Assembly (NCBI RefSeq): GCF_003572205.1
Contig: NZ_QXNY01000005.1
Span: 124,001 to 188,000 of the forward strand
Origin: Algihabitans albus
GTDB taxonomy: Bacteria; Pseudomonadota; Alphaproteobacteria; Kiloniellales; DSM-21159
Direction: 5' to 3'
DNA length: 64,000 nucleotides
Each line of letters starts with the position of its first letter. Within the stretch, counting starts at the first letter, position 1. Of this stretch, positions 1 to 64,000 are shown one piece after another. A program made the translations under genes and the position numbers. The notes under the pieces are model-generated. The model saw nothing but the letters and a program-made list of their open reading frames with translations. It was not told the origin of the DNA and made no database searches.

Positions 1-328
1 TGTGGCCGCCGCCAAACGCGGCCCGCAGCTTCTCTTCCAACGCCATGGCCGGGCCGTTCGTCTTGATCCACCACTCGTCGGGACCGAGGCGGTAGAGCGC
101 GACGCTTCCGTTCAGACTGACTCCGCCCATCTCCGGCAGTTTCAGATTTAGCGTGTTGCTGGCCGCCTGGGCGACGGCTTTATCCGTTGGGCTGAAACGC
201 AAGCTCAAGAGTCCCGGTAGCGGCAGCTCGCGCAGCGCGATACCTTGCTCGGGTGCGCGGTCCGCGACCGACCGGGCGGCGAGACCGAGGGAGGCGAGAG
301 CGCTCAGGCGCAGATAGTCTTCAGGCAC
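1..328 (-). CDS. soxG: Sarcosine oxidase gamma subunit (3' end cut by window edge)
   Basis: This is the last gene of the soxBDAG operon; its 3' end lies beyond position 1. The GTG start at 328-326 overlaps the soxA stop (323-321), the usual translational coupling in these operons. The reading begins VPEDYLRLSALASLG and continues with the gamma-subunit pattern of small hydrophobic repeats ending in WWIKTNG. The gamma subunit has no cofactor of its own and sits against the folate domain of the alpha subunit in the heterotetrameric enzyme that oxidises sarcosine to glycine and feeds 5,10-methylene-tetrahydrofolate. About 109 residues are visible, roughly half of the family length. It was identified mainly by operon position plus weak sequence pattern. 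Confidence 0.85.
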   Translation of the reverse strand, partial: MPEDYLRLSALASLGLAARSVADRAPEQGIALRELPLPGLLSLRFSPTDKAVAQAASNTLNLKLPEMGGVSLNGSVALYRLGPDEWWIKTNGPAMALEEKLRAAFGGGH

Positions 329-3300
329 GCATCCTCTCCCCTTCGGGATCGTAGAACACCGGCGATACCACCTTGCAGACAATCGTTCTGCCGTCGGCCA
401 AGGGTGCGTAGAGCCTCTGACCGAGTCGGTCCCGGCCTCCCTTGATTAAGGCCAGAGCGAGAGAGCGGCCGAGATTGGGGCTCATGTAGCTGGAGGTCAC
501 GTGCCCGGCCATCGCCACCGGGGACACGGGTCTCGGCGTGCCCGGAATGGTTTCGGTCAGCTGGGCCCCTTCGGGCAGAACCTCGGCCGGGTCGTCTGTT
601 TCCAGGCCGACCAGTTGTTTGCGATCGGAGCGCTCCATGTCGGGCCGGGCCAGAGACCGCTTGCCAACGAAGTCCTTGGTTTTGGAACAGAGACCTTCCA
701 GCCCGAGGTCGAGCGGCGTCACCGAGCCGTCGGTTTCCTGGCCGACGATGATGAAGCCCTTCTCGGCTCGCAGCACGTGCATCGTTTCCGTGCCGAAGGG
801 CGTGATGCCATAGGTCTCGCCGTCGCGCATGAAGGCCTCCCAGACCGCGTGGCCGTAAGAGGCCGGCACGTTGATTTCGTAGGAGAGCTCGCCGGTAAAG
901 GAGATCCGAAAGATGCGTGCGGGGATCCCCATCACCTCGGCGTTCTTGACCTCCATGAAACCGAAGGCCTCCGGCGAGAGGTCCAGGTCGGTGAAGCGTC
1001 CCAGCAGCTTGCGTGCGTTGGGCCCGGCAAGTTGCAGGGTTGCCCACTGTTCGGTGACGCTGGTGAGGTAGACCTTCAACGTCGGCCACTCGGTCTGCAG
1101 CCACTCCTCGAGATGTGCCAGAACGGCGGCGGCGTTGCCGGTGGTGGTGGACATCAGGTAGTGCCGCTCGCCCAATCGGGCGGTGACGCCGTCGTCCATC
1201 ACCATGCCGTCTTCCTTGAGCATCAGGCCGTAGCGGCACCTGCCAACGGCCAGCTTGCTCCAGGCGTTGCTGTAGATGCGGTTGAGGAAGACGGCGGCGT
1301 CCGGGCCCTGAATGTCGATCTTGCCCAGCGTCGAGGCGTCCAGCAGCCCAAGCGAGGCGCGCACGGCCTTGCATTCGCGCTGCACGGCGGCCTGCATGTC
1401 CTCGCCCGCTTTCGGGAAGTACCAGGGGCGCTTCCATTGGCCCACATCCTCGAAGACGGCTCCATTGCCCTTGTGCCAGGCCTGCATCGGGGTGGTGCGG
1501 ACCGGGTCCAGCAGTTCATCGACGTCTCGGCCCGCGAAGATACCGAAGGTGACTGGTGTGTAGGGCAGGCGGAAGGTGGTGACGCCGACGTCAGGCAGCG
1601 GTCTGCCGAGCCGTTCGGCGACGACGCCGATGGCGTTGACGTTGCCGGTTTTGCCCTGGTCGGTGCCCATGCCCGTCGTGGTATAGCGCTTGACGTGCTC
1701 GATCGAGCCGTAGCCTTCCCGCAAGGCGAGCTCCAGATCGCTGGCGGTGACATCGTTCTGCAGGTCGACGAAATGCTTGCCGCCTTGACCGAGCGGGCGG
1801 TCCGAGGGGACGAGGTAGAGGAAGCGGGCTGGCAGGAAGCCGGCCGCATCGCTGCCCGTGATCTTCGCCAGGGCGGCCTTCTTGCGTCCCTTTACCTTGA
1901 AGCCGGCGTCGGCCGCCGCCGCCTGGCCGGCCGCCTGGCCCTGCGCCAGACCGCTTGTCAGGTCGAAGGCGCCGTTCGCCGCCCCGACGACGCGCTGATC
2001 CGGACGCGCCGCCTCGCCCGGCACGAAGCAGGCTTGGGCCTCGTCCCAGATCAGCTTGCCCTTGGCTTGGGCGAAGAGATGGACGGTTGGAGACCAGCCG
2101 CCGGAGGAGATCAGCAGATCGCAGTCCAGCGGAGTTCCTCCGCCGAAGACACGCTTGCCGCTCTCGTCCAGCGGGGCGATGCGGCAGCCGGAGATCCGCT
2201 TGCCGCCTTCGGTGCCGATCACGGCGTGACCGGCGAAGATATCGAGGCCGGCGGCTTGTGCGCGGGCGGTCAGCGGACCTTCCGGCGTCTCGCGCAGGTC
2301 GACCACGGCGGCGACCTTCGTGCCGGCCTCCTGCAGGGCGAGGGCGGCGGCGTAGCCGCCATCGTTGTTGGTGAAGACGACCGCCCTCTCACCGGGCTTC
2401 ACTGCGTAGCGTCGGACATAGGTCTGGGCCGCACCGGCCAGCATGATGCCGGGCCTGTCGTTGTCCCGGAACACGAGAGGCCGCTCGATCGCACCGGTCG
2501 CGAAGACGGCTTGCTTGGCGCGCAGTTTCCAGAGGCGCTGACGCGGTAGGCTCGGGTCGCGCCGGGCCAACGGAAGATGATCCGTCACCCGTTGGTTCAA
2601 GGTGAAGAAGTTATGGTCGTAGACGCCGAAGCACTGGGTCCGCTTGAGCAGCGTGACCCCCGGAAAGGTCTGCAGTTCCGCCTCGGCGGCAGCCACCCAG
2701 TCCAGCGCCGGCTGCCCCTCGATCTCGAGTCCCGCCGAGCTGAGCAGCCAGCCGCCGAGCAGCGGCTCCTGTTCGGCCAGCACCACACGGGCTCCGGTGC
2801 GCGCCGCCGTCAGCGCTGCCATCAGGCCGGCAGGGCCGCCGCCGACCACCAGGAGATCGGCATGGGCGAACGTCTTGTCGTAGCTGTCCGGATCCGGAGC
2901 GCTCGGTGCCGTCCCCAGCCCGGCCGCTTGGCGGATCACCGCCTCGTACTTCATCCACATCGACGCCGGCCACATAAAGGTTTTGTAGTAGAAGCCGGCG
3001 GGAAAGAAGCGGGCGAGCCGGTCGTTCACGCCGCCGATATCGAAATCGAGCGACGGCCAGCAGTGCTGGGAGTTCGCGGTCAGATCTCGATAGAGTTCGA
3101 TCTGGGTCGCGCGCAGGTTCGGTTCGGTCCGCGCGTCCTCGCCGAGCTGGACCAGCGCATTTGGCTCTTCGGCACCGGCCGCGAAGATGCCGCGCGGGCG
3201 ATGGTATTTGAAGGAGCGGGCGACGAAGTGCACGCCGTTGGCCAGCAGCGCGGAGGCAAGGCTGTCGCCGGGATGTCCTTCATAGCGCCGTCCCTCGAAG

Positions 3301-3365
3301 GTGAAGGGGAGCGTTTCGCTGCGGTCGATCAGACCGCTTTCGGACAGCCGGAACCTTTGCGCCAT
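321..3365 (-). CDS. soxA: Sarcosine oxidase alpha subunit
   Basis: Large subunit (1014 aa from the ATG at 3365) of heterotetrameric sarcosine oxidase. It binds NAD and, in its C-terminal half, tetrahydrofolate, which accepts the methyl-derived formaldehyde. Visible blocks are an N-terminal 2Fe-2S-like/SoxA N-domain with SFKYHRPRG near residue 51, a dinucleotide fold VVGGGPAGLMAAL near residue 170, a middle pyridine-nucleotide domain, and a C-terminal GcvT-like aminomethyltransferase domain from about residue 600. I chose the ATG at 3365 because GGAG lies about ten bases upstream; a TTG eight codons earlier (3389) is less likely. The gene lies just after soxD and overlaps soxG. Length and domain order match the family. 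Confidence 0.96.
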   Translation of the reverse strand: MAQRFRLSESGLIDRSETLPFTFEGRRYEGHPGDSLASALLANGVHFVARSFKYHRPRGIFAAGAEEPNALVQLGEDARTEPNLRATQIELYRDLTANSQHCWPSLDFDIGGVNDRLARFFPAGFYYKTFMWPASMWMKYEAVIRQAAGLGTAPSAPDPDSYDKTFAHADLLVVGGGPAGLMAALTAARTGARVVLAEQEPLLGGWLLSSAGLEIEGQPALDWVAAAEAELQTFPGVTLLKRTQCFGVYDHNFFTLNQRVTDHLPLARRDPSLPRQRLWKLRAKQAVFATGAIERPLVFRDNDRPGIMLAGAAQTYVRRYAVKPGERAVVFTNNDGGYAAALALQEAGTKVAAVVDLRETPEGPLTARAQAAGLDIFAGHAVIGTEGGKRISGCRIAPLDESGKRVFGGGTPLDCDLLISSGGWSPTVHLFAQAKGKLIWDEAQACFVPGEAARPDQRVVGAANGAFDLTSGLAQGQAAGQAAAADAGFKVKGRKKAALAKITGSDAAGFLPARFLYLVPSDRPLGQGGKHFVDLQNDVTASDLELALREGYGSIEHVKRYTTTGMGTDQGKTGNVNAIGVVAERLGRPLPDVGVTTFRLPYTPVTFGIFAGRDVDELLDPVRTTPMQAWHKGNGAVFEDVGQWKRPWYFPKAGEDMQAAVQRECKAVRASLGLLDASTLGKIDIQGPDAAVFLNRIYSNAWSKLAVGRCRYGLMLKEDGMVMDDGVTARLGERHYLMSTTTGNAAAVLAHLEEWLQTEWPTLKVYLTSVTEQWATLQLAGPNARKLLGRFTDLDLSPEAFGFMEVKNAEVMGIPARIFRISFTGELSYEINVPASYGHAVWEAFMRDGETYGITPFGTETMHVLRAEKGFIIVGQETDGSVTPLDLGLEGLCSKTKDFVGKRSLARPDMERSDRKQLVGLETDDPAEVLPEGAQLTETIPGTPRPVSPVAMAGHVTSSYMSPNLGRSLALALIKGGRDRLGQRLYAPLADGRTIVCKVVSPVFYDPEGERMRA

Positions 3366-3392
3366 CGGCCGGGGCTTCTCCAAGAGCAAGGG

Positions 3393-3686
3393 TTACAGAT
3401 AGCTGCGTTCGGGCAGCTTCGGCGGTTTGGCGCCCATCGGATAGACTGCCAGGATCTCGTAGGTCAGTGTATCGCGCGCCACGTTGAACCAGCGGCGGCA
3501 GCCGTGGCTGTGTACCCAGCGCTCCAGCATGACGCCCTTCCGGTTGGTCTTCATGAAGAGGTAGTCGGCCCAGTCCTCGTCGCCCAAAGCTTCGGGCTGC
3601 AGCGGACGGGCGATGTGCGCTTCGTTGCCGTAGGAGAATTCGATCTCGGCGCGTGGGCCGCAGTGGGGGCAGTCGATCAGCAGCAT
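3393..3686 (-). CDS. soxD: Sarcosine oxidase delta subunit
   Basis: Small 97-aa subunit carrying the structural zinc site of heterotetrameric sarcosine oxidase. The N-terminal LLIDCPHCGPR gives the first CxxC pair and the WVHSHGCRRWFN segment gives the His/Cys second half of the site. The acidic-to-aromatic core (EFSYGNEAHIARP) is typical of SoxD. It sits between soxB and soxA, with 79 bases after soxB and a short gap before soxA. Length is normal for the family. Confidence 0.95.
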   Translation of the reverse strand: MLLIDCPHCGPRAEIEFSYGNEAHIARPLQPEALGDEDWADYLFMKTNRKGVMLERWVHSHGCRRWFNVARDTLTYEILAVYPMGAKPPKLPERSYL

Positions 3687-3765
3687 GGCTGGAGCCTTTG
3701 GCCACGGTGTCGGTAGGAAGAGGGCCGGGTCGCTATGGAGAGAGCCTGCAGGACCGATCCCGGCA

Positions 3766-5019
3766 TCAGTGAGCGACCGCCGCTGCGCCGTGCTCGTCGA
3801 TCAGATAGCCGCTGCGGAATCGCTCCAGGCTGAAGGGGGCGTTGATTGCGTGCGGGCGATCGGTGGCGATGGTGTGGGCGAAGACATTGCCGGAGCCGGG
3901 TGTCGCCTTGAAACCGCCGGTGCCCCAGCCGCAGTTGATGTAGAGACCCTCCACCGGCGTTTTCGAGATGATCGGGCTGGCGTCCGGGCAGGTATCGACG
4001 ATGCCACCCCAGTTCCGCAGCATCCGCATGCGCCGGAAGATCGGGAAGAGTTCGCAGATTGCCCCTAACGTTTCCTCGGTCACCGGCAGGCTGCCGCGTT
4101 GGCCGTAGCCGACATATTTGTCGACGCCGGCGCCGATCACCAACTCGCCCTTGTCCGACTGGCTGACGTAGGCGTGCACCGCGCCGGACATGATAACGCA
4201 GCCGAGCACCGGTTTGACCGGTTCGCTCACCAGCGCCTGCAGCGGCAGGGAGGTCACCGGTAGCCGGAAACCGGCGCGCTCGGCCAGCACGCTGGCGTGA
4301 CCCGACGGGACGAGACCGATCTTCCTGGCTTCGATATAGCCCTTGCCTGTTTGCAGGCCCTGGACCCGGCCGTTGGAGATGCGGAAGCCCTCCACAGGGC
4401 ATTCCTGGATGATGTCGACGCCGAGCGCGTCGGCGGCGCGGGCGTAGCCCCACGCGACAGCATCGTGCCGCGCGGTGCCACCGCGGCGCTGGAGGCTTGC
4501 GCCCAGGACAGGGTAGCGTCCGCCGCCGCGTAGGTCGATTACCGGGCAGTAGTGCTTGACGCCCTCGGCATCCAGAACTTCGGAATCGATGCCGTTCAGC
4601 CGATTGGCGTTCACCCGGCGGGAGACCTCTCTCAGGTCGTGTTGGCTATGTGCCAGGTTCAGCACACCGCGCTGCGAGAACATGACATTGTAGTTGAGGT
4701 CCTGGCTCAGGCCCTCCCAGAGCTTCATCGCGTGTTCGTACAGCGCGGCGGATTCATCCCAAAGATAGTTCGAACGCACGATGGTTGTGTTGCGTCCGGT
4801 GTTGCCGCCGCCCAGCCAGCCGCGCTCCAGCACGGCCACCTTGGTCAGCTTGTGCTCCTTGGCCAGGTAATAGGCCGTGGCGAGGCCATGGCCGCCGCCA
4901 CCGACGATCACGACGTCGTAGGACGTCTTGGGCTCCGGCGAACGCCAGGCCTTCGGCCAATCCCGGTGATGCCTGAAGGCATTGCGCGCGAGCGAGAAGA
5001 CGCTGTAGCGGGTGCGCAT
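3766..5019 (-). CDS. soxB: Sarcosine oxidase beta subunit (FAD/FMN)
   Basis: First gene of the soxBDAG operon, 417 aa. The beta subunit binds FAD non-covalently and FMN covalently and oxidises the N-methyl group of sarcosine. The FAD-binding Rossmann motif GGGGHG is at residues 40-45. The [13 protein letters not shown] segment holds His185, in the region where the family attaches FMN to histidine. The C-terminus has the DAO-family block [16 protein letters not shown]. The ATG at 5019 gives the standard N-terminus ([14 protein letters not shown]). A 241-base divergent spacer separates it from a GlxA-type regulator that probably controls it. Confidence 0.96.
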
Positions 5020-5260
5020 GATCTGCCGGCCCTTCTTCTTCGATCGTCGAGCGCAAGCCCAAGAGAACTGCGGAGTGTCGCTCCTTGATGTGATGCCCGG
5101 AGCTCAGTCTCTCGCGCAGCGCCGTCCGCATCTTTTCTCTTCGCGACATCGACTGCTTTGTGTCACATTGACGCGCTATCGGGGAGGCAGCGGGACACGC
5201 TTTTCGAGTGTGCGTCCGTCTGGGTAAAAGTCAACAGAGGCGCAGTTACGGCGGTCGAAT
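5020..5260. promoter_or_regulatory. Divergent promoter region between soxB and GlxA regulator
   Basis: This 241-base spacer must contain the promoters of soxBDAG (minus strand) and of the regulator at 5261 (plus strand). I see no convincing -35/-10 pair and only a weak GGAC...GTCC inverted repeat around 5190-5221, so no operator is called. In pseudomonads the related regulators GbdR and SouR act on sarcosine-oxidase promoters, so binding here is an inference from layout. Confidence 0.4.
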
Positions 5261-6259
5261 ATGCTGGGTGGCACGCCGCGAGAGCTCCCGCAGAGCATTG
5301 GCTTCATTCTTTTGCCGCGCTTTTCCATGATTGCGTTGGCTTCGGCGATTGAGCCTTTGCGCCTTGCCAATAGAGTTGCTGGTAAGCCGCTCTACCGCTG
5401 GCCTTGCTTTTCGATCGATGGACAGCCGGTACAGGCCTCGAACGGCATGGAATTTCAGGTCACTGGCGATCTGGAGGCCGCATCCGTGCTGCATGTGGTG
5501 GCGCTGGTCGCAGGCCTCGACCCGGGCCGTATCGAAGACAAGCGTCTTTTCGCCTGGCTGCGGCGGATGGACCGGCAGGGTTCGGATCTTGGTGCGATTT
5601 GCACAGCAACCGTGGTGATGGCCAAGGCAGGATTGCTCGACGGCTATCAGTGCACGATCCACTGGGAGAATCTTGCCGGTTTCGTCGAGGCCTTTCCGGA
5701 GTTGGAGGTCACCGACGAACTCTTCGAGATCGACCGCAACCGCTTCACCTGCGCCGGCGGCACCGCTGCTGCCGACATGATGTTGAACACCATCGCGCTG
5801 CAGCACGGGCAGGAACTGGCGACCCAGGCGGCCGATCAGTTCATGCACGAACGTATCCGCGATCAGCGCGACCATCAGCGCATGAGCTTGCGGGCCCGAT
5901 TGGGAGTGCGGCACCCGAAGTTGCTCTCGATCATCGCGACGATGGAGGAAAACCTCGAAGAGCCGCTGTCCAGGAACGACCTAGCGCGTGCGGCCGGTCT
6001 CTCGACCCGGCAGCTCGAACGGCTCTTCCGCAAGTACCTCGGCCGCTCGCCGGCGCGCTACTATCTTGAACTCCGGCTCAACCGCGCGCGCCTGCTACTG
6101 CTGCAGACCGAGATGAGCGTGATCGACGTGGCCCTGGCCTGCGGCTTCGTCTCAGCCTCTCACTTTTCCAAGTGTTATCGCGACTTCTTCGGGCGCACGC
6201 CGCGTAAGGAACGCGGCCTCCCTGCGGCACCCGAACACATGGAAGGCCGTGTCGCCTAG
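5261..6259 (+). CDS. GlxA-type transcriptional regulator (DJ-1/PfpI + AraC), sox-linked
   Basis: A 332-aa regulator with an N-terminal DJ-1/PfpI-like (amidotransferase-fold) sensor domain at about residues 11-190 and a C-terminal AraC-type double HTH at about 220-320, including ARAAGLSTRQLERLF and the second helix pair VALACGFVSASHFSKCYRDFFG. The nucleophile-elbow position keeps a cysteine (Cys114 in GAICTAT). The family includes GbdR, SouR and CdhR, which sense glycine betaine, dimethylglycine, sarcosine or carnitine. Being divergent from soxBDAG, it is probably the activator of sarcosine catabolism. A paralogue lies at 8767-9810. The start codon has no strong Shine-Dalgarno, so the N-terminus is somewhat uncertain. 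Confidence 0.9.
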   Translation: MLGGTPRELPQSIGFILLPRFSMIALASAIEPLRLANRVAGKPLYRWPCFSIDGQPVQASNGMEFQVTGDLEAASVLHVVALVAGLDPGRIEDKRLFAWLRRMDRQGSDLGAICTATVVMAKAGLLDGYQCTIHWENLAGFVEAFPELEVTDELFEIDRNRFTCAGGTAAADMMLNTIALQHGQELATQAADQFMHERIRDQRDHQRMSLRARLGVRHPKLLSIIATMEENLEEPLSRNDLARAAGLSTRQLERLFRKYLGRSPARYYLELRLNRARLLLLQTEMSVIDVALACGFVSASHFSKCYRDFFGRTPRKERGLPAAPEHMEGRVA

Positions 6260-6293
6260 CGGCTATCCGGATGAAGAACTTCGCTGCCGTCCC

Positions 6294-6872
6294 TTACGCC
6301 GCTGCCGTGTCCTTCCAGAGCTTCCAGGGCTCGCGATCGAGTAGGCGTCGAACCATCGGCTCGAAATGGTGCAGTGCGGCGGTGTCGTAGTCGGGGTCGA
6401 AGGCTGTCTGGTCCCACTTGGCGCAAAAGTCGGCGCAGGCCTCGAAGTGAGGATGGCCGCGGTGCTGCTCGCGGGCATCGCGGTCGCCGCCGAGATGATG
6501 CCAGAAATAGTAACCCTGGAAGATCCCGTGATACTGCACGATCCACCAGGTGCGCTGCGTTACGTAGGGCTTGAGCAGAGTGGCGGCGAACTCGGCATGA
6601 TTGTCGGGCGCCAGGGTGTCGCCGATGTCGTGCAGAAGGGCGGCAACGACCACTTCCTCCTCCGCACCGTCGCGCTCCGCCCGAGTCGCCGTTTGCAACG
6701 AGTGCTGATAGCGGTCGATCTTGTACCCGAGCTTGGGGCCTTCGAGGGTCTTCAGCAGATTCAGAACGTTGTCGGCGAAGGTCGCCGTCTTGAGTCGCTC
6801 CTCCTCCCGAGCGAGCAATGCGTAGTCTTCGACCGTCCCGTCTTCCATCCGGGTGAAGCTGACGCTCTGCAT
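6294..6872 (-). CDS. HD-domain protein resembling PhnZ-type diiron oxygenases
   Basis: A 192-aa HD-superfamily protein. Candidate metal ligands are His57, His81-Asp82 (LLHDIGD), His91, His115 (QYHGIFQ) and Asp154 (KWDQTAFDP). This order resembles PhnZ and related mixed-valent diiron oxygenases more than nucleotide phosphohydrolases. In PhnZ-like proteins a WDD/WDQ segment near the C-terminus supplies the last ligand, as seen here. The start has a strong AAGGAGG site. The gene follows a MetF-like gene by 33 bases on the same strand, so they form an operon next to the sarcosine oxidase genes. A role in oxidising a methylated amine or phosphonate-like compound is inference; ordinary phosphohydrolase activity remains possible. 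Confidence 0.75.
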   Translation of the reverse strand: MQSVSFTRMEDGTVEDYALLAREEERLKTATFADNVLNLLKTLEGPKLGYKIDRYQHSLQTATRAERDGAEEEVVVAALLHDIGDTLAPDNHAEFAATLLKPYVTQRTWWIVQYHGIFQGYYFWHHLGGDRDAREQHRGHPHFEACADFCAKWDQTAFDPDYDTAALHHFEPMVRRLLDREPWKLWKDTAAA

Positions 6873-6905
6873 GACTTCGCCTCCTTGCCAAGTGTCGAGG
6901 CGAAG

Positions 6906-7865
6906 TTAGTCGATTGGGCGGTCGATCACAAAGCCACTGTCGTCCGGACTTAGGCTGAAGGCACCGTCGGCGACCGCATAACTCCAGGCAGCGGAGCGTC
7001 GCAAACCGCCAAGCGGATAGAGGTGGACACCCTGAATGCAGCTCTCCGGTTCGCTCATGCGATAGCGGGCGAGGTCGGTCACAAGCCGATCCGGCGCGCT
7101 GACCGTCATCAACTTCCTGATGTTGCGCGCTTGCTTGAGCAGGTACTGCATCGAGGGGCCGATGCCACAGGCCCGCGCGTGCCCGATCAGCGTCTTCAAG
7201 GTCGCCAAGCCTGGCAGGCCGACACGCACCGGCAGAGCGTTTCCGGCGGCGCGGATTGCTCTGTCCCAGGCGATGATCGCTGCCGCTTCGAAGACGAACT
7301 GCGTGACGATCTCGAAGTCGGCATCGCTGCGCTGGGCGAAGTCGTTCTTCCAGGTCAGGGCTTCGGCAATGGCTTCATCCGCGATATCCGGATTGCCCTC
7401 GGGATGACCGGCCACGGCGATCCTGGTGAAGCCGTGGCGGTCGAGCAAGCCGCTTTCCAGAACATCCATGGAGGAGGCGAAAGGTCCAAGCGGCTGCGCG
7501 ACGGCGCCGGCCAGGACGACGGCGCGCGTGGCCCCGGCTTCGCCTGTCAAGCGCGCCAACCAGTCTTCGAGATGCGATCTGCTCGGAATCGATCGGCCGG
7601 CGAGGTGCGGAACCGGTTCGAAGCCTTCACGGCGGAGCCGGGCGGCGGTGGCGATCGTGTTCGCGAAGTCGCTGCCGGGCAAGAAGGTCACGGCAACCGT
7701 TGCGCCGGATCGCAGATAGGCGCGGTAGTCGTCGATCTTGGCCGCGGAACCCGGTGTTGTTTCGATAGTGAAACCTGCGGCCAAATCCGTGACGGCATTT
7801 TTCACCGAACGCGCGGGCGCGATTTCGATATCCGGTCGGACGTCAGTTTCAACATAATGAACCAC
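6906..7865 (-). CDS. Methylenetetrahydrofolate reductase-like protein
   Basis: A 319-aa TIM-barrel protein of the MetF family. It starts at GTG 7865 behind a GGAGG site. Supporting blocks are TIETTPG (Glu35, matching the catalytic Glu region of MetF), the VAVTFLPGS and HLAGR strands, GPFASSMDVLE, and the C-terminal GVHLYPLGGL barrel strand where MetF has its substrate loop. The strand that normally reads GD (Asp120 of E. coli MetF) reads AGAV here (Ala121), so folate chemistry may be altered. Upstream of the HD-domain gene and near soxBDAG, it probably handles folate-bound one-carbon units from methylamine catabolism rather than methionine synthesis. The exact reaction is not established. Confidence 0.75.
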   Translation of the reverse strand: MVHYVETDVRPDIEIAPARSVKNAVTDLAAGFTIETTPGSAAKIDDYRAYLRSGATVAVTFLPGSDFANTIATAARLRREGFEPVPHLAGRSIPSRSHLEDWLARLTGEAGATRAVVLAGAVAQPLGPFASSMDVLESGLLDRHGFTRIAVAGHPEGNPDIADEAIAEALTWKNDFAQRSDADFEIVTQFVFEAAAIIAWDRAIRAAGNALPVRVGLPGLATLKTLIGHARACGIGPSMQYLLKQARNIRKLMTVSAPDRLVTDLARYRMSEPESCIQGVHLYPLGGLRRSAAWSYAVADGAFSLSPDDSGFVIDRPID

Positions 7866-8009
7866 GCAGGACCTCCACGTCCGATTCGGATCTGATTGAT
7901 CCGATGCGGATGTCTAGCCTGCGGTCGAGACCGACGTCAGCTCTGTACCCGGCACGACGAACAGTCGCTTCTTCGCGACCTCGCCGTCTTTATCGATTGG
8001 CCCGAAGCG

Positions 8010-8468
8010 TCAGGTCAGGCGCTTTAGCAGGTCGACGAACAGGTCCCGTTCGCTGGTCTCGAGTGGCTCCAGGATCGCTTCGCTGACACCGTCGGCGTGA
8101 TCGAGAAGCTGGTCGACCAGTGAAATGCCCGAAGATGTGAGCCTCAGCACCATACGCCGTCGATCGTTGGCGTCCGGCGTGCGTTGGATGTAGTCGCGCT
8201 CCTCCAGACGTCTGATGACGCCCTGGATCGTGGCTGGATCCATCGCAGCAAGCCGTCCCAAGCGGTTCTGCGACAGCTGACCGCGTTCATGCAGACGTGC
8301 CATCGCAAAAAACTGAGTCGGCGTGAGCTGATGCTCTCCCAAAACACTCAGAAAGAGAGAGGAGGCGCGTTGGTGCGCTCGGCGCAACAAATGTGCCACC
8401 TGCTCGTCGAGGTTGAGGGCTTGGGTTGTAACCTGATCCATTTCGTTTTCAGCGAGTTTTGCAGTCAC
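8010..8468 (-). CDS. MarR-family transcriptional regulator
   Basis: A 152-aa winged-helix repressor-type protein. The HTH region LSQNRLGRLAAMDPATIQGVIRRLEERDYI is followed by the wing DANDRRRMVLRLT, the classical MarR DxRxxR signature. The start is GTG at 8468 behind AGAGGA; an internal ATG at 8441 (MDQVTT) is an alternative. It is separated from the MetF-like gene by 144 bases, so may be its own unit or may regulate the neighbouring genes. The ligand is unknown. Confidence 0.9.
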   Translation of the reverse strand: MTAKLAENEMDQVTTQALNLDEQVAHLLRRAHQRASSLFLSVLGEHQLTPTQFFAMARLHERGQLSQNRLGRLAAMDPATIQGVIRRLEERDYIQRTPDANDRRRMVLRLTSSGISLVDQLLDHADGVSEAILEPLETSERDLFVDLLKRLT

Positions 8469-8766
8469 GGCGTTCGGTCCTCTCTAAGGTAACGCCAAAG
8501 TGAAGAGGCTTGAGAGACTTGCCCCGCGCCGTTCGTCCGCGTCGATGGAGGGGGCTGTAAAGGTCCTAGAGTGGCGATTTATCAAGCTACCTGCGCTGGA
8601 ACGTAGTGTGCTCTCTTCGTCCGTCCAGTCGAGAGGCTTTCACATCGCCTTTCGATTTCTTCCATAAGCCTACCTAATAGCTTGGTCGGCGCCTACGAGT
8701 AAAAGTTGAAAATAAATCAACTTAAAAGTTTGCACATACAGTTGTAATTCCAATCCAGGCGGAATT
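8469..8766. other. Intergenic region, no gene seen
   Basis: This is 298 bases between the MarR gene start and the stop of the second GlxA-type regulator, both on the minus strand. The left part should hold the MarR promoter. The right end is AT-rich and holds a hairpin (8703-8723). No open reading frame with coding character was found. Confidence 0.5.
8703..8723 (-). terminator. Probable terminator of the second GlxA-type gene
   Basis: Perfect 7-base inverted repeat AAGTTGA / TCAACTT with a 7-base AT loop, about 44 bases after the stop at 8767 when read on the minus strand. It is followed on that strand by TTTTAC. The stem is AT-rich and weak, so termination is only moderately supported. Confidence 0.45.
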
Positions 8767-9810
8767 TTATGCAATTGCTGCAGGTGTCGCTCTCATAGGT
8801 GTTGCGGCCCGATCGTCGCGTGGACTGCGATTATAGAATTCGCGATAGCACTTGGAGAAGTGGGACGCGGAAACGAAGCCGCAGGCCGTTGCGACTTCCA
8901 GGACCGACATGGATGTCTGGGCGAGTAGCAGCCGGGCCCGGTCAAGCCGCAACTCCAGGTAGTGTCGCGTTGGCGTCTTCCCGAGATAGCGACGAAATAA
9001 TCGTTCGAGTTGTCTGGTGGAGAGGCCGGCCATCCGCGCCAAGTCGGTGCGGGGAAGGGGATCTTCGATATGCTCCTCCATGATCGCGATGACCGCCAGG
9101 AGCTTTGGGTGGCTGACAGCCAAGCGGGCCCGCAGGGCCATGCGCTGCTTATCTTCGCGGCTGCGAATGCGCTCGTGGATAAACTGCTCGGCCGCCTTGG
9201 TTGCCAGCTCGCGGCCCAGGTCCAGCCCGATCACCGAAAGCATCATGTCGAGCGACGCCGTCCCGCCCGAGCAAGTCATGCGAAGGCCGTCGATCTCGAA
9301 AAGCTCCGCCGTCGCCTCGAGATCCGGAAAGGCCTCTTCGAATGCCGGTAGGCTCTCCCAATGGATCGTGCAGCGGACGTCCTGCAGCAGCCCGGCGCGG
9401 GCCAGAATATAGGTTCCGGTAGAGACGGATCCGATGCGGCAGCCTTGTCTCGCCAGGCGCCGCAACCAGCCCTCAAGCCGGAGGTCTCTGGCAGTTTCGG
9501 CGCCGAGACCGGCGCAAACGATCACCGTATCGAAACGCTGGTCGTCCGCGAGAGCGGCGTCGACCATGATGCCGACCTGGCTGGAGGAATGCACCGGCGC
9601 GCCGTCGCCGCTAAGCAGCGCCCAGGTATAGAAGGTCTGCCCGGTCAAGCGGTTGGCAGCCCTCAGGGGTTCGAGCGCCGATGTGAAGGCCAGGATCGAG
9701 AAATCCGGAACGAGAACGAAGGCGAAGCGTTGCGGGGGCCGCTGATCGCTGGCTTCCCTCGACGGTGCCGACAGCGCGGCCTTCTGAGACGGAGGCGTGG
9801 CACGTGACAT
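8767..9810 (-). CDS. GlxA-type transcriptional regulator (DJ-1/PfpI + AraC), second copy
   Basis: A 347-aa paralogue of the regulator at 5261, strikingly similar in the sensor domain (FTSALEPLRAANRLTG, CTIHWESLPAFEEAFPDLE) and in the AraC HTH (LARMAGLSTRQLERLFRRYLG). It has a 25-residue N-terminal extension. The position equivalent to the nucleophile cysteine is serine (Ser130 in GSVSTGT), so the two copies differ at the presumed ligand pocket. The family controls betaine, dimethylglycine, sarcosine or carnitine catabolism. It is divergent from the amidotransferase gene at 9966. Its target genes cannot be told from the window. Confidence 0.9.
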   Translation of the reverse strand: MSRATPPSQKAALSAPSREASDQRPPQRFAFVLVPDFSILAFTSALEPLRAANRLTGQTFYTWALLSGDGAPVHSSSQVGIMVDAALADDQRFDTVIVCAGLGAETARDLRLEGWLRRLARQGCRIGSVSTGTYILARAGLLQDVRCTIHWESLPAFEEAFPDLEATAELFEIDGLRMTCSGGTASLDMMLSVIGLDLGRELATKAAEQFIHERIRSREDKQRMALRARLAVSHPKLLAVIAIMEEHIEDPLPRTDLARMAGLSTRQLERLFRRYLGKTPTRHYLELRLDRARLLLAQTSMSVLEVATACGFVSASHFSKCYREFYNRSPRDDRAATPMRATPAAIA

Positions 9811-9965
9811 ACCAAGACCGGGAGTCTGTTGAGAATAAGGAAGCCTGAGACGGATTCGTCAGAAAGGCAATCTCGCGCAGCCCGCCGGCGAAATTTTTCG
9901 ACTGAGCTCGCGGCACCTCGTTTTCCGGACGAATCAGGCTCTTTTGTCCTGCAACCGCGTCGCCT

Positions 9966-10673
9966 ATGTTGTCGGCTATGACGCCTTCTGCCTTGCTTGT
10001 CCGACATGGTCAGCATGAACGAGACGACCGTGTCGCCCAGGCACTGAGCCGGCGCGGGTATCGGTTGGACCAGCGGTTCGTAGCCAAGGGCGACCTTCTG
10101 CCCAGCTTGCGGGAGGGACATGATCTCTGCGTCGTCTACGGCGGCCCGCAGATGGCGAGCGAAGCCGAGCAGGTCGATTATCTCGCTGCGGAACTGCGCT
10201 GGATCGATGACTGGGTAGGGGCCGGGCGCCCCTATCTCGGGATCTGCCTGGGGGCGCAGATGCTGGCGCGCAGTCAGGGCGCGAAGGTAGAAGCGCATCG
10301 TGATGGGCTGCACGAGATCGGCTACGTCGAGATCCTGCCGACGCCGCGCGGCCGCGAAGTGCTCCCCGAGCCGATCCATGCCTACCACTGGCACTCGGAG
10401 GGCTTCGATTTGCCTCGTGGAGCGGAGCTCTTGGCGATGGGCCGGGTCTTCGAGAACCAGGCCTTCAGGCTGAACGCCCACACCTATGGTCTGCAGTTTC
10501 ATCCGGAAGTGACCCGCGAGATGATGCAGAGCTGGATGGAGGAGGCGGCGCACTGCCTGGTCCGCCCCGGCGCCCAGACGCGCGAGCGGCAGATCGCCGA
10601 CGCCGGGCGCTACCACGAGCCTTTGGGTCTCTGGCTCGAGGGGTTTCTCGATCGCTGGATCGAGGGGCGTTAG
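9966..10673 (+). CDS. Class I glutamine amidotransferase-like protein
   Basis: A 235-aa stand-alone GATase1 domain of the GMP-synthase-like type. The catalytic triad is visible: Cys94 in YLGICLGAQ, and His179 and Glu181 in LQFHPEVT. No synthetase domain follows, so the partner or acceptor is unknown; gamma-glutamyl hydrolase-type activity on small amides is possible. The start is the ATG at 9966, with a second ATG at 9978 equally plausible because the conserved region begins right after it (ALLVRHGQ). It is divergent from the second GlxA regulator, which might control it. Confidence 0.85.
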   Translation: MLSAMTPSALLVRHGQHERDDRVAQALSRRGYRLDQRFVAKGDLLPSLREGHDLCVVYGGPQMASEAEQVDYLAAELRWIDDWVGAGRPYLGICLGAQMLARSQGAKVEAHRDGLHEIGYVEILPTPRGREVLPEPIHAYHWHSEGFDLPRGAELLAMGRVFENQAFRLNAHTYGLQFHPEVTREMMQSWMEEAAHCLVRPGAQTRERQIADAGRYHEPLGLWLEGFLDRWIEGR

Positions 10674-10739
10674 AGCAGCGAAACTGCGATAGACCGACTA
10701 GGCGTCGACCTGGTCTTGCGGTGACGAACCGAAACGTCT

Positions 10740-11705
10740 CTAGGTCAGGATGCTGGGACCAGGACGCCCGGAGGCAACCGCGTCGAGATTGTCCAGGCAG
10801 ATGAAACCCATCGCATTCCGGGTTTCGACCGTCGCGCTGCCGATGTGCGGTAACAGAAACGTGTTGGGCAGGGGGGCGTAGCGCGGATCGATCTGCGGCT
10901 CGCCTTCGAAGACGTCGAGACCCGCCGCCGCTATCTTGCCGGAGGTCAGGGCGGCGATCAGCGCGTTGTCCTCAACCAACGTGCCGCGCGCCGTATTGAC
11001 GACGATGGCACCGTCCGGCAGCAAGGCGATCCGTTCGCCGTTCAGAAAATGATGGGTGTCGGGAGTCGAGGGCGCGTTGAGCGAGAGGAAGTCGCAGTGC
11101 GGCAGCATGTCTTCCGGTCGATCGTGATAGGTCGCACCCTGTTCCTGCTCCGCAGCCAGGCGCCTGCGGTTGGCGTAGTGGATCGTCATCCCGAAACCGC
11201 GGGCGCGCGCCGCGACGGCCCGGCCGATCCGACCCATCCCGAGGATGCCCAGGCGCTTACCGCTGACCTGCGTGCCGCAGAGTTGCGTTGTCGTCCAGCC
11301 GACCCATCGGCCTTCACGCAGAAGCGTCTCCGCTTCCCAGGCCCGGCGGGCAGCGCCTAGCAGGCAGAGCAGCGTGATGTCCGCCGTCGCATCGGTCAGC
11401 ACGTCGGGAGTATTGCTCACCTGGAGACCGCGCGCCTTGGCGGCCGCGAGATCGATGTGTTCGTGCCCGACCGAAAAGGTGGCAAGCAGCTTGACGCTGG
11501 CCGGCAGACGGTCGATCAGCGCGCGGTCGAAACGGTCTGCCGTCGTACAGATGATGGCGAAACAGCCTTCGGCCGCGGTGGCGATCTCATCGGGGCTTAG
11601 AAGCCTGTCCTCCGGACTAAGGTGGGCCTCGTAGTCACGCGCAAGACGCTCACCGACCGCGGCGGGGAGTGCCCGCGTTGCGAGTGCCCGAAGCTTTTTG
11701 GCCAT
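10740..11705 (-). CDS. D-2-hydroxyacid dehydrogenase (glyoxylate/hydroxypyruvate reductase type)
   Basis: A 321-aa enzyme of the D-isomer 2-hydroxyacid dehydrogenase family. The Rossmann motif GMGRIG is at residues 156-161. The basic run NRRR just after the second strand (179-182) favours NADP(H). Catalytic Arg240 (NTARGTLV), Glu269 (DVFEGEP) and His287 (LLPHIGS) are all present. The ATG at 11705 has a G-rich Shine-Dalgarno; the open frame extends further upstream but without support. The likely reaction is glyoxylate or hydroxypyruvate reduction, which would fit glycine-producing sarcosine catabolism nearby, but the exact substrate is inferred. It is divergent from the eipB-like gene. Confidence 0.9.
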   Translation of the reverse strand: MAKKLRALATRALPAAVGERLARDYEAHLSPEDRLLSPDEIATAAEGCFAIICTTADRFDRALIDRLPASVKLLATFSVGHEHIDLAAAKARGLQVSNTPDVLTDATADITLLCLLGAARRAWEAETLLREGRWVGWTTTQLCGTQVSGKRLGILGMGRIGRAVAARARGFGMTIHYANRRRLAAEQEQGATYHDRPEDMLPHCDFLSLNAPSTPDTHHFLNGERIALLPDGAIVVNTARGTLVEDNALIAALTSGKIAAAGLDVFEGEPQIDPRYAPLPNTFLLPHIGSATVETRNAMGFICLDNLDAVASGRPGPSILT

Positions 11706-11792
11706 ATCTGGAGCCCCCCAAAGGCAAATAGGCGAAAGAAACTCGCAAGCGCTGCTATTGCAGCGCGCGGTCGGCAGCTTATTCTGTCGCAC

Positions 11793-12617
11793 ATGATGCG
11801 CAATTGGACCACCTTCCTGGCAGTTCTGTTGACGACTGGCCTGGCGCCTCCGGCGGCTATTGGCGGATCACCGGCGGTCGAGGGATTTCAACCGCACCGG
11901 GCGAGCTACGAGCTGCTTCTGATTCCCGGCAAGGGCGATGGCAGCGTGGCTTCGGCCGGCGGCCGGCTCGACTTTGAATGGGCCGACGTTTGCGACGGTT
12001 GGGCGGTGAAGCAGCGCACCCGCGTCATCCTCGGCCAGTCCCAAGGCGGCGAGCTCGACTTCGGTTGGGCTCTCACGACCTGGGAGGCCAAGGACGGCCT
12101 CGCCTTTCGCTTCGTGATTCAGCGCTTTCAGGGGGGTGAAGTCTACGAGACGGTGCGCGGCGACGCTGAGCTTGAAAGCCAGGGTGGCCCCGGCATCGCG
12201 CGTTTTGAAGAACCGGTTGCCAGGGAGGTCGCCTTGCCGCCGGGAACGCTCTTTCCCACCGATCACACCTTTCGAATGATCGATTCGGCCCTGACCGGAA
12301 ACCCTTCGCTCTATCGTTTGGTTTTCGATGCCTCTTCGGAGACTGACGGACTCGCCGCCGTTTCGGCGATCGTCGGCGGTCGGATTCCCAGCGATCATCC
12401 AGCCACACTGGACTCCGACTTGATCGCGAACCTGCCGTCTTGGCGTTTGATGCTCGCCTATTTTCCGCCTTTCGGCGAAGCCGAACTGCCTGAGACGGAG
12501 GTCGATCTGCGTGTCTTCTCGAACGGTCTGGCCGACGATTTCCGCTTCAACTACGGCGACTTTGCCCTGCGCGCCCGGCTTATGGAGCTGGAGCCCCTGG
12601 CGATGCCGGAGTGTTGA
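11793..12617 (+). CDS. Cell envelope integrity protein EipB-like (DUF1849)
   Basis: A 274-aa secreted protein with a signal peptide at about residues 1-24 (hydrophobic FLAVLLTTGLAPPAA, cleavage near IGG). The start HRASYELLLIPGKG and the WADVCDGWAVKQRTRV block are typical of DUF1849, the family of Brucella EipB, a periplasmic beta-spiral protein needed for envelope integrity. Two cysteines, Cys67 and the C-terminal Cys274, match the conserved disulfide of that family. ATG codons at 11793 and 11796 are equivalent. It faces away from the hydroxyacid dehydrogenase and converges on the DNA polymerase gene. Confidence 0.85.
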   Translation: MMRNWTTFLAVLLTTGLAPPAAIGGSPAVEGFQPHRASYELLLIPGKGDGSVASAGGRLDFEWADVCDGWAVKQRTRVILGQSQGGELDFGWALTTWEAKDGLAFRFVIQRFQGGEVYETVRGDAELESQGGPGIARFEEPVAREVALPPGTLFPTDHTFRMIDSALTGNPSLYRLVFDASSETDGLAAVSAIVGGRIPSDHPATLDSDLIANLPSWRLMLAYFPPFGEAELPETEVDLRVFSNGLADDFRFNYGDFALRARLMELEPLAMPEC

Positions 12618-12658
12618 GGGGGCTCGACGAGCGCCGCTAGGGCGCGCGGGGCTGGGCC

Positions 12659-13960
12659 TTAGCTGCGTTTCGGAAGGCTGCGGCCTTTGACGATCGCCTG
12701 GTTGCCCAGCTTCGATCGGACCGAGTCGATCGCTTGCTCGACCTTGGCTCGTCGCTGACTGTCCGGTTCCAATAGGCTTGGCGGATCGGCTCGTTCTCCG
12801 TCGACCAGGCTGTCGGCACCAACGCCGATCAAGCGGAAGCGCCGTCCATCGGCTTCCTGCTCAAGCAGCGCGTAGGCCTCGCTGTAAAGTCGTTCCGCCA
12901 ACTGGGTCGGTTCCGAAAGCCTTCGGCTTCTGGTCAAGGTCCGGAAGTCCCGAGTCTTCAGCTTGAGAGTCACGCCCTGACCGGCAATCTCGCTTCGCTT
13001 GAGACGGGCGGCCACCTTCTCGCAAAGCGGCCAGAGACTGGCGGCGAGATGGTCGAGCCTGTCCATATCGCTGTCGAAAGTGGTTTCGGCCGAGACCGAC
13101 TTGGTCGGTGCGTTGGGCTCGACCGTCCGGTCGTCCTGCGCGCGCGAGAAGCGATAGAGCCGCCGGCCCATCGAGCCGAACAGGCCAACCAACTCCGCTT
13201 CCTCGTAGATCAGGAGATGCTTGATCCTGGTGATGCCGTGGCGCTCCAGAGCGCGCTTCAGGCTCGGACCGACTCCCCAAAGGAGTCCGACGGGCTTTTC
13301 GGCAAGAAAATCCTGAGCGTCGCTTACGCCCAACACCGCGAAGCCGCGTGGCTTGTCAAGATCGCTGGCGATCTTGGCGAGCAGTTTGTTGGGGGCGAGG
13401 CCGATGGAGACAGTCAGGTGTAAACTCTGCTCGATTCGGCGCGCCAAGCGCGCCAGGGTCTCGGCCGGGGCAGCGTGATGAAGGGCCTGCGTGCCCGTGA
13501 GATCGAGGAAGGCTTCGTCGATCGAGAGGGGTTCCACAAGAGGCGTCAACTCCAGCATCATCTCTCGGATCTTGCGGCCTTCCTCTCGGTATTTCGCCAT
13601 GTTCGGGCGGATCACGACCGCATCGGGACAGGCGCTGAGTGCTTTGAACATCGGCATCGCCGAACGGACGCCGTAGAGCCGGGCGACGTAGCAGGCCGCG
13701 GCCACGACGCCGCGCCGACCGCCGCCGATCAGGACCGGCTTGTCGCGTAACTCCGGCGCATCCCGTTTTTCGATTGAGGCGTAGAAGGCGTCGCAGTCGA
13801 TGTGAGCCAGGCCAAGGTCGCGCAGCTCTTGGTGGGCCACGAGCCTATGGGAGCCGCAGGCGGCGCAGCGCGGACTCGGCCCTTTCGACGCGGCTTCTGA
13901 CCAGGCGAAGCAATCGCGGCAAAGCAGCTGCCAGGGTCTGTCGTTTGCCTGATCGCTCAT
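12659..13960 (-). CDS. dinB: DNA polymerase IV (Y family) with N-terminal zinc ribbon
   Basis: A 433-aa translesion polymerase. Catalytic carboxylates are in HIDCDAFYASIEKR (near residue 50) and PLSIDEAFLDLTG (SIDEA). The little-finger domain follows from about residue 290. An N-terminal extension carries C14-x2-C17 and C32-x2-C35, a zinc-ribbon-like motif absent from E. coli DinB. The ATG at 13960 overlaps the stop of the ROK kinase gene by ATGA, which fixes the start. It probably bypasses damaged bases during replication. Convergent with the eipB-like gene. Confidence 0.92.
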   Translation of the reverse strand: MSDQANDRPWQLLCRDCFAWSEAASKGPSPRCAACGSHRLVAHQELRDLGLAHIDCDAFYASIEKRDAPELRDKPVLIGGGRRGVVAAACYVARLYGVRSAMPMFKALSACPDAVVIRPNMAKYREEGRKIREMMLELTPLVEPLSIDEAFLDLTGTQALHHAAPAETLARLARRIEQSLHLTVSIGLAPNKLLAKIASDLDKPRGFAVLGVSDAQDFLAEKPVGLLWGVGPSLKRALERHGITRIKHLLIYEEAELVGLFGSMGRRLYRFSRAQDDRTVEPNAPTKSVSAETTFDSDMDRLDHLAASLWPLCEKVAARLKRSEIAGQGVTLKLKTRDFRTLTRSRRLSEPTQLAERLYSEAYALLEQEADGRRFRLIGVGADSLVDGERADPPSLLEPDSQRRAKVEQAIDSVRSKLGNQAIVKGRSLPKRS

Positions 13961-14853
13961 GGTGACGATTCTAGCGGCCAAAGCCACGCCGCTCCGCGCA
14001 CGCCGCTATCGTCACCGTGCAGGGCAGGGCGTATGGGGGTATCGAAGATATCGGAAAACACATAGGCGCCGACGGCTGCATCCAAGCCGTCGTAAAGCGC
14101 CGGCACCCGCGATAGACCGCCGCCGAGCACGATGGCGTCCGGATCCAACAGGTTGACGACGGTGGCCAGTGCCCGCGCCAGGCGGTCGCGATAGCGTGCC
14201 AGCGCCGCCGCCGCCGCCGGCTCCCCGGCCGCGGCACGCGCGACCACCATCTCGCTCGTCGTCGCTTCATCGTAGTCGGCCCCCAGGGCGGGTCCGGACA
14301 GCCAGGTCTCGATGCATCCCCTGCGGCCGCAGTAGCAGAGCCGGCCTGGCAACTCGGCCGCCTGCGGCCAGGACAGGGGATTGTGGCCCCACTCGCCGGC
14401 AATCGCGTCGCGCCCTCGCCAAACCTGGCCGCCCAAAACGATCCCGCCGCCAACTCCGGTTCCCAGTACTGCTCCAAAAACGGTCTGCGCACCCGCCGCG
14501 GCACCATCCACGGCTTCGGACAGAGCGAGGCAGTTGGCATCGTTCTCGATACGAATCGGCCGGCTCAGCGCCTCGGCCAGGTCCTTGTCGAATGGCTTGT
14601 CGATCAGATAGGTCGAATTGGCGTTCTTGATCAGACCGCTGTTCGGCGAAATCGCTCCCGGACACCCGACCCCGACGCTGCAGGCTGTTCCCGCTGCCGA
14701 CTCCAGTTCGCCGACAAGGTCCCGCAGGGCGACGAGCGTGGCGTCGTAGTCTCCCTGCGGAGTGGCGCGGCGGCGCCGCAAGACCTCTGCGCCCGACGCT
14801 TGCAGAACGACGCCGGAGATCTTCGTTCCCCCGAGATCCAAACCGATCCGCAT
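13957..14853 (-). CDS. ROK-family sugar kinase
   Basis: A 298-aa member of the ROK family. The phosphate motif GLDLGGTKISG is at the N-terminus, the catalytic IENDANCLAL segment (Asp) near residue 110, and the zinc-binding signature CYCGRRGCIETW near residue 180. The family phosphorylates glucose, fructose, N-acetylglucosamine or N-acetylmannosamine; GHNPLSW before the zinc site is consistent with a fructokinase or N-acetylglucosamine kinase, but the substrate is not decided here. It is upstream of and overlaps dinB by 4 bases. Confidence 0.9.
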   Translation of the reverse strand: MRIGLDLGGTKISGVVLQASGAEVLRRRRATPQGDYDATLVALRDLVGELESAAGTACSVGVGCPGAISPNSGLIKNANSTYLIDKPFDKDLAEALSRPIRIENDANCLALSEAVDGAAAGAQTVFGAVLGTGVGGGIVLGGQVWRGRDAIAGEWGHNPLSWPQAAELPGRLCYCGRRGCIETWLSGPALGADYDEATTSEMVVARAAAGEPAAAAALARYRDRLARALATVVNLLDPDAIVLGGGLSRVPALYDGLDAAVGAYVFSDIFDTPIRPALHGDDSGVRGAAWLWPLESSP

Positions 14854-15007
14854 TTCTGTCCCATTCTTGTGCCTAGCCCAGGTCGACTTAGGGGATCTTA
14901 CTTCTTGTTAACGACTTTCATGCGAAATGTTGCATGCGAAACCCTGGTGGACGCTGGTATGAGGTGACCGCCCGGCGTACACTCGTCCACTGATTGAGGC
15001 AGAGAGC

Positions 15008-15442
15008 ATGGCAGCGATTACGGCGGCAAAAACCGGGGTAGTAATGCATAGCGAAGTTGAAACGACAGGAAACCCTGATGCCAAGACTGTTCTGGTTGTT
15101 GAAGACAATGATCTGAACATGAAGCTCTTTCACGATCTGCTAGAAGCGCATGGCTATAATATCCTGCAGACGAAAGACGGCATGGAAGCCCTGCGTTTGG
15201 CGCGCAAACATCAGCCCGACCTGATCCTGATGGATATTCAGCTACCGGAAGTGTCCGGGCTGGAAGTGACCAAGTGGATCAAAGAAGACGACACACTCAA
15301 GTCGATTCCGGTTGTGGCCGTGACCGCTTTCGCCATGAAGGGCGACGAGGAAAAGATCCGGGAGGGGGGCTGCGAGGCCTACATCGCCAAGCCAATCTCC
15401 GTGACGAGTTTCCTGCAGACAGTCGAGCGTTTCCTCAACTAG
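15008..15442 (+). CDS. divK: Single-domain response regulator DivK
   Basis: A CheY-like receiver without output domain. The core [23 protein letters not shown] is almost the textbook DivK sequence, with phospho-acceptor Asp in LILMDIQLP (Asp76 from this start) and Lys in YIAKPIS. In Caulobacter DivK is phosphorylated by DivJ, dephosphorylated by PleC, and controls CtrA through DivL, setting cell polarity and division. The frame opens at ATG 15008; ATG 15044 would give a protein nearer the usual length, so the first 12 residues are doubtful. It is followed after 46 bases by pleD, as in Caulobacter. Confidence 0.95.
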
Positions 15443-15488
15443 CAAGCAGCTGGCGTCAAAGGCGCCTTCTGCCGGACGGCACTATCCC

Positions 15489-16904
15489 ATGAGTGCGCGG
15501 ATTCTGGTCGTCGACGACATACCCACGAACGTCAAGCTGCTCGAGGCACGTTTGACGGCGGAGTACTTCGACGTCCTGACGGCGAACGACGGACCAAGCG
15601 CTCTAGCACTTGCGGCGAGCGAAGCTCCGGATTTGATTCTGCTCGACGTCATGATGCCCGGCATGGACGGTCTGGAAGTTTGCCGCTGCCTGAAGGCGGA
15701 CAGCGCGACCCGCCACATCCCCGTCGTCATGGTGACCGCCTTGACCGATGTCGGCGATCGCGTGCGCGGCCTGGAGGCCGGTGCAGACGATTTCCTCTCC
15801 AAACCGGTAAACGAAGTCGCTCTCTTCGCCCGCGTGCGCTCCCTGGTTCGCCTGAAGATGCTGACGGACGAGTTGCGCACCCGTCAGGCCACATCCGGCG
15901 AAGCCGAACTGCTGGAGCAAGCGGAGGAACCGGAGGGCGCCGGGGGATCGATCCTGGTGATCGATGCCAATGTCCGCAGCGGCAGCCGCATGAAGGAGTA
16001 TCTGGAGAACGCCGGTTACGACGCCCTGCTCTGCACCTCCAAGGATTCGGCCCTGCAGATCTGCCAGACCGACCGTTTCGACCTCATCATCACCGCGATC
16101 GAGATCGCCGGCGAAGACGGTCTCAGACTCTGCAGCCAGTTCCGCAGCCGCGAGGCGACGCGCTACGTGCCGATCCTGATGGTCCTGGAGGACATGGATT
16201 TGCAGCGTCTGGCCAAGGGTTTGGATCTCGGTGTGACGGACTATGTCGTGAAGCCGGTCGACCGGAATGAACTGGAAGCGCGGGTCCGCACGCAGATTCG
16301 GCGCCGGCGCTATCACGACCGTTTGCGCTCGGTGCTCGACCGTAGCGTCAGCATGGCCTTCACCGACGGGCTTACGGGGATCTACAATCGCCGCTACATG
16401 AGCGCCCATCTTGATCGTAAGCTGATGGAGATCGCCGAAACCGGGAAACCGGTTTCAATCATGTTGTTCGATATCGATCACTTCAAGCGCGTGAACGACA
16501 CCCATGGCCATGCCATCGGCGATGAAGTCTTGAAGGCCGTGACCGACCATGTGTCCGAAAGCGTGCGCGAGACCGATCTGCTGGCCCGCTATGGCGGCGA
16601 GGAATTCGTGCTCGTGATGCCTGCCACCGACGTGGAGATCGCGCTAAAGGTGGCGGATCGCATTCGTGAACGCCTGAGCCACCAGAAAATCCCCGCCGGT
16701 CCCGATGGTTCGGACGTGATCGTGACGATCTCTGCCGGAGTCGCCTCCACTTTCGACCCTCTGGAGACGCCGGATGCTTTGTTGAAACGGGCTGACGAGG
16801 CGCTTTACGCGGCCAAGCAGAATGGCCGCAATCTGGTTTTCGGCGTCAACGGACCGGCGACACCCGATGCCAAGCGCGCGGCCCGCGCGGCGGTCGGGGA
16901 CTAA
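15489..16904 (+). CDS. pleD: Response regulator diguanylate cyclase PleD
   Basis: A 471-aa protein with REC1 (about 3-120), REC2 (about 154-270) and GGDEF (about 290-455) domains. REC1 has phospho-acceptor Asp53 (LILLDVMMPG). REC2 lacks it: the strand reads LIITAIEI with Ala203, so REC2 is a dimerisation adaptor as in Caulobacter PleD. The active site is GGEEF at 369-373. The inhibitory RxxD site for c-di-GMP feedback is present as R360-E-T-D363. It makes c-di-GMP during the swarmer-to-stalked type transition and is co-transcribed with divK. Length is normal. Confidence 0.96.
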   Translation: MSARILVVDDIPTNVKLLEARLTAEYFDVLTANDGPSALALAASEAPDLILLDVMMPGMDGLEVCRCLKADSATRHIPVVMVTALTDVGDRVRGLEAGADDFLSKPVNEVALFARVRSLVRLKMLTDELRTRQATSGEAELLEQAEEPEGAGGSILVIDANVRSGSRMKEYLENAGYDALLCTSKDSALQICQTDRFDLIITAIEIAGEDGLRLCSQFRSREATRYVPILMVLEDMDLQRLAKGLDLGVTDYVVKPVDRNELEARVRTQIRRRRYHDRLRSVLDRSVSMAFTDGLTGIYNRRYMSAHLDRKLMEIAETGKPVSIMLFDIDHFKRVNDTHGHAIGDEVLKAVTDHVSESVRETDLLARYGGEEFVLVMPATDVEIALKVADRIRERLSHQKIPAGPDGSDVIVTISAGVASTFDPLETPDALLKRADEALYAAKQNGRNLVFGVNGPATPDAKRAARAAVGD

Positions 16905-16929
16905 ACACCTAGACAAGGTAGTGATCAGT

Positions 16930-16950
16930 CGGACCCACCTATTGGGTCCG
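16930..16950 (+). terminator. Probable terminator after pleD
   Basis: Perfect 8-base stem CGGACCCA / TGGGTCCG with a 5-base loop, 26 bases after the pleD stop. No U-run follows (gcgattacgt), so it may be a transcript-end or processing hairpin rather than a fully intrinsic terminator. Confidence 0.5.
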
Positions 16951-16998
16951 GCGATTACGTTAAATCCAACGTAGATTCAAAGTGTTAGAGTCTGTTTC

Positions 16999-17040
16999 TT
17001 GTGATCGGCGGAACCGCGAAGCGAGTCCCTACGATCACAA
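16999..17040. repeat. Long-looped inverted repeat of unknown role
   Basis: Arms TTGTGATCG (16999-17007) and CGATCACAA (17032-17040) are perfectly complementary over 9 bases and enclose a 24-base loop that itself begins with GCGGAACCGC, another small inverted repeat. It lies between the pleD terminator hairpin and the rpmG terminator hairpin. It could be a structured RNA element or a protein-binding site. Confidence 0.4.
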
Positions 17041-17076
17041 CAGGCTCTAGAAGGGCTCAAACGCCCCCTAAACGCC

Positions 17077-17102
17077 AATGGCCGCCTTACCCGGCGGCCA
17101 TT
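17077..17102 (-). terminator. Hairpin at the 3' end of rpmG
   Basis: Perfect 10-base stem AATGGCCGCC / GGCGGCCATT with a 6-base loop, 30 bases beyond the rpmG stop on the minus strand. The stem is GC-strong and has A/T ends on both sides. The 3' tail on either strand is only partly T-rich, so it could serve both convergent units. Confidence 0.6.
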
Positions 17103-17132
17103 CTCGCTTTCTTATAGGCGCCGGAAGCGCCC

Positions 17133-17300
17133 TTACTTCATCTTGGACTCCCTGAATTCCACATGTTTGCGCGCCTTCGGGTCGTATTTGCGCATGGTCA
17201 TTTTCTCGGTGATGTTCCGCGGGTTCTTCTTCTTGACGTAGAAGTAGCCCGTATCGGCGGTACTCACCATCTTGATCCACTGGGTGATCGGTTTGGCCAT
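17133..17300 (-). CDS. rpmG: Ribosomal protein L33
   Basis: A 55-aa large-subunit ribosomal protein. The sequence [20 protein letters not shown], the following KKKNPRN segment and the C-terminal [14 protein letters not shown] are diagnostic. It has no CxxC pairs, so it is the zinc-independent form. The ATG at 17300 is preceded by a GGAGG-type site (AAGGAGGTCACG). It is a single-gene unit with a hairpin after the stop. Confidence 0.97.
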
Positions 17301-17429
17301 CGTGACCTCCTTAAGCGCGGCGCGGCTCACCGCGCTTGGCGAAATCTGCTGACATCCGGGCTGGCCCGGTACGAATTGGAGGTCGCGAAGATAGCCACGC
17401 GCGCTCGCCTGTCAAGGCGGCTCGATGGC

Positions 17430-18173
17430 TCAGAGCGGCAAAGCTGCCGAAGACTCCTGCGGGCGCCCCAGGGTTCCGTCGGCAAGCTGCTCGAGGATCT
17501 CGGTCGCAGCCTCTTCCGGCTTGGCGACGCTTTCCGGGTCTTCGCCGGGAAAGGCCTGAACCCGCAGACGAGTGCGCAGAGGGCCGGGTGCGATACAGCC
17601 GACGGTCACCTCGAACTTCTCCACTTCCTTGGCGTAGACCGCGGCCATTCGCTCCAAGGCCGCCTTGCTGGCCGCATAGGCGGACCAATAGGCCGGCGCC
17701 TCGGCTGCCACCCGACAAGAGATGAAAAGCGCCGTTCCCTTCGACTGCCGGAGGAGCGGGTCGAGTCGGGCGAGCAGGCGTTGATTGGCATCGAGATTGA
17801 CCGCAAAGGTGTCCCGCCAGGCCCGTGAGTCGACGTGACCGAGCGGCGAGAGGCCGCCGAGCACGGCGGCGTTGCCGATCAGAAGGTCGAGCCGGCCATG
17901 GCGCTGAGCCAATGCCGAGGGCAAGGCGTCGATCCGCTCTCCGTCCTTGAGATCGAAGGGCACCAGGGTCGGGCGCGGTCCGCCGGCCTTCTGAATCGCA
18001 TCGTCGAGGTCTTCCAAGGCGCCGACGCTCCGGTCCGTCGCGCAGGCCAGAACCTGGGCGCCTTCACGGCCGAGGCCAAGCGCCAAGGCGCGGCCGAGGC
18101 CACGCGAGGCACCCGTTACGACGGCAACCTGGCCGGCGAAGCGCCGGGCGGAACCTTCAGTCATCGCTTTCAA
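17430..18173 (-). CDS. Short-chain dehydrogenase/reductase
   Basis: A 247-aa classical SDR. The cofactor motif TGASRGLGRAL is near residue 19, NAA(V) of the third strand near residue 95, and the catalytic YAASK near residue 165 (WSAYAASKAAL). The family covers many NAD(P)-dependent oxidoreductases and the substrate is not recognisable. It is the last gene of the radA-cvpA-purF-DUF2937-SDR chain and overlaps the end of the DUF2937 gene by 4 bases. An internal ATG at 18164 is an alternative start. Confidence 0.9.
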   Translation of the reverse strand: MKAMTEGSARRFAGQVAVVTGASRGLGRALALGLGREGAQVLACATDRSVGALEDLDDAIQKAGGPRPTLVPFDLKDGERIDALPSALAQRHGRLDLLIGNAAVLGGLSPLGHVDSRAWRDTFAVNLDANQRLLARLDPLLRQSKGTALFISCRVAAEAPAYWSAYAASKAALERMAAVYAKEVEKFEVTVGCIAPGPLRTRLRVQAFPGEDPESVAKPEEAATEILEQLADGTLGRPQESSAALPL

Positions 18174-18682
18174 TTCACTCTTCGGTCTGTCTTCGGCCCG
18201 CCGAGCAGCGCCCGGCCCGTTGCTTCCATCCCCGCCAACACCGCGAGGCCAACCAACAAGCCAATCGCCGCATAGACCAAACCCTCCGGTGAGACGGGCA
18301 AGGCCGGCACGAAATCGCTCAACGTCGCTTCGGCAAGGCCGCTGTCGAAGTGTTCGGCGAAGACCTGCGGTCGCTCGAAGGGACGCGCCATGGTCAAGGC
18401 TGTGTAGGCCTCGCGCAAGGCGTCGCGGGTCTGTACCGCCTCCAGAGCGCGCTGGCCAGCCTCCTGCGCGCGGGTGGAGGTGTCGGCGAGAGATAGGGCG
18501 ATGTAGTCGCTGAGATTTTCGCCGCGGGCTGCGGCGTCGGCGCGGATGCGCTCGACGGTCGCGACGGCCTGATCCAGGCGACCCCCGAGACGCTGCAGAT
18601 ATTGGGTGTAGAAAGCGGGCGCCTGTCCCGCGGCCAGTGCGCCTGCACCACCGAAGATCGCATTGGCCAAACGGCCGATCAC
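18170..18682 (-). CDS. DUF2937 family membrane protein
   Basis: A 170-aa protein. The N-terminal part is an amphipathic helix-rich region with GAGALAAGQAPAFYTQYLQRLGG and a long predicted coiled stretch (about 30-85). One or two hydrophobic segments follow, the clearest being GLVYAAIGLLVGLAVLAGMEA near residue 138. The pattern (FxxQYxQRLGGxLDEA) matches DUF2937, whose function is unknown. It overlaps both purF (18679-18682) and the SDR gene (18170-18173), so its translation is coupled to both. Confidence 0.75.
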   Translation of the reverse strand: MIGRLANAIFGGAGALAAGQAPAFYTQYLQRLGGRLDQAVATVERIRADAAARGENLSDYIALSLADTSTRAQEAGQRALEAVQTRDALREAYTALTMARPFERPQVFAEHFDSGLAEATLSDFVPALPVSPEGLVYAAIGLLVGLAVLAGMEATGRALLGGPKTDRRVN

Positions 18683-20157
18683 GCGCGGCTCAGCTCCTTG
18701 AAAAGCAGCGGTTGCGGACTCACCCGGTCTTCTCGGTCGGTCAGGCGGGTCGGGTAGTCGCCGGTGAAGCAGGCGTCGCAGTACTGGGGCTGCATGGCGT
18801 CGCGCCCGGTCTCGCCCATCGCCCGGTAGAGACCGTCGATCGATATGAACGCGAGGCTATCGACGCCGATGTGCTCGCCCATCTGGGCGACGGTCATGTT
18901 GGAGGCGAGCAATTCGTCCTTATCCGGCGTATCGACGCCATAGAAGCAGGGGTCCGTCGTCGGCGGTGCGGCGATGCGGAAGTGGATTTCCGTTGCGCCG
19001 GCGGCCCGGACCATCTGAACGATCTTGCGGCTGGTGGTTCCACGCACGATGGAGTCGTCGACCAGAACCACGCGCTTTCCTTCGATCTTGGCGCGATTGG
19101 CGTTGTGCTTCAGCTTGACGCCGAGATCTCGGATCTTCTGACCCGGCTCGATGAAGGTCCGACCGACGTAGTGGTTGCGGATAATTCCCAACTCGAAGGG
19201 GATGCCGGCCTTTTGAGCGTAGCCAAGGGCGGCTGGGACACCGGAATCCGGCACCGGAATGATGACATCCGCGTCGACCGGGCTTTCCGTCGCCAACTCG
19301 GCACCGATGCGCTGGCGTGAGTCGTAGATCGACCGCCCTTCGATGATCGAATCGGGACGAGCGAAATAGATGTGCTCGAAGATGCAGAAGCGCCGTGGGC
19401 GTTTGGGGAAGACCTGATGGGCCGTCAGGCCGTTTTTGTCGAGAATGATCAGCTCGCCAGGCTCAACGTCGCGTATGAACTCAGCCCCGATGATATCGAG
19501 CGCGCAGGTCTCGGAGGTGATCACATAGGCCTGCTCCGTCGGCAGGCGGCCGATCACGAGCGGGCGAACCCCCAGCGGATCGCGAAGTCCGATCACCATG
19601 TCTTCGCAGAGAGCGACCAGGGAGTAGGCGCCCTCCACACGCGAAAGCGCGTGAACCAGCCGCTCGATCACCGTCGAATCGGTCTGCAGGGCCATCAGGT
19701 GAATGATCACCTCGGTGTCCATGGTCGACTGGAAGAGCGCGCCGCGTTGGACCAGTTCCCGGCGCAGGGTCGCTGCATTGGTCAGATTGCCGTTGTGGGC
19801 CAGCGCGAAACCGCCGAAAGCGAGTTCGGCGAACAACGGTTGTACATTGCGCAGTACAGTATCGCCGGTGGTGGCGTAGCGGTTGTGCCCGATGGCCGCC
19901 CGGCCCTTGAGGCTGTTCATCACGTTTTCGCTGCCGAAGATGTCTCCGACATGGCCGAGGCCCCGGTGTGCGTGAAACTGCTGACGGTCGAAGGAGACGA
20001 TCCCGGCGGCCTCCTGCCCGCGGTGCTGCAGCGCATGCAGGCCGAGGGCGGAGAAGTTCGCCGCTTCCACATGCCCCCAGATGCCGAAGACACCGCATTC
20101 TTCGCGTAGCTTGTCGCCGTCGGGACTATCGGGGTCGAAGGGGTGCGTTGTGATCAT
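18679..20157 (-). CDS. purF: Amidophosphoribosyltransferase
   Basis: A 492-aa enzyme for the first step of purine synthesis, PRPP + glutamine to phosphoribosylamine. The N-terminal nucleophile glutaminase begins at Cys21 (CGVFGIWGH), after a 20-residue propeptide. The PRPP loop is VVLVDDSIVRGTTS. Cysteines in RRFCIFEHIYF, PCFYGVD and YCDACFTGD are the ligands of a Bacillus-type [4Fe-4S] cluster, unlike the E. coli enzyme. It lies 54 bases after cvpA and overlaps the next gene. Confidence 0.97.
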   Translation of the reverse strand: MITTHPFDPDSPDGDKLREECGVFGIWGHVEAANFSALGLHALQHRGQEAAGIVSFDRQQFHAHRGLGHVGDIFGSENVMNSLKGRAAIGHNRYATTGDTVLRNVQPLFAELAFGGFALAHNGNLTNAATLRRELVQRGALFQSTMDTEVIIHLMALQTDSTVIERLVHALSRVEGAYSLVALCEDMVIGLRDPLGVRPLVIGRLPTEQAYVITSETCALDIIGAEFIRDVEPGELIILDKNGLTAHQVFPKRPRRFCIFEHIYFARPDSIIEGRSIYDSRQRIGAELATESPVDADVIIPVPDSGVPAALGYAQKAGIPFELGIIRNHYVGRTFIEPGQKIRDLGVKLKHNANRAKIEGKRVVLVDDSIVRGTTSRKIVQMVRAAGATEIHFRIAAPPTTDPCFYGVDTPDKDELLASNMTVAQMGEHIGVDSLAFISIDGLYRAMGETGRDAMQPQYCDACFTGDYPTRLTDREDRVSPQPLLFKELSRA

Positions 20158-20211
20158 GCCGTCGGGCCTGTCGGCCTCCGCGTCTCGCCCCGCTTGCCGG
20201 GGCCGCTTCGA

Positions 20212-20865
20212 TTACTGCCGCTGCTCGATGAGCTGCTCCAGCTGCTGCCTGTCCTGCTCGTTATACTCCGTCGCGCCGCCGTTGGCACTGCCGCTGCCCT
20301 CGCCTGTGCCAGGTTGAATCGGTGGAACGAAGGGTTGGTCGGACCCGGTGGCTCCCTCGTCTTCCAGCCGTCGCTGATAGTCTTCCGGTAGCAGGCTGGC
20401 GAGCGTTTCCGCCCCGGCTTTCACCAGAGATAAGGACCTGGCTTCGATGATCCAGGCCGGACGGTCCTGTGGAGGTATGAGCCAAGCGTATCCCAGCCAT
20501 AACGCGCTGATCGCCAAGAACCCGCAGCCCAAACCGAAGATCAGACCGAGCGTGCGATCCAGCGCCCCCAGGGCCGAGGCCCGAACGGCCTTGGAGACCA
20601 GATAGGCGCCGATGATGAAAACCACCAGAGAGACCAGGAACAGCGCCAAGCCGGCACCGACGGAAGCGAACAGACCGGCACCGATGAGCTCGGCTGCGAA
20701 CGGTTCCGCAACCGGATAGAAGAGAATCGCGACCGCGATTGCACCGGCCCAGGCAGCGATCCAGAGGATGGCATAGACGAAGCCCGCAAGCAGCCCGATA
20801 ATCGCTGCCAGGCCGATCGTCACGAAAACGATCAAATCCCCGAGGTTGATGGGCAGCCCGTCCAT
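20212..20865 (-). CDS. cvpA: CvpA family membrane protein
   Basis: A 217-aa inner-membrane protein with four hydrophobic segments: about residues 8-30, 30-50, 65-90 and 105-125. It starts with the CvpA pattern of an N-terminal helix (INLGDLIVFVTIGLAAIIGLLAGFV is split by glycine turns). The C-terminal 70 residues are Gln/Glu-rich and cytosolic or periplasmic. In E. coli cvpA is upstream of purF and needed for colicin V production; here it has the same position. It follows radA by 6 bases. Confidence 0.88.
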   Translation of the reverse strand: MDGLPINLGDLIVFVTIGLAAIIGLLAGFVYAILWIAAWAGAIAVAILFYPVAEPFAAELIGAGLFASVGAGLALFLVSLVVFIIGAYLVSKAVRASALGALDRTLGLIFGLGCGFLAISALWLGYAWLIPPQDRPAWIIEARSLSLVKAGAETLASLLPEDYQRRLEDEGATGSDQPFVPPIQPGTGEGSGSANGGATEYNEQDRQQLEQLIEQRQ

Positions 20866-20871
20866 TCCGGT

Positions 20872-22278
20872 TCAGGCCTCCAGCATCCGATCGCGTGATG
20901 CGGACTCGAGGAAGAGTTGGACCAGATCTCCCAGAGCGGCAATCTCTTCCATCGCGATTCCTTCGGGCGGTCGGGTTTTCCGTCCGCGTGTTGCGGGGCA
21001 GATCGCGCGGGTGAAGCCGAGCTTGGCGGCCTCCTTCAGACGCAGATCGGTCTGACCGACGGCGCGTACTTCGCCGGAGAGACCGACTTCACCGAAGACC
21101 ACCGTTTCCGACGGTGCCGGCCGATCGCTGATGGCGGATAAAAGAGCCGTCGCCACGGCCAGATCGGCGGCGGGTTCCGCCACCCGCAGCCCGCCGGCGA
21201 CGTTGAGATAGATATCCTGGCCTGCGGTCGAGACTCCGCAACGGGCTTCAAGGACCGCCAGCACCATGGCCAAGCGGTTGCCGTCCCAGCCCACCACGGC
21301 GCGCCGGGGAGTGCCGAGCGGCGAGGGGGCGACCAGAGCCTGAATCTCGACCAGAACGGGACGGGTGCCCTCCAGTCCCGCGAAGACGCAAGCCCCCGAT
21401 ATCTCGCCATGGCGCTCGGCCAGAAAGAGCTCGGATGGATTGGCGACTTCGATCAGTCCGCCGTCCGTCATCTCGAACACGCCGATCTCATCCGTCGGTC
21501 CGAAGCGGTTTTTCGCTGCGCGCAGGATACGGAACTGGTGCCCGCGCTCGCCCTCGAAGGTCAAGACCGTGTCGACCATGTGTTCCAACACCTTGGGACC
21601 GGCAATCGCTCCCTCCTTGGTGACGTGTCCGACCAGCAACAGCGCGAAGCCACGGCGCTTGGCGACGCGAATAAGCTCCTGGGCGCTCGCCCGGACCTGG
21701 CCGACCGTGCCGGGCGCGCTGTCGAGATTGTCCACGTACATGGTTTGGATCGAGTCGACCACGACAACGTCGGGTGTTTCCGGTCGGTCCAGCGCCGCCT
21801 TGAGTTCGCGGACGTTGGTGGCCGCCGCCAGTTCGACCGGGGCATCGGACAGGCCGAGCCGCTCCGCGCGCAGGCGGACCTGCTCGATCGCCTCTTCGCC
21901 TGAGATGTAGGCGCAGCCGGCCGCGCCCTCTTTGGACAGGGCTGCGGCAGCCTGCAACAGAAGGGTGGATTTACCGATTCCCGGATCGCCGCCGATCAGG
22001 ACGGCCGAGCCCCGGACCAACCCGCCCCCCAGGACGCGGTCGAATTCGGCGATTCCGCTGGCGCGGCGCGGCGCTTGCCGTTCTTGTCCTTTGAGCGGAA
22101 CGAAGTCGATACCGCGGCTCGAGCGCTTGCCCTTGCCGCCGAGGCCCCCCGGGGCCGCGTCCGGCAAGGCTTCTTCGACGATCGTGCTCCACTCGCCGCA
22201 GGCCTCGCAGCGCCCAGCCCACTTGGGGTAGCTGGTGCCGCAGGATTGGCAGACGTAGTGACTGGTACGTTTGGACAA
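20872..22278 (-). CDS. radA: DNA repair protein RadA
   Basis: A 468-aa RecA-like protein. The N-terminal zinc finger is CQSCGTSYPKWAGRCEACG (C-x2-C ... C-x2-C), Walker A is GDPGIGKST near residue 97, and the RadA-specific KNRFG motif is in the middle. A Lon-protease-like C-terminal domain ends the protein. It helps branch migration in recombination. It is the first gene of the radA-cvpA-purF group. Length and motifs are normal. Confidence 0.97.
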   Translation of the reverse strand: MSKRTSHYVCQSCGTSYPKWAGRCEACGEWSTIVEEALPDAAPGGLGGKGKRSSRGIDFVPLKGQERQAPRRASGIAEFDRVLGGGLVRGSAVLIGGDPGIGKSTLLLQAAAALSKEGAAGCAYISGEEAIEQVRLRAERLGLSDAPVELAAATNVRELKAALDRPETPDVVVVDSIQTMYVDNLDSAPGTVGQVRASAQELIRVAKRRGFALLLVGHVTKEGAIAGPKVLEHMVDTVLTFEGERGHQFRILRAAKNRFGPTDEIGVFEMTDGGLIEVANPSELFLAERHGEISGACVFAGLEGTRPVLVEIQALVAPSPLGTPRRAVVGWDGNRLAMVLAVLEARCGVSTAGQDIYLNVAGGLRVAEPAADLAVATALLSAISDRPAPSETVVFGEVGLSGEVRAVGQTDLRLKEAAKLGFTRAICPATRGRKTRPPEGIAMEEIAALGDLVQLFLESASRDRMLEA

Positions 22279-22320
22279 GGACAGGGCGGCTCTCGCAGGG
22301 GCGCGGGACGGGGCGCTGCG

Positions 22321-22345
22321 AAAAGGGATCCCCGGGATCCCTTTT
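22321..22345. terminator. Strong bidirectional hairpin between mlaF and radA
   Basis: A 25-base perfect palindrome: AAAAGGGATCCC, one C, then GGGATCCCTTTT. Twelve-base arms with an A-run on one side and T-run on the other make an intrinsic terminator for mlaF on the minus strand, 11 bases after its stop. The symmetric form could also stop plus-strand transcription. Confidence 0.75.
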
Positions 22346-22356
22346 CACCTAGGCAG

Positions 22357-23148
22357 TTAGCGGAAGTGATCCTGGATCTGCATTTCGATCGGACCTTCGG
22401 GGCGGCCATTGATGAATTGCTCGACATAAGGATTGCCGCAGGCTTCGACTTGATCGGTCGCACCGTCCCAAATGATTCGTCCTTCGAACAGCATGGCCAT
22501 GCGATTCGAAATGCGCCGGGCACTGGCCATGTCGTGCGTGATGGTCAAGCCTGTAGCCCCGCTGGCACGGGTCACCTCCACGATCAACTTGTCGATCATT
22601 GCCCCCATGATCGGGTCGAGCCCCGTGGTCGGCTCGTCGAAGAAGATGACTTCCGGCTTGGTTGCGATGGCGCGGGCCAGCCCGACGCGCTTCTTCATAC
22701 CGCCCGACAGCTCGGCCGGCATCAGTTCACCGACATTCGGTTGGAGGCCCACGTCCACAAGACGTTTGATCGCCACCTCTTTTGCCTCGCCGCGCGGCAT
22801 GTGCTCGCCCTGCATCAACCCGAAGGCGATATTTTCCCAAACGGTGAGGGAGTCGAACAAGGCTGCCGACTGGAACAGCATGCCGATCTTGTGGCGCACG
22901 GCCTCCAGTTCCTCGCCGGACAGGCCGATCACTTCTTCGCCGTCGACCTTGATCGAGCCCGATTGCGGCGTCAGCAGGCCCAGGATGCACTTCAGCAGAA
23001 CCGACTTTCCGCTGCCCGATCCGCCGATCACCACCAGGGAATCGCCGCTGGCGACATCGAGATTGACGCCTTGCAGAACCTTGTTCCTGCCGAAGGCAAG
23101 CCGCAGGTCGCGGATCTGGATCTTGGGGGGCGTGTTCGCAGCCGTCAT
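22357..23148 (-). CDS. mlaF: ABC transporter ATP-binding protein MlaF type
   Basis: A 263-aa ATPase of the phospholipid-trafficking Mla ABC transporter. It has Walker A GGSGSGKS near residue 43, signature LSGGMKKRVGLARAI, Walker B VIFFDEPTTGLDP and the switch His in TITHDM. The GMKKR signature is characteristic of the MlaF/Ttg2A group. The ATG at 23148 overlaps the mlaE stop by 4 bases (ATGA). No mlaD, mlaC or mlaB follows; the gene ends at a strong terminator. Confidence 0.93.
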   Translation of the reverse strand: MTAANTPPKIQIRDLRLAFGRNKVLQGVNLDVASGDSLVVIGGSGSGKSVLLKCILGLLTPQSGSIKVDGEEVIGLSGEELEAVRHKIGMLFQSAALFDSLTVWENIAFGLMQGEHMPRGEAKEVAIKRLVDVGLQPNVGELMPAELSGGMKKRVGLARAIATKPEVIFFDEPTTGLDPIMGAMIDKLIVEVTRASGATGLTITHDMASARRISNRMAMLFEGRIIWDGATDQVEACGNPYVEQFINGRPEGPIEMQIQDHFR

Positions 23149-23921
23149 CGCGCGAAGAACAGTTCGGTGATCAGGTAGTTGAAGCTGAGGATCAGGATCG
23201 ACGCGGAAACCACGGCATTGGTGGTTGCGGCGCCGACGCCCTGGGCACCGCCGCGGGAGTGGTACCCGTTGTAGCAGCCCATCAGCGCGATCAGGAAGCC
23301 GAAGACCGCCGCCTTGACCAGACCAGAGACCACGTCCTGAACCTCCAGGAACTCCAACGTATTCGTGATGTAGGTGGAGCCGTTGAACCCGAGCTTGTAG
23401 ACGGCGACCAAGTAGCCGCCGAACACGCCGATGATATCCGCGATCAGAACCAGCACCGGCAGCACGGCGGTTCCGGCCAGCAGGCGCGGTGCGATCAGAT
23501 ACTTGAAGGGGTTGGTCGCCAGCGTCGTCAGCGCGTCGATCTGCTCCGTGACCCGCATGGTGCCGATCTCGGCCGCCATCGCCGCGCCGACGCGGCCGGC
23601 GACCATCAGGCCGGCAAGAACCGGCCCGAGTTCGCGGGTGATCGAAACCACCACCACGTTCGGGATCGCCGATTCGGCGGAGAAACGCGCGAAACCGGTG
23701 TAGCTCTGCAGCGCCAGTACCATGCCTGTGAAGATCGCCGTCAGGCCGACCACTGGAAGCGAATAGTACCCGATGTCGATCATCTGGCGCAGGATCATGC
23801 GCGGGTAGAAAGGCGGTCTCAGACAGTGTGAGACGGCATGGGCCGTGAAGATCGAGAGCCGGCCGGTTGCGTTTAGAAACGCCAGGAACGTCCGGCCAAG
23901 AGGCTGCAGAACGGGAATCAC
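23145..23921 (-). CDS. mlaE: ABC transporter permease MlaE type
   Basis: A 258-aa integral membrane permease. The core FTGMVLALQSYTGF, the RELGPVLAGLMVAGRVGAAMAAEIGTM stretch and the DVVSGLVKAAVFG helix are diagnostic of the MlaE/YrbE family. It works with MlaF to move phospholipids between membranes and maintain outer-membrane asymmetry. It overlaps alr by 4 bases at its start and mlaF at its end. A substrate-binding partner (MlaD) must be elsewhere, because it is not in this operon. Confidence 0.94.
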   Translation of the reverse strand: MIPVLQPLGRTFLAFLNATGRLSIFTAHAVSHCLRPPFYPRMILRQMIDIGYYSLPVVGLTAIFTGMVLALQSYTGFARFSAESAIPNVVVVSITRELGPVLAGLMVAGRVGAAMAAEIGTMRVTEQIDALTTLATNPFKYLIAPRLLAGTAVLPVLVLIADIIGVFGGYLVAVYKLGFNGSTYITNTLEFLEVQDVVSGLVKAAVFGFLIALMGCYNGYHSRGGAQGVGAATTNAVVSASILILSFNYLITELFFAR

Positions 23922-25048
23922 GCAGCAGCCTCCAGATAGACACGATGATAGCGATGGCCGAGGGAGGTCAGGATCTCGTATCCAATCGTTCCGGCCGCCT
24001 GTCCGACCGCATCGGCGGTCAAATCCGGACCCAGGAGTTCGGCATAAGCGCCGGATCTAACCGCGGCCTCGGGAACCGCCGTTACGTCGAGCGTGATCAA
24101 GTCCATGGAAACACGCCCCACCACCGGTACGTTATGCCCCCCGACGAGGGCCTGGCCGCTGTTCGAGAGAGATCGCAAGTAGCCATCGGCGTAACCCAAC
24201 GCCACGGTGGCGATGCGAGTCGGGCCCTGCGCCCGCCAAGTGGCACCATATCCGACACCCCGAGGGGCGTCAATTTCACGGATCTGCAGAATTTTTCCTT
24301 TTAACCGAACGACTTGGCGCATGGGATTAGGCTGTCCAGGCTTCGGATTGATGCCGTAGAGAGCGCTGCCCGGGCGGACGAGGTCGAAGTGGTAGTCGCG
24401 CCCCAGGAAGATACCCGCGGAGTTGGCGAGACTTGCTCTCGCAGCCCCCAGTCTTGGCGATAGTCGCTGTCGCGCCGCCAGAAACTCGGCAAGCTGGTCG
24501 GCGCTTTGCTGCGAGGTCGGATCGTCGGCGGATGCCAAGTGGCTCATGAGGTAGGAGATGGGGACTCTCTCGGCTCGAGAGCCTTCCGTCGCCAAAGTCT
24601 CCAGGTCGCGCGCATCGAGGCCCAGGCGGCTCATGCCGGTGTCGATCTGCAGGGCCGCGGCTCGCTTCCGCTCGCGCGAAATCTGCTTCCAGCGAGTCAG
24701 ATCTTCCAGGCTGTTCAGCACGGGGCACAAGTCGCGCGCCAGATAGTCCGCTTCCGCACCGGCCATCAGGCCGTTGAGCACGTAGACTGTCGCCTGCGGC
24801 AGGATCGAGCGCAGCGCCAGGGCTTCATCGAGCTGTGCCACAAAGAAAGCTCGGGCGCCGGCTGCCCAAAGCGCGGGGGCCGCCTGTGCGATCCCCAGGC
24901 CGTAGGCATCGGCCTTGACCACCGCCGCGGCCTCCGCCGGCGCCGTCTCGGCGGCAAGGCGCTGCCAGTTGGCGGCCAGGGCCGGCAGGTCGATCTCCAG
25001 GATCGCGCCAGCCCGGGCGGCCGGATCGGAGACGGTATAGCTCGGCAT
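23918..25048 (-). CDS. alr: Alanine racemase
   Basis: A 376-aa PLP enzyme that makes D-alanine for peptidoglycan. The PLP lysine is in AVVKADAYGLG near residue 45 and the catalytic tyrosine in VGYGATWRA near residue 258. The YVLNGL strand and the GRVSMD motif of the C-terminal beta domain are also present. It follows dnaB by 6 bases and overlaps mlaE by 4, so dnaB-alr-mlaE-mlaF read as one unit. Length is normal. Confidence 0.95.
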   Translation of the reverse strand: MPSYTVSDPAARAGAILEIDLPALAANWQRLAAETAPAEAAAVVKADAYGLGIAQAAPALWAAGARAFFVAQLDEALALRSILPQATVYVLNGLMAGAEADYLARDLCPVLNSLEDLTRWKQISRERKRAAALQIDTGMSRLGLDARDLETLATEGSRAERVPISYLMSHLASADDPTSQQSADQLAEFLAARQRLSPRLGAARASLANSAGIFLGRDYHFDLVRPGSALYGINPKPGQPNPMRQVVRLKGKILQIREIDAPRGVGYGATWRAQGPTRIATVALGYADGYLRSLSNSGQALVGGHNVPVVGRVSMDLITLDVTAVPEAAVRSGAYAELLGPDLTADAVGQAAGTIGYEILTSLGHRYHRVYLEAAA

Positions 25049-25054
25049 GAAAAG

Positions 25055-26575
25055 TCAGTAGTGCTCCGGCAGGCGGTCGTCATCGGCCAGGTTCGAGAAG
25101 CGAACACGGTCCGGATTGAAGTGCAGAGTCACCGTGCCGATCGGACCGTGACGCTGTTTGGCCACGATGACGTCGGCCTTGTTACGGGCCCGCTCGACCC
25201 GCTCGTTGTAACGGTCGAGGCGTTCTTGATACTTGTCCGTCGTCTCGTTCAGGCGCTGGGTCGGCTCTTCGCGCTCCAGGTAATAGTCCTCGCGATAGAT
25301 GAAGGTCACCACATCCGCATCCTGCTCGATCGAGCCGGATTCACGCAGATCGGAGAGTTGTGGGCGCTTGTCGTCCCGGTTCTCCACTTGGCGCGAGAGC
25401 TGGGACAGGGCCAGCACCGGGACGTTCAACTCCTTGGCGACGATCTTCAGAGCGCGGGTGATTTCGCTGACCTCCTGCACGCGATTGTCCAGCCGCATGC
25501 CAGCCGGCGGCTGCAGGAGCTGGAGGTAGTCGAGCACGATCATGCTGAGACCGACCTGGCGCTTGAGGCGCCGTGCCCGGCTGCGCAGAGCGCCGACGGT
25601 AATGCCCGGCGTATCGTCGATATAGAGTGGCAAGCGCTCGAGTTCGCGGTGCACGTCGAGCACCCGGCGCATCTCTTCCTCGTTGAGCTGTCCCTTGCGC
25701 ATCAGATCGCTGCGCACGTCCGCCGCCTCGGCGATGATGCGCGAGGCGAGCTGTTCGGCCGACATCTCGAGAGAAAAGAAGGCGACGACCTCTGGTCGCT
25801 CGATCTCGTTACCCTCCGCATCGGTTTCCACCCGGCTGCTGCGCGCCGCATTCACCGCCATGTTGGTGGCCAGTGCCGTCTTGCCCATGGAGGGGCGCCC
25901 GGCCAGGATCAGCAGGTCGGAGCGATGCAGGCCGCCCAGCATTTCGTCCATGTCGTCGAAGCCGCTGGTCACGCCGACCAGCTTGCTGTCGCGTTTGTAG
26001 GCCGCCTCGGCGGCTTCGATCGCGTCGGCCAAGCCGCTTCGGAAGGGCTGCAGCCCACCCTCGACCTGACCTTGCTCGCTCAGCTTGTAAAGCCGCTGCT
26101 CGGCCGTCTCGATCTGATCGAGAGCGCCGATCTCCAAGTCGTGACGGAAGGCCTCGTTGACGATCTCCTCGCCGAGATCGATGAGCTGTCGACGCAAAAA
26201 GAGGTCGTAGATCAGTTCGCCATAGTGGCGGGCATCGATCGTGACGTAGGAGGCCTGGAGCTGGGCCAGATATTCGGCCCCTCCCACGTCCGCCAGATCG
26301 CCGTCCTGATCGAAGACGTTGCGCAGCGTGATGGCGTTGGCCTGCTGGCCGCGCTCGATCAGCTTGCGGCAGGCTTCGTAGATGCGGGCGTGGGCGGCAT
26401 CGGCGAAGTGGTCCGCGAGCAGATAGTCGGACACGCGCTCGAAAGCGTGGTTGTTCGCCAAGACCGCGGCCAGCAGCGCTTGTTCCGCCTCGATATTGAC
26501 GGGCGGCAGACGGCTGGCGCTATCGGCCAGCCCGGGCAGTTGGGCGAGGGTTGCGCCTGGTGCGTTCGCGTTCAT
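25055..26575 (-). CDS. dnaB: Replicative DNA helicase DnaB
   Basis: A 506-aa hexameric helicase that unwinds DNA at the fork. The N-terminal domain starts LPPVNIEAEQALLAAVL. Walker A is GRPSMGKTALA near residue 227, Walker B is IVLDYLQLL, and the SQLSRQVE and LRESGSIEQDAD motifs follow. No intein is present. It heads the dnaB-alr-mlaEF chain. About 165 bases separate it from cfa; I see no gene in that space. Confidence 0.97.
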   Translation of the reverse strand: MNANAPGATLAQLPGLADSASRLPPVNIEAEQALLAAVLANNHAFERVSDYLLADHFADAAHARIYEACRKLIERGQQANAITLRNVFDQDGDLADVGGAEYLAQLQASYVTIDARHYGELIYDLFLRRQLIDLGEEIVNEAFRHDLEIGALDQIETAEQRLYKLSEQGQVEGGLQPFRSGLADAIEAAEAAYKRDSKLVGVTSGFDDMDEMLGGLHRSDLLILAGRPSMGKTALATNMAVNAARSSRVETDAEGNEIERPEVVAFFSLEMSAEQLASRIIAEAADVRSDLMRKGQLNEEEMRRVLDVHRELERLPLYIDDTPGITVGALRSRARRLKRQVGLSMIVLDYLQLLQPPAGMRLDNRVQEVSEITRALKIVAKELNVPVLALSQLSRQVENRDDKRPQLSDLRESGSIEQDADVVTFIYREDYYLEREEPTQRLNETTDKYQERLDRYNERVERARNKADVIVAKQRHGPIGTVTLHFNPDRVRFSNLADDDRLPEHY

Positions 26576-26740
26576 GGGGCGTGACAGTAGCGGCCCGACA
26601 GTCGGAAAGCAGCCCCGTCTCGGACAGCAACCCTTGTGGATAGGGTGGACAGCGGGTGCAAGCTCGGGACCCGAGAGCGTCGACCCGCACTTTCGCGGAA
26701 GCGAGGATGTGGCGTTAGGTTAGGCAGAGCGCGAGGCTGT

Positions 26741-28000
26741 CTACTCCGCCGCATCGGCTTGCCTGGCCGTGCTCCCCTGGCGCCCCTGTCCGGACGGCTG
26801 CCTGCGTTTCCAGTCGACCATATAGTCTCGGGTGATGGGCAGTGCCGCGACGTCGCGGGCCATCTGAAGCTGGAACACCATCTGGCCCATTTGGCGGAAC
26901 GAGAGCTCGCAGCCGACCAGATAGAACTCCCACATGCGGCAGAAGCGCTCGTCGTAGAGCACGGCGGCTCTCTCCCAGTTGGCCATGAAGCGCTTGTGCC
27001 AGTCGCGCAGTGTTTCGGCGTAGTGCAGCCGCAGGATCTCGATGTCGGCGGTCCAGAGTCCGGATCGTTCGACAGCCGGCAACACTTCGCTGAGGGAGGG
27101 TGTATAGCCGCCGGGAAAGATGTACTTGCGCAGCCAGGGGTTCGTGGCGGTCGGCGCGTGGGTTGAGCCGATGGAATGCAACAAAGCGACGCCGTCGGGT
27201 TTCAGCAACTTGGCGATCCGGTCGAAGAACGCGCGGTAGTGGGCTGGGCCGACATGTTCGAACATGCCGACCGAGACGATCCGATCGAAGGTTCCCTCCA
27301 GGTGACGGTAGTCGATCAGCTCGAATCGGACTCTCTTGTCCAGTCCGCGTGCTTTGGCGCGCTCGCGGGCAAGCGTAAGCTGCTCGGTCGACAGCGTAAT
27401 TCCAAGCACCTCTGCCTCGGCCGTCTCGGCCAGATAGAGGGCCAAGCCGCCCCACCCGCAGCCGATATCCAGGACCTTCAGGGCCGGCCTGTCGAGCTTC
27501 AGTTTGGCCGCGATATGGATTTTCTTGTCGAGCTGCGCCTGATCGAGATCTCTGTCCGGCGTGGCGTAGTAGCCGCAGGAGTATTGCCGGTCGGCATCGA
27601 GGAAAAGGTCGTAGAACGCGCGCGAGAGATCGTAGTGGTGGTGAACGTTCCTGCGCGACCGCGCGACCGGGTTGAAGGATAGCAGTCTGCGCAGGGCCTG
27701 CTCGGAGGAATGCAGCCACCTGAAGACAGTGTGCGTTTCCAGGTGGACCATGTTGTCGATGGCGACGGTGAGCAGGGCTTCCAGGCTGCCCTCCTCGATG
27801 ACCATGCGGCCGTCCATGTAGGCCTCGCCGAAGGCCAGTTTCGGGTTGAGTAGCAGTTTTCGCTCGGTGGCCCGGTCGGTCAGCCGTATCCTGACCCTGT
27901 CGCCGCTGCCGTCGCCATAGCGCTCTCGGCGACCGTCTGCGTAGGCGATCTCGAGGTCGCCGCTGCGCATGACCCTGTCGAAGAAGCGGTGCGTCAGCAT
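26741..28000 (-). CDS. cfa: Cyclopropane-fatty-acyl-phospholipid synthase
   Basis: A 419-aa SAM-dependent enzyme that methylenates unsaturated acyl chains of membrane phospholipids. The SAM motif is VLDIGCGWGGLALYLAE near residue 175. Other blocks are HYDLSRAFYDLFLDADRQYSCGY split over two conserved motifs, and the catalytic-domain FDRIVSVGMFEHVG. The ATG at 28000 sits behind GGAGGG; the frame stays open upstream but lacks coding character. The C-terminal tail is basic. Likely cytoplasmic membrane-associated. Confidence 0.95.
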   Translation of the reverse strand: MLTHRFFDRVMRSGDLEIAYADGRRERYGDGSGDRVRIRLTDRATERKLLLNPKLAFGEAYMDGRMVIEEGSLEALLTVAIDNMVHLETHTVFRWLHSSEQALRRLLSFNPVARSRRNVHHHYDLSRAFYDLFLDADRQYSCGYYATPDRDLDQAQLDKKIHIAAKLKLDRPALKVLDIGCGWGGLALYLAETAEAEVLGITLSTEQLTLARERAKARGLDKRVRFELIDYRHLEGTFDRIVSVGMFEHVGPAHYRAFFDRIAKLLKPDGVALLHSIGSTHAPTATNPWLRKYIFPGGYTPSLSEVLPAVERSGLWTADIEILRLHYAETLRDWHKRFMANWERAAVLYDERFCRMWEFYLVGCELSFRQMGQMVFQLQMARDVAALPITRDYMVDWKRRQPSGQGRQGSTARQADAAE

Positions 28001-28188
28001 CGCCGAACCCTCCGACCTCAAGGGGTTGGCCTGCCCGCAGGTACTGCCCCGTACTTGAACCTCCCCAAACGAGCCGCCGCCGGTTCCGCGGGCATCCGGC
28101 ACTCGACCCGTCAAGCCACCGAAAATGTTAGCGATCCGTCAATCGGTCTGTCTAGGGCACCTCCAAAATTTGTTCCAGGGCAAACGAA

Positions 28189-28218
28189 AAGCGCCGCCAC
28201 GTCTCCGTGGCGGCGCTT
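28189..28218 (-). terminator. Terminator of the rpsF-rpsR-rplI operon
   Basis: Perfect 13-base stem AAGCGCCGCCACG / CGTGGCGGCGCTT with a 4-base loop. On the minus strand it lies 27 bases after the rplI stop and is followed by TTCGTTTG, a modest U-tract. A good intrinsic terminator for the ribosomal operon. Confidence 0.8.
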
Positions 28219-28245
28219 CATCGCCGTATCGCTAAAGCGGTCGGA

Positions 28246-28848
28246 TCAGGCGTTGACGCGCCCCTCCGCCTCTTCGTCGTGCTCGACGTCTTCATCGGCG
28301 GCTTCGATCTGCTCCTCGAGAGCGGCTTCGGCAGCTGCCAGAGCCTCTTCCTGCTCTTCCGCGCTGAACGCTTCGCCAGTGGCCGCCTGAGTTTCCGCTT
28401 CCTCGTTGGAGCGGGCGATATTGGCCGTGATGGTGACGCTGACCTCCGGATGCAGGCGCACCCGAATATCATGCAGGCCAAGCGTCTTGATCGGCCTGTC
28501 GAGAACGATCTGGCCGCGCGCCACGGTGATGCCGTTTTCCCGGATCGCGTCGGCCAGGTCGCGCGACGACACCGAACCGTAAAGCTGTCCGGTTTCGCCG
28601 GCCTGACGGATCAGGATCACCTGGGCATGGTCGATCTTCTTGGCCACCGCCGCAGCTTCGTCCCGCCGCTTGAGGTTTTCAGCCTCAAGGTGGGTGCGCT
28701 GGCTTTCGAAGTAACTGAGGTTTTCCTTCGTTGCCCGAAGCGCTTTGCGCTGGGGCAGCAGGAAATTACGCGCGAAGCCGGGCTTGACGCGCACGACGTC
28801 GCCCATCTGGCCCAGCTTCTCGATGCGCTCGAGGAGGATGACTTCCAT
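28246..28848 (-). CDS. rplI: Ribosomal protein L9
   Basis: A 200-aa large-subunit protein. The N-terminal domain [21 protein letters not shown] with [14 protein letters not shown] is diagnostic. The C-terminal extension past residue 150 is very acidic (runs of Glu and Ala ending [11 protein letters not shown]), which is longer than the E. coli protein (149 aa) and common in alphaproteobacteria. It is third in the rpsF-rpsR-rplI operon, 40 bases after rpsR. Confidence 0.97.
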
Positions 28849-28888
28849 ATCTTTCGCCTTCTTAAGTCCGCAGCCTTCCGAATGCCGC

Positions 28889-29146
28889 CTACTGAATGAC
28901 GTAGGGCAGCAGGGCGAGGAAGCGGGCACGCTTGACGGCACGAGCCAGCTCACGCTGCTTTTTGGCGGAGACCGCGGTGATGCGGCTGGGCACGATCTTG
29001 CCACGCTCCGATACGAAGCGCTGCAGGAGGCGCATGTCCTTATAGTCGATCTTCGGCGCATTGGGGCCGGAGAAGGGGCAGGACTTGCGGCGGCGGAAGA
29101 AGGGCCGGCGTGGGCCGGCGCTCTTGCTGACGATTTCGACAGCCAT
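28889..29146 (-). CDS. rpsR: Ribosomal protein S18
   Basis: An 85-aa small-subunit protein. The blocks [29 protein letters not shown] and the C-terminal [12 protein letters not shown] identify S18, which pairs with S6 on the ribosome platform. A single Cys (CPF) remains. It lies 5 bases after rpsF. Confidence 0.97.
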
Positions 29147-29151
29147 GTCGC

Positions 29152-29607
29152 TTACTCCCCAGCTCTGTTTTCAGGGCGCTCGTCACGGTCGCGACGTGGG
29201 CCACGGTCGTCGCGGTCGCGACGCGGGCCGCGATCGCCGCGATCCCCACGGTCGCCGCGCGGACCGCGACGGTCGTCACGGGCACCGCGATTCTGCAGGA
29301 CGGCAGAGGGCTCGGGGTCGAGTTCCGGAACCCGCACCGTGAGATAGCGCAGGATATCCTCGTTGAAGCGCATGATGCGCTCGTACTCGGTCACCGCCTC
29401 GGCCGGGGCGTCCAGGTTCATCAGGACGTAATGGCCCTTGCGATTCTTCTTGATCTTGTAGGCGAGGTTGCGCAGGCCCCAGCTTTCGCGTTTGGCGACG
29501 TCGCCGCCACCCGTCTTGATCACTTCAACCAGCTCGTCCGTGAGCTGTTCGACCTGCTGCGCGGACAGGTCCTGACGCGCGATGACCACGCTCTCGTAAT
29601 ACGGCAC
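29152..29607 (-). CDS. rpsF: Ribosomal protein S6 with RD/RG-rich tail
   Basis: A 151-aa small-subunit protein starting at GTG 29607 behind AAAGGAG. The first about 100 residues are the S6 fold ([45 protein letters not shown]). The C-terminal about 45 residues are low-complexity, with repeated [15 protein letters not shown] units; DNA there is a short imperfect repeat (about 29160-29285). E. coli S6 has a Glu-tail added by RimK; this Arg/Asp tail differs. It heads the operon. A promoter candidate lies near 29803-29830. Confidence 0.96.
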
Positions 29608-29750
29608 CGATAGACTCCTTTCGGCTGTTTCATGGACCGGCGCCCCCCGAAAACGGGCGGCCAACCCGGCCCTAGCCGACTGCGTGCATCCCAAGCGTTT
29701 GGGCGAGCGGCAGACGGCAAGGAGTTTTCCCGCATGGTCTCCTTGGCAAG

Positions 29751-29774
29751 GTCCACTGGAATAAAGTCCACTGG
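29751..29774. repeat. Tandem 9-base repeat in the rpsF leader
   Basis: GTCCACTGG occurs twice with a 6-base spacer (15-base period), on the plus strand; the leader RNA carries the complement CCAGTGGAC twice. It is exact in both copies. Confidence 0.6.
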
Positions 29775-29802
29775 GCAAGATCCCGACCGGCGAGAAGCGC
29801 GG

Positions 29803-29830
29803 AATATAGCGATTGGCGGACGCGGCGCAA
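29803..29830 (-). promoter_or_regulatory. Candidate promoter of rpsF-rpsR-rplI
   Basis: On the minus strand TTGCGC (29830-29825), a 16-base spacer and TATATT (29808-29803) form a fair sigma-70-type promoter reading toward rpsF. No transcript evidence is available. Confidence 0.5.
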
Positions 29831-29873
29831 GCCCGACGCCTCGACCAGCGGACGTCTTCATACTTTCCCGAGC

Positions 29874-29901
29874 TTGACAGGGTAACGGCGCACGTTAGAC
29901 A
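29874..29901 (+). promoter_or_regulatory. Candidate promoter of fabD
   Basis: A perfect -35 TTGACA (29874-29879) is followed after 16 bases by TAGACA (29896-29901). It reads toward fabD, about 100 bases before its start codon. Consistent with a housekeeping promoter of the fatty-acid cluster. Confidence 0.5.
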
Positions 29902-30002
29902 TACGCGCCCTCACGAACGCCAAGATGTCCTCGTGAATCCCAGGATCTCGGCCTTTTCGCCAGCTTTCCGAGCCCTTCTCAAGAATTGCCATAAGAACTG
30001 CA

Positions 30003-30950
30003 ATGCCGAAGCGCGCCTTCATCTTCCCCGGACAAGGGAGCCAGCAGGTCGGTATGGGCCGTGAGCTGGCCGAGGCCTTTCAGACCGCTCGTTTGGTTTT
30101 CGAAGAGGTGGATGATGCGCTGGATCAGCGTCTCTCGCGCCTGATGTTCGAGGGGCCTGAGAGCGACCTGACCCTGACCGAAAACGCGCAACCCGCCCTC
30201 ATGGCCGTTTCGCTGGCGACCACGCGCGTCATCGAACGGGACGGGGGCAAAGCGCTGGCTGAGGTGGCGGCCTTCGTCGCCGGTCATTCTCTCGGCGAGT
30301 ACTCGGCGCTGGCGGCCGCCGGCAGTCTGGAACTGGTCGATGCCGCACGCCTGCTGCGGCAGCGCGGCCAGGCGATGCAGAAGGCGGTTCCAGTCGGTGC
30401 GGGCGCCATGGCCGCCATTCTCGGCCTCGATCTGGAAACCGTGCGTCAGCTCGCCCAGGACGCCTCGAACGCGACGGAAGTCTGCGTGACGGCCAATGAC
30501 AACGCGCCCGGGCAAGTGGTGATTTCGGGCGATAAGCTGGCGGTCGAGCGAGCGGTGGCCCTGGCGGCGGAACGCGGCGGCAAGCGCAGCGTGATCTTGC
30601 CGGTCTCCGCACCCTTCCATTGCCCCCTGATGGCGCCTGCGGCGGATGTCATGGCCGAAGCTCTGGCCGCGGTGACACTTGCGCCCCCGCAGGTTCCAGT
30701 GGTCGCCAATGTCACGGCCCGGCCGCTGCACGATCCGGAGACTCTTCGCCGCCTCCTGGTCGAGCAGGTCACCGGCATGGTGCGTTGGCGCGAATCCGTC
30801 GAAACGATGCGAGATGAAGGCGTCGAGGTTTTCGTCGAATGCGGCGCGGGCAAGGTCCTGACCGGCCTGACTCGTCGCATCGATCGGGCCTTGACGGGCA
30901 CGGCGATAAATAGCCCGGCCGATATCGAGACCTTTCTCGGCAGTCTGTAG
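30003..30950 (+). CDS. fabD: Malonyl-CoA:ACP transacylase
   Basis: A 315-aa enzyme that loads malonyl groups on ACP. It starts MPKRAFIFPGQGSQQVGMG. The nucleophile serine is in GHSLGEYSAL near residue 98, and the catalytic histidine in VSAPFHCPLM near residue 205. First gene of fabD-fabG-acpP-fabF-mltG. Length is normal. The ATG at 30003 is well placed at the conserved N-terminus. Confidence 0.97.
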   Translation: MPKRAFIFPGQGSQQVGMGRELAEAFQTARLVFEEVDDALDQRLSRLMFEGPESDLTLTENAQPALMAVSLATTRVIERDGGKALAEVAAFVAGHSLGEYSALAAAGSLELVDAARLLRQRGQAMQKAVPVGAGAMAAILGLDLETVRQLAQDASNATEVCVTANDNAPGQVVISGDKLAVERAVALAAERGGKRSVILPVSAPFHCPLMAPAADVMAEALAAVTLAPPQVPVVANVTARPLHDPETLRRLLVEQVTGMVRWRESVETMRDEGVEVFVECGAGKVLTGLTRRIDRALTGTAINSPADIETFLGSL

Positions 30951-30961
30951 GAGCGGAGCGG

Positions 30962-31699
30962 ATGTTCGATCTGAGTGGCAAGACCGCGCTGGTCACGGGC
31001 GCGACGGGCGGCATCGGCGCCGCCATTGCCCGGGCGCTGCACGCCCAGGGCGCCGCCGTGGCCTTGTCCGGTACCCGGACCGATGTGTTGGAGGCGCTCG
31101 CCGGCGACTTGGGCGAGCGGGTTGCCGTCACGCCCTGCAATCTGTCGGATGCCGAGGCGACGGCCGCCCTGCCGGGTCAAGCGGAAGCCGCGCTGGGCGG
31201 CCTCGACATCCTGGTCAACAATGCCGGACTGACACGCGACAACCTTGCCCTGCGCATGAAGGACGAGGACTGGCAAACGGTCCTGGACGTCAATCTGACG
31301 GCCGCTTTCCGCCTGTCGCGCGCGGCCTTGCGGGGCATGATGAAGCGACGCTGGGGGCGAATCGTCAGCATCACCTCGGTGGTCGGCGTCACCGGCAATC
31401 CCGGCCAGACCAACTACGCAGCCTCGAAGGCTGGACTGATCGGGCTGTCGAAGTCCCTCGCGGCGGAGGTCGCGAGCCGCGGCATCACCGTCAACTGCGT
31501 CGCTCCGGGCTTCATCGAGACAGCCATGACCGACGCGCTGAGCGAAGATCAGAAGCAACGCATCCTGACGGCCGTGCCCGCCGGGGTGTTGGGGCGCCCC
31601 GAGGACGTCGCTGCTGCGGTGGCCTATCTCGCGTCCGGCGAGGGCGGCTACGTCACCGGGCAGACCTTGCATGTGAATGGCGGAATGGCGATGTTATGA
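30962..31699 (+). CDS. fabG: 3-oxoacyl-ACP reductase
   Basis: A 245-aa SDR that reduces beta-ketoacyl-ACP with NADPH. The motifs TGATGGIGAAIA, NNAGLTRDNL, and YAASKAGLIGLSKSLA, plus the C-terminal GQTLHVNGGMAM, are those of FabG. It follows fabD by 11 bases with a GAGCGGA-type site. The order fabD-fabG-acpP-fabF is the standard cluster. Confidence 0.97.
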   Translation: MFDLSGKTALVTGATGGIGAAIARALHAQGAAVALSGTRTDVLEALAGDLGERVAVTPCNLSDAEATAALPGQAEAALGGLDILVNNAGLTRDNLALRMKDEDWQTVLDVNLTAAFRLSRAALRGMMKRRWGRIVSITSVVGVTGNPGQTNYAASKAGLIGLSKSLAAEVASRGITVNCVAPGFIETAMTDALSEDQKQRILTAVPAGVLGRPEDVAAAVAYLASGEGGYVTGQTLHVNGGMAML

Positions 31700-31745
31700 C
31701 CGCATCTGCGGGGCAATCGCGACATTTGACAGGGGTCTGCACGCC

Positions 31746-31775
31746 GATTGGCAAAGCAGGGAGCCTGTGCTAAGA
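31746..31775 (+). promoter_or_regulatory. Possible internal promoter for acpP
   Basis: In the 235-base gap after fabG, TTGGCA (31748-31753), a 17-base spacer and TAAGAG make a weak promoter reading toward acpP. A second TTGACA sits at 31726-31731 without a good -10. An extra acpP promoter would fit the high level of ACP needed, but the sites are weak. Confidence 0.3.
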
Positions 31776-31934
31776 GGCGGCGCCTTTAAGCCGGCGAGGA
31801 TCGAAGTGAGGTCGGCGGAGTCGGGCCGCTGGAGCGGCGCCTGAGGCGCCATATCGAGCAGCAACTTCCGGAACAGAAACGATTGGGGGCACGAGGGTTT
31901 CGGCCTCCCGGGGAATCGAGAAGGTGAGAGGGTT

Positions 31935-32174
31935 ATGAGCGACATCGCGAACCGCGTGAAGAAGATCGTTGTTGAGCACCTCGGCGTCGAGGAGGAGAAG
32001 GTCACGGAAAGCGCCAGCTTCATCGACGACCTGGGCGCCGACAGCCTCGATACGGTCGAGCTGGTCATGGCCTTCGAAGAAGAGTTCGGCTGCGAGATTC
32101 CTGATGACGCCGCCGAGAAGATCGTGACCGTCAAGGACGCGATCGACTTCATCCAGGAGAACGCGGAGTCCTAA
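31935..32174 (+). CDS. acpP: Acyl carrier protein
   Basis: A 79-aa carrier of growing acyl chains. The serine for the 4'-phosphopantetheine arm is in [19 protein letters not shown] near residue 38. The protein is acidic, as usual. GTGAGAGGG-type Shine-Dalgarno precedes the ATG. The long 5' gap suggests separate expression control. Confidence 0.98.
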
Positions 32175-32250
32175 GCCCCGGACTCGGTGTCTTCGCAGGT
32201 CGTGAAGACGCCGCCCCGCGGGCCGGCTTTGCGTTCCGGTACAGAGTGAT

Positions 32251-33519
32251 ATGAGACGCGTCGTCGTAACCGGTTTAGGACTCGTAACGCCTCTGGGCAC
32301 AGGTGTTGACCACGTTTGGCAGCGCCTGCTTGCGAGCGAATCCGGGATCAACGCCATACAGAACTTCGACGTTTCCGACCTGACCAGCAAAATCGGCGGG
32401 CAGCCACCGCTTGGGGAAAAGACCAGCGGCGGCTTCAACGCCGACGAATACATGCCGCAGAAAGAGCAGCGCAAGGTCGACCGCTTCATCGTGTACGGCA
32501 CCGCGGCGGCTCAAGAAGCGATCGAGGATGCCGGCTGGACGCCGAGCGACGAGGAGTCGCTCGAACGGACCGGTGTCATGATCGGCTCGGGGATCGGCGG
32601 GCTGGAGACGATCTGCGAGGGGGCGGTGACCGTGCATGAGCGCGGGCCACGGCGCCTTTCGCCCTTCTTCATCCCGGCGGCCTTGATCAACCTCGTGTCC
32701 GGGCACGTGTCCATCCGCTACGGCTTCAAGGGGCCGAACCATGCCGTGGTGACGGCCTGTTCGACCGGCGCGCATGCGATCGGCGACGCGGCCCGCCTGA
32801 TCGCGCTGGATGACGCCGACGTCATGGTTGCCGGCGGTGCGGAGGCTGCCGTGAACCGGATCGGGATCGCGGGTTTCTGTGCCTCGCGCGCGCTTTCGAC
32901 CAACTACAACGACACGCCCAGCCAGGCATCGCGTCCCTGGGACAAGGGCCGCGACGGCTTCGTCATGGGCGAGGGCGCCGGTGCTCTGGTGTTGGAAGAG
33001 TTGGAGCACGCCAAGAAGCGCGGCGCGCGCATCTATGCCGAGGTGACGGGCTACGGCCTCTCCGGCGACGCCTACCATATCACGGCGCCGCCGAACGACG
33101 GCAACGGCGGTTTCCGCTCCATGCGGGCGGCCCTGAAGCGTGCGCAGCTCGACCCCTCGGAGGTCGAATACGTGAATGCCCATGGCACCTCGACGCCCCT
33201 GGGCGACGTGATCGAGTTGGGCGCGGTCAAGAAGCTGTTCGGCCCGGCGGTCGAGACTATGTCGATGTCCTCGACCAAGTCGGCGATTGGGCATCTGCTC
33301 GGCGCTGCCGGTGCGGTGGAGGCGATCTTCTGCACCCTGTCGATCCGCGACGGCGTGGTGCCGCCGACCTTGAATCTCGACGATCCGGCCGACGAAACCG
33401 ATGCTGTCGATCTCGTCCCGCATCAGCCCAAGGAGCGCGCGGTGCGCAACGCGCTCAGCAACTCCTTCGGCTTCGGCGGGACCAACGCCAGCTTGGTCTT
33501 GAGCCGTTTCGACAGCTAA
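32251..33519 (+). CDS. fabF: 3-oxoacyl-ACP synthase II
   Basis: A 422-aa condensing enzyme. The active-site cysteine is in VTACSTGAHAIGDA near residue 170, the two histidines in NAHGTSTPLGD and SAIGHLLGAAGAVE. It elongates acyl-ACP with malonyl-ACP and sets unsaturated-chain temperature response in other bacteria. It follows acpP after 76 bases that hold a small hairpin GTCTTC...GAAGAC. The N-terminus MRRVVVTGLGLVTPLG is standard. Confidence 0.98.
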   Translation: MRRVVVTGLGLVTPLGTGVDHVWQRLLASESGINAIQNFDVSDLTSKIGGQPPLGEKTSGGFNADEYMPQKEQRKVDRFIVYGTAAAQEAIEDAGWTPSDEESLERTGVMIGSGIGGLETICEGAVTVHERGPRRLSPFFIPAALINLVSGHVSIRYGFKGPNHAVVTACSTGAHAIGDAARLIALDDADVMVAGGAEAAVNRIGIAGFCASRALSTNYNDTPSQASRPWDKGRDGFVMGEGAGALVLEELEHAKKRGARIYAEVTGYGLSGDAYHITAPPNDGNGGFRSMRAALKRAQLDPSEVEYVNAHGTSTPLGDVIELGAVKKLFGPAVETMSMSSTKSAIGHLLGAAGAVEAIFCTLSIRDGVVPPTLNLDDPADETDAVDLVPHQPKERAVRNALSNSFGFGGTNASLVLSRFDS

Positions 33520-33534
33520 CCGCCGGAGGTGCCC

Positions 33535-34521
33535 TTGAGGTTCCTGCGCCTCACCTTGGGTTTGGTTCTGGTGGCCGGTCTGACCGCGGCCGGACTCGTT
33601 GCCTACAACGGCTATGCTAGCTTCACGCAGCCCGGCCCGCTGGACGCCACCCGCCGCGTGGTGGTCGAGCCGGGCATGGGACTGGAGCAGATCGCGGAGC
33701 GGCTGGCGGAGGCCAACGTGATCTCCGCGCCGCTGGTCTTTCGTCTCGGCGCCAAGCTGACCGACCAGGCGACCCGGCTGAAAGCCGGCGAGTACGAGTT
33801 CGCGCCCGGCGCGACCATGCAGGATGTTCTGGACCAGTTGAACACCGGCGAGACCGTCGTGCGCCGCCTGACGATCCCCGAAGGTCTGACGTCCGACGAG
33901 GTGGTCGCCCTGATCGAGGCGGCGGAAGGTCTGGTCGGGGAGGTCCCGGAGGTGCCGGCCGAGGGCGCTCTGCTGCCGGAAACCTATCACTACGCCTGGG
34001 GCGACAGCCGGGCCGACCTGGTGGCCCGCATGCGGGCCTCCCTGCAGGCGGCGCTCGAGGAGCTCTGGATCGGCCGTGCCGAGGGCCTTCCTTTGGAGAC
34101 GCCGGAGCAGGCCGTCGTGCTGGCCTCCATCATCGAGAAGGAAACCGGTGTGGCCGGCGAGCGGGCGCTGGTGGCCAGCGTCTTCATCAACCGTCTCAAC
34201 CGCGGCATGCGGCTGCAGTCCGACCCGACGGTGGTCTATGCCCTGACCGAGGGCACGGGGCCCTTGGGCCGCGCCCTGACCCGGGCCGACTGGCAGATCG
34301 AGCATCCTTACAACACCTATCGAATCGATGGTCTGCCGCCCGGCCCGATCGCCAACCCGGGCCGCACGGCTATTGCCGCCGCCTTGAACCCTGAGGAGAG
34401 CGAGTACCTCTACTTCGTCGCCGACGGGACCGGCGGTCACGCCTTCGCCACCTCCCTGGCCGAGCACAACCGCAACGTCGTCAACTGGCGCCGCGTCCGC
34501 GACGGCGGTCAAACTCAGTAG
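33535..34521 (+). CDS. mltG: Endolytic transglycosylase MltG
   Basis: A 328-aa membrane-anchored lytic transglycosylase (YceG family) that cuts nascent glycan strands. A single N-terminal transmembrane segment (LRLTLGLVLVAGLTAAGLVAY is hydrophobic over residues 5-24) is followed by a LysM-like segment and the catalytic domain. Catalytic Glu is in VLASIIEKETG and substrate-site QSDPTVVYAL follows. I prefer a TTG start at 33535, six bases after GGAGG (33524-33529); a GTG at 33529 overlaps that site. It ends the fab cluster, as in many proteobacteria. Confidence 0.93.
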   Translation: MRFLRLTLGLVLVAGLTAAGLVAYNGYASFTQPGPLDATRRVVVEPGMGLEQIAERLAEANVISAPLVFRLGAKLTDQATRLKAGEYEFAPGATMQDVLDQLNTGETVVRRLTIPEGLTSDEVVALIEAAEGLVGEVPEVPAEGALLPETYHYAWGDSRADLVARMRASLQAALEELWIGRAEGLPLETPEQAVVLASIIEKETGVAGERALVASVFINRLNRGMRLQSDPTVVYALTEGTGPLGRALTRADWQIEHPYNTYRIDGLPPGPIANPGRTAIAAALNPEESEYLYFVADGTGGHAFATSLAEHNRNVVNWRRVRDGGQTQ

Positions 34522-34795
34522 GCCGAGACGGCCGGTCTCCGCATCTGCGTTTCGAAGGACGGCGATAGAGGCCGCAAGGACGGAGGCGTCCCCGCTCACG
34601 CTTCCCTCCGGCGGAACAGCCCGCGAAACCTCTGGCGACTGACTGACGGAACAGTAAACAGCGTTTTGTTATGATTGAGAAAGTCGTCGGCAGTTAATCC
34701 ATTGGGTGATCGGCGCCGTCGACCCTCGAGCGGGGTCGCGCAAAACACACTGCCGCCCCTCTTGATCCGCGCGGCTCAGCCGCCACACTCTCGGG

Positions 34796-35053
34796 ATGTC
34801 CGACTTGCTACCGCACGAGAAGCGCTTCCTGAAGTTCCTTGGCGGTCACTTGGCGATGGGGGTGGCCGCGGCGGCCGCGCTGACCGGCATGCTGCTCTAT
34901 TTCGATTTCTTCAGCCTCTGGACGCTGGCCTCGACCCAGCGCGAGGGCTGGCTGGGGATCGTCATGATCTTCGCAGGTCTCGCGATCACCTTCGGCTCCG
35001 CCGCCATGGGCATCGGCATCATGAGCCGCGCCCGCTACGACGGGGAGGACTAG
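34796..35053 (+). CDS. Small membrane protein of unknown function
   Basis: An 85-aa protein with two hydrophobic helices, about residues 20-38 and 52-75 (GIVMIFAGLAITFGSAAMGIGIM). The N-terminus HEKRFLKFLGGH is basic and the C-terminus ends RARYDGED, suggesting both ends in the cytoplasm. I do not recognise the family. It stands alone: 274 bases after mltG and on the opposite strand from tRNA-Leu. The DNA upstream (34640-34700) is AT-rich and may hold its promoter. Confidence 0.7.
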   Translation: MSDLLPHEKRFLKFLGGHLAMGVAAAAALTGMLLYFDFFSLWTLASTQREGWLGIVMIFAGLAITFGSAAMGIGIMSRARYDGED

Positions 35054-35186
35054 AGGCGTAGATTCATTCAGACGCCTCGACCCGAATGGCCAGCCTTCAC
35101 GGCAGCGAGACCGTGCGGTTGCTCGCGCGTTCGGCGGCTGTCTAACAAACCACCGACGTTTGGACCTTCTATTTGATCCCAGGCTT

Positions 35187-35271
35187 TGGTGGCCCCTGCG
35201 GGACTCGAACCCGCACGTCCGAAGACCCGGGATTTTAAGTCCCGTGCGTCTACCAGTTCCGCCAAGGGGCC
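35187..35271 (-). tRNA. tRNA-Leu (anticodon TAA)
   Basis: An 85-base tRNA gene including encoded CCA. The acceptor arm GGCCCCT pairs with AGGGGCC before ACCA. The anticodon stem CGGGA / TCCCG encloses CTTAAAA, giving anticodon TAA (reads UUA/UUG). A long variable arm (GGTCTTCGGAC-type) marks a class II tRNA as expected for leucine. The T-arm holds GGTTCGAGTCC. Confidence 0.97.
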
Positions 35272-35437
35272 GGCGCCTCTGTCTCGGCGCGTCGTGACGG
35301 CGCCGAGGGGCCAAGATGGCAAGCCGTCATGGGGTCGGGCAAGCCCTGCGCGTAGCGCGCTTTGCCTTCGGCGGCGCTTGCGGCATAGCTTCTTCCTGCA
35401 ACGCAGACAAACAAACGCTTACAGGGGAGGCACGGTG

Positions 35438-36265
35438 ATGGCCGGGCGGCTGCAGGACAAGGTGGCGATCGTGGTGGGGGCGGGCTCCAGCGGGCCGGGC
35501 TGGGGCAACGGCAAGGCAACGGCGGCGCTCTTCGCGCGCGAGGGGGCCAAGGTGCTCTGCGTCGACCGCAACGGTGCGGCGGCGGAGGAGACGGCCGGGA
35601 TTATCGCCGGGGAAGGCGGGAAGGCGACGGCCTTCGCCGCCGACGCGACCGACGGGGCGCAGGTGCGGGCGATGGTGGAGGCGGCGCGGACGGCCGCCTG
35701 GAACGCCGAGGGCCGGATCGACGTGCTGCACAACAACGTCGGGATCGTCGAGGTCGGCGGGCCGGTCGAGGCCTCGGAGGAGTCATGGCATCGGGTGATG
35801 GACGTCAACCTCACCTCCATGTTTCTGACCTGCAAGCACGTGCTGCCGATCATGGAGGCGCAGTTCGACGAGAGCGGGAGGGGCGGCGCGCTGGTCAACA
35901 TCGCCTCCATCGCCGGCACCCGCTGGACCGGCGTGCCCTACATCTCCTACGCCGCCAGCAAGGCGGGCGTCATCCAGTTCACCCGCGCGGTGGCGCTGCA
36001 GTACGCGGCCAAGGGCATCCGCGCCAACTCCATCCTGCCGGGCCTGATGAATACCCCGATGATCCGCGAGCCCCTGAAGGAGGTCTACGCGGAGGGTAAC
36101 GTCGACAAGATGGTGGAGCTCCGGGACGCCCAGTGCCCGACCGGCAAGATGGGCGATGCCTGGGACGTGGCCTATGCCAGCCTCTTCCTCGCTTCCGACG
36201 AGGCCAAGTACGTGACGGCCACCGAACTGGTGGTCGATGGTGGGATCACCGCGAAGTTTACCTGA
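35438..36265 (+). CDS. Short-chain dehydrogenase/reductase with extended glycine motif
   Basis: A 275-aa SDR. The cofactor loop is GAGSSGPGWGNGKATA (about residues 13-28), a variant with an insertion in the usual TGxxxGIG. NNVG is near residue 95 and YAASKAG near residue 170. The frame opens much earlier but would cross the tRNA; the ATG at 35438 has GGGGAGG before it. The C-terminus VTATELVVDGGITAKFT is normal. The substrate is unknown; related sequences are listed as sugar or 3-oxoacyl reductases. Confidence 0.9.
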   Translation: MAGRLQDKVAIVVGAGSSGPGWGNGKATAALFAREGAKVLCVDRNGAAAEETAGIIAGEGGKATAFAADATDGAQVRAMVEAARTAAWNAEGRIDVLHNNVGIVEVGGPVEASEESWHRVMDVNLTSMFLTCKHVLPIMEAQFDESGRGGALVNIASIAGTRWTGVPYISYAASKAGVIQFTRAVALQYAAKGIRANSILPGLMNTPMIREPLKEVYAEGNVDKMVELRDAQCPTGKMGDAWDVAYASLFLASDEAKYVTATELVVDGGITAKFT

Positions 36266-36517
36266 GCGGGTGTTCGTTTCGAGCGCTCTTCCACTGGAGA
36301 GGGCTTCGACGTCGAGGGGCGATAGATCATTCGCGGGGCAGGACTTGAGGCCAGCGCGGGAATTCGCCGGCTTCATGCAAAAAAGTGGTCCCTGCTAACG
36401 GCTTACGACATCTTGTTTCCCTTCGCTCGAACGCGGGATGCGCTAGTTTGGCTGCTTAGCTGAAAGCCCGGGCGGCGAAGACTGCCGCGGATGCCAAGTT
36501 GCCGTGAGGACCACAAG
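36266..36517. other. Upstream region of putA
   Basis: 252 bases without a gene. I see no convincing promoter or regulator site. The AT content rises around 36410-36460, where a putA promoter is likely. Confidence 0.4.
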
Positions 36518-39500
36518 ATGCTGATCGATGCCGCTCTCACCGAGACCGGACCGCTGCGCCGGCGCCTACGCGAGGACACCCTGGCTGACGAGGCGACGGT
36601 GGTACGCCGCCTGATCGAGGAGGCCAGGCTCGACGCTGCCGCCGGCGACCGGGTAGGTCAGCGGGCGCGCCAGCTGGTGGAGGCCGTGCGGGCCTCGCGC
36701 CTGCGCCAGGGCGGCATCGATGCCTTCCTGCAGGAGTACGAGCTTTCCAGCAAGGAGGGCGTGGTGCTGATGTGCCTCGCCGAAGCCATGCTGCGGGTGC
36801 CTGACGCTTTCACGGTCGACAAGCTGATCGCCGACAAGCTGGGTACGGCGGAGTGGCAGAGCCACCTGGGCAAGAGCGAGTCGCTCTTCGTCAACGCCTC
36901 CACCTGGGCCCTGATGCTGACCGGCCGGGTGGTCCGGCTGGAGGAGCGGGAGCGCGCCGATCTGGGCGGCTTCCTGCGCCGTCTGGTGCATCGCTCCGGC
37001 GAACCGGTGATCCGCACGGCGGTACGCGAGGCCATGCGCATTCTCGGGCGCCAGTTCGTGATGGGCCGCAGCGTCGAGGAGGCCTTGAGCCGGGCCCGCG
37101 AGCTGGAGGGCCAGGGCTACCGCTATTCCTACGACATGCTGGGCGAGGCGGCGCGGACGGCGGCGGACGCGGAGCGCTACTACGAAAGCTACGCGTCGGC
37201 GATCCGCGCGATCGGCAAGGCCGGCAGCGGCAAGGCGGTCAACGAGGGGCCGGGCATTTCGGTCAAGCTCTCGGCCCTGCATCCCCGCTACGAGTTCGGA
37301 CAGCGCGAGCGGGTGCTGGACGAGCTGGCGCCCCGGCTGAAGGCCCTGGCGGTCATGGCGGCGGAGCAGAACATGGGCTTCTGCGTCGACGCGGAGGAGG
37401 CCGACCGGCTGGACCTGTCGCTGGAGGTGCTCGAGGCGGTCGCCTGCGACCCGGCGCTCAAGGACTGGCAGGGCTTCGGGCTGGCGATCCAGGCTTATCA
37501 GAAGCGCTGCTCGCGCCTGGTGGACTGGCTCGGCGAGCTGTCCGGGAAAGCCGGGCGACGTCTCAACGTGCGGCTGGTGAAGGGCGCCTACTGGGACACC
37601 GAGATCAAGCTGGCCCAGGAACGCGGGCTCGAGGGCTATCCGGTCTTCACCCGCAAGGTCTCGACCGACGTCTCCTACCTCGCCTGCGCCAAGAAGCTGC
37701 TGGCGAACCCGCGGGCCTTCTACCCGCAGTTCGCGACCCATAATGCCCATACCCTGGCGGCGGTGCTGGAAATGGCCGGCAACCGACCCGCCAGTTCTCC
37801 CTCGACCGGGGACAACTTCGAGTTCCAGCGCCTGCATGGCATGGGCGAAGCGCTCTACGCGCAGATCGTCGGTCCCGACAAGCTGGACGTGCCCTGCCGC
37901 ATCTACGCACCGGTCGGCAGTCACGAGGACCTTCTGGCCTACCTGGTGCGCCGGCTGCTGGAGAACGGGGCCAACACCTCCTTCGTCAACCGCATCCAGG
38001 ACGAAGCCCTCCCGCTGGAGGAGATCGTCGCCGATCCGGTGGCCAAGGCCGAGCGGTTGGAGACGATCCCGCATCCGCGCATTCCGCTGCCGCGTGATCT
38101 CTTCGGCGGCGCGGAGCTTGGCGAGCGCGCGAACTCCGCCGGGTTGGATCTGGCCGACCCTCTGGTGGTGGCGGAGTTGGGGCAGGCGATGGAGCGTCGG
38201 GCGGCGACGTCCTGGAGCGCGGCGCCGCTGCTGGGCGGAGTCGCGCAGACAGGCGCCGCGCGGCCCGTGTTCGACCCGGCGGATCGTCGCCGACAGGTCG
38301 GCGAAGCCGTCTGGGCGACGCCCGAGATGGCCGACAAGGCCCTGGTTCGCGCCGAGGCTGCCGCTGTCGACTGGGGGGACGTCGCGGCGGAAGAGCGGGC
38401 GGCGATCCTGGGGCGGATCGCAGATCTCTACGAGCAAAACCGGGCCGATCTGATGGCCCTGGCGATCCGCGAGGCCGGCAAGACCGTCGGCGACGCTCTG
38501 GCCGAGGTGCGTGAGGCGGTGGACTTCTGCCGCTACTACGCGGCGCGCGGGCTGGAGGCCTTTTCCGGCGACCGCCGCATGCCGGGGCCGACCGGCGAGC
38601 GCAACGAACTGCGCCATGTCGGGCGCGGTGTCTTTCTGTGCGTCAGTCCCTGGAACTTTCCATTGGCGATCTTCACGGGGCAAATCGTCGCCGCGTTGAT
38701 GGCGGGCAACGCCGTCCTGGCGAAACCCGCGGAACAGACGAGCCTGACGGCGGCGGCCGCCGTGCGCTTGATGCATCGCGCCGGTGTGCCGGGTGAGGTG
38801 CTGCACCTGCTGCCGGGCGACGGCGCGGCTCTGGGCGGGCGGCTGGTCCGGGATGCGCGGATCGGCGGCGTCGCCTTCACCGGGTCGGTCGAGACCGGAC
38901 AGACCATCAATCGGGCGCTCGCCGCGCGCGATGGCGCCGTCGTTCCCCTGATCGCGGAGACCGGCGGTCAGAATGCCATGATCGTGGATTCCACCGCCCT
39001 GCCGGAGCAGGTCGTGCAGGACGTGGTAATCTCCGGCTTCCAGTCGGCGGGGCAGCGCTGTTCGGCCCTGCGCGTGCTGTTTCTGCAGGAGGACGTGGCC
39101 AAACGCACCCTCGACATGTTGAGCGGCGCCATGGCGGAATTGCGCGTCGGAGATCCGGGCGAGCTGGCTACCGATGTCGGCCCCGTGATCGACGAGGAGG
39201 CACGCGACCTGCTGTGCGGCCACGACAAAGCCATGACCAACGACGGCCGCTTGATCGCCCGTGCGCCGCTGGGTCCGGACACGGAACTCGGGACCTTCGT
39301 CGCACCGGCCGCCTTCGAGATCGACTCGCTGAACCGGCTTCAGCGCGAAGTTTTCGGCCCCTTCGTTCACGTGGTGCGTTATCAGGCCAATCGCCTGGAC
39401 AAGGTCGTGGAGGCGATCAACGCCAGCGGCTATGGGCTGACCTTGGGGATCCACAGCCGGATCGACTCCACGGTCGACTACATCGTGCGCCGCGCCAAGG

Positions 39501-39712
39501 TCGGGAACGCCTACGTCAATCGCAATATGATCGGCGCCGTCGTCGGGGTGCAGCCCTTCGGCGGTGAGGGCCTCTCCGGAACCGGCCCCAAGGCGGGTGG
39601 TCCGAACTACCTCAAGCGCTTCGCGGTCGAGCGTGTGGTTTCGATCGACACCACCGCGGCCGGCGGCAACGCCTCGCTGATGAGCCTCGACGACGAGACC
39701 CTGCCGGTCTGA
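36518..39712 (+). CDS. putA: Bifunctional proline dehydrogenase / P5C dehydrogenase
   Basis: A 1064-aa enzyme that turns proline into glutamate in two steps. The FAD proline-dehydrogenase barrel (about 150-440) contains GPGISVKLSALHPRYE and RLVKGAYWDTEIK. The NAD aldehyde-dehydrogenase half (about 530-1020) has the catalytic glutamate in AETGGQNAMIV and cysteine in SAGQRCSALR. It lacks the N-terminal ribbon-helix-helix DNA-binding domain of E. coli PutA, so it is a purely enzymatic type, and the regulator is elsewhere. The ATG at 36518 follows GAGG; an ATG at 36491 is an alternative. Confidence 0.95.
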   Translation: MLIDAALTETGPLRRRLREDTLADEATVVRRLIEEARLDAAAGDRVGQRARQLVEAVRASRLRQGGIDAFLQEYELSSKEGVVLMCLAEAMLRVPDAFTVDKLIADKLGTAEWQSHLGKSESLFVNASTWALMLTGRVVRLEERERADLGGFLRRLVHRSGEPVIRTAVREAMRILGRQFVMGRSVEEALSRARELEGQGYRYSYDMLGEAARTAADAERYYESYASAIRAIGKAGSGKAVNEGPGISVKLSALHPRYEFGQRERVLDELAPRLKALAVMAAEQNMGFCVDAEEADRLDLSLEVLEAVACDPALKDWQGFGLAIQAYQKRCSRLVDWLGELSGKAGRRLNVRLVKGAYWDTEIKLAQERGLEGYPVFTRKVSTDVSYLACAKKLLANPRAFYPQFATHNAHTLAAVLEMAGNRPASSPSTGDNFEFQRLHGMGEALYAQIVGPDKLDVPCRIYAPVGSHEDLLAYLVRRLLENGANTSFVNRIQDEALPLEEIVADPVAKAERLETIPHPRIPLPRDLFGGAELGERANSAGLDLADPLVVAELGQAMERRAATSWSAAPLLGGVAQTGAARPVFDPADRRRQVGEAVWATPEMADKALVRAEAAAVDWGDVAAEERAAILGRIADLYEQNRADLMALAIREAGKTVGDALAEVREAVDFCRYYAARGLEAFSGDRRMPGPTGERNELRHVGRGVFLCVSPWNFPLAIFTGQIVAALMAGNAVLAKPAEQTSLTAAAAVRLMHRAGVPGEVLHLLPGDGAALGGRLVRDARIGGVAFTGSVETGQTINRALAARDGAVVPLIAETGGQNAMIVDSTALPEQVVQDVVISGFQSAGQRCSALRVLFLQEDVAKRTLDMLSGAMAELRVGDPGELATDVGPVIDEEARDLLCGHDKAMTNDGRLIARAPLGPDTELGTFVAPAAFEIDSLNRLQREVFGPFVHVVRYQANRLDKVVEAINASGYGLTLGIHSRIDSTVDYIVRRAKVGNAYVNRNMIGAVVGVQPFGGEGLSGTGPKAGGPNYLKRFAVERVVSIDTTAAGGNASLMSLDDETLPV

Positions 39713-39773
39713 TCTGGATCATGGTGCGACTTGTCGTCGCCGCTCAGGCTCGAACGGCGTCCAAATACGAGAT

Positions 39774-39788
39774 TGACAATCGTTCTCA
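39774..39788. promoter_or_regulatory. Candidate Fur box upstream of bfd-bfr
   Basis: TGACAATCGTTCTCA resembles the 7-1-7 Fur site TGATAATNATTATCA (5 of 7 positions matched between halves). It overlaps a perfect inverted repeat CGTTCT-C-AGAACG at 39781-39793. A short TGCAA-type repeat follows (TTGCAACTGCAAATCGCTCGCAA, about 39800-39823). It lies 70-85 bases before the bfd start, in the right place for iron control. Confidence 0.45.
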
Positions 39789-39857
39789 GAACGCACATCT
39801 TTGCAACTGCAAATCGCTCGCAATTAAAGTGAGAGTCGCGCGAGGGCCAGAGCTGCT

Positions 39858-40058
39858 GTGATTGTCTGTGTTTGCAACAACCTGAACTGCCGCAAGGTGC
39901 GCGAGGCCGTGGATGCCGGCGCTCTCAGCTGCGCGAAAGTTTATCTGCATCACGGTGTGAGGCCGCAGTGCGGACGCTGTATCGACACCGTCCGGGAAAT
40001 GCTGCAGACGGGTTCCGGTGAAGGCGCGCGGACAGGTCTGAGCGAGCTGTCGGCCTAA
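39858..40058 (+). CDS. bfd: Bacterioferritin-associated ferredoxin
   Basis: A 66-aa [2Fe-2S] protein. Cys4 and Cys6 (IVCVCNN) with C38-x2-C41 (PQCGRC) form the cluster-binding pattern. It reduces iron in bacterioferritin to release it. The start is GTG at 39858. It lies 160 bases before bfr on the same strand, so the two probably serve one iron-storage function; a Fur-box candidate is upstream. Confidence 0.93.
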   Translation: MIVCVCNNLNCRKVREAVDAGALSCAKVYLHHGVRPQCGRCIDTVREMLQTGSGEGARTGLSELSA

Positions 40059-40218
40059 TCCGCAAAGAATTTGCGGTTTGTGCGCCCCGCGGCCTGGGCT
40101 ATATCCCACGAAGACAATAGAAATCGGCCACCGGCCAAAAGTCTGAGCGCTGCCTTAAAGGGCCGCGCCTTTAGGCTTTGGACCTTGCACGTGTGGGCAT
40201 AGCAGGAGAGTAGAGACT

Positions 40219-40704
40219 GTGAAGGGCGACCCGAAGGTTATCCAGTTCCTCAACAAGATCCTGGTCAACGAACTGACGGCGATCAATCAGTATTTCCTGC
40301 ATTCGCGCATGCTCAGGGACTGGGGCGTCTCGGTACTGGCCGAGAAGGAATACAAGGAATCCATCGAGGAAATGCAGCACGCCGACGAGCTGATCGAGCG
40401 CATCCTCTTCCTCGAAGGCCTGCCCAACCTGCAGGATCTGCACAAGCTGCGCATCGGCGAAGACGTCAAGGAGGTGCTGGAGTGCGACTTGAAGCTCGAG
40501 CACCAGGCCATTCCCGATCTGCGGGATGCGATCAAACAGAGCGAGGAGGTGCGGGACTATGTCAGCCGCGATCTCTTCGAGCGCATCCTGGTCAACGAGG
40601 AAGAGCACGTCGACTGGCTGGAGACCCAGCTCGGTCTGATCGAGAAGATGGGCCTGGAGCGGTTCGTGCTCTTGCAGTCGCAGCCGAACGCCGACCCGGC
40701 CTAG
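40219..40704 (+). CDS. bfr: Bacterioferritin
   Basis: A 161-aa haem-ferritin subunit that stores iron in a 24-mer shell. Ferroxidase residues are Glu18, Tyr25, Glu51, His54 and the C-terminal Glu/His pair (NEEEHVDW). The haem-binding Met52 is present in EEMQHADEL. The start is GTG at 40219. The hairpin at 40718-40745 follows the stop. Confidence 0.96.
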
Positions 40705-40717
40705 AGTGCGGTCGTCA

Positions 40718-40745
40718 TAGGCGGAAGTGGGTTCGCTTCCGCCTA
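40718..40745 (+). terminator. Terminator of bfr
   Basis: Perfect 10-base stem TAGGCGGAAG / CTTCCGCCTA with an 8-base loop, 13 bases after the bfr stop. It has no strong T-run afterwards (aggcgcaag), so termination efficiency is uncertain. Confidence 0.6.
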
Positions 40746-40790
40746 AGGCGCAAGTCCCGTTCTAAGCAGCCCGTCCGATTAAACGTCGGG

Positions 40791-40817
40791 CCGGACCTGC
40801 GTTGCAGGCTGGTCCGG
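40791..40817 (-). terminator. Possible terminator of the GNAT gene
   Basis: Inverted repeat CCGGACC / GGTCCGG with a 13-base loop, 11 bases after the stop on the minus strand. It sits close to the bfr hairpin, so the two convergent genes may each have one. Confidence 0.4.
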
Positions 40818-40828
40818 TCTCGCTCACT

Positions 40829-41479
40829 TCAGGCTGTCCGCTTGGCCGGAAGCTGTGCATTGGCATGCGACCGGGCGCGGAACCACGCCTGGGCGTCGCC
40901 GGCGGCTTCCTCCAGCAGCGAAAGATAGGTCGGCCAACTGGTCCGCAGCCGGCCCTCGATTTCACCGTCTTCAAGCGCGAGAACGCTGTCGAACTTTTTG
41001 GCGATGCGCTGCATGCGGGCGTTCTCGATCATGCAGATCATCGTGACTGTCGTGACGCACCGGTTCCGCGCGGCAATCAGACTGCGGCGCAACAGCTCCG
41101 TACCCAGGCCACGGTCCTGAAAGCCGTCCTCGATCGTCAAGGCGAATTCGGCCTGGAGCGGTGAGCTGTCGAGCAGCCGAAGTTCGGCGGCGCCGCGCAG
41201 ATCCCGATCGACGAAACAGGCCAGGATCACGGTCCTGGCCCAGTCGATCGCAGCGCAGTAGTCGCTGACGGCTGTGTCGCTGACGCTGCCGCAGAAGCGC
41301 ATCCGCCGATCGGCCGGTCCGAGACGCAGCAGGTGCGCTTCGTAGTCCGCCGCGTCGGTGGAGGTGAGTTTGCGGAACAGCGGTGTGGGCTGCTCCGCGG
41401 AGCGCCGAGCGGGCTTGGACGCCGCCGTTTCGGCGCCACGGCGGTGCCCGGTGCCAATATCGCTGGAAAGTGTCCACAT
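40829..41479 (-). CDS. GNAT-family N-acetyltransferase
   Basis: A 216-aa protein. The GNAT fold is about residues 35-190: strand pair FRKLTSTDAADYEAHLLRL, central beta-bulge AELRLLDSSPLQAEFALTIED, and the acetyl-CoA loop FQDRGLGTELLRRSL (Q/RxxGxG). The ATG at 41479 follows GGAGG. The substrate is unknown. It resembles the C-terminal acetyltransferase domain fused to Pat-type acyl-CoA synthetases, as the RRMRFCGSVSD start suggests, but here it stands alone. Confidence 0.85.
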   Translation of the reverse strand: MWTLSSDIGTGHRRGAETAASKPARRSAEQPTPLFRKLTSTDAADYEAHLLRLGPADRRMRFCGSVSDTAVSDYCAAIDWARTVILACFVDRDLRGAAELRLLDSSPLQAEFALTIEDGFQDRGLGTELLRRSLIAARNRCVTTVTMICMIENARMQRIAKKFDSVLALEDGEIEGRLRTSWPTYLSLLEEAAGDAQAWFRARSHANAQLPAKRTA

Positions 41480-41726
41480 GGAAGACCTCCGTCGCTGGTT
41501 ACGCAACGGGCATCTTCCTCCCTGGCTCAAAGGTAAGCCCCTTGCAGCCCTACTTCATTAGATGTGCTTCCTGCACCGTGGTCGCATCAAGGGGTATTAG
41601 CCTTAAGATTCGCTAAAGAAGGTGGCGAAACTTGGCTGGGATTGGGGCGTCTGGGCGGCCTCTATAGCCTCAATCGCTTGCGTGGCCTGGTCTCTGGCGG
41701 TTCGCCCACCTGGCTGTCGGGCAGTC

Positions 41727-42230
41727 TTACGCGGCGGTCATGAACGGCAGGTCGGTGGCGCCGGGCTTTGCCCCGGCGGCGGTCAGTAGCGCGTGAATCT
41801 GGCCGCGATGATGCGTTTGATGGTTGAAGACGTGGGTTGCGAGCAGCCACAGCGGTTGGCTGAACTCGCGGTCGGCCGACCGCGAGTGCCAGGTCAGTTG
41901 GCCGGTCAGGTCGCCGTCGCCCTGCCGATCCGCCCAGGTGGAGATCACGTCGTCGGTTTCCTTGCGGGCTGTCTTGAAGCTCGGCCAGTCCTCGGCTTCC
42001 GAAACCGACTCGGTCAGAGGTTTGACCGGTTTCGGAAGACCGGCGAGGCGGCTCATCCACATCCGGTCTGCCCAGAGAAGATGGTTGAAGGTCCCGAAGA
42101 TGGATCCGAAGAAGGCCCCGCGATCGGCGCGCCGCTCTGCTTCGTCGAGGCCGTCCGCGGCCGTCACCAGATTGTCGTTCTGCCATCTGTTGTAGCGCGC
42201 CAGTGTGCGCAGATACTCGGCGGAGATCAT
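41727..42230 (-). CDS. DinB/YfiT family metal-dependent protein
   Basis: A 167-aa four-helix-bundle protein (not DNA polymerase IV despite the DinB name). The metal-ligand histidines are in FNHLLWADRMW (near residue 48) and HVFNHQTHHRGQIHALL (near residues 132-146). The family includes thiol-dependent transferases using mycothiol or bacillithiol, or other S-transferases. The partner thiol here is unknown. It shares the strand with the ArsI-like gene but is 107 bases away. Confidence 0.85.
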   Translation of the reverse strand: MISAEYLRTLARYNRWQNDNLVTAADGLDEAERRADRGAFFGSIFGTFNHLLWADRMWMSRLAGLPKPVKPLTESVSEAEDWPSFKTARKETDDVISTWADRQGDGDLTGQLTWHSRSADREFSQPLWLLATHVFNHQTHHRGQIHALLTAAGAKPGATDLPFMTAA

Positions 42231-42337
42231 TCAGGCCTCCTTGGTCTTGGCGTTCCGCCGGCGGCGGAGCTTTTCCAAGGTTAGCCAAAGCGAGAACGCT
42301 CAGCCAGCCCGGCTGGCGCAGTGCTCGGCCGTGGCAG

Positions 42338-42772
42338 TCAAGAACAACAGGCGTCGGCCTCGCCAGGACGGCTAGCCGGGCTGGGCGTCAAGCTGTCCTC
42401 ACCGTAGATCGGCTCTTCGCCGTGGGTCAGAAAGGTCTCCCAGCGGATGTCCTGCGGGTCGAACACCCAAGCCTTGTCGGAGCGGTGATAGCAGCAGCTG
42501 GCTGGTCCCTCGGCGATCAGCTTTTCGCCGGCCTTGCGCAGCCGGTCGGAGATATCCGCTAATTCGGCAGGGGTCTCGACCTGAATCCCGAGGTGAAAGT
42601 CACCGGGGGTCTCGCAGCGCTTGGAGACCGAGAAGTTCACCTTGGGGTCTTCCAACTGCCACTTCGCGTAGTCGTCCTTCAGCAGCGTCGGCTCTGCTCC
42701 GAACAGCCGGCTGTAGAAAGCCACGGAGGCGGAAATGTCGGCGACCGACAGGCCGATATGAATGCGCTTCAT
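42338..42772 (-). CDS. ArsI/CadI-like vicinal-oxygen-chelate protein
   Basis: A 144-aa glyoxalase/VOC-fold protein. It has HIGLSVADISASVAFYSRLFG at the start, ligand candidates His5, His60 (DFHLGIQV) and Glu in RWETFL, and the adjacent cysteines in ASCCYHRSDKAWVFDP, which match the thiol pair used by ArsI, the C-As lyase that demethylates MAs(III) and degrades roxarsone-type compounds. CadI-type proteins share this pattern. A second CC pair is at the C-terminus (ACCS). It is the second gene of an operon with the DUF1127 protein behind a clear operator. No arsR, arsC or acr3 is in the window. Confidence 0.75.
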   Translation of the reverse strand: MKRIHIGLSVADISASVAFYSRLFGAEPTLLKDDYAKWQLEDPKVNFSVSKRCETPGDFHLGIQVETPAELADISDRLRKAGEKLIAEGPASCCYHRSDKAWVFDPQDIRWETFLTHGEEPIYGEDSLTPSPASRPGEADACCS

Positions 42773-42793
42773 GGGACTCTTGCTCCTCGAACG

Positions 42794-43087
42794 TCAAGCG
42801 GCGCAGCAGGTTGCATCGCAGGCTGATAGGGCTGGAACCGGTCGTCGCGGCGGCAGCAGGACGACGACGTCGGCCCTGCGGCTGGAGGGCTGGGCCGCCG
42901 CAGTGTGCTGATCTTCACCGCGCTGCACCAGACCGGCGGCAACGGCGTCAATCTGTTCCGGCCCAATCCCGATGTCCTTCAGAAGGCTAGGGTCCAACGC
43001 GCGGAGTTCTTGCGCGGTTGCCGAGGTGAGGGCTGTGCGCCTGAGAAATCGTAGGCTGTCGAGGAGCCAAGCTGGCCAGCGGATCAT
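42794..43087 (-). CDS. DUF1127-domain protein with cysteine-containing C-terminus
   Basis: A 97-aa protein. The central ELRALDPSLLKDIGIGPEQID (about 27-47) is the short DUF1127 motif. An Arg/Leu-rich tail follows, ending CDATCCAA, with three cysteines. DUF1127 proteins usually act as small RNA- or regulator-associated or phosphate/carbon-related factors; none is clearly metal-linked. The ATG at 43087 has an AAAGGAG site that abuts an inverted-repeat operator. The next gene, ArsI-like, starts 21 bases later. Confidence 0.7.
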   Translation of the reverse strand: MIRWPAWLLDSLRFLRRTALTSATAQELRALDPSLLKDIGIGPEQIDAVAAGLVQRGEDQHTAAAQPSSRRADVVVLLPPRRPVPALSACDATCCAA

Positions 43088-43098
43088 GTCTCACTCCT

Positions 43099-43130
43099 TT
43101 ATTTTGATAAATATCAAAACATCAAAATAA
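43099..43130 (-). promoter_or_regulatory. Inverted-repeat operator of the DUF1127-ArsI-like operon
   Basis: A 32-base element: outer perfect arms TTATTTTGAT (43099-43108) and ATCAAAATAA (43121-43130) around a 12-base spacer; inner perfect arms TTTTGAT / ATCAAAA (43102-43108 and 43113-43119). It ends next to the Shine-Dalgarno of the DUF1127 gene, so a bound repressor would block transcription or translation. ArsR/SmtB-type sites often have ATCAA-TTGAT half-sites, so an ArsR-family repressor is the first guess. The AT-rich run stands out from the surrounding GC-rich DNA. Confidence 0.7.
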
Positions 43131-43137
43131 GAGCGGG

Positions 43138-43233
43138 TCAATCCGACTTTCGATAGACCTTGACGTGAGCTTCGAGCTGGGTGCGGCGAACTGCTTCGAG
43201 ATGATGCCGCGCGTCGAGGCTGTTGCTTGCCAT
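43138..43233 (-). CDS. Possible 31-residue small ORF
   Basis: An ATG at 43233 opens a 31-codon frame (MASNSLDARHHLEAVRRTQ then LEAHVKVYRKSD) that stops 50 bases before the DUF1127 start on the same strand. No Shine-Dalgarno is convincing and I do not recognise it. It could be the remains of a longer gene, a leader, or chance. Confidence 0.2.
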   Translation of the reverse strand: MASNSLDARHHLEAVRRTQLEAHVKVYRKSD

Positions 43234-43294
43234 AGCCGGTCGGCTCGGGGCATGGTGCGCGCCGTTCCCCCCTTCGAGATGACTTTCTTTACCG

Positions 43295-44749
43295 ATGCAA
43301 AGCGCACAGCCCGAGCCGGCCATCGCCGAAATCCTCGGATATCTCAGTCGTGGTTATCCGCGAACCGCGGCGGACCGCGCCACGGCTCTTTTGGCCGATC
43401 AGCCGGACCATGCGGAGGCGCAGCGACTCTACGGTGTGGCACTCTATCGTCTCGAGGAATCGGACGAGGCCATTTCCGCCCTCAGGCGTGCGGTGGAACT
43501 GGCGCCGAATTCACCTCCCGCGTCCTGGGGGCTGGCGGAGGCGCTGCAGACGGCTGGCCAGGCGGAAGAGGCCGGCAGGATTCTGCTACGGCTGGTAGAG
43601 GTCGGGGGCGAGGAGCCGGTCGCCTTGCTGTTACTGGCGCGCTTGAGCATGGCGGCCAAGCGGACCGACGAAGCTTACGACTATGCGCGCCGGGCGCTGG
43701 CGGTTGACCCTGAGGTGGAGGGCGGCCGCCGGATTCTCGCGGCCCTGGCCTACCGGCACGGCGCCCTGTCGGAAACCGCCGAGTTGATGCTGCCCGGCCG
43801 CAGACGGGGCGGAGAAGCCGATCCGGCCTGCTTTCTGGCGCGCAGCCTCTACGGGCTGGGCCGCAGCCGCCTGCTCGCCGAACTGCCGGCCGCCGAGACG
43901 CCCGCACAGCGCCATAACGAGGCCGTGCTGCGCGCTCTGGCCGCTTGGCGGGAGAACCGGGTCGACGCGGTTCTCCGCGACCTGGATCTGGCAGAGGCCG
44001 AAAAAGGCAGCTTGGAGGGCGAGTCCCTTGTCGCGGTTTTTGCGACCGTCGCCGATCTTCTGCGCCGTCTTCTCACCTATCGGGCGGATCGGCCCGATCT
44101 CTATGAAGGAGAGGTGGCGGCGCTGATCGTGGCGATCGGCGATACCCACTGCATCTCTGCCGGTCATCTCGTGGTGCCTTGGCAGGGCGGACAGGCCTTG
44201 CTTCTGCCCGAACCGCTGCTGGAAGCGACACCTTCGGCGCTCGTCGCGGACAGTCCTGAGCCGCTGCAAACGGCTTTCCGCCTCGCACTCGACCGGATGC
44301 CGAAGGGGGCGATCCCGGCGATCTGCATCGGCGAACTGGATTTGCGGCTGACCCAGGGGCTCTTCTCCCAGTGTCTCAAGATGAGCGACAGCGCGTTGAT
44401 GGCCCGTATTCGGGAGGTGGCCAGCGATCTCGCCGCCTTCGTCGCGGCTGAAGGCCAGGCACGCGGCCTGACCCCGATCCTGATGACGCCGCCCGCCAGC
44501 AATGCGCCCCTGACCCTGGTTCCGGCGGCGCAGCGCAGCCGCTTTTTGATCGCGCACAAGTGCTTCGTTGCGAGCTTGACGGACGCCGCCGAGCGTCTGG
44601 GCCTGCCGCTGCTCGACCTGCGAGCCGTGACCCTGTCCGGGGAGCAGGTTCGGCAACGCCGCTACATCGACACCAATCATCTCTGGCCCGAGACTTTCGT
44701 CGAGGCCTTCGCGCGTCACCCCGTTTTACCGGAGCAAAGCCCGTCATGA
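43295..44749 (+). CDS. TPR protein with degenerate SGNH-like C-terminal domain
   Basis: A 484-aa protein. The N-terminal half (about 15-250) is a tetratricopeptide array, with repeats such as HAEAQRLYGVALYRLEESDEA and PASWGLAEALQTAGQAEEA. From about residue 275 a separate alpha/beta domain has GDTH (282-285), GELDLR (346-351) and D459-TNH462L, which line up with the GDSH, GEIDCR and D..HL motifs of an SGNH-hydrolase-like family; the serine is replaced by threonine. No signal peptide is seen, so it is cytoplasmic. Its stop overlaps the purB start by ATGA. No function is known. Confidence 0.75.
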   Translation: MQSAQPEPAIAEILGYLSRGYPRTAADRATALLADQPDHAEAQRLYGVALYRLEESDEAISALRRAVELAPNSPPASWGLAEALQTAGQAEEAGRILLRLVEVGGEEPVALLLLARLSMAAKRTDEAYDYARRALAVDPEVEGGRRILAALAYRHGALSETAELMLPGRRRGGEADPACFLARSLYGLGRSRLLAELPAAETPAQRHNEAVLRALAAWRENRVDAVLRDLDLAEAEKGSLEGESLVAVFATVADLLRRLLTYRADRPDLYEGEVAALIVAIGDTHCISAGHLVVPWQGGQALLLPEPLLEATPSALVADSPEPLQTAFRLALDRMPKGAIPAICIGELDLRLTQGLFSQCLKMSDSALMARIREVASDLAAFVAAEGQARGLTPILMTPPASNAPLTLVPAAQRSRFLIAHKCFVASLTDAAERLGLPLLDLRAVTLSGEQVRQRRYIDTNHLWPETFVEAFARHPVLPEQSPS

Positions 44750-46056
44750 TTCCCCGTTACAGCCGGCCGGAGATGGCCGAGATCTGGTCGGCCGCCAACC
44801 GCTATCGCATCTGGTTCGAGATCGAAGCCCATGCCTGCGATGCGCTGGCGGACCTGGGCACGATTCCGAAAGAGGCGGCGGCAACGGTCTGGGACAAGGG
44901 CCGTCCGCTGATCGAGGGCTGGAGCGACAGCGACACGGCCAAGGTCGAAGCCATCGAGGCGGAAACCCGCCACGACGTCATCGCCTTCCTGACCTATCTG
45001 GCCGAGGCGGTGGGGGAGCCGGCGCGCTTCGTACACCAGGGCATGACCTCTTCCGATCTGCTGGACACGACGCTGGCGGTGCAGCTCGACCGAGCCGCCG
45101 GACTTCTGTTGACCGGCCTCGACCGTGTCCTTGCGGCCTTGCAGGCGCGCGCCGAGGAGCATAAGCACACGCTCTGCATCGGCCGCAGTCACGGCATCCA
45201 TGCCGAGCCGACCACCTTCGGGTTGAAGCTTGCCGGCCACTACGCGGCCTTCTCCCGCTGCCGGACACGGCTCGAGGCGGCGCGTGGCGAGATCGCCACC
45301 TGCGCCATTTCCGGCGCCGTCGGAACCTTCGCCAATATCGATCCGGCGGTCGAGGCCCATGTTGCCGCAAAGCTGGGTCTCGCGCCGGAGCCGGTCTCCA
45401 CCCAGGTGATCCCGCGCGACCGCCATGCGGCCTTCTTCGCGACGCTGGGCGTGATCGCCGCCTGTGTCGAGAACCTGGCGACCGAGGTGCGCCATCTGCA
45501 GCGCACCGAGGTGCGCGAAGCCGAGGAATACTTCGCGCCGGGGCAGAAGGGCTCCTCGGCCATGCCGCACAAGCGCAACCCGGTGCTGACCGAGAACCTG
45601 ACCGGGCTCGCCCGCATGGTCCGCGCCTACGTCACGCCGGCGCTGGAGAACGTGGCGCTCTGGCACGAGCGCGACATCTCCCACTCCTCGGTCGAGCGGA
45701 TGATCGGTCCCGATGCCACGGTGACACTGGACTTTGCGCTGAGCCGCCTGGCCGGCGTGATCGAGAAGCTGCTGGTCTATCCCGAGACCATGCAGGCCAA
45801 CCTCGACAGTTTGGGCGGCCTGGTCCATTCCCAGCGTGTTCTCCTGGCCCTGACGCAGGCCGGCATCAGCCGCGAAGACGCCTATCGTCTGGTTCAGCGC
45901 AACGCCATGAAGGTCTGGGAGCAGGGCGCCGACTTCCTGGCGGAACTCAAGGCCGATCCCGAGGTGCCGCTGGATGATCAGGCTCTCGAGGTCTGTTTCG
46001 ACCTCGGCTACCACAGCAAGCGTGTCGAGGAGATCTTCCGGCGGGTCTTCGCCTGA
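44746..46056 (+). CDS. purB: Adenylosuccinate lyase
   Basis: A 436-aa enzyme acting twice in purine synthesis (SAICAR to AICAR, and adenylosuccinate to AMP). The signature GSSAMPHKRNP is near residue 270, and HQGMTSSDLLDT near residue 90 supplies the catalytic region. Length fits the shorter bacterial form. The ATG at 44746 overlaps the stop of the TPR gene. It converges on the molybdopterin oxidoreductase gene. Confidence 0.97.
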   Translation: MIPRYSRPEMAEIWSAANRYRIWFEIEAHACDALADLGTIPKEAAATVWDKGRPLIEGWSDSDTAKVEAIEAETRHDVIAFLTYLAEAVGEPARFVHQGMTSSDLLDTTLAVQLDRAAGLLLTGLDRVLAALQARAEEHKHTLCIGRSHGIHAEPTTFGLKLAGHYAAFSRCRTRLEAARGEIATCAISGAVGTFANIDPAVEAHVAAKLGLAPEPVSTQVIPRDRHAAFFATLGVIAACVENLATEVRHLQRTEVREAEEYFAPGQKGSSAMPHKRNPVLTENLTGLARMVRAYVTPALENVALWHERDISHSSVERMIGPDATVTLDFALSRLAGVIEKLLVYPETMQANLDSLGGLVHSQRVLLALTQAGISREDAYRLVQRNAMKVWEQGADFLAELKADPEVPLDDQALEVCFDLGYHSKRVEEIFRRVFA

Positions 46057-46080
46057 GCCGATCGCGACCGGGCTCGCTCC

Positions 46081-48189
46081 TCAGTCGGTCTTCCGCGCCC
46101 AAACGGCGGTGTCGTGAAACACGGCGCCGCCCCGCGGCGCACCCATGTCGGCGCTGACCAGCAGGTTGACGCCGATCCCTTCTTCGAAGGCTTCGTTCGG
46201 CCAGATCGACTCGATCACCAGGACATCGGGCTGTAGCCCGTCGAAAGGACGGACCGGCACGACCAGCGAGCCCAAGTCGTTACCGATCCGCACCCGTTCG
46301 CCTTCGCCTAGGCCTAGGCGGGTGCAGGTCTCGGGGTGCATCAGCACGTTCGGGCGGGCTTCGCGCACTTGCGAGCCCGGCGTCTCCGTAAAGGTCGTGT
46401 TGAGGTAGCTTCGCGCCGGCGCGGCAACCAGACGGAAGGGTTTGTCCGGTTTGGCCTCGTCGATGGCGGTCCAGTGATCGGGCAGGGCGGGCATGCCGGC
46501 CGTGTCCGGGCCGATACCCGGCTCGACCGGCGCGGTCAGCGCGGTCCAATCGGGCGCGAAACGGAATCGGCCGCCCGGCTGCGGAAAGCCCTCGATGAAG
46601 TGGGCCGTGGCGAAATCCTCGCCGCAGTCCAGCCCGCCCATGGCGTGAACCTGGTCGGCGCCCGGATGGCCGGAGGCGCGGAAGGTTGCGTCGATCAGCT
46701 CCCAGGCCGTCATCTCGAAGCCCGGATGTTCGGCCCCGAGCCGGTCCGCCAGTGCACAGATCACCTCGTGGTTGGAGCGGCAGCCCTCGGGCGGTGCGAC
46801 AGCGGCCTTAGCGACCTGCAGGAAGGTGTGGCCGCTGGCGGTGTAGTAGTCGTCATGCTCCAGGAACATGGTGGCCGGCAGCACGACGTCGGCCATGGCG
46901 GCCGTTTCGGTCATGAATTGCTCGTGGACGGCGACGAAGAGGTCATCGCGTGCCAGGCCGTCGCGACACTTGCCGGACTCCGGGCAGACCACGATGGGGT
47001 TGGTGTTCTGGATAAAGAGCGCCTCAACCGGCGGACCCTCGCCCAGGTCGCGCGGATCGCCCGTCAGCACCGGTCCGAAGCGGGACTGGTCCAGGCTGCG
47101 TGCCGGCCGCGCCTGTGCCGCGTCCAGTCCCTCGATCAGCGTCTTGTCGAGATTGTAGATGGCGCCGTTGCCCCAGAGCGCACCGCCGCCCTCGACAGCC
47201 CAGGCGCCGGTTACGGCAGGCAGGCAGGAGGCGGCATGCAGGTTGGCGGCGCCGTTGCGCGAGCGCGAGAAGCCGTAGCCGACGCGCAGATAGCTCTTCT
47301 TGGTGGAGCCGTAGAGCCGGGCGAAGTCTTCGATCTCCGTAATGCTGAGCCCGGTGATCGCTGCCGCCCAGGCAGGATCGCGGGCGCCGAAGTGAGCCTC
47401 GACTTCGGCATTCCAGTCGCTGTATCGGGCCAGGTAGGCGCGGTCGGCCAGTCCGTCGCGCAGCAGGACGTGAATTACGGCGCAGGCGAGAGCTGAGTCC
47501 GTACCGGGCTTGAGCGCCAGATGCAGGTCGGCCTGTTCCGCGGTGCCGGTGCGGTAGGGATCGATCACCACCAGCTTGGCGCCGTTGGCTTTTTTGGCGC
47601 GGGCGATATGGGTCATGACGTTGACCTGGGTGCTGACCGGGTTGCCGCCCCAGACCACGACCAGCTCGGACTTGGCGATCTCGCGGGCATCCACGCCCTT
47701 CTTGGCGCCGACCCCCGCCAGCCAGCCGGACTCGGCCAAGGTGACGCAGATGGTCGACCATTGGCGCGAGTAGCCCTTGGTGTGGCGCAGTCGCTCGATG
47801 CCGTCGCGCTGCACGTGCCCCATGGTCCCGGCGTAGAAGTAGGGCCAGACCGCTTCGGGTCCCTGCCGCTGCTCGGCAGCGGTCAGGCCCTCGGCCACCA
47901 GGTCCAGGGCGGCGTCCCAGGAAATCGCCTCGAAGGCGGCGCGGCCCACGCCCTTCTCGCCGATCCGGCGCAAGGGCTGGGTCAGGCGCTCGGGATGATG
48001 GATCCGCTCGGCATAGCGCGCGACCTTGGCGCAGATCACGCCCGCCGTGTAGGGGTTGTGCCGGCCGCCGCGCACCTTGCCGATGCGGCGTTCGTCCAGG
48101 ACCTCGACCTCCAAGGCGCAGGTCGAGGGACAATCGTGCGGGCAGACGCTGGTGATCCAGCCGTCCGGGAGTTTGGCATCCAGAGGCAT
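46081..48189 (-). CDS. Molybdopterin-dependent oxidoreductase (DMSO-reductase family)
   Basis: A 702-aa catalytic subunit. An N-terminal [4Fe-4S] motif is seen as C16-x3-C20-x3-C24 with a later Cys (ICAKV near residue 50). Pterin-binding blocks are GWLAGVGAKKG, WGGNPVSTQVN and NTNPIVVCPES, and the C-terminal cap contains LMHPETCTRLGLGEGERV. No signal peptide is visible, so it is cytoplasmic. The ATG at 48189 is preferred; the open frame begins further upstream (48225). Neighbours are a dienoyl-CoA-reductase-type SDR and TRAP transporter genes, which hint at catabolism of an imported acid. The substrate is unknown. Confidence 0.9.
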   Translation of the reverse strand: MPLDAKLPDGWITSVCPHDCPSTCALEVEVLDERRIGKVRGGRHNPYTAGVICAKVARYAERIHHPERLTQPLRRIGEKGVGRAAFEAISWDAALDLVAEGLTAAEQRQGPEAVWPYFYAGTMGHVQRDGIERLRHTKGYSRQWSTICVTLAESGWLAGVGAKKGVDAREIAKSELVVVWGGNPVSTQVNVMTHIARAKKANGAKLVVIDPYRTGTAEQADLHLALKPGTDSALACAVIHVLLRDGLADRAYLARYSDWNAEVEAHFGARDPAWAAAITGLSITEIEDFARLYGSTKKSYLRVGYGFSRSRNGAANLHAASCLPAVTGAWAVEGGGALWGNGAIYNLDKTLIEGLDAAQARPARSLDQSRFGPVLTGDPRDLGEGPPVEALFIQNTNPIVVCPESGKCRDGLARDDLFVAVHEQFMTETAAMADVVLPATMFLEHDDYYTASGHTFLQVAKAAVAPPEGCRSNHEVICALADRLGAEHPGFEMTAWELIDATFRASGHPGADQVHAMGGLDCGEDFATAHFIEGFPQPGGRFRFAPDWTALTAPVEPGIGPDTAGMPALPDHWTAIDEAKPDKPFRLVAAPARSYLNTTFTETPGSQVREARPNVLMHPETCTRLGLGEGERVRIGNDLGSLVVPVRPFDGLQPDVLVIESIWPNEAFEEGIGVNLLVSADMGAPRGGAVFHDTAVWARKTD

Positions 48190-48241
48190 GGGCGAAGGAT
48201 AGGGTGGGTCGCGGCCTCTCCGCAATCCGCGAAGCTGCGAA

Positions 48242-49087
48242 TCAGCCCTTCGCCGTGTCCCGCCACCTGGCCCATTCCGCGTCCGTCAGCTCGGACAGCA
48301 GGTTGAACTGGCCGGCTCCGGACAGCCACTCGCCACCGTCGATGGTGACGACGTCCCCGTTGATATAGCCGGAGCCCTCGGCAATCAGGTAGCTGGCGAG
48401 GTCGGTCAGCTCGCGGTGTTCTCCGAACCGCTTGAGCGGGATCTTCTCGTGCCAGAGCTTGTCGATCCGCTCATTGGGGATCAGCCGCGACCAGGCGCCC
48501 TCGGTCGGAAAGGGGCCCGGCGCGATGGCGTTGAGGCGAATCCTCTTCGGTCCCCATTCGACCGCCAAGCTGCGGGTCATGGCGAGAATGCCGGCCTTGG
48601 CCGTGGCCGAGGGCAGGACGTAGGCCGAACCGGTCCAGGCATAGGAGGTCACGATGGAGAGGACCGTGCCGGGTTGCTGCTCCGCGATCCAACGCTTGCC
48701 GACCTCCAGAGTGACGTAGGCGGTGCCATGCAGCACGATATTGACCACGGCGTCGAAGGCGCGGTGGCTCAAGGTCTCGCTTTTGGCCGCAAAGTTGCCG
48801 GCGGCGTTGTTGACCAGCACATCGAGTCCGCCGAGGCGATCCCAACAGGCGACGACAAGCTGCGTAACCTGAGCCGGGTCGCGCAGGTCGCAGGTTTGCC
48901 AGGCCGTCTGGCCGGGGAAGTCGGACTCGAAGCCGGCGGCGGTTTCTTCAAGAACCTCCTGGCGTCGGCCGCAGATCATCAGACGCCCGCCGAGCTCCAG
49001 GAAGCGCCGGCCCATCGCCTTGCCCAGGCCGGTGCCGCCGCCGGTGATCAGGATGCGTTTGCCAGCCAGCAGGTCATCCCGAAACAT
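48242..49087 (-). CDS. SDR of the 2,4-dienoyl-CoA reductase type
   Basis: A 281-aa SDR. The cofactor motif TGGGTGLGKAM is near residue 15, NNAAGNF near residue 93. Instead of YxxxK the active region reads GSAYVLPSATAKAG, the Tyr/Ser/Lys arrangement of peroxisomal and mitochondrial 2,4-dienoyl-CoA reductases (NADPH). It probably reduces an unsaturated acyl-CoA. It lies 11 bases after the fused TRAP permease and before the molybdoenzyme gene, on the same strand. Confidence 0.88.
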   Translation of the reverse strand: MFRDDLLAGKRILITGGGTGLGKAMGRRFLELGGRLMICGRRQEVLEETAAGFESDFPGQTAWQTCDLRDPAQVTQLVVACWDRLGGLDVLVNNAAGNFAAKSETLSHRAFDAVVNIVLHGTAYVTLEVGKRWIAEQQPGTVLSIVTSYAWTGSAYVLPSATAKAGILAMTRSLAVEWGPKRIRLNAIAPGPFPTEGAWSRLIPNERIDKLWHEKIPLKRFGEHRELTDLASYLIAEGSGYINGDVVTIDGGEWLSGAGQFNLLSELTDAEWARWRDTAKG

Positions 49088-49098
49088 CCTTACCTCCC

Positions 49099-51258
49099 TC
49101 AGGCTGCCGAACGTGCCGCCAAGCGCTGCGCGGCGATCACCGAGACCGCGATGGCGATGCCGATCAGATCGGTGATCCAACCGCCCTCGATCATCAAAAG
49201 CGCGGCCAGAATCAGCCCGACGCGCAATACCGGATTGACCGACCTTGTGAAGAAGTAGCCCTGCACGCCACCGGAGAGAAGCACCACTCCGGCGGTAGCG
49301 GTCACCAGCGCACGCAACACCTCCAGACTGCTGCCGTCGAACAGCAGGGCCGGATTGTAGAAGAACATGAAGGGGACGATGAAGGCCGCCAAACCGATCT
49401 TGAAGGAGGTGACGGAGGTCTCCATCGGGTTACCGCCTGAGATGCCGGCCGCGGCATAGGAGGCAAGGGCGACCGGCGGCGTGATCGCCGAGATCACGGC
49501 AAAGTAAAAAACGAAGAAGTGCGCCGTCAGCGGTTGGATGCCGAGCTGGATCAGGCCTGGCGCCACGACCGAAGCGGCAACGGCGTAGGCGGCTGTCGTC
49601 GGCATGCCCATGCCCAGCAAAATCGAAATGAACATGGCGAAGGCCAGCGCCAGAAGCTGGCTGTCTTCGGCCAGTGTCAGCAGGAGGGAGGAGAAGCGGG
49701 CGCCCACGCCGGTCAGGGAGATGACGCCGACGATCACGCCGGCGCAGGCGCAGACGGCGATGATCTGTACCGACATGGAGCCGCCCATCTCGAAGGCCCG
49801 ATAGAGTGCCTTGGGCCCCATGCGATGCGGAGTCAGCCAGCTCACCACGGCCGCCGCCGCCATCGCCAGGGTACCAGCCCGGATCACCGAGTAGCCCATG
49901 AAGAGAGCGGCGATCAGAATAACGATGGGGAGAAACAGGAAGACCTGTTTGACCATCTCTCTGACACGCGGCAACTCGTCGTCGCGCATACCGCGCATGC
50001 CGAGCTTTCCGGCCTCGAAGTCCACCATGAAGTAGACCGAGGCGAAGTACAGAACCGCCGGGATGATCGCGGCCACGGCGATATCCGTGTAGGGAATGCC
50101 AGTGATTTCCGCCATGATGAAGGCGCCGGCGCCCATGATCGGCGGCATGATCTGGCCGCCGGTCGAGGCCGCCGCTTCCACCGCACCGGCAGACTTAGGC
50201 GGGTAGCCGATGCGCTTCATCAGCGGAATGGTGAGCGAGCCGGTGGCCACAACGTTACCCGCACTGGTGCCGTTGATCATGCCCATCAGGCCCGAGGCGA
50301 AGATCGCGACCTTGGCCGGACCGCCGCGAGCGCGTCCGGCGACGGCGAAGGCGAAGTTCACGAAGTAGTCGCCGACCTTCGATGCCTGTAGGAAAGCCGC
50401 GAAGATAATGAAAAGGATGATGTAGGTGGAGGAGACCGCCGTCGTCGGACCCAGGATGCCGGCGTCGGTGTAGATATAGCTGAAGAAACGCCGCAGATCG
50501 AACCCCTGATGCGCCAGGAAGCCGGGTAGCCAGGGTCCGGCGAAGGCGTAGCCGACGAAGATCACGGCGATGACCACCAGCGCAAGGCCGGCCACGCGCC
50601 GCGTCAGCTCCAGGATCAGCAGAACCCCGACGAGCGAGGCATAGAGGTTGCCCGGCGTTGCGAAGGGGGTGCCGGCGCGCATGCGCAGGGAGGTACCGTC
50701 CAGGTGAACCAGCAAGTAGCTCGAACTCGCAAGCGCTGCCAGAATCAGCACCAGATCGAAGGGTGAAAGGCGATCTTGAGAGGAGCGAAAGGTCCAGCTG
50801 CCGAGCAGCGCCAGCGCCGTTCCGGCCAGCAGGGGAATACCGAAATGCCAAATCTCGATTTCGGCTGCGATGCCTTGGGCTCCGCCCTGCAGTTCCAGGT
50901 GCATCAGGCCGACCCGAACGATCGCATAGACAATCGGAAGCACGCAAAGACCGGCCAGTCCCCATTGCAGACGTAAGCCAGCCGTGCGTTCGCGTGGGAA
51001 CCGGGCGGCGGCGAACAGCAAGAAGCCCAGAATCAAGGCGCCCAGAACATGGGTGATGCGAAAGGCCCAGGTTTCCATGGGCGCAACGTTCAGCGTGTAG
51101 ACGTGCCAGGCAGCGTAGAGCGCCGCGAAGCCGCCGGTGAGATAAAGCCTCCAGCCCTGGAACAGACGAAGGTTTCCAGCGGTCGGCTCTTCGTCCACGC
51201 CCTCTGCGACGACGCGGCCGTCGGTGCCGGCCGGCGCGCTGTTTGTTTCGCTGCTCAT
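49099..51258 (-). CDS. TRAP transporter fused permease (DctQ-DctM), TAXI type
   Basis: A 719-aa polytopic membrane protein, fusing the small and large TRAP permease units. The DctM core has conserved FASGLMGMINGTSAGNVVATGS, GGQIMPPIMGAGAFIMAE and the GMPTTAAYAVAA motifs. Hydrophobic segments number about 15-18. It moves an organic acid into the cell with Na+ or H+ and a periplasmic TAXI binding protein encoded upstream. It is followed after 11 bases by the dienoyl-CoA-reductase-type SDR. Confidence 0.94.
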   Translation of the reverse strand: MSSETNSAPAGTDGRVVAEGVDEEPTAGNLRLFQGWRLYLTGGFAALYAAWHVYTLNVAPMETWAFRITHVLGALILGFLLFAAARFPRERTAGLRLQWGLAGLCVLPIVYAIVRVGLMHLELQGGAQGIAAEIEIWHFGIPLLAGTALALLGSWTFRSSQDRLSPFDLVLILAALASSSYLLVHLDGTSLRMRAGTPFATPGNLYASLVGVLLILELTRRVAGLALVVIAVIFVGYAFAGPWLPGFLAHQGFDLRRFFSYIYTDAGILGPTTAVSSTYIILFIIFAAFLQASKVGDYFVNFAFAVAGRARGGPAKVAIFASGLMGMINGTSAGNVVATGSLTIPLMKRIGYPPKSAGAVEAAASTGGQIMPPIMGAGAFIMAEITGIPYTDIAVAAIIPAVLYFASVYFMVDFEAGKLGMRGMRDDELPRVREMVKQVFLFLPIVILIAALFMGYSVIRAGTLAMAAAAVVSWLTPHRMGPKALYRAFEMGGSMSVQIIAVCACAGVIVGVISLTGVGARFSSLLLTLAEDSQLLALAFAMFISILLGMGMPTTAAYAVAASVVAPGLIQLGIQPLTAHFFVFYFAVISAITPPVALASYAAAGISGGNPMETSVTSFKIGLAAFIVPFMFFYNPALLFDGSSLEVLRALVTATAGVVLLSGGVQGYFFTRSVNPVLRVGLILAALLMIEGGWITDLIGIAIAVSVIAAQRLAARSAA

Positions 51259-51347
51259 CTCGAAAGGTGCCTCCCAGGCGCTCGGACGACGCTGGCGGGT
51301 AGATTCTCTTTAGGATACCTCTGCCCAGCGGTTACGGCGAGAAAGTT

Positions 51348-51377
51348 GCCGGGCCGCGTTGGAACACACGGCCCGGC
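51348..51377 (-). terminator. Hairpin between TAXI binding protein and permease genes
   Basis: Perfect 9-base GC stem GCCGGGCCG / CGGCCCGGC with a 12-base loop, 16 bases after the stop of the binding-protein gene on the minus strand. It probably acts as an attenuator or 3' stabiliser that makes more binding protein than permease. The tail (AACTTTCTCG) has few U residues. Confidence 0.5.
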
Positions 51378-51393
51378 GGTCTTCTAAAGGCGA

Positions 51394-52380
51394 TCAGCCT
51401 TCCAACTCGTCAGGGATGTCGAAGCCGTTCTCCTCGAACCAGCGCACGGCGCCCGGGTGCCATTTCAGAACCTGGTTGTAGATGTAGTTTTCCGGAACGG
51501 TCGACCGCGACGCCTTGTGGATTTCCATCATCCGGTCGTGGTTCTCCATCACCGTCTTGACCACCTCGTAGACGAAGTCGTCGGACAGGTCGGCGCTGGC
51601 GACGGCGAAGTTCCACATCGCCACGGCTTGAGCCTCCCGGTCCAGCGACTGATAGGTGCCGGGCTGAATAACGAACTCGGAAACCGGGAAAGTTTCCAGA
51701 ATGGTCGCCAGCTCCTCCGAATTGAAGTCCACGATGTTGACGTCAGTCTGGACTTCAAGCTGACTGACGGCCGGAATGGGAATGCCGGCGGCGAAGGCGA
51801 TCACGTCCAGCAGGCCGTCCTGCAACTGGCCGCCCAGGTCGCTCCAGCCACCGTTGCGGCGTTCGAAATCGACACCGAGAGTCTCCAGCATGCGTGGGAA
51901 GTAAGTGTCGGACGTCGAGCCGGACGGCCCGAAGCCGATCCTGGAGCCTGCCGGGATCTCGGAAATCGAGGTGATGCCCGAAGACGAGAGAGTCGTGATC
52001 GAGAAAGGCGTCTGGTACATCGGGAAGATCGCCCGAACGTTGTCCAGAGGCACGCCCGGCGCAAGGGGCGAATTTCCTGCAAGCGCCTCGGCCGCCGGGC
52101 CCATGGTGGTCATACCGAAGGCGACATCGCCGGTATGGACCAGCGCCATGTTCTGGGTCGGCCCGCCGGTTACCTCGGCGCCGCCGGAGAGGCCCAAAGA
52201 TTCAGCCACCAAGTTGGCCCAACCCGACCCATAGGCGAAGTAGGTTCCGCCTTGGCTTGCCGTACCGACGGTGAAGTTGTCGGGCCAACCGTCACGGTCC
52301 TGCGCCAGTGCCCCAGTTCCGGTTGCGACAGCAAGGGTTGCAGCCAAGCCAACCGCCTTGGTAGTTTGGATAAAGTCCAC
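51394..52380 (-). CDS. TAXI family TRAP solute-binding protein
   Basis: A 328-aa periplasmic protein. A signal peptide covers about residues 1-26 (AATLAVATGTGALAQ). The mature start FTVGTASQGGTYFAYGSG is the TAXI signature (G-T-A/G-x-x-G-G-x-Y). It captures an organic acid for the fused permease. The start is GTG at 52380 with GGGAG eight bases upstream. It is separated from the permease by 135 bases holding a strong hairpin. The substrate cannot be told from sequence. Confidence 0.93.
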   Translation of the reverse strand: MDFIQTTKAVGLAATLAVATGTGALAQDRDGWPDNFTVGTASQGGTYFAYGSGWANLVAESLGLSGGAEVTGGPTQNMALVHTGDVAFGMTTMGPAAEALAGNSPLAPGVPLDNVRAIFPMYQTPFSITTLSSSGITSISEIPAGSRIGFGPSGSTSDTYFPRMLETLGVDFERRNGGWSDLGGQLQDGLLDVIAFAAGIPIPAVSQLEVQTDVNIVDFNSEELATILETFPVSEFVIQPGTYQSLDREAQAVAMWNFAVASADLSDDFVYEVVKTVMENHDRMMEIHKASRSTVPENYIYNQVLKWHPGAVRWFEENGFDIPDELEG

Positions 52381-52606
52381 GTCTATTCTCCCAGTTTCAG
52401 CGCTTGCAGCGCCGGTATTATGATCCCTGTTGTACTGCCACCGTTTTTCTACAGATAATTTTTATTGGTGGTGATTTTTTTGAGATAGCCTCGCGCGTTC
52501 CCCCTGTCGAGGAAATAGGGTGATCGTTTGTCTGCATGGCGCTTGCTGACCTGTCGAAAGGCTGCGAGCATCTTCTTTCACGACTCGGCTGGAGCGAGGA
52601 CAGCGT
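52381..52606. promoter_or_regulatory. Divergent AT-rich spacer between TAXI and Anbu genes
   Basis: The 226-base region includes an AT-rich stretch (52440-52490) in otherwise GC-rich DNA and should hold promoters for both divergent genes. I see no distinct binding-site palindrome. Confidence 0.4.
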
Positions 52607-53386
52607 TTGACCTATTGCCTGGGGATTAAGGTTGAGCAGGGGCTCGTGCTGCTCGCCGATGGGCGGATTACCGCCGGGCATCAGGTCAGCAACGCCCGCA
52701 AGGCCACTCTGCATGGCCCCCCGGACGCGCAGGTGGCGATCATGACCTCCGGACTCCGGTCGTTGCGCGACAAGACCTTGGCCTATTTCGATCGCGACCA
52801 ACGCAGGGATCGTAAAACCGGCTTCGGGTCTATGCTTGAGGCGGTCAGTGCCTACAGCGGAGCCCTGCGCGAGGTTGCCGAAGAAGACCGCGAAGCTCTG
52901 GAGCGCTCGGAACTTACTTTCAACCTCAATGCTATCCTGGGCGGTTGCCTGGCAGACGATCCGGAACCGACAATCTTTCTGGTTTATCCGGAAGGCAATT
53001 GGATCGAGATCGACGCCCGAACGCCTTATCTCTCAGTTGGCGCGACCGCCTACGGAAAACCGATCTTGGACCGCGCGCTGAGCTATGCAACCCCGATGCG
53101 GACGGCGCTCAAGCTGGCTTATCTCTCGTTCGATTCGACCCGTTTTTCTTCGGCTGACGTCGGCTATCCGATTGACATGCTCACCTATAGGCAGTCGGAC
53201 CGGATCTGGTCGGAGGCGCAGTACGACTACGACGACTTGAGCCGTCAGCGGCAATGGTGGAACGAGCACATCACCCAGCTTGCCGCCGACATGCCGGACG
53301 GACCCTGGACCCAAGCGCTGCTGGACGACGCAGGAGAGCCGAGCGATGACGAGGGCAAGCGGCTCAGTCTGGTGCGGCAGGACTAA
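52607..53386 (+). CDS. Anbu-type bacterial proteasome-like peptidase
   Basis: A 259-aa protein of the Anbu (ancestral beta-subunit) family. The mature N-terminus is Thr after the initiator, TYCLGIKVEQG; catalytic residues are Thr1, Asp17 (LLADGR) and a lysine near position 31. GSMLEAVSAY, VGATAYGKPIL and SFDSTRFSSADVGYPIDM are the family blocks. It forms self-assembled rings and cleaves peptides in other bacteria. The start is TTG at 52607. Anbu genes usually sit with a transglutaminase-like, an alpha-E and an ATP-grasp gene; none of these is nearby. Confidence 0.9.
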   Translation: MTYCLGIKVEQGLVLLADGRITAGHQVSNARKATLHGPPDAQVAIMTSGLRSLRDKTLAYFDRDQRRDRKTGFGSMLEAVSAYSGALREVAEEDREALERSELTFNLNAILGGCLADDPEPTIFLVYPEGNWIEIDARTPYLSVGATAYGKPILDRALSYATPMRTALKLAYLSFDSTRFSSADVGYPIDMLTYRQSDRIWSEAQYDYDDLSRQRQWWNEHITQLAADMPDGPWTQALLDDAGEPSDDEGKRLSLVRQD

Positions 53387-54335
53387 CGACCGGCTTCGGC
53401 TGCCCGCCGTCTTGCTTCAAGCCACGACGGTATCGCCGAGATCCCGGTATCACTAATCCGGTGTCTAGCTGAGCCCTGAAGTCTCCGGCGCGTGTCGACG
53501 TCACCTGCCGGATACGGTTGTGCGCGACGATCCAAGACCGATGGATGCGTAGGAAGCCGAAGGGACGCGTCGCAACCTCGACCTCGGCCAGAGTCGCACG
53601 CACCAGAAGCGGAGTGGCGCTCTCTCGCAGAAGTTCGACATAGTTGCCTGCTGCCTTCACCGCCAGCAGGCTCGCTGGATCGATCGCCAAACTCTGTCCG
53701 CCGTCGTGCAAAATCAGAACTTTCGGCGTAGAGCGATCCTCGCTCTCTCCAGCTTTTAGAGACAGACCGCTGGAGTCCCGAAGGCCCCTGGCAGGTCGGC
53801 GCGCGATTCTGCCGCCTGTCTGCATCAGATTGAGAATCGTGACGATCAGCAGGTAGGCGACCAGATCCTTGCGCAGTTCGTAGATCAGTCCCGGCAGCCA
53901 CGGACCGAAGCTGTAGCTGTTGCCGGTCATGGCATAGATGCCCTCGCGCAGGCTTAGCATCGTCGTGATGTGAAGAGCGCTGAAGGCGAGAGCGGCCGCG
54001 GTGTGCAAGAAGACCTGTCGGGCGATTTTGTGGCGGCTCACGGGGTAACGCCGGACAAACCAGACCAGGCCGGGCAGCGCGAGCAGAATGCCTGCCGCAC
54101 TGGTGGCTTCCCAGAGGTAGGGTTTCCAAGGTTCCACGGCTTCGCCGAAACGGGCGGCCTCGGTCAGGCTGGATGCCGCGTTGGTCACTCCGACCGCCGT
54201 CAGCAGTCCGAACCACAGACCCCAAAATCCGAGAGACTGTCCGGACGAGACCGACCGCGTCACATCTTGGAACGACACCTGCTCTCTGCCGCCACCGCTC
54301 GTCCCGGATTTGCCGCCGTTGGTGTCATCGCTCAT
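53364..54335 (-). CDS. Membrane-anchored LytTR-family regulator
   Basis: A 323-aa protein. Four hydrophobic segments lie at about residues 38-60, 72-95, 105-125 and 145-170, followed by a linker and a LytTR DNA-binding domain at about 215-310 (LLAVKAAGNYVELLRE, FLRIHRSWIVAHNRIRQV). There is no receiver domain; it is a membrane-sensing regulator. ATG 54335 was chosen because it gives a normal cytoplasmic start (SDDTN); ATG 54401 and 54398 are alternatives. The 3' end overlaps the Anbu stop by 23 bases. It is divergent from an acyltransferase gene. Confidence 0.88.
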   Translation of the reverse strand: MSDDTNGGKSGTSGGGREQVSFQDVTRSVSSGQSLGFWGLWFGLLTAVGVTNAASSLTEAARFGEAVEPWKPYLWEATSAAGILLALPGLVWFVRRYPVSRHKIARQVFLHTAAALAFSALHITTMLSLREGIYAMTGNSYSFGPWLPGLIYELRKDLVAYLLIVTILNLMQTGGRIARRPARGLRDSSGLSLKAGESEDRSTPKVLILHDGGQSLAIDPASLLAVKAAGNYVELLRESATPLLVRATLAEVEVATRPFGFLRIHRSWIVAHNRIRQVTSTRAGDFRAQLDTGLVIPGSRRYRRGLKQDGGQPKPVVSPAAPD

Positions 54336-54337
54336 AC

Positions 54338-54356
54338 ACCGGCCGTTTCGGCCGGT
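54338..54356. promoter_or_regulatory. Perfect palindrome between LytTR and acyltransferase genes
   Basis: ACCGGCCG-TTT-CGGCCGGT, 8-base perfect arms with a 3-base centre, 2 bases from the LytTR ATG. It lies in a 64-base divergent spacer, so it could be a shared operator or block the LytTR start in mRNA. Confidence 0.5.
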
Positions 54357-54399
54357 TAGTTTGAGCCACGATCGAACAACGGCGGGGCGAAGCGACATC

Positions 54400-55545
54400 A
54401 TGCCTGCGGATCAGCGCAAGTACTTCCTGGATTGGCTGCGCGTTGCAGCCTTCGCACTTCTGATTGTGTACCACATCGGCATGCTCTATGTGCCGTGGGA
54501 TTTTCATGTGAAGAGCGCCTGCATCCTGGAGTGGCTGGCTTGGCCGATGGTCGCGCTCAATCCCTGGCGTCTCGCTCTCCTGTTTTTCATATCTGGCGTC
54601 GCCTGCAGACATCTTCTCGACCGTGAAGGGCCGGGCGCTTTCTTACGAGGCCGCATCACGCGCCTCTTGCCGATTCTGCTCTTGGGGGTGCTGGTGCTCG
54701 TCCCGCCACAGAGCTACCTGGAACTGCGTCAGGATAACGCCATTCCTCCTGGTTTCCTGAGTTTCTGGTTAGGGCACTATCTGGTTGCGGATCAGTCTTT
54801 CGGTATCATTCTGCCAACCTGGAATCATCTTTGGTTCGTCGCCTATCTCCTGGTCTATGCAGCGTTACTCGCCGGCCTGGCAGCGGCGCTGCCGCGCGGG
54901 ATCGAACGCCTCGCCGGGTGGGTCGAGCGGCAGGACCCTTTGGTTCCGCTCCTGGCGGTCGGGCTTTGGTTCGCGGCCGCCAATGTGCTGGCACTCCTGT
55001 TCAGACCCGATACCCATGCTCTGGTGGACGATTGGGCAGCCCATCTGCGTTGGCTCGGCTTGTTCCTGGCCGGCATTCTGCTGGCTAAATCGGGCGTCTG
55101 GAACTACCTGGAGGCGCGACGTCGGCCTCTGGCGCGAGCCGCAGTCCTCTGCATGGCTGGATTTCTAGCGCTCCGCTATGGCTTGCGTGCGGGACTGGTG
55201 CCTGACGTCTGGAGGCTGCCCCTCTACGGCACTGCGGCGGCGATCTTCGGTTGGACGATGATTCTCGCCCTCTGCGGTCTGACAAAAGCTTGGTTCGATC
55301 GACCTTCGCCACTGTTGCGTTATCTGACTCGGGCGATCCTGCCGTTCTATGCCTTGCACCAGACTGTCTTGATTCTGCTCGCCGTCGCTCTCTTCGCTTG
55401 CCAACTTCCGGTGCTGGCCGAGATGCCGCTTCTTTTCATCCTGACGCTTGCGGCAAGCTGGGTGCTTTACGAACTCGCAATCCGGAAGAACCGGCTGTTC
55501 GGACCTCTGTTCGGCCTCGGACAGCGGGCGCAGGCCCAACGCTAG
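54400..55545 (+). CDS. Acyltransferase 3 family membrane protein
   Basis: A 381-aa integral membrane protein with about ten hydrophobic segments. It starts with RKYFLDWLRVAAFALLIVYH, the diagnostic N-terminal helix with the catalytic-type YH, and has FFISGVACRH in helix two. The family transfers acyl groups (acetyl, succinyl) to sugars or glucans on the periplasmic side; OpgC-like activity on glucans is a possibility. It is divergent from the LytTR gene, a pairing that suggests regulation by it. Confidence 0.85.
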   Translation: MPADQRKYFLDWLRVAAFALLIVYHIGMLYVPWDFHVKSACILEWLAWPMVALNPWRLALLFFISGVACRHLLDREGPGAFLRGRITRLLPILLLGVLVLVPPQSYLELRQDNAIPPGFLSFWLGHYLVADQSFGIILPTWNHLWFVAYLLVYAALLAGLAAALPRGIERLAGWVERQDPLVPLLAVGLWFAAANVLALLFRPDTHALVDDWAAHLRWLGLFLAGILLAKSGVWNYLEARRRPLARAAVLCMAGFLALRYGLRAGLVPDVWRLPLYGTAAAIFGWTMILALCGLTKAWFDRPSPLLRYLTRAILPFYALHQTVLILLAVALFACQLPVLAEMPLLFILTLAASWVLYELAIRKNRLFGPLFGLGQRAQAQR

Positions 55546-55691
55546 CGACGGCGAAGGAAAAAGTGGCAGCGACGGCGGTTCCGAAGACCTCGCCGGTCGC
55601 CGGCAAGTCATCCCTTTTTTCGTTAGGCGAATTCGATCTCGAAACTTTGCCAAAATAATGTTGTAAATGATAGGAAAATGCTACCTATGCG

Positions 55692-56492
55692 CTATGGCTT
55701 TACAAGCTGGCGGGCGATTGCCTCGATGTCCTGAGCGGCGGGCGTATTGGGGTGGCGCACCAGAAGTGCAGCCTGGTGTCTAATCGCTTCGCGTACGTAG
55801 GGATCGCGCCGTACAATGCCGGCCAGGGGCGGAGAGATCTTGAGGAAGTTTTCACAAGCCTTGCGCAATGTGGCGTAGGTTCTTTCGCCTTCCGCCCTGT
55901 CGCCGGCCATATTGACGACTACGCGCAAGTCGGCACCCGTATTGCTCATCGTCAGTAGCTTGATGAAGGCATAGGCATCCGTCATAGCCGTGGGCTCGTC
56001 GCTCGTAATCACGAGACAGGTCTTGGCGCGCGACGCCAGGAAGCGGACGGTCCGGTCCACTCCGGCGCCGAGATCCAGCAAGACGCGATCGTAGCGCTCG
56101 GAGAGCTGGCTGAGGTCGGCCGTCAGTCGGCCAAGCCGCGGCGGCTCCAGTGCGGCGAGATTGCCGGACCCCGAGCGCCCGGCAATCACCGAGAATCCGC
56201 AGCTCTCCACAGTCTGTGCGGCCGTCTCCAGGGCGTAGCGCCCTTGCAGGACACCGCCGAGGTCGTATTCCGGGACCAGTCCGAGCTGGACATCCACGTT
56301 GGCCAGGCCGAGATCGCCGTCGAACAGCAGTGCGCGCTGCCCGAGCTGGGCGAAGGCGGTCGCGAGACCGATCGAAAGCCAGGTCTTGCCGACGCCGCCT
56401 TTACCGGAGGCGACAGCGATCATGTTCGCCACCGGTCCCGTCTGGACGACCGTCGACGCGCTGGGGGTGACTCGGGAAGTGGCGGAGGTCAT
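55692..56492 (-). CDS. flhG: MinD-like ATPase FlhG (FleN)
   Basis: A 266-aa ParA/MinD family ATPase that sets flagellar number and position with FlhF. It has the deviant Walker A SGKGGVGKT near residue 31, DGDLGLANVDVQLGL, and the DLGAGVD switch. The ATG at 56492 overlaps the flhF stop by 4 bases. It ends the flagellar chain flhA-flhF-flhG on the minus strand. Confidence 0.93.
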   Translation of the reverse strand: MTSATSRVTPSASTVVQTGPVANMIAVASGKGGVGKTWLSIGLATAFAQLGQRALLFDGDLGLANVDVQLGLVPEYDLGGVLQGRYALETAAQTVESCGFSVIAGRSGSGNLAALEPPRLGRLTADLSQLSERYDRVLLDLGAGVDRTVRFLASRAKTCLVITSDEPTAMTDAYAFIKLLTMSNTGADLRVVVNMAGDRAEGERTYATLRKACENFLKISPPLAGIVRRDPYVREAIRHQAALLVRHPNTPAAQDIEAIARQLVKP

Positions 56493-57487
56493 TGGAAGGT
56501 TCCAGTCGCGGGCAGAAAGTCGTCGTCGGTCGCCGCCTGACGGCTCCAATGCGGAGCCAGCAGCTTGGCGAGACCGCGCGGCGACAAGGGGCTGAGGCCG
56601 GAGCCGAGGCTGGGCGATACGCCGCCGGCCATGATCGAGAGTTGCGCGGCTTGAGCCGCCGCCAGAATGCCGCCAAAGCGCCGGGCGGCATCGAGACGCG
56701 TGGGCACGAAGAGGCGCGCCCCGACCTCGGCGAAGGCCAGAGCGCTCTCCGCGGCCTCCAGCGCGTCGCCGCCGGCTGGCTGGACCAAGAGGCCCAGGGC
56801 ATCGGCCGCCTGCACGACGCCGGCCAGCGCGCTGAGCTCATCGGCGACGAAGGGATTCGCCCCCATGGTATCGATCACGATCAGCCGGTCGCTCGGGATC
56901 TTCGCGACGACCCCGGACAGATGCGACGCGGTCTCGGCGAAGGAGAGGGGGACACCCAAGGCCCCCGCGAAGGCGGTCACCTGCTCGCGGGCTCCGGCGC
57001 TCACCGTGTCCATCGAAATCAGGTGCGCTGCCTGCCCGGCCAGCCGGGCTTGGGCGCAGAGCTTTGCGGCGGTCGCCGTCTTGCCGGCGCCCGGCGGTCC
57101 CATCATCAACAGCGGAGCGGGCTTCGCCTGGCCAGCCTTGCGAAAGCGCAGGGGAGCGAAGTCGAACACGCTGACCAGGGCGGTGACCAGCATCTCTTCC
57201 TGGTCGCTTGCTCCGGCGTGAACCGCGGCGTTCAGAAGGCGGTCGGCGAGGCCGTTGGGAACGCGATGCGCCTCCAGCAGCTCGGCCAGTTCGGTCACCC
57301 ATTCGGCCGCCGTCCGGCGGGCCTGCTGCTCGAGCTCCGGCGAGAACTCGTCGTCGAGCGCCGCCGTCACTTTAACGGCTCCGTCGATCTCCTGAGTTGA
57401 GAGAATGACGGCGTCGTCGCCCAGGCGTTCGCGTACGAGAGCCATGGTCTCGGGCAGCGTCTTGGAAGTGAAGGTTTTCAGTCGCAT
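56489..57487 (-). CDS. flhF: Flagellar SRP-like GTPase FlhF
   Basis: A 332-aa GTPase that places the polar flagellum. It starts MRLKTFTSKTLPETMALVRERLG; the GTP-binding G1 loop is GPPGAGKTATAAKLCAQ near residue 130, with a DTMGANPF switch further on. It is shorter than the 380-430 aa of many polar flagellates, mainly in the linker between the B and N domains. It follows flhA by 36 bases and overlaps flhG. Confidence 0.93.
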   Translation of the reverse strand: MRLKTFTSKTLPETMALVRERLGDDAVILSTQEIDGAVKVTAALDDEFSPELEQQARRTAAEWVTELAELLEAHRVPNGLADRLLNAAVHAGASDQEEMLVTALVSVFDFAPLRFRKAGQAKPAPLLMMGPPGAGKTATAAKLCAQARLAGQAAHLISMDTVSAGAREQVTAFAGALGVPLSFAETASHLSGVVAKIPSDRLIVIDTMGANPFVADELSALAGVVQAADALGLLVQPAGGDALEAAESALAFAEVGARLFVPTRLDAARRFGGILAAAQAAQLSIMAGGVSPSLGSGLSPLSPRGLAKLLAPHWSRQAATDDDFLPATGTFQ

Positions 57488-57523
57488 CAGGCGGCTGGGT
57501 CCTTTGCGGGCCGATTGGGAGCG

Positions 57524-59650
57524 TTAGACTTGGCCAACGGTCTTCAACTTGGCCTTGGGATGGATCTCGTTCTGACTCAAAACCATGGTCTGCGGTCGGA
57601 AGCGTTCGACGATCGAGCGGACGTAGGGGCGTACGCTCGGGCTCGTCAGCAAGGCCGGACTCTCACCCAGCATCGATTGCCGCTCGAAGGTCTGGCGCAC
57701 GTTGGAGATGAACTCCTGCAACTTGGAAGGTGGCATCGCCAGGTGCTTCTCCTCACCGTCGCCCACCAGGGCTTCCGCGAAGGCTTGCTCCCAGTTCGGC
57801 GAAAGCGTCACCAACGGGAGCAACCCGTCCTGCGTGGCTGCGGCATTGGAGATCTGACGTGCCAGGCGGGCGCGAACATGCTCGGTGATGTTCAGCACGT
57901 TACGCGTATAGCCGCAGGCCTCCTGAATGCCTTCCAGGATGGTCGGCAGATCACGGATCGAGATACGCTCGCCGAGCAGGTTCTGCAGGACACGCTGCAC
58001 GCCGCCGACGGAGATGGTATTCGGAATCAGGTCTTCGACCAGCTTCTTCTGATCGCCTTCCAGCTCGTCCAGCAGCTTCTGTGTCTCTGCATAGGACAGC
58101 AGTTCGGCCATGTTGTCCTTCACCACCTCGGTCAGGTGGGTCGTGATCACTGTGTTGGGGTCGACCACTGTGTAGCCGCGGAACAGCGCTTCCTCGCGGG
58201 CCGACTCTTCGACCCACATGGCCGGCAGTCCAAAGGTCGGCTCGACGGTTTCCTCGCCGGGCAGGGAGATCTGGTCGCCGCGCGGATCCATGATCATCAG
58301 ATGTCCGGGCCGCAGCTCGCCGTCGCCGGCCTCGATCTCCTTGATGCGGATCACGTAACTGTTCGGGGTCAGTTGCAGATTGTCCTGAATGCGCACCGAC
58401 GGCAGGACGAAGCCCGCCTCCTGTGCAAGCTGCCGGCGCAGCGCCTTGATCTGATCCGTCAGCCGACGGCCGCCCTCGGCGCTCAGCAGGCTCAGCAGGC
58501 CATAGCCCAGCTCCAGTCGGACCTGATCGATCTGCAGTGCCTGGGCGATCGGCTCCTCCGCCGAGGGTTCCGGAGGCGCGGCCGCCGCTTCGGCGTCGAC
58601 CCTTTGCTGTTCCTCGCTCGAGTTGCGCTTGTAAAGCATCCAAGCAGCGCCGCCGCCGAGCGCGGCGAGCGATGCGAAGGGAAAGAAGGGAACACCCGGC
58701 AGCAAGGCCAAGGCCAGCATCAGGACGGCCGCGAGGCCGAGGGCCTTGGGGTAGCCACCGAGTTGACCGAACAGCGCTTCATCCGCCGAACCGATCGCCG
58801 AGGCCTTTGATACCAGCAGACCGGCGCCCGTGGAGACGATGAGAGCCGGGATCTGCGAAACCAGACCATCGCCGACCGTCAAGACGGTGTAGTTCTCGGC
58901 GGCCTCGCCGAAGGAAAGATCCATCTGGGCGACGCCGATGACGATGCCGCCGATGACGTTGATGAAGGTGATGAGCAAGCCGGCGATGGCGTCGCCGCGC
59001 ACGAACTTCGAGGCGCCGTCCATGGCGCCGTAGAAGTTGCTTTCGTCCTCCAGCTCCTTGCGCCGACGTCGGGCTTCGCCCTCGTCGATCAGGCCGGCGG
59101 ACAGATCGGCGTCGATCGCCATCTGCTTACCAGGCATGGCGTCCAGGCTGAAGCGGGCGGAGACCTCGGCGATACGTCCCGAACCCTTCGTGATCACCAT
59201 GAAGTTCACGATGATCAGGATCGCAAAAACGATGATGCCGATAACGAAGTTGCCGCCCATCACGAAGTTGCCGAAGGCTTCGATCACCTCACCGGCGGCG
59301 TCGGTGCCCTCGTGGCCGTCACTCAGGATGAGGCGCGTCGAGGCGAGGTTCAGCGCCAGCCGCAGCATCGTGGCGATCAGCAGAACCGTGGGGAAGGAAC
59401 TGAAGTCGAGCGCGCGGTTGATGAAGAGCACGACCATCAGCACCAGCACCGAGAAGGTCATGGAGATCGCAAGCGAGATGTCGAGCAGCCAGGACGGCAT
59501 GGGCAGGATGAGCACCACGAGGATGCACACCACGCCCAACGCCAGGGCGACGTCGCCATGTTTGAGAGCTTCCGTAAAGCCGCCCGCAATGCGGCCGCCC
59601 GCCTTGCTGTTCAGCAGGCCGCGGCCGCCCGACTCGCTCGTATCCGCCAT
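57524..59650 (-). CDS. flhA: Flagellar export protein FlhA
   Basis: A 708-aa membrane component of the type III export gate. About eight transmembrane segments lie in residues 30-340, including LDISLAISMTFSVLVLMVVLFINRALDFSSFPT as two conserved motifs and the FHIPEP region EVSARFSLDAMPGKQMAIDADLSAGL. The cytoplasmic domain (about 370-700) docks substrates and chaperones. Length is standard. Confidence 0.96.
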   Translation of the reverse strand: MADTSESGGRGLLNSKAGGRIAGGFTEALKHGDVALALGVVCILVVLILPMPSWLLDISLAISMTFSVLVLMVVLFINRALDFSSFPTVLLIATMLRLALNLASTRLILSDGHEGTDAAGEVIEAFGNFVMGGNFVIGIIVFAILIIVNFMVITKGSGRIAEVSARFSLDAMPGKQMAIDADLSAGLIDEGEARRRRKELEDESNFYGAMDGASKFVRGDAIAGLLITFINVIGGIVIGVAQMDLSFGEAAENYTVLTVGDGLVSQIPALIVSTGAGLLVSKASAIGSADEALFGQLGGYPKALGLAAVLMLALALLPGVPFFPFASLAALGGGAAWMLYKRNSSEEQQRVDAEAAAAPPEPSAEEPIAQALQIDQVRLELGYGLLSLLSAEGGRRLTDQIKALRRQLAQEAGFVLPSVRIQDNLQLTPNSYVIRIKEIEAGDGELRPGHLMIMDPRGDQISLPGEETVEPTFGLPAMWVEESAREEALFRGYTVVDPNTVITTHLTEVVKDNMAELLSYAETQKLLDELEGDQKKLVEDLIPNTISVGGVQRVLQNLLGERISIRDLPTILEGIQEACGYTRNVLNITEHVRARLARQISNAAATQDGLLPLVTLSPNWEQAFAEALVGDGEEKHLAMPPSKLQEFISNVRQTFERQSMLGESPALLTSPSVRPYVRSIVERFRPQTMVLSQNEIHPKAKLKTVGQV

Positions 59651-59679
59651 TGTCGCCTTTCCGCGCTATCGGGACCGGG

Positions 59680-61104
59680 TTAGCTGGCCGTACGAGCTTC
59701 GCTCTCGCCCGGCATCGGCACGGTGATGCCGTCCTGGGTATAGAGCTTCAGCTTGTTACGCAGGGTGCGGATCGAGATGCCGAGGATGTTGGCCGCATGG
59801 GTGCGGTTGCCCAGGCAGTGTTCCAAGGTATCGATGATCAGATCACGCTCGACCTCGGCGACGGTCTTGCCGACCAGACGACCCAGTTGAAGGCCGGTGG
59901 CGTCGTCCAGTTCCGAGTCGTTCGCAACGGGCAAGGGAGTGGGAGAGCCGGTCACGATCGAGGCGGTGGAAGCGGCCTTCACCGCGGGACTCTCCGGTGC
60001 CAGCTTGCCTCCGGTCAGAACGATCGATGCGGGTGTGATCCGGCCGTCGCGCGCCAGCAGGACGGCGCGATGCATGGTGTTCTCCAGCTCGCGGACGTTG
60101 CCGCGCCAGTAGTGGCTGGCCAGGACGTCGCGGGCCTCGGGCGTGAACAGCGGCTTCGGTACGTCGTTCGCTTTGCTGTACTTGCGTACGAAATGGTCGG
60201 CCAAAACCTGGATGTCCTGGGGCCGTGTGCGAAGGGCCGGCATCTCGATCGCGACGACGTTGAGGCGGAAGTAGAGGTCCTCGCGGAAGGCGCCGCTCCG
60301 GACCTCGTCCTCCAGATCGCGGTTGGAGGTGGCGAGCAGGCGAATGTCGACCTTGATCGGATGCGTACCGCCGACGCGATCGATCTCCCGTTCCTGAACC
60401 GCGCGGAGCAGCTTGGCCTGAAGCCGCGGATGCATCTCGCTGATTTCATCCAGCAGGAGCGTACCGCCGTCGGCCTCTTCGAACTTGCCGATGCGCCGGG
60501 CGAGGGCGCCTGTAAAGGCGCCCTTCTCATGCCCGAACAATTCGGACTCCAACAGATTTTCGGGAATGGCTGCGCAGTTGACCGACACGAAGGTCTTGGC
60601 GGCGCGCTTCGACTTGGTGTGGATGTAGCGCGCCATCACCTCCTTGCCGGTTCCCGACTCTCCGGTGATCAGCACGCTGGCCTGGCTACCGGCGACCTGT
60701 TCCGCGAGACTCAGGACTTCAGCCATCTTCGGATCGGCGTAGATGAAGGCCGTGGTCTCTTCGGCGACCGCCGCCAGAACAGCGGCGATCAGCTCCGCGT
60801 CCGGGGGAAGGGGAACATACTCTTTCGCTCCCGCGCGAATGGCGGCGGCGGCTTTTTCCGGATCGGCGCGGACACCGCACGCGATCACGGGAATTGCGAT
60901 CCGCTCCTGCGCCAAGGCCTTGACCATATCGCCGACGTCCAAGCTGACGTCGATCATCAAAAGATCGGCGCCACGACCCGCACGCAGCGAGTCCATAGCC
61001 TGATCGATGTCGTCCACATGCGCGACTTTTGCGCCGCGTTCGAGCGCGATCTTGCCGGCGCTGGCAATGTGGCCGTCCAGGCTGCCCACGATCAAAAGAC
61101 GCAT
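59680..61104 (-). CDS. flbD: Sigma-54 activator FlbD (flagellar)
   Basis: A 474-aa regulator with a receiver-like domain (1-115), a sigma-54 interaction AAA+ domain (about 135-365) and a C-terminal Fis-type HTH. Walker A GESGTGKE and GAFTGA, the loop contacting sigma-54, are intact. The receiver lacks the paired acidic residues and the conserved lysine (YVPLPP), so it is degenerate. In Caulobacter FlbD works with FliX and sigma-54 for class III/IV flagellar genes. It sits between motA and flhA in this block. Confidence 0.93.
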   Translation of the reverse strand: MRLLIVGSLDGHIASAGKIALERGAKVAHVDDIDQAMDSLRAGRGADLLMIDVSLDVGDMVKALAQERIAIPVIACGVRADPEKAAAAIRAGAKEYVPLPPDAELIAAVLAAVAEETTAFIYADPKMAEVLSLAEQVAGSQASVLITGESGTGKEVMARYIHTKSKRAAKTFVSVNCAAIPENLLESELFGHEKGAFTGALARRIGKFEEADGGTLLLDEISEMHPRLQAKLLRAVQEREIDRVGGTHPIKVDIRLLATSNRDLEDEVRSGAFREDLYFRLNVVAIEMPALRTRPQDIQVLADHFVRKYSKANDVPKPLFTPEARDVLASHYWRGNVRELENTMHRAVLLARDGRITPASIVLTGGKLAPESPAVKAASTASIVTGSPTPLPVANDSELDDATGLQLGRLVGKTVAEVERDLIIDTLEHCLGNRTHAANILGISIRTLRNKLKLYTQDGITVPMPGESEARTAS

Positions 61105-61167
61105 TGTCCCAATACTCCTCTAAGAACCGGCGCTCAGTGTCGGGCCGGTCTCCGTCTCGCTTATGGT

Positions 61168-62040
61168 TTAGTCGAAATGCTTCACTTGCTCGCCTGGCGG
61201 CAGGATGGTGTTGAACGTGAGTTCCAGCCTGCGCGGGTTCTCTTGCCGGCCGATCGAGGCCGCGCCGATGGCATAGATCTGCTTGACCATGGCCTCGGCG
61301 CCGGAGTTGCGGTCCAGCTTGTTGGCCAGCGGCAGAAACACCATGTTAGCCAGGATCGCGCCGTAGAAGGTGGTCAGAAGTGCGACCGCCATGGCAGGAC
61401 CGATGGCACTCGGATCGTCCAGGTTGCCCAGCATCTGCACCAGGCCGACCAGTGTGCCGATCAAGCCCATGGCCGGCGCGACCTCGCCCGCGCGGCGCAG
61501 TACGCCCGCCGAGCGCAGATGGCGCTGGCTGGTGGCGTCCACCTCCCGGGACAGAATGCGCTCGACTTCGTCGCCCGGCGTACCGTCGACCACAAGAGAG
61601 ACGGCTTTGTGCAGAAAGCGGTCGTAGTGCAGGACGTCGAGTTGGTCCTGGAGACCCAGGGGACCCTTCGCCCTTGCCTGTTCGGCCAGGGACAGCATCC
61701 GCAGAGCCGCGTCGCGCGGATGCTGAACGTGATAGAGTATCGCTCGCAGCATGACCGATTGAGCGCGGATCACATCGCCGAAGGTGTAGCTGATCGTGGT
61801 CACCAGGAAGGTTCCGCCGAAGACGATCAACATGGCCGGCAAGTCAATGAAGGCGCCCGGGGAGCCGCCCAGGATCATGGCCGTCGCGATCAGGGCGAAA
61901 GCGCCGATCGCGCCGAGAATCGTCGCGAAATCCAAGCGTGCCTTCGTCGTGCCCCGCACGACGACCCGCGATCGGGCCGGGCGCGTGCCGCCGACCGCCA
62001 CTTTGGGCGCAGGGCTCTGGGTCGCTTCTAGGTTTGCCAT
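61168..62040 (-). CDS. motA: Flagellar motor stator protein MotA-like
   Basis: A 290-aa stator subunit. The core APAMGLIGTLVGLVQMLGNLDDP and AVALLTTFYGAILANMVFLPLANKL are the MotA/PomA signatures. Four transmembrane segments are at about 35-55, 60-80, 180-200 and 215-235, with a cytoplasmic loop between. It has an N-terminal extension of about 30 residues. Ion type (H+ or Na+) is not decidable. There is no motB next to it in the window. It lies between fliN and flbD. Confidence 0.9.
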   Translation of the reverse strand: MANLEATQSPAPKVAVGGTRPARSRVVVRGTTKARLDFATILGAIGAFALIATAMILGGSPGAFIDLPAMLIVFGGTFLVTTISYTFGDVIRAQSVMLRAILYHVQHPRDAALRMLSLAEQARAKGPLGLQDQLDVLHYDRFLHKAVSLVVDGTPGDEVERILSREVDATSQRHLRSAGVLRRAGEVAPAMGLIGTLVGLVQMLGNLDDPSAIGPAMAVALLTTFYGAILANMVFLPLANKLDRNSGAEAMVKQIYAIGAASIGRQENPRRLELTFNTILPPGEQVKHFD

Positions 62041-62083
62041 GGGCTCCGACGTCCTTCGCTGAGACTTGTCGGTCCGCAGCCGA

Positions 62084-62437
62084 TCAGCTGCGATCCATCT
62101 TGATGATCTCGGTCATGGTGACCCCCAACCGGTCTTCGACCACCACGACTTCGCCGCGTGCGACCAAGCGGTTGTTGACGTAGATGTCGATCGCTTCGCC
62201 GACCTTGCGGTCGAGCTCCACGACGGCACCGCGGCCAAGCTTCAGGAGCTGGCTGACCTGCATGGTCGACTTGCCCAGCACGGCCGAGACCTGAACCGGA
62301 ATGTCGTAAACCGCTTCAAGCTCGCGGGCATTCGTCGGTGGTTTCTCCGCCGGGGCCGGCAAATCGCCGTCTTCCTGCTCCGCGGGGACGGGCTGGTCAT
62401 CCAAATCGGACAGTTCGAGAGACTCATCGTCGGCCAT
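62084..62437 (-). CDS. fliN: Flagellar motor switch protein FliN
   Basis: A 117-aa C-ring protein. The C-terminal SpoA domain (about 40-115) contains IPVQVSAVLGKSTMQVSQLLKLGRGAVVELDRK, the diagnostic hydrophobic patch, and ARGEVVVVEDRLGVTMTEI. The first 35 residues are acidic. It lies between fliH and motA, 3 bases after fliH. Confidence 0.95.
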   Translation of the reverse strand: MADDESLELSDLDDQPVPAEQEDGDLPAPAEKPPTNARELEAVYDIPVQVSAVLGKSTMQVSQLLKLGRGAVVELDRKVGEAIDIYVNNRLVARGEVVVVEDRLGVTMTEIIKMDRS

Positions 62438-62440
62438 GTC

Positions 62441-63205
62441 TTAGCCCTCCAGGTTTTCGTCCGGCGACACAGCGGTATCGTCGGATGCGTGAGATGATGC
62501 CGGGTCATTGCCCAGCGCACGGTCGAGGATCTCGGTAATTGCGGTGGCCGTTCCGGTTGCGTCGCGTTCCGCACCGCCATCGGCCCATTCGACCCGCAGG
62601 TCGCCGTGCGGCAACTCCGGTTCGCTCAGCAAGACGAACTTGCCTTCGAACCCACTTTTTCGCGCCAAGTCGCTGAGCCGTTCGTCCAACGCGTCGTAGA
62701 GACTATCGGCGACACGAACGACGACACGCGGTTCGTCGCTCAGTCGTGCCAGGCAGTTGCCCAGCAGGGCTTCGATCTCGGTCAGTCCGTGTCGCTGAGC
62801 CCAGACAGGGTAGAGCTTGGCGAGGGCGGAGCGAAGGACTGTCAGAGCGAGCGATTCGGCCTCGACGGTCGCCTCGGCCTTTTGATCGATCAGCGTCTGT
62901 AGGCGGTGTTCGATCAGTGTTAGTGCGCTCGCGACCTCTTGAGCGCCGGCATCCCGCGCCTCCTCCTGTCCTTTCGCGCGACCCTCCTCGAAGCCGCTCT
63001 TTCGGCCGGCGGCCTCTCCCTCAGCCAGACCGGCCTGATAGCCCTCGGCACGGGCCTCCTCGACGGCAGCTTCCTTGAGTGCGGCGGCAGCGGCGGTATC
63101 GATCGACGGTCCCGACGTCGACTCGGGCGCGGCTCGTCGCGCCGAGGCAGAAGCACTGCCGGCGTCGAAGCTCGTGTCGAAGAGAAACCGCTCGACCACT
63201 GCCAT
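62441..63205 (-). CDS. fliH: Flagellar assembly protein FliH
   Basis: A 254-aa peripheral export protein that holds the ATPase FliI. The middle shows the GxxxG-rich helix, EEARAEGYQAGLAEGEAAGRK and EEGRAKGQEEARDAG, as expected for FliH. The C-terminal domain (about 110-230) is the FliH/SctL fold. It lies 24 bases after fliG and 3 bases before fliN. fliI is not in the window. Sequence similarity among FliH proteins is low; the call rests on position and the Gly-rich helix. Confidence 0.88.
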   Translation of the reverse strand: MAVVERFLFDTSFDAGSASASARRAAPESTSGPSIDTAAAAALKEAAVEEARAEGYQAGLAEGEAAGRKSGFEEGRAKGQEEARDAGAQEVASALTLIEHRLQTLIDQKAEATVEAESLALTVLRSALAKLYPVWAQRHGLTEIEALLGNCLARLSDEPRVVVRVADSLYDALDERLSDLARKSGFEGKFVLLSEPELPHGDLRVEWADGGAERDATGTATAITEILDRALGNDPASSHASDDTAVSPDENLEG

Positions 63206-63229
63206 GGCTTTCGTTCCCGGCGCGCTCGT

Positions 63230-64000
63230 CTAGTAGACGAGTTCGTCGTCGCCTTTGCTGTCTGCGATCACGATGTCGCCGCGTGCGGCCATGTCCTTGG
63301 CAAGCTGCACCATGTAGATCTGCGCTTCGTCGACATCGCGCAAACGCACCGGGCCCATGGCCTGCATGTCTTCCTTCATGATCTTCGCCGCGCGCTCGGA
63401 CATGTTGGAAAAGAAGAGATCGCGCAAGCTCTCCGAGGATCCCTTGAGCGCACGAGTCAGCTTGTCCTTGTCGGCCTCGCGCAGCAGTGTCTGGATACCG
63501 CCTCCGTCCAGCTTTCCCAGATCCTCGAAGGTGAACATCAGGGCGCGGATGCGTTCGGCCGCATCGCGGTTGCGTTCTTCCAAAGAGGTCAGGAAGCGGG
63601 ACTCGGTGTTGCGGTCGAGACAGTTGAAGATTTCGGCCATCAGCTCATGACTGTCGCGCCGATTGGTGCGCGCCAGGTTGCTCATGAACTCGTTACGCAA
63701 GGTGCGTTCGACATCTTCGAGAACCTCGCGCTGTACGGCCTCCATGCGCAGCATGCGCATGACGACCTCGAGAGCGAAGGGTTCGGGAAGCAACGCCAGT
63801 ACGCGTGCCGCGTGCTCGGCCTTGATCTTCGACAGAACCACGGCGACGGTTTGCGGGTACTCGTTCTTCAGGTAGTTGGCGAGCACGTTCTCATGAACGT
63901 TGCCCAGCTTGTCCCACATGGTCCGGCCTGCCGGACCACGGATCTCCTCCATGATGTTGTCGACGCGATCCTTGTCGAGCACCTTTAGGAGAAGACGCTC
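63230..64000 (-). CDS. fliG: Flagellar motor switch protein FliG (5' end cut by window edge)
   Basis: The last 256 residues of the C-ring torque protein are visible; the start is beyond 64000. The frame runs in from the edge as [12 protein letters not shown]. The middle and C-terminal domains are seen, with the armadillo [22 protein letters not shown], the conserved [15 protein letters not shown] linker block, and charged helix [24 protein letters not shown]. It is upstream of fliH in the same block. About a quarter of the protein is missing. Confidence 0.95.

Follow-up and report, generated by a model that had tools for sequence, protein, structure and literature searches.

The described systems closest to the locus reported here are the arsR-arsI(-arsP) operons, with which it shares an ArsI enzyme, an ArsR-type operator over the promoter and an alphaproteobacterial setting. 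In contrast to those operons, there is neither arsR nor arsP beside arsI, a gene of the DUF1127 family sits in the place of arsR, and the repressor is expected to act in trans. The lone arsI of one family member (genome G009, locus L026) likewise lies outside an arsR operon behind the same kind of operator, with arsR-arsP at another locus (L213), but has no DUF1127 gene. The solved ArsI C-As lyases (PDB 5c4p and 5v0f, which we take to be from Thermomonospora curvata, and others) resemble the enzyme encoded here in the VOC fold, the vicinal cysteines, the metal-ligand positions, and the lysine and tryptophan that come after the cysteine pair. They differ from it in having a glutamine in place of His5, and the protein described here has a C-terminal extension with CC at its end.

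DUF1127 proteins are small and form a very large family, and what they do is just beginning to emerge. CcaF1 and the short DUF1127 proteins of Agrobacterium have the same core as the protein described here; the former is reported to bind RNA and the latter PhoR, and the excerpts of that report which describe them contain no link to arsenic (PMC12501420). Other proteins share both the DUF1127 core and terminal cysteines with it, but they are encoded divergently from LysR genes and no arsenic gene is seen near them. An operon that links one DUF1127 protein with a defined chemical stress would offer direct access to the function of DUF1127. We consider it rather probable that the present locus is a two-gene operon for methylarsenite detoxification, regulated in trans, into which a DUF1127 paralogue with a thiol tail was recruited. 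As a departure from the known arsenic-resistance operons it is modest but real.

Gene order and the ArsI-like enzyme

Analysis of the open reading frames in the window (the whole 64-kb stretch of DNA that was analysed) confirmed the arrangement given in the preliminary description. Two minus-strand genes lie behind an inverted-repeat site, first a DUF1127 gene whose product ends in CDATCCAA and then an ArsI-like gene of the VOC superfamily (Table 1). The second gene begins 21 nt past the stop codon of the first, and because of this spacing and the shared strand the two are presumed to be co-transcribed. Immediately downstream of the operon and on the same strand, a DinB-family protein (PF05163, 80.1 bits) is encoded at 41727-42230 of the window.

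Table 1. Features of the DUF1127-arsI locus (positions in the window)
Feature	Positions	Strand	Remarks
DUF1127 gene, 97 aa, in the place of arsR	42794-43087	-	Product ends ...SACDATCCAA; helical core, low-confidence tail
ArsI-like gene, VOC superfamily, 144 aa, very probable C-As lyase	42338-42772	-	H5/H60/E112, C93-C94, K100, W102, terminal CC
Putative operator region, 32 bp	43099-43130		Three half-sites (outer 10-bp and nested 8-bp arms)
Core site, 22 bp	43100-43121		21.9 bits with the ArsR-operator motif
-35-like hexamer, TTGACC	43136-43141	-	From sequence; TTGACA similarly placed in genus mate G002
AAGGAG, likely ribosome-binding site	43094-43099	-	From sequence

The VOC protein scored 113.7 bits with the NCBIfam ArsI/CadI model (NF041414), 2.3 bits under the curated cut-off of 116, which is a naming threshold and not a defining residue. 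The two genus mates scored 115.3 (G002, under the cut-off) and 119.1 (G001, over it), and because the line thus runs through the genus, the shortfall was not taken as a failure. A sequence search of the PDB returned eight chains (best E 2.4e-19) named glyoxalase or dioxygenase by their depositors; six of the eight are entries that the structure search listed as C-As lyase. In that search, made by Foldseek with an AlphaFold model of mean pLDDT 84, ranks 1 to 15 were all C-As lyase entries (E 4.3e-13 to 5.3e-10).

Alignment with other ArsI proteins showed that H5, H60, E112, C93, C94, K100 and W102 are invariant among 12 aligned sequences. H5, H60 and E112, presumably the metal-ligand triad of the ArsI C-As lyase, align to Q, H and E of 5d4f, and H5 is present in 84 of the 94 other ArsI proteins of at least 110 aa. 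There are two cysteine sites, C93-C94-Y95 and the C-terminal C142-C143-S144. The first aligns with the CC of 5d4f and 5c4p, and we take it to be the vicinal pair that binds trivalent organoarsenical. The 15 best structure matches, all of them C-As lyases, and the alignment of the cysteine pair and metal ligands make it very probable that the VOC protein is an ArsI C-As lyase, as had been proposed for it; it is predicted to demethylate MAs(III).

Distribution of the gene pair

The gene-order survey comprised 100 ArsI loci, five from the genus (three genomes, two of them represented twice) and 95 others, of which 91 had at least 250 bp upstream and could be assessed (L068, L143, L179 and L197 were dropped). 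Seven weak matches with 28-31% identity (L035-L041), two fragments in G287 and five matches at E 1e-28 to 1e-26 were left out of this count. The upstream neighbour was arsR in 84 of the 91 non-genus loci, on the same strand in 82 and divergent in two; seven had neither arrangement. Across the order and the class, arsI usually follows arsR directly. A DUF1127 gene stood upstream of arsI at none of the 91, and at the arsI locus of all three genus genomes, none of which had an adjacent arsR there.

A profile of the three DUF1127 proteins gave full-length matches solely in the three genus genomes among 61 genomes of the order, and solely in the present genome (G000) and G001 among 398 genomes of the phylum, a sample that does not include G002. 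Three more matches in the phylum (E 1e-6 to 1e-5) were partial and had internal stops, and a search of plasmids gave no match at E 1e-3. The idea of a wide DUF1127-arsI association was rejected on these grounds: the partnership proposed in the preliminary description holds for all three genomes of the genus but for none of the assessable loci beyond it. Conservation among close relatives was borne out, with the gene pair present in both genus mates and the layout of the site recurring in G002. The locus is a genuine variant of the arsR-arsI operon, seen up to now in this genus alone, in which the DUF1127 gene appears to have taken the position of arsR. At L199:1501-2106 (G313, a genome 63% complete) a shortened arsI is followed by a DUF1127-like ORF; considered as a further pair, it was taken to be a broken locus.

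This distribution bears on a somewhat unlikely alternative, in which the DUF1127 protein is a passenger: a stress-related paralogue that came to lie behind the arsR promoter upon the loss of arsR, and is co-expressed without any arsenic function. Such hitch-hiking is possible because the pair is known in just three genomes, all of one genus, and terminal cysteines are also found in LysR-linked DUF1127 proteins with no arsenic genes in view. However, the pair has been kept in all three of those genomes, with the same CCAA end on proteins whose bodies are down to 34-46% identity.

The operator and its candidate repressor

The inverted repeat had been described as perfect 10-bp outer arms around a nested repeat of 7 bp. 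The outer arms are as described (43099-43108 and 43121-43130, 100% complementary, 12-nt gap), but the nested arms are 8 nt long (43102-43109 and 43112-43119, 2-nt gap). On the operon (minus) strand the region reads TTATTTTGAT-GTTTTGATATTT-ATCAAAATAA, and along the operon there are three half-sites, two direct copies of TTTTGAT that are 8 bp apart and one inverted ATCAAAA.

An ArsR-operator motif, in the form of a 22-bp palindrome, was learned from 78 distinct arsR upstream regions with the genus excluded and with 12 random starts, and its consensus was TATTTCGATAATTATCGAAATA. The ATCAA/TTGAT halves by which the repeat had been likened to ArsR sites fit it, but the 78 promoters have TATTTCGAT-N4-ATCGAAATA as their consensus. 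The site at 43100 scored 21.9 bits, the second-best place in the window 5.3, and when the 120-bp promoter was shuffled 5000 times by mononucleotide, the score of the site was never reached. Among the training promoters, 47 of the 78 scored at least as high as the operator, and five that were under 12 bits probably lack the motif (L034, L183, L184, L191 and L194). The motif ends at the arsR start codon in 52 of the 78, and TTGAC is present within 110 bp before that codon in 58.

The motif also preceded the arsI operon of both genus mates, at 21.9 bits in G002 and 29.2 bits in G001, and the layout of three half-sites, including the extra upstream one, is common to the present genome and G002. 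An ATG in G001 lies at the position of the arsR start in relatives and is in frame with DUF1127, which hints that the DUF1127 gene was put behind the old arsR promoter. As far as sequence can tell, these data support a putative operator of the ArsR type, at which repressor binding and release by arsenicals are predicted.

The motif is not confined to ars genes, as strong sites were found in G009 and G002 without a recognised ars neighbour. The former (contig C238, L204:266-287; 29.8 bits) is on a short stretch and precedes an ORF that by inspection resembles riboflavin biosynthesis; the latter (contig C273, L203:1500-1521) scored 21.7 bits. Besides the known arsI and arsR-arsP sites, a looser operator pattern searched in five genomes matched at several places where no ars gene was recognised; two of these matches were strong. 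The exact operator motif was found at three places in the present genome with up to three mismatches allowed, this site being the sole exact match, and the backwards control gave five places. The second arsR of G001, encoded with arsP, had a site of merely 9.3 bits. At the arsR-arsI loci L183, L184 and L191 the arsR promoter bears a different motif, AACTAGTTATATA, in place of the common one. ArsRM of Brevundimonas, an alphaproteobacterial regulator, is reported in excerpts of one paper on a different palindrome, CTTTATATAAAG (PMC10190100).

The view that the regulator is not encoded beside the operon and acts from elsewhere was upheld: there is no arsR next to arsI at any of the three genus loci, an arsR-arsC-acr3 operon is found elsewhere in the present genome, and regulation is probably in trans. 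The present genome has 14 HTH_5 matches, and the one run against NCBIfam was assigned to the metalloregulator type (NF033788) with 67.7 bits. The metalloregulator-type arsR heads the arsR-arsC-acr3 operon, which is on contig C4 (arsR at C4:806738). The acr3 product scored 400.5 bits, above the cut-off; Pfam classes the arsC-like protein as LMWPc, and it falls below the NCBIfam arsC cut-offs. This ArsR carries a DCC motif, and its promoter contains a site with the same framework as the arsI site, weaker (14.8 bits) and different in sequence. It is the best candidate for, and the likely source of, the trans repressor of the arsI operon, and we put the assignment no higher because the site of a second HTH regulator gene (L012) also reaches 14.4 bits. 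The ArsP_1 permease gene of this genome (C1:178652) is divergent from a LysR-like gene, named by inspection, and in its surroundings the ArsR motif reaches only 7.8 bits.

That arsI lies outside an arsR operon yet has retained the operator points to a probable rewiring to a trans repressor. In G009, sites of 29.1 and 29.0 bits were found at the lone arsI and at the separate arsR-arsP. This arsI is the sole one of the seven loci without upstream arsR to have a strong site within 500 bp, the others reaching at most 9.3 bits. Five arsI genes without adjacent arsR, L159, L164 and L172 (three genomes of one genus) and L148 and L161 (two copies in G346), had no ArsR-type site within 500 bp upstream, the best score being 3.4 bits.

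In the explanation we favour, an ArsR-family repressor made elsewhere, most likely from the arsR-arsC-acr3 operon, would occupy the operator over the promoter and would leave it once its own cysteines have bound trivalent arsenicals. Transcription would then give ArsI together with a DUF1127 protein whose core is helical and whose flexible tail carries two cysteines at its end. ArsI would take methylarsenite on the C93-C94 pair and demethylate it to As(III), which ACR3 would export.

The DUF1127 protein and its possible role

The first gene of the operon matched Pfam DUF1127 (PF06568) at 25.7 bits, and the three genus proteins scored 25.7, 24.2 and 24.9, against a cut-off of 23.3. Ten of its 97 residues are arginine, which is over the 5.5% of a standard protein and below the 14% average given for DUF1127 proteins in the excerpted text of PMC12501420. 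The model predicts three helices and no strands, with residues 1-60 helical (block-mean pLDDT 83-95) and the remainder at 51-59, and Foldseek found no match for it in the PDB at E ≤ 0.001. This protein shares 46% and 34% identity with its counterparts in the two genus mates; the CCAA end is unchanged in all three, with synonymous codon differences, and no third cysteine is conserved among them.

The predicted fold is relevant to a very improbable reading in which the DUF1127 protein is itself the regulator, replacing ArsR and acting on the operator or on the mRNA. The gene does occupy the arsR place of relatives, and the DUF1127 protein CcaF1 binds RNA according to the portion of the literature cited above (PMC12501420), but the operator that was retained is of the ArsR type, an ArsR is encoded elsewhere, and the three-helix fold without strands had no structural match at the threshold used.

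Comparison with other family members showed that the cysteine-rich end cannot be read as a sign specific to arsenic, as the preliminary description had done, and the tail was rejected as an arsenic signature: LysR-linked DUF1127 proteins also end in cysteine, and a terminal CC is found in 73 of the 95 other ArsI proteins. A cysteine within the last five residues was present in 10 of 44 other DUF1127 ORFs (those with a locus from profile matches, not a random draw, and with L093 left out). All ten genes are divergent from a LysR gene, as judged with a LysR profile seeded from the neighbours of terminal-Cys DUF1127 genes, one of which Pfam confirms. The proteins end in one or two cysteines (L104, L101, L074, L090, L088, L094, L100, L076, L078 and L082), their LysR neighbours are presumably GcvA-like, and no arsenic gene was seen within the 5-10 kb read around them. 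The remaining 34 ORFs included six with a divergent LysR match (one weak) and three with a cysteine further in and without LysR. In Brucella, DUF1127 genes are known to be under LysR control, as stated in an extract of PMC12595884.

The arsI-linked DUF1127 profile had a LysR-linked terminal-Cys paralogue as its second-best match in all three genus genomes, and therefore recruitment of the arsI-linked gene from such a paralogue is likely. To complete the detoxification-operon reading, the DUF1127 gene, probably a paralogue of these LysR-linked genes, would have moved into the place that arsR has in relatives. Its product would most likely be a small, co-induced regulator that binds RNA or protein and adjusts cell physiology in arsenical stress, and its vicinal cysteines would bind trivalent arsenicals or become oxidised.

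The cysteines also allow a distinctly unlikely reading, that the DUF1127 protein is a small arsenical-binding buffer or chaperone that passes As(III) or MAs(III) to ArsI or ACR3, comparable to ArsD, which hands As(III) to ArsA. Vicinal cysteines end both the DUF1127 protein and ArsI (C142-C143) and are found in the DCC of the ArsR of the same genome. However, a terminal CC is widespread among ArsI proteins, cysteine ends occur in DUF1127 proteins away from arsenic, and a third cysteine is not conserved in the genus.

A broader idea, which we regard as rather doubtful, is that those DUF1127 proteins which end in a pair of cysteines are small regulators that sense thiol chemistry. The flexible tail would bind trivalent arsenicals in the operon described here, or sense redox in the LysR-linked proteins, and would switch an RNA- or protein-binding helical core. 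The operon would then join the detoxification of arsenicals with a response at the post-transcriptional or protein level, DUF1127 standing in the gene position of the transcriptional sensor ArsR. The recurring terminal-Cys form would offer a handle on the family through arsenical binding, CC mutants and induction. A literature search for DUF1127 together with arsenic found no paper in the collection covered, in which 30 papers mention DUF1127.

Another DUF1127 gene of the present genome is divergent from an ArsR-type HTH gene (L132:1515-2506; G000:C11:45514-46505). The palindrome TAGTTCGATCATGACCGAACTA is located at the start of this HTH gene and scores 14.4 bits by the ArsR motif, and a similar HTH/DUF1127 pair is present on contig C183 of G002.
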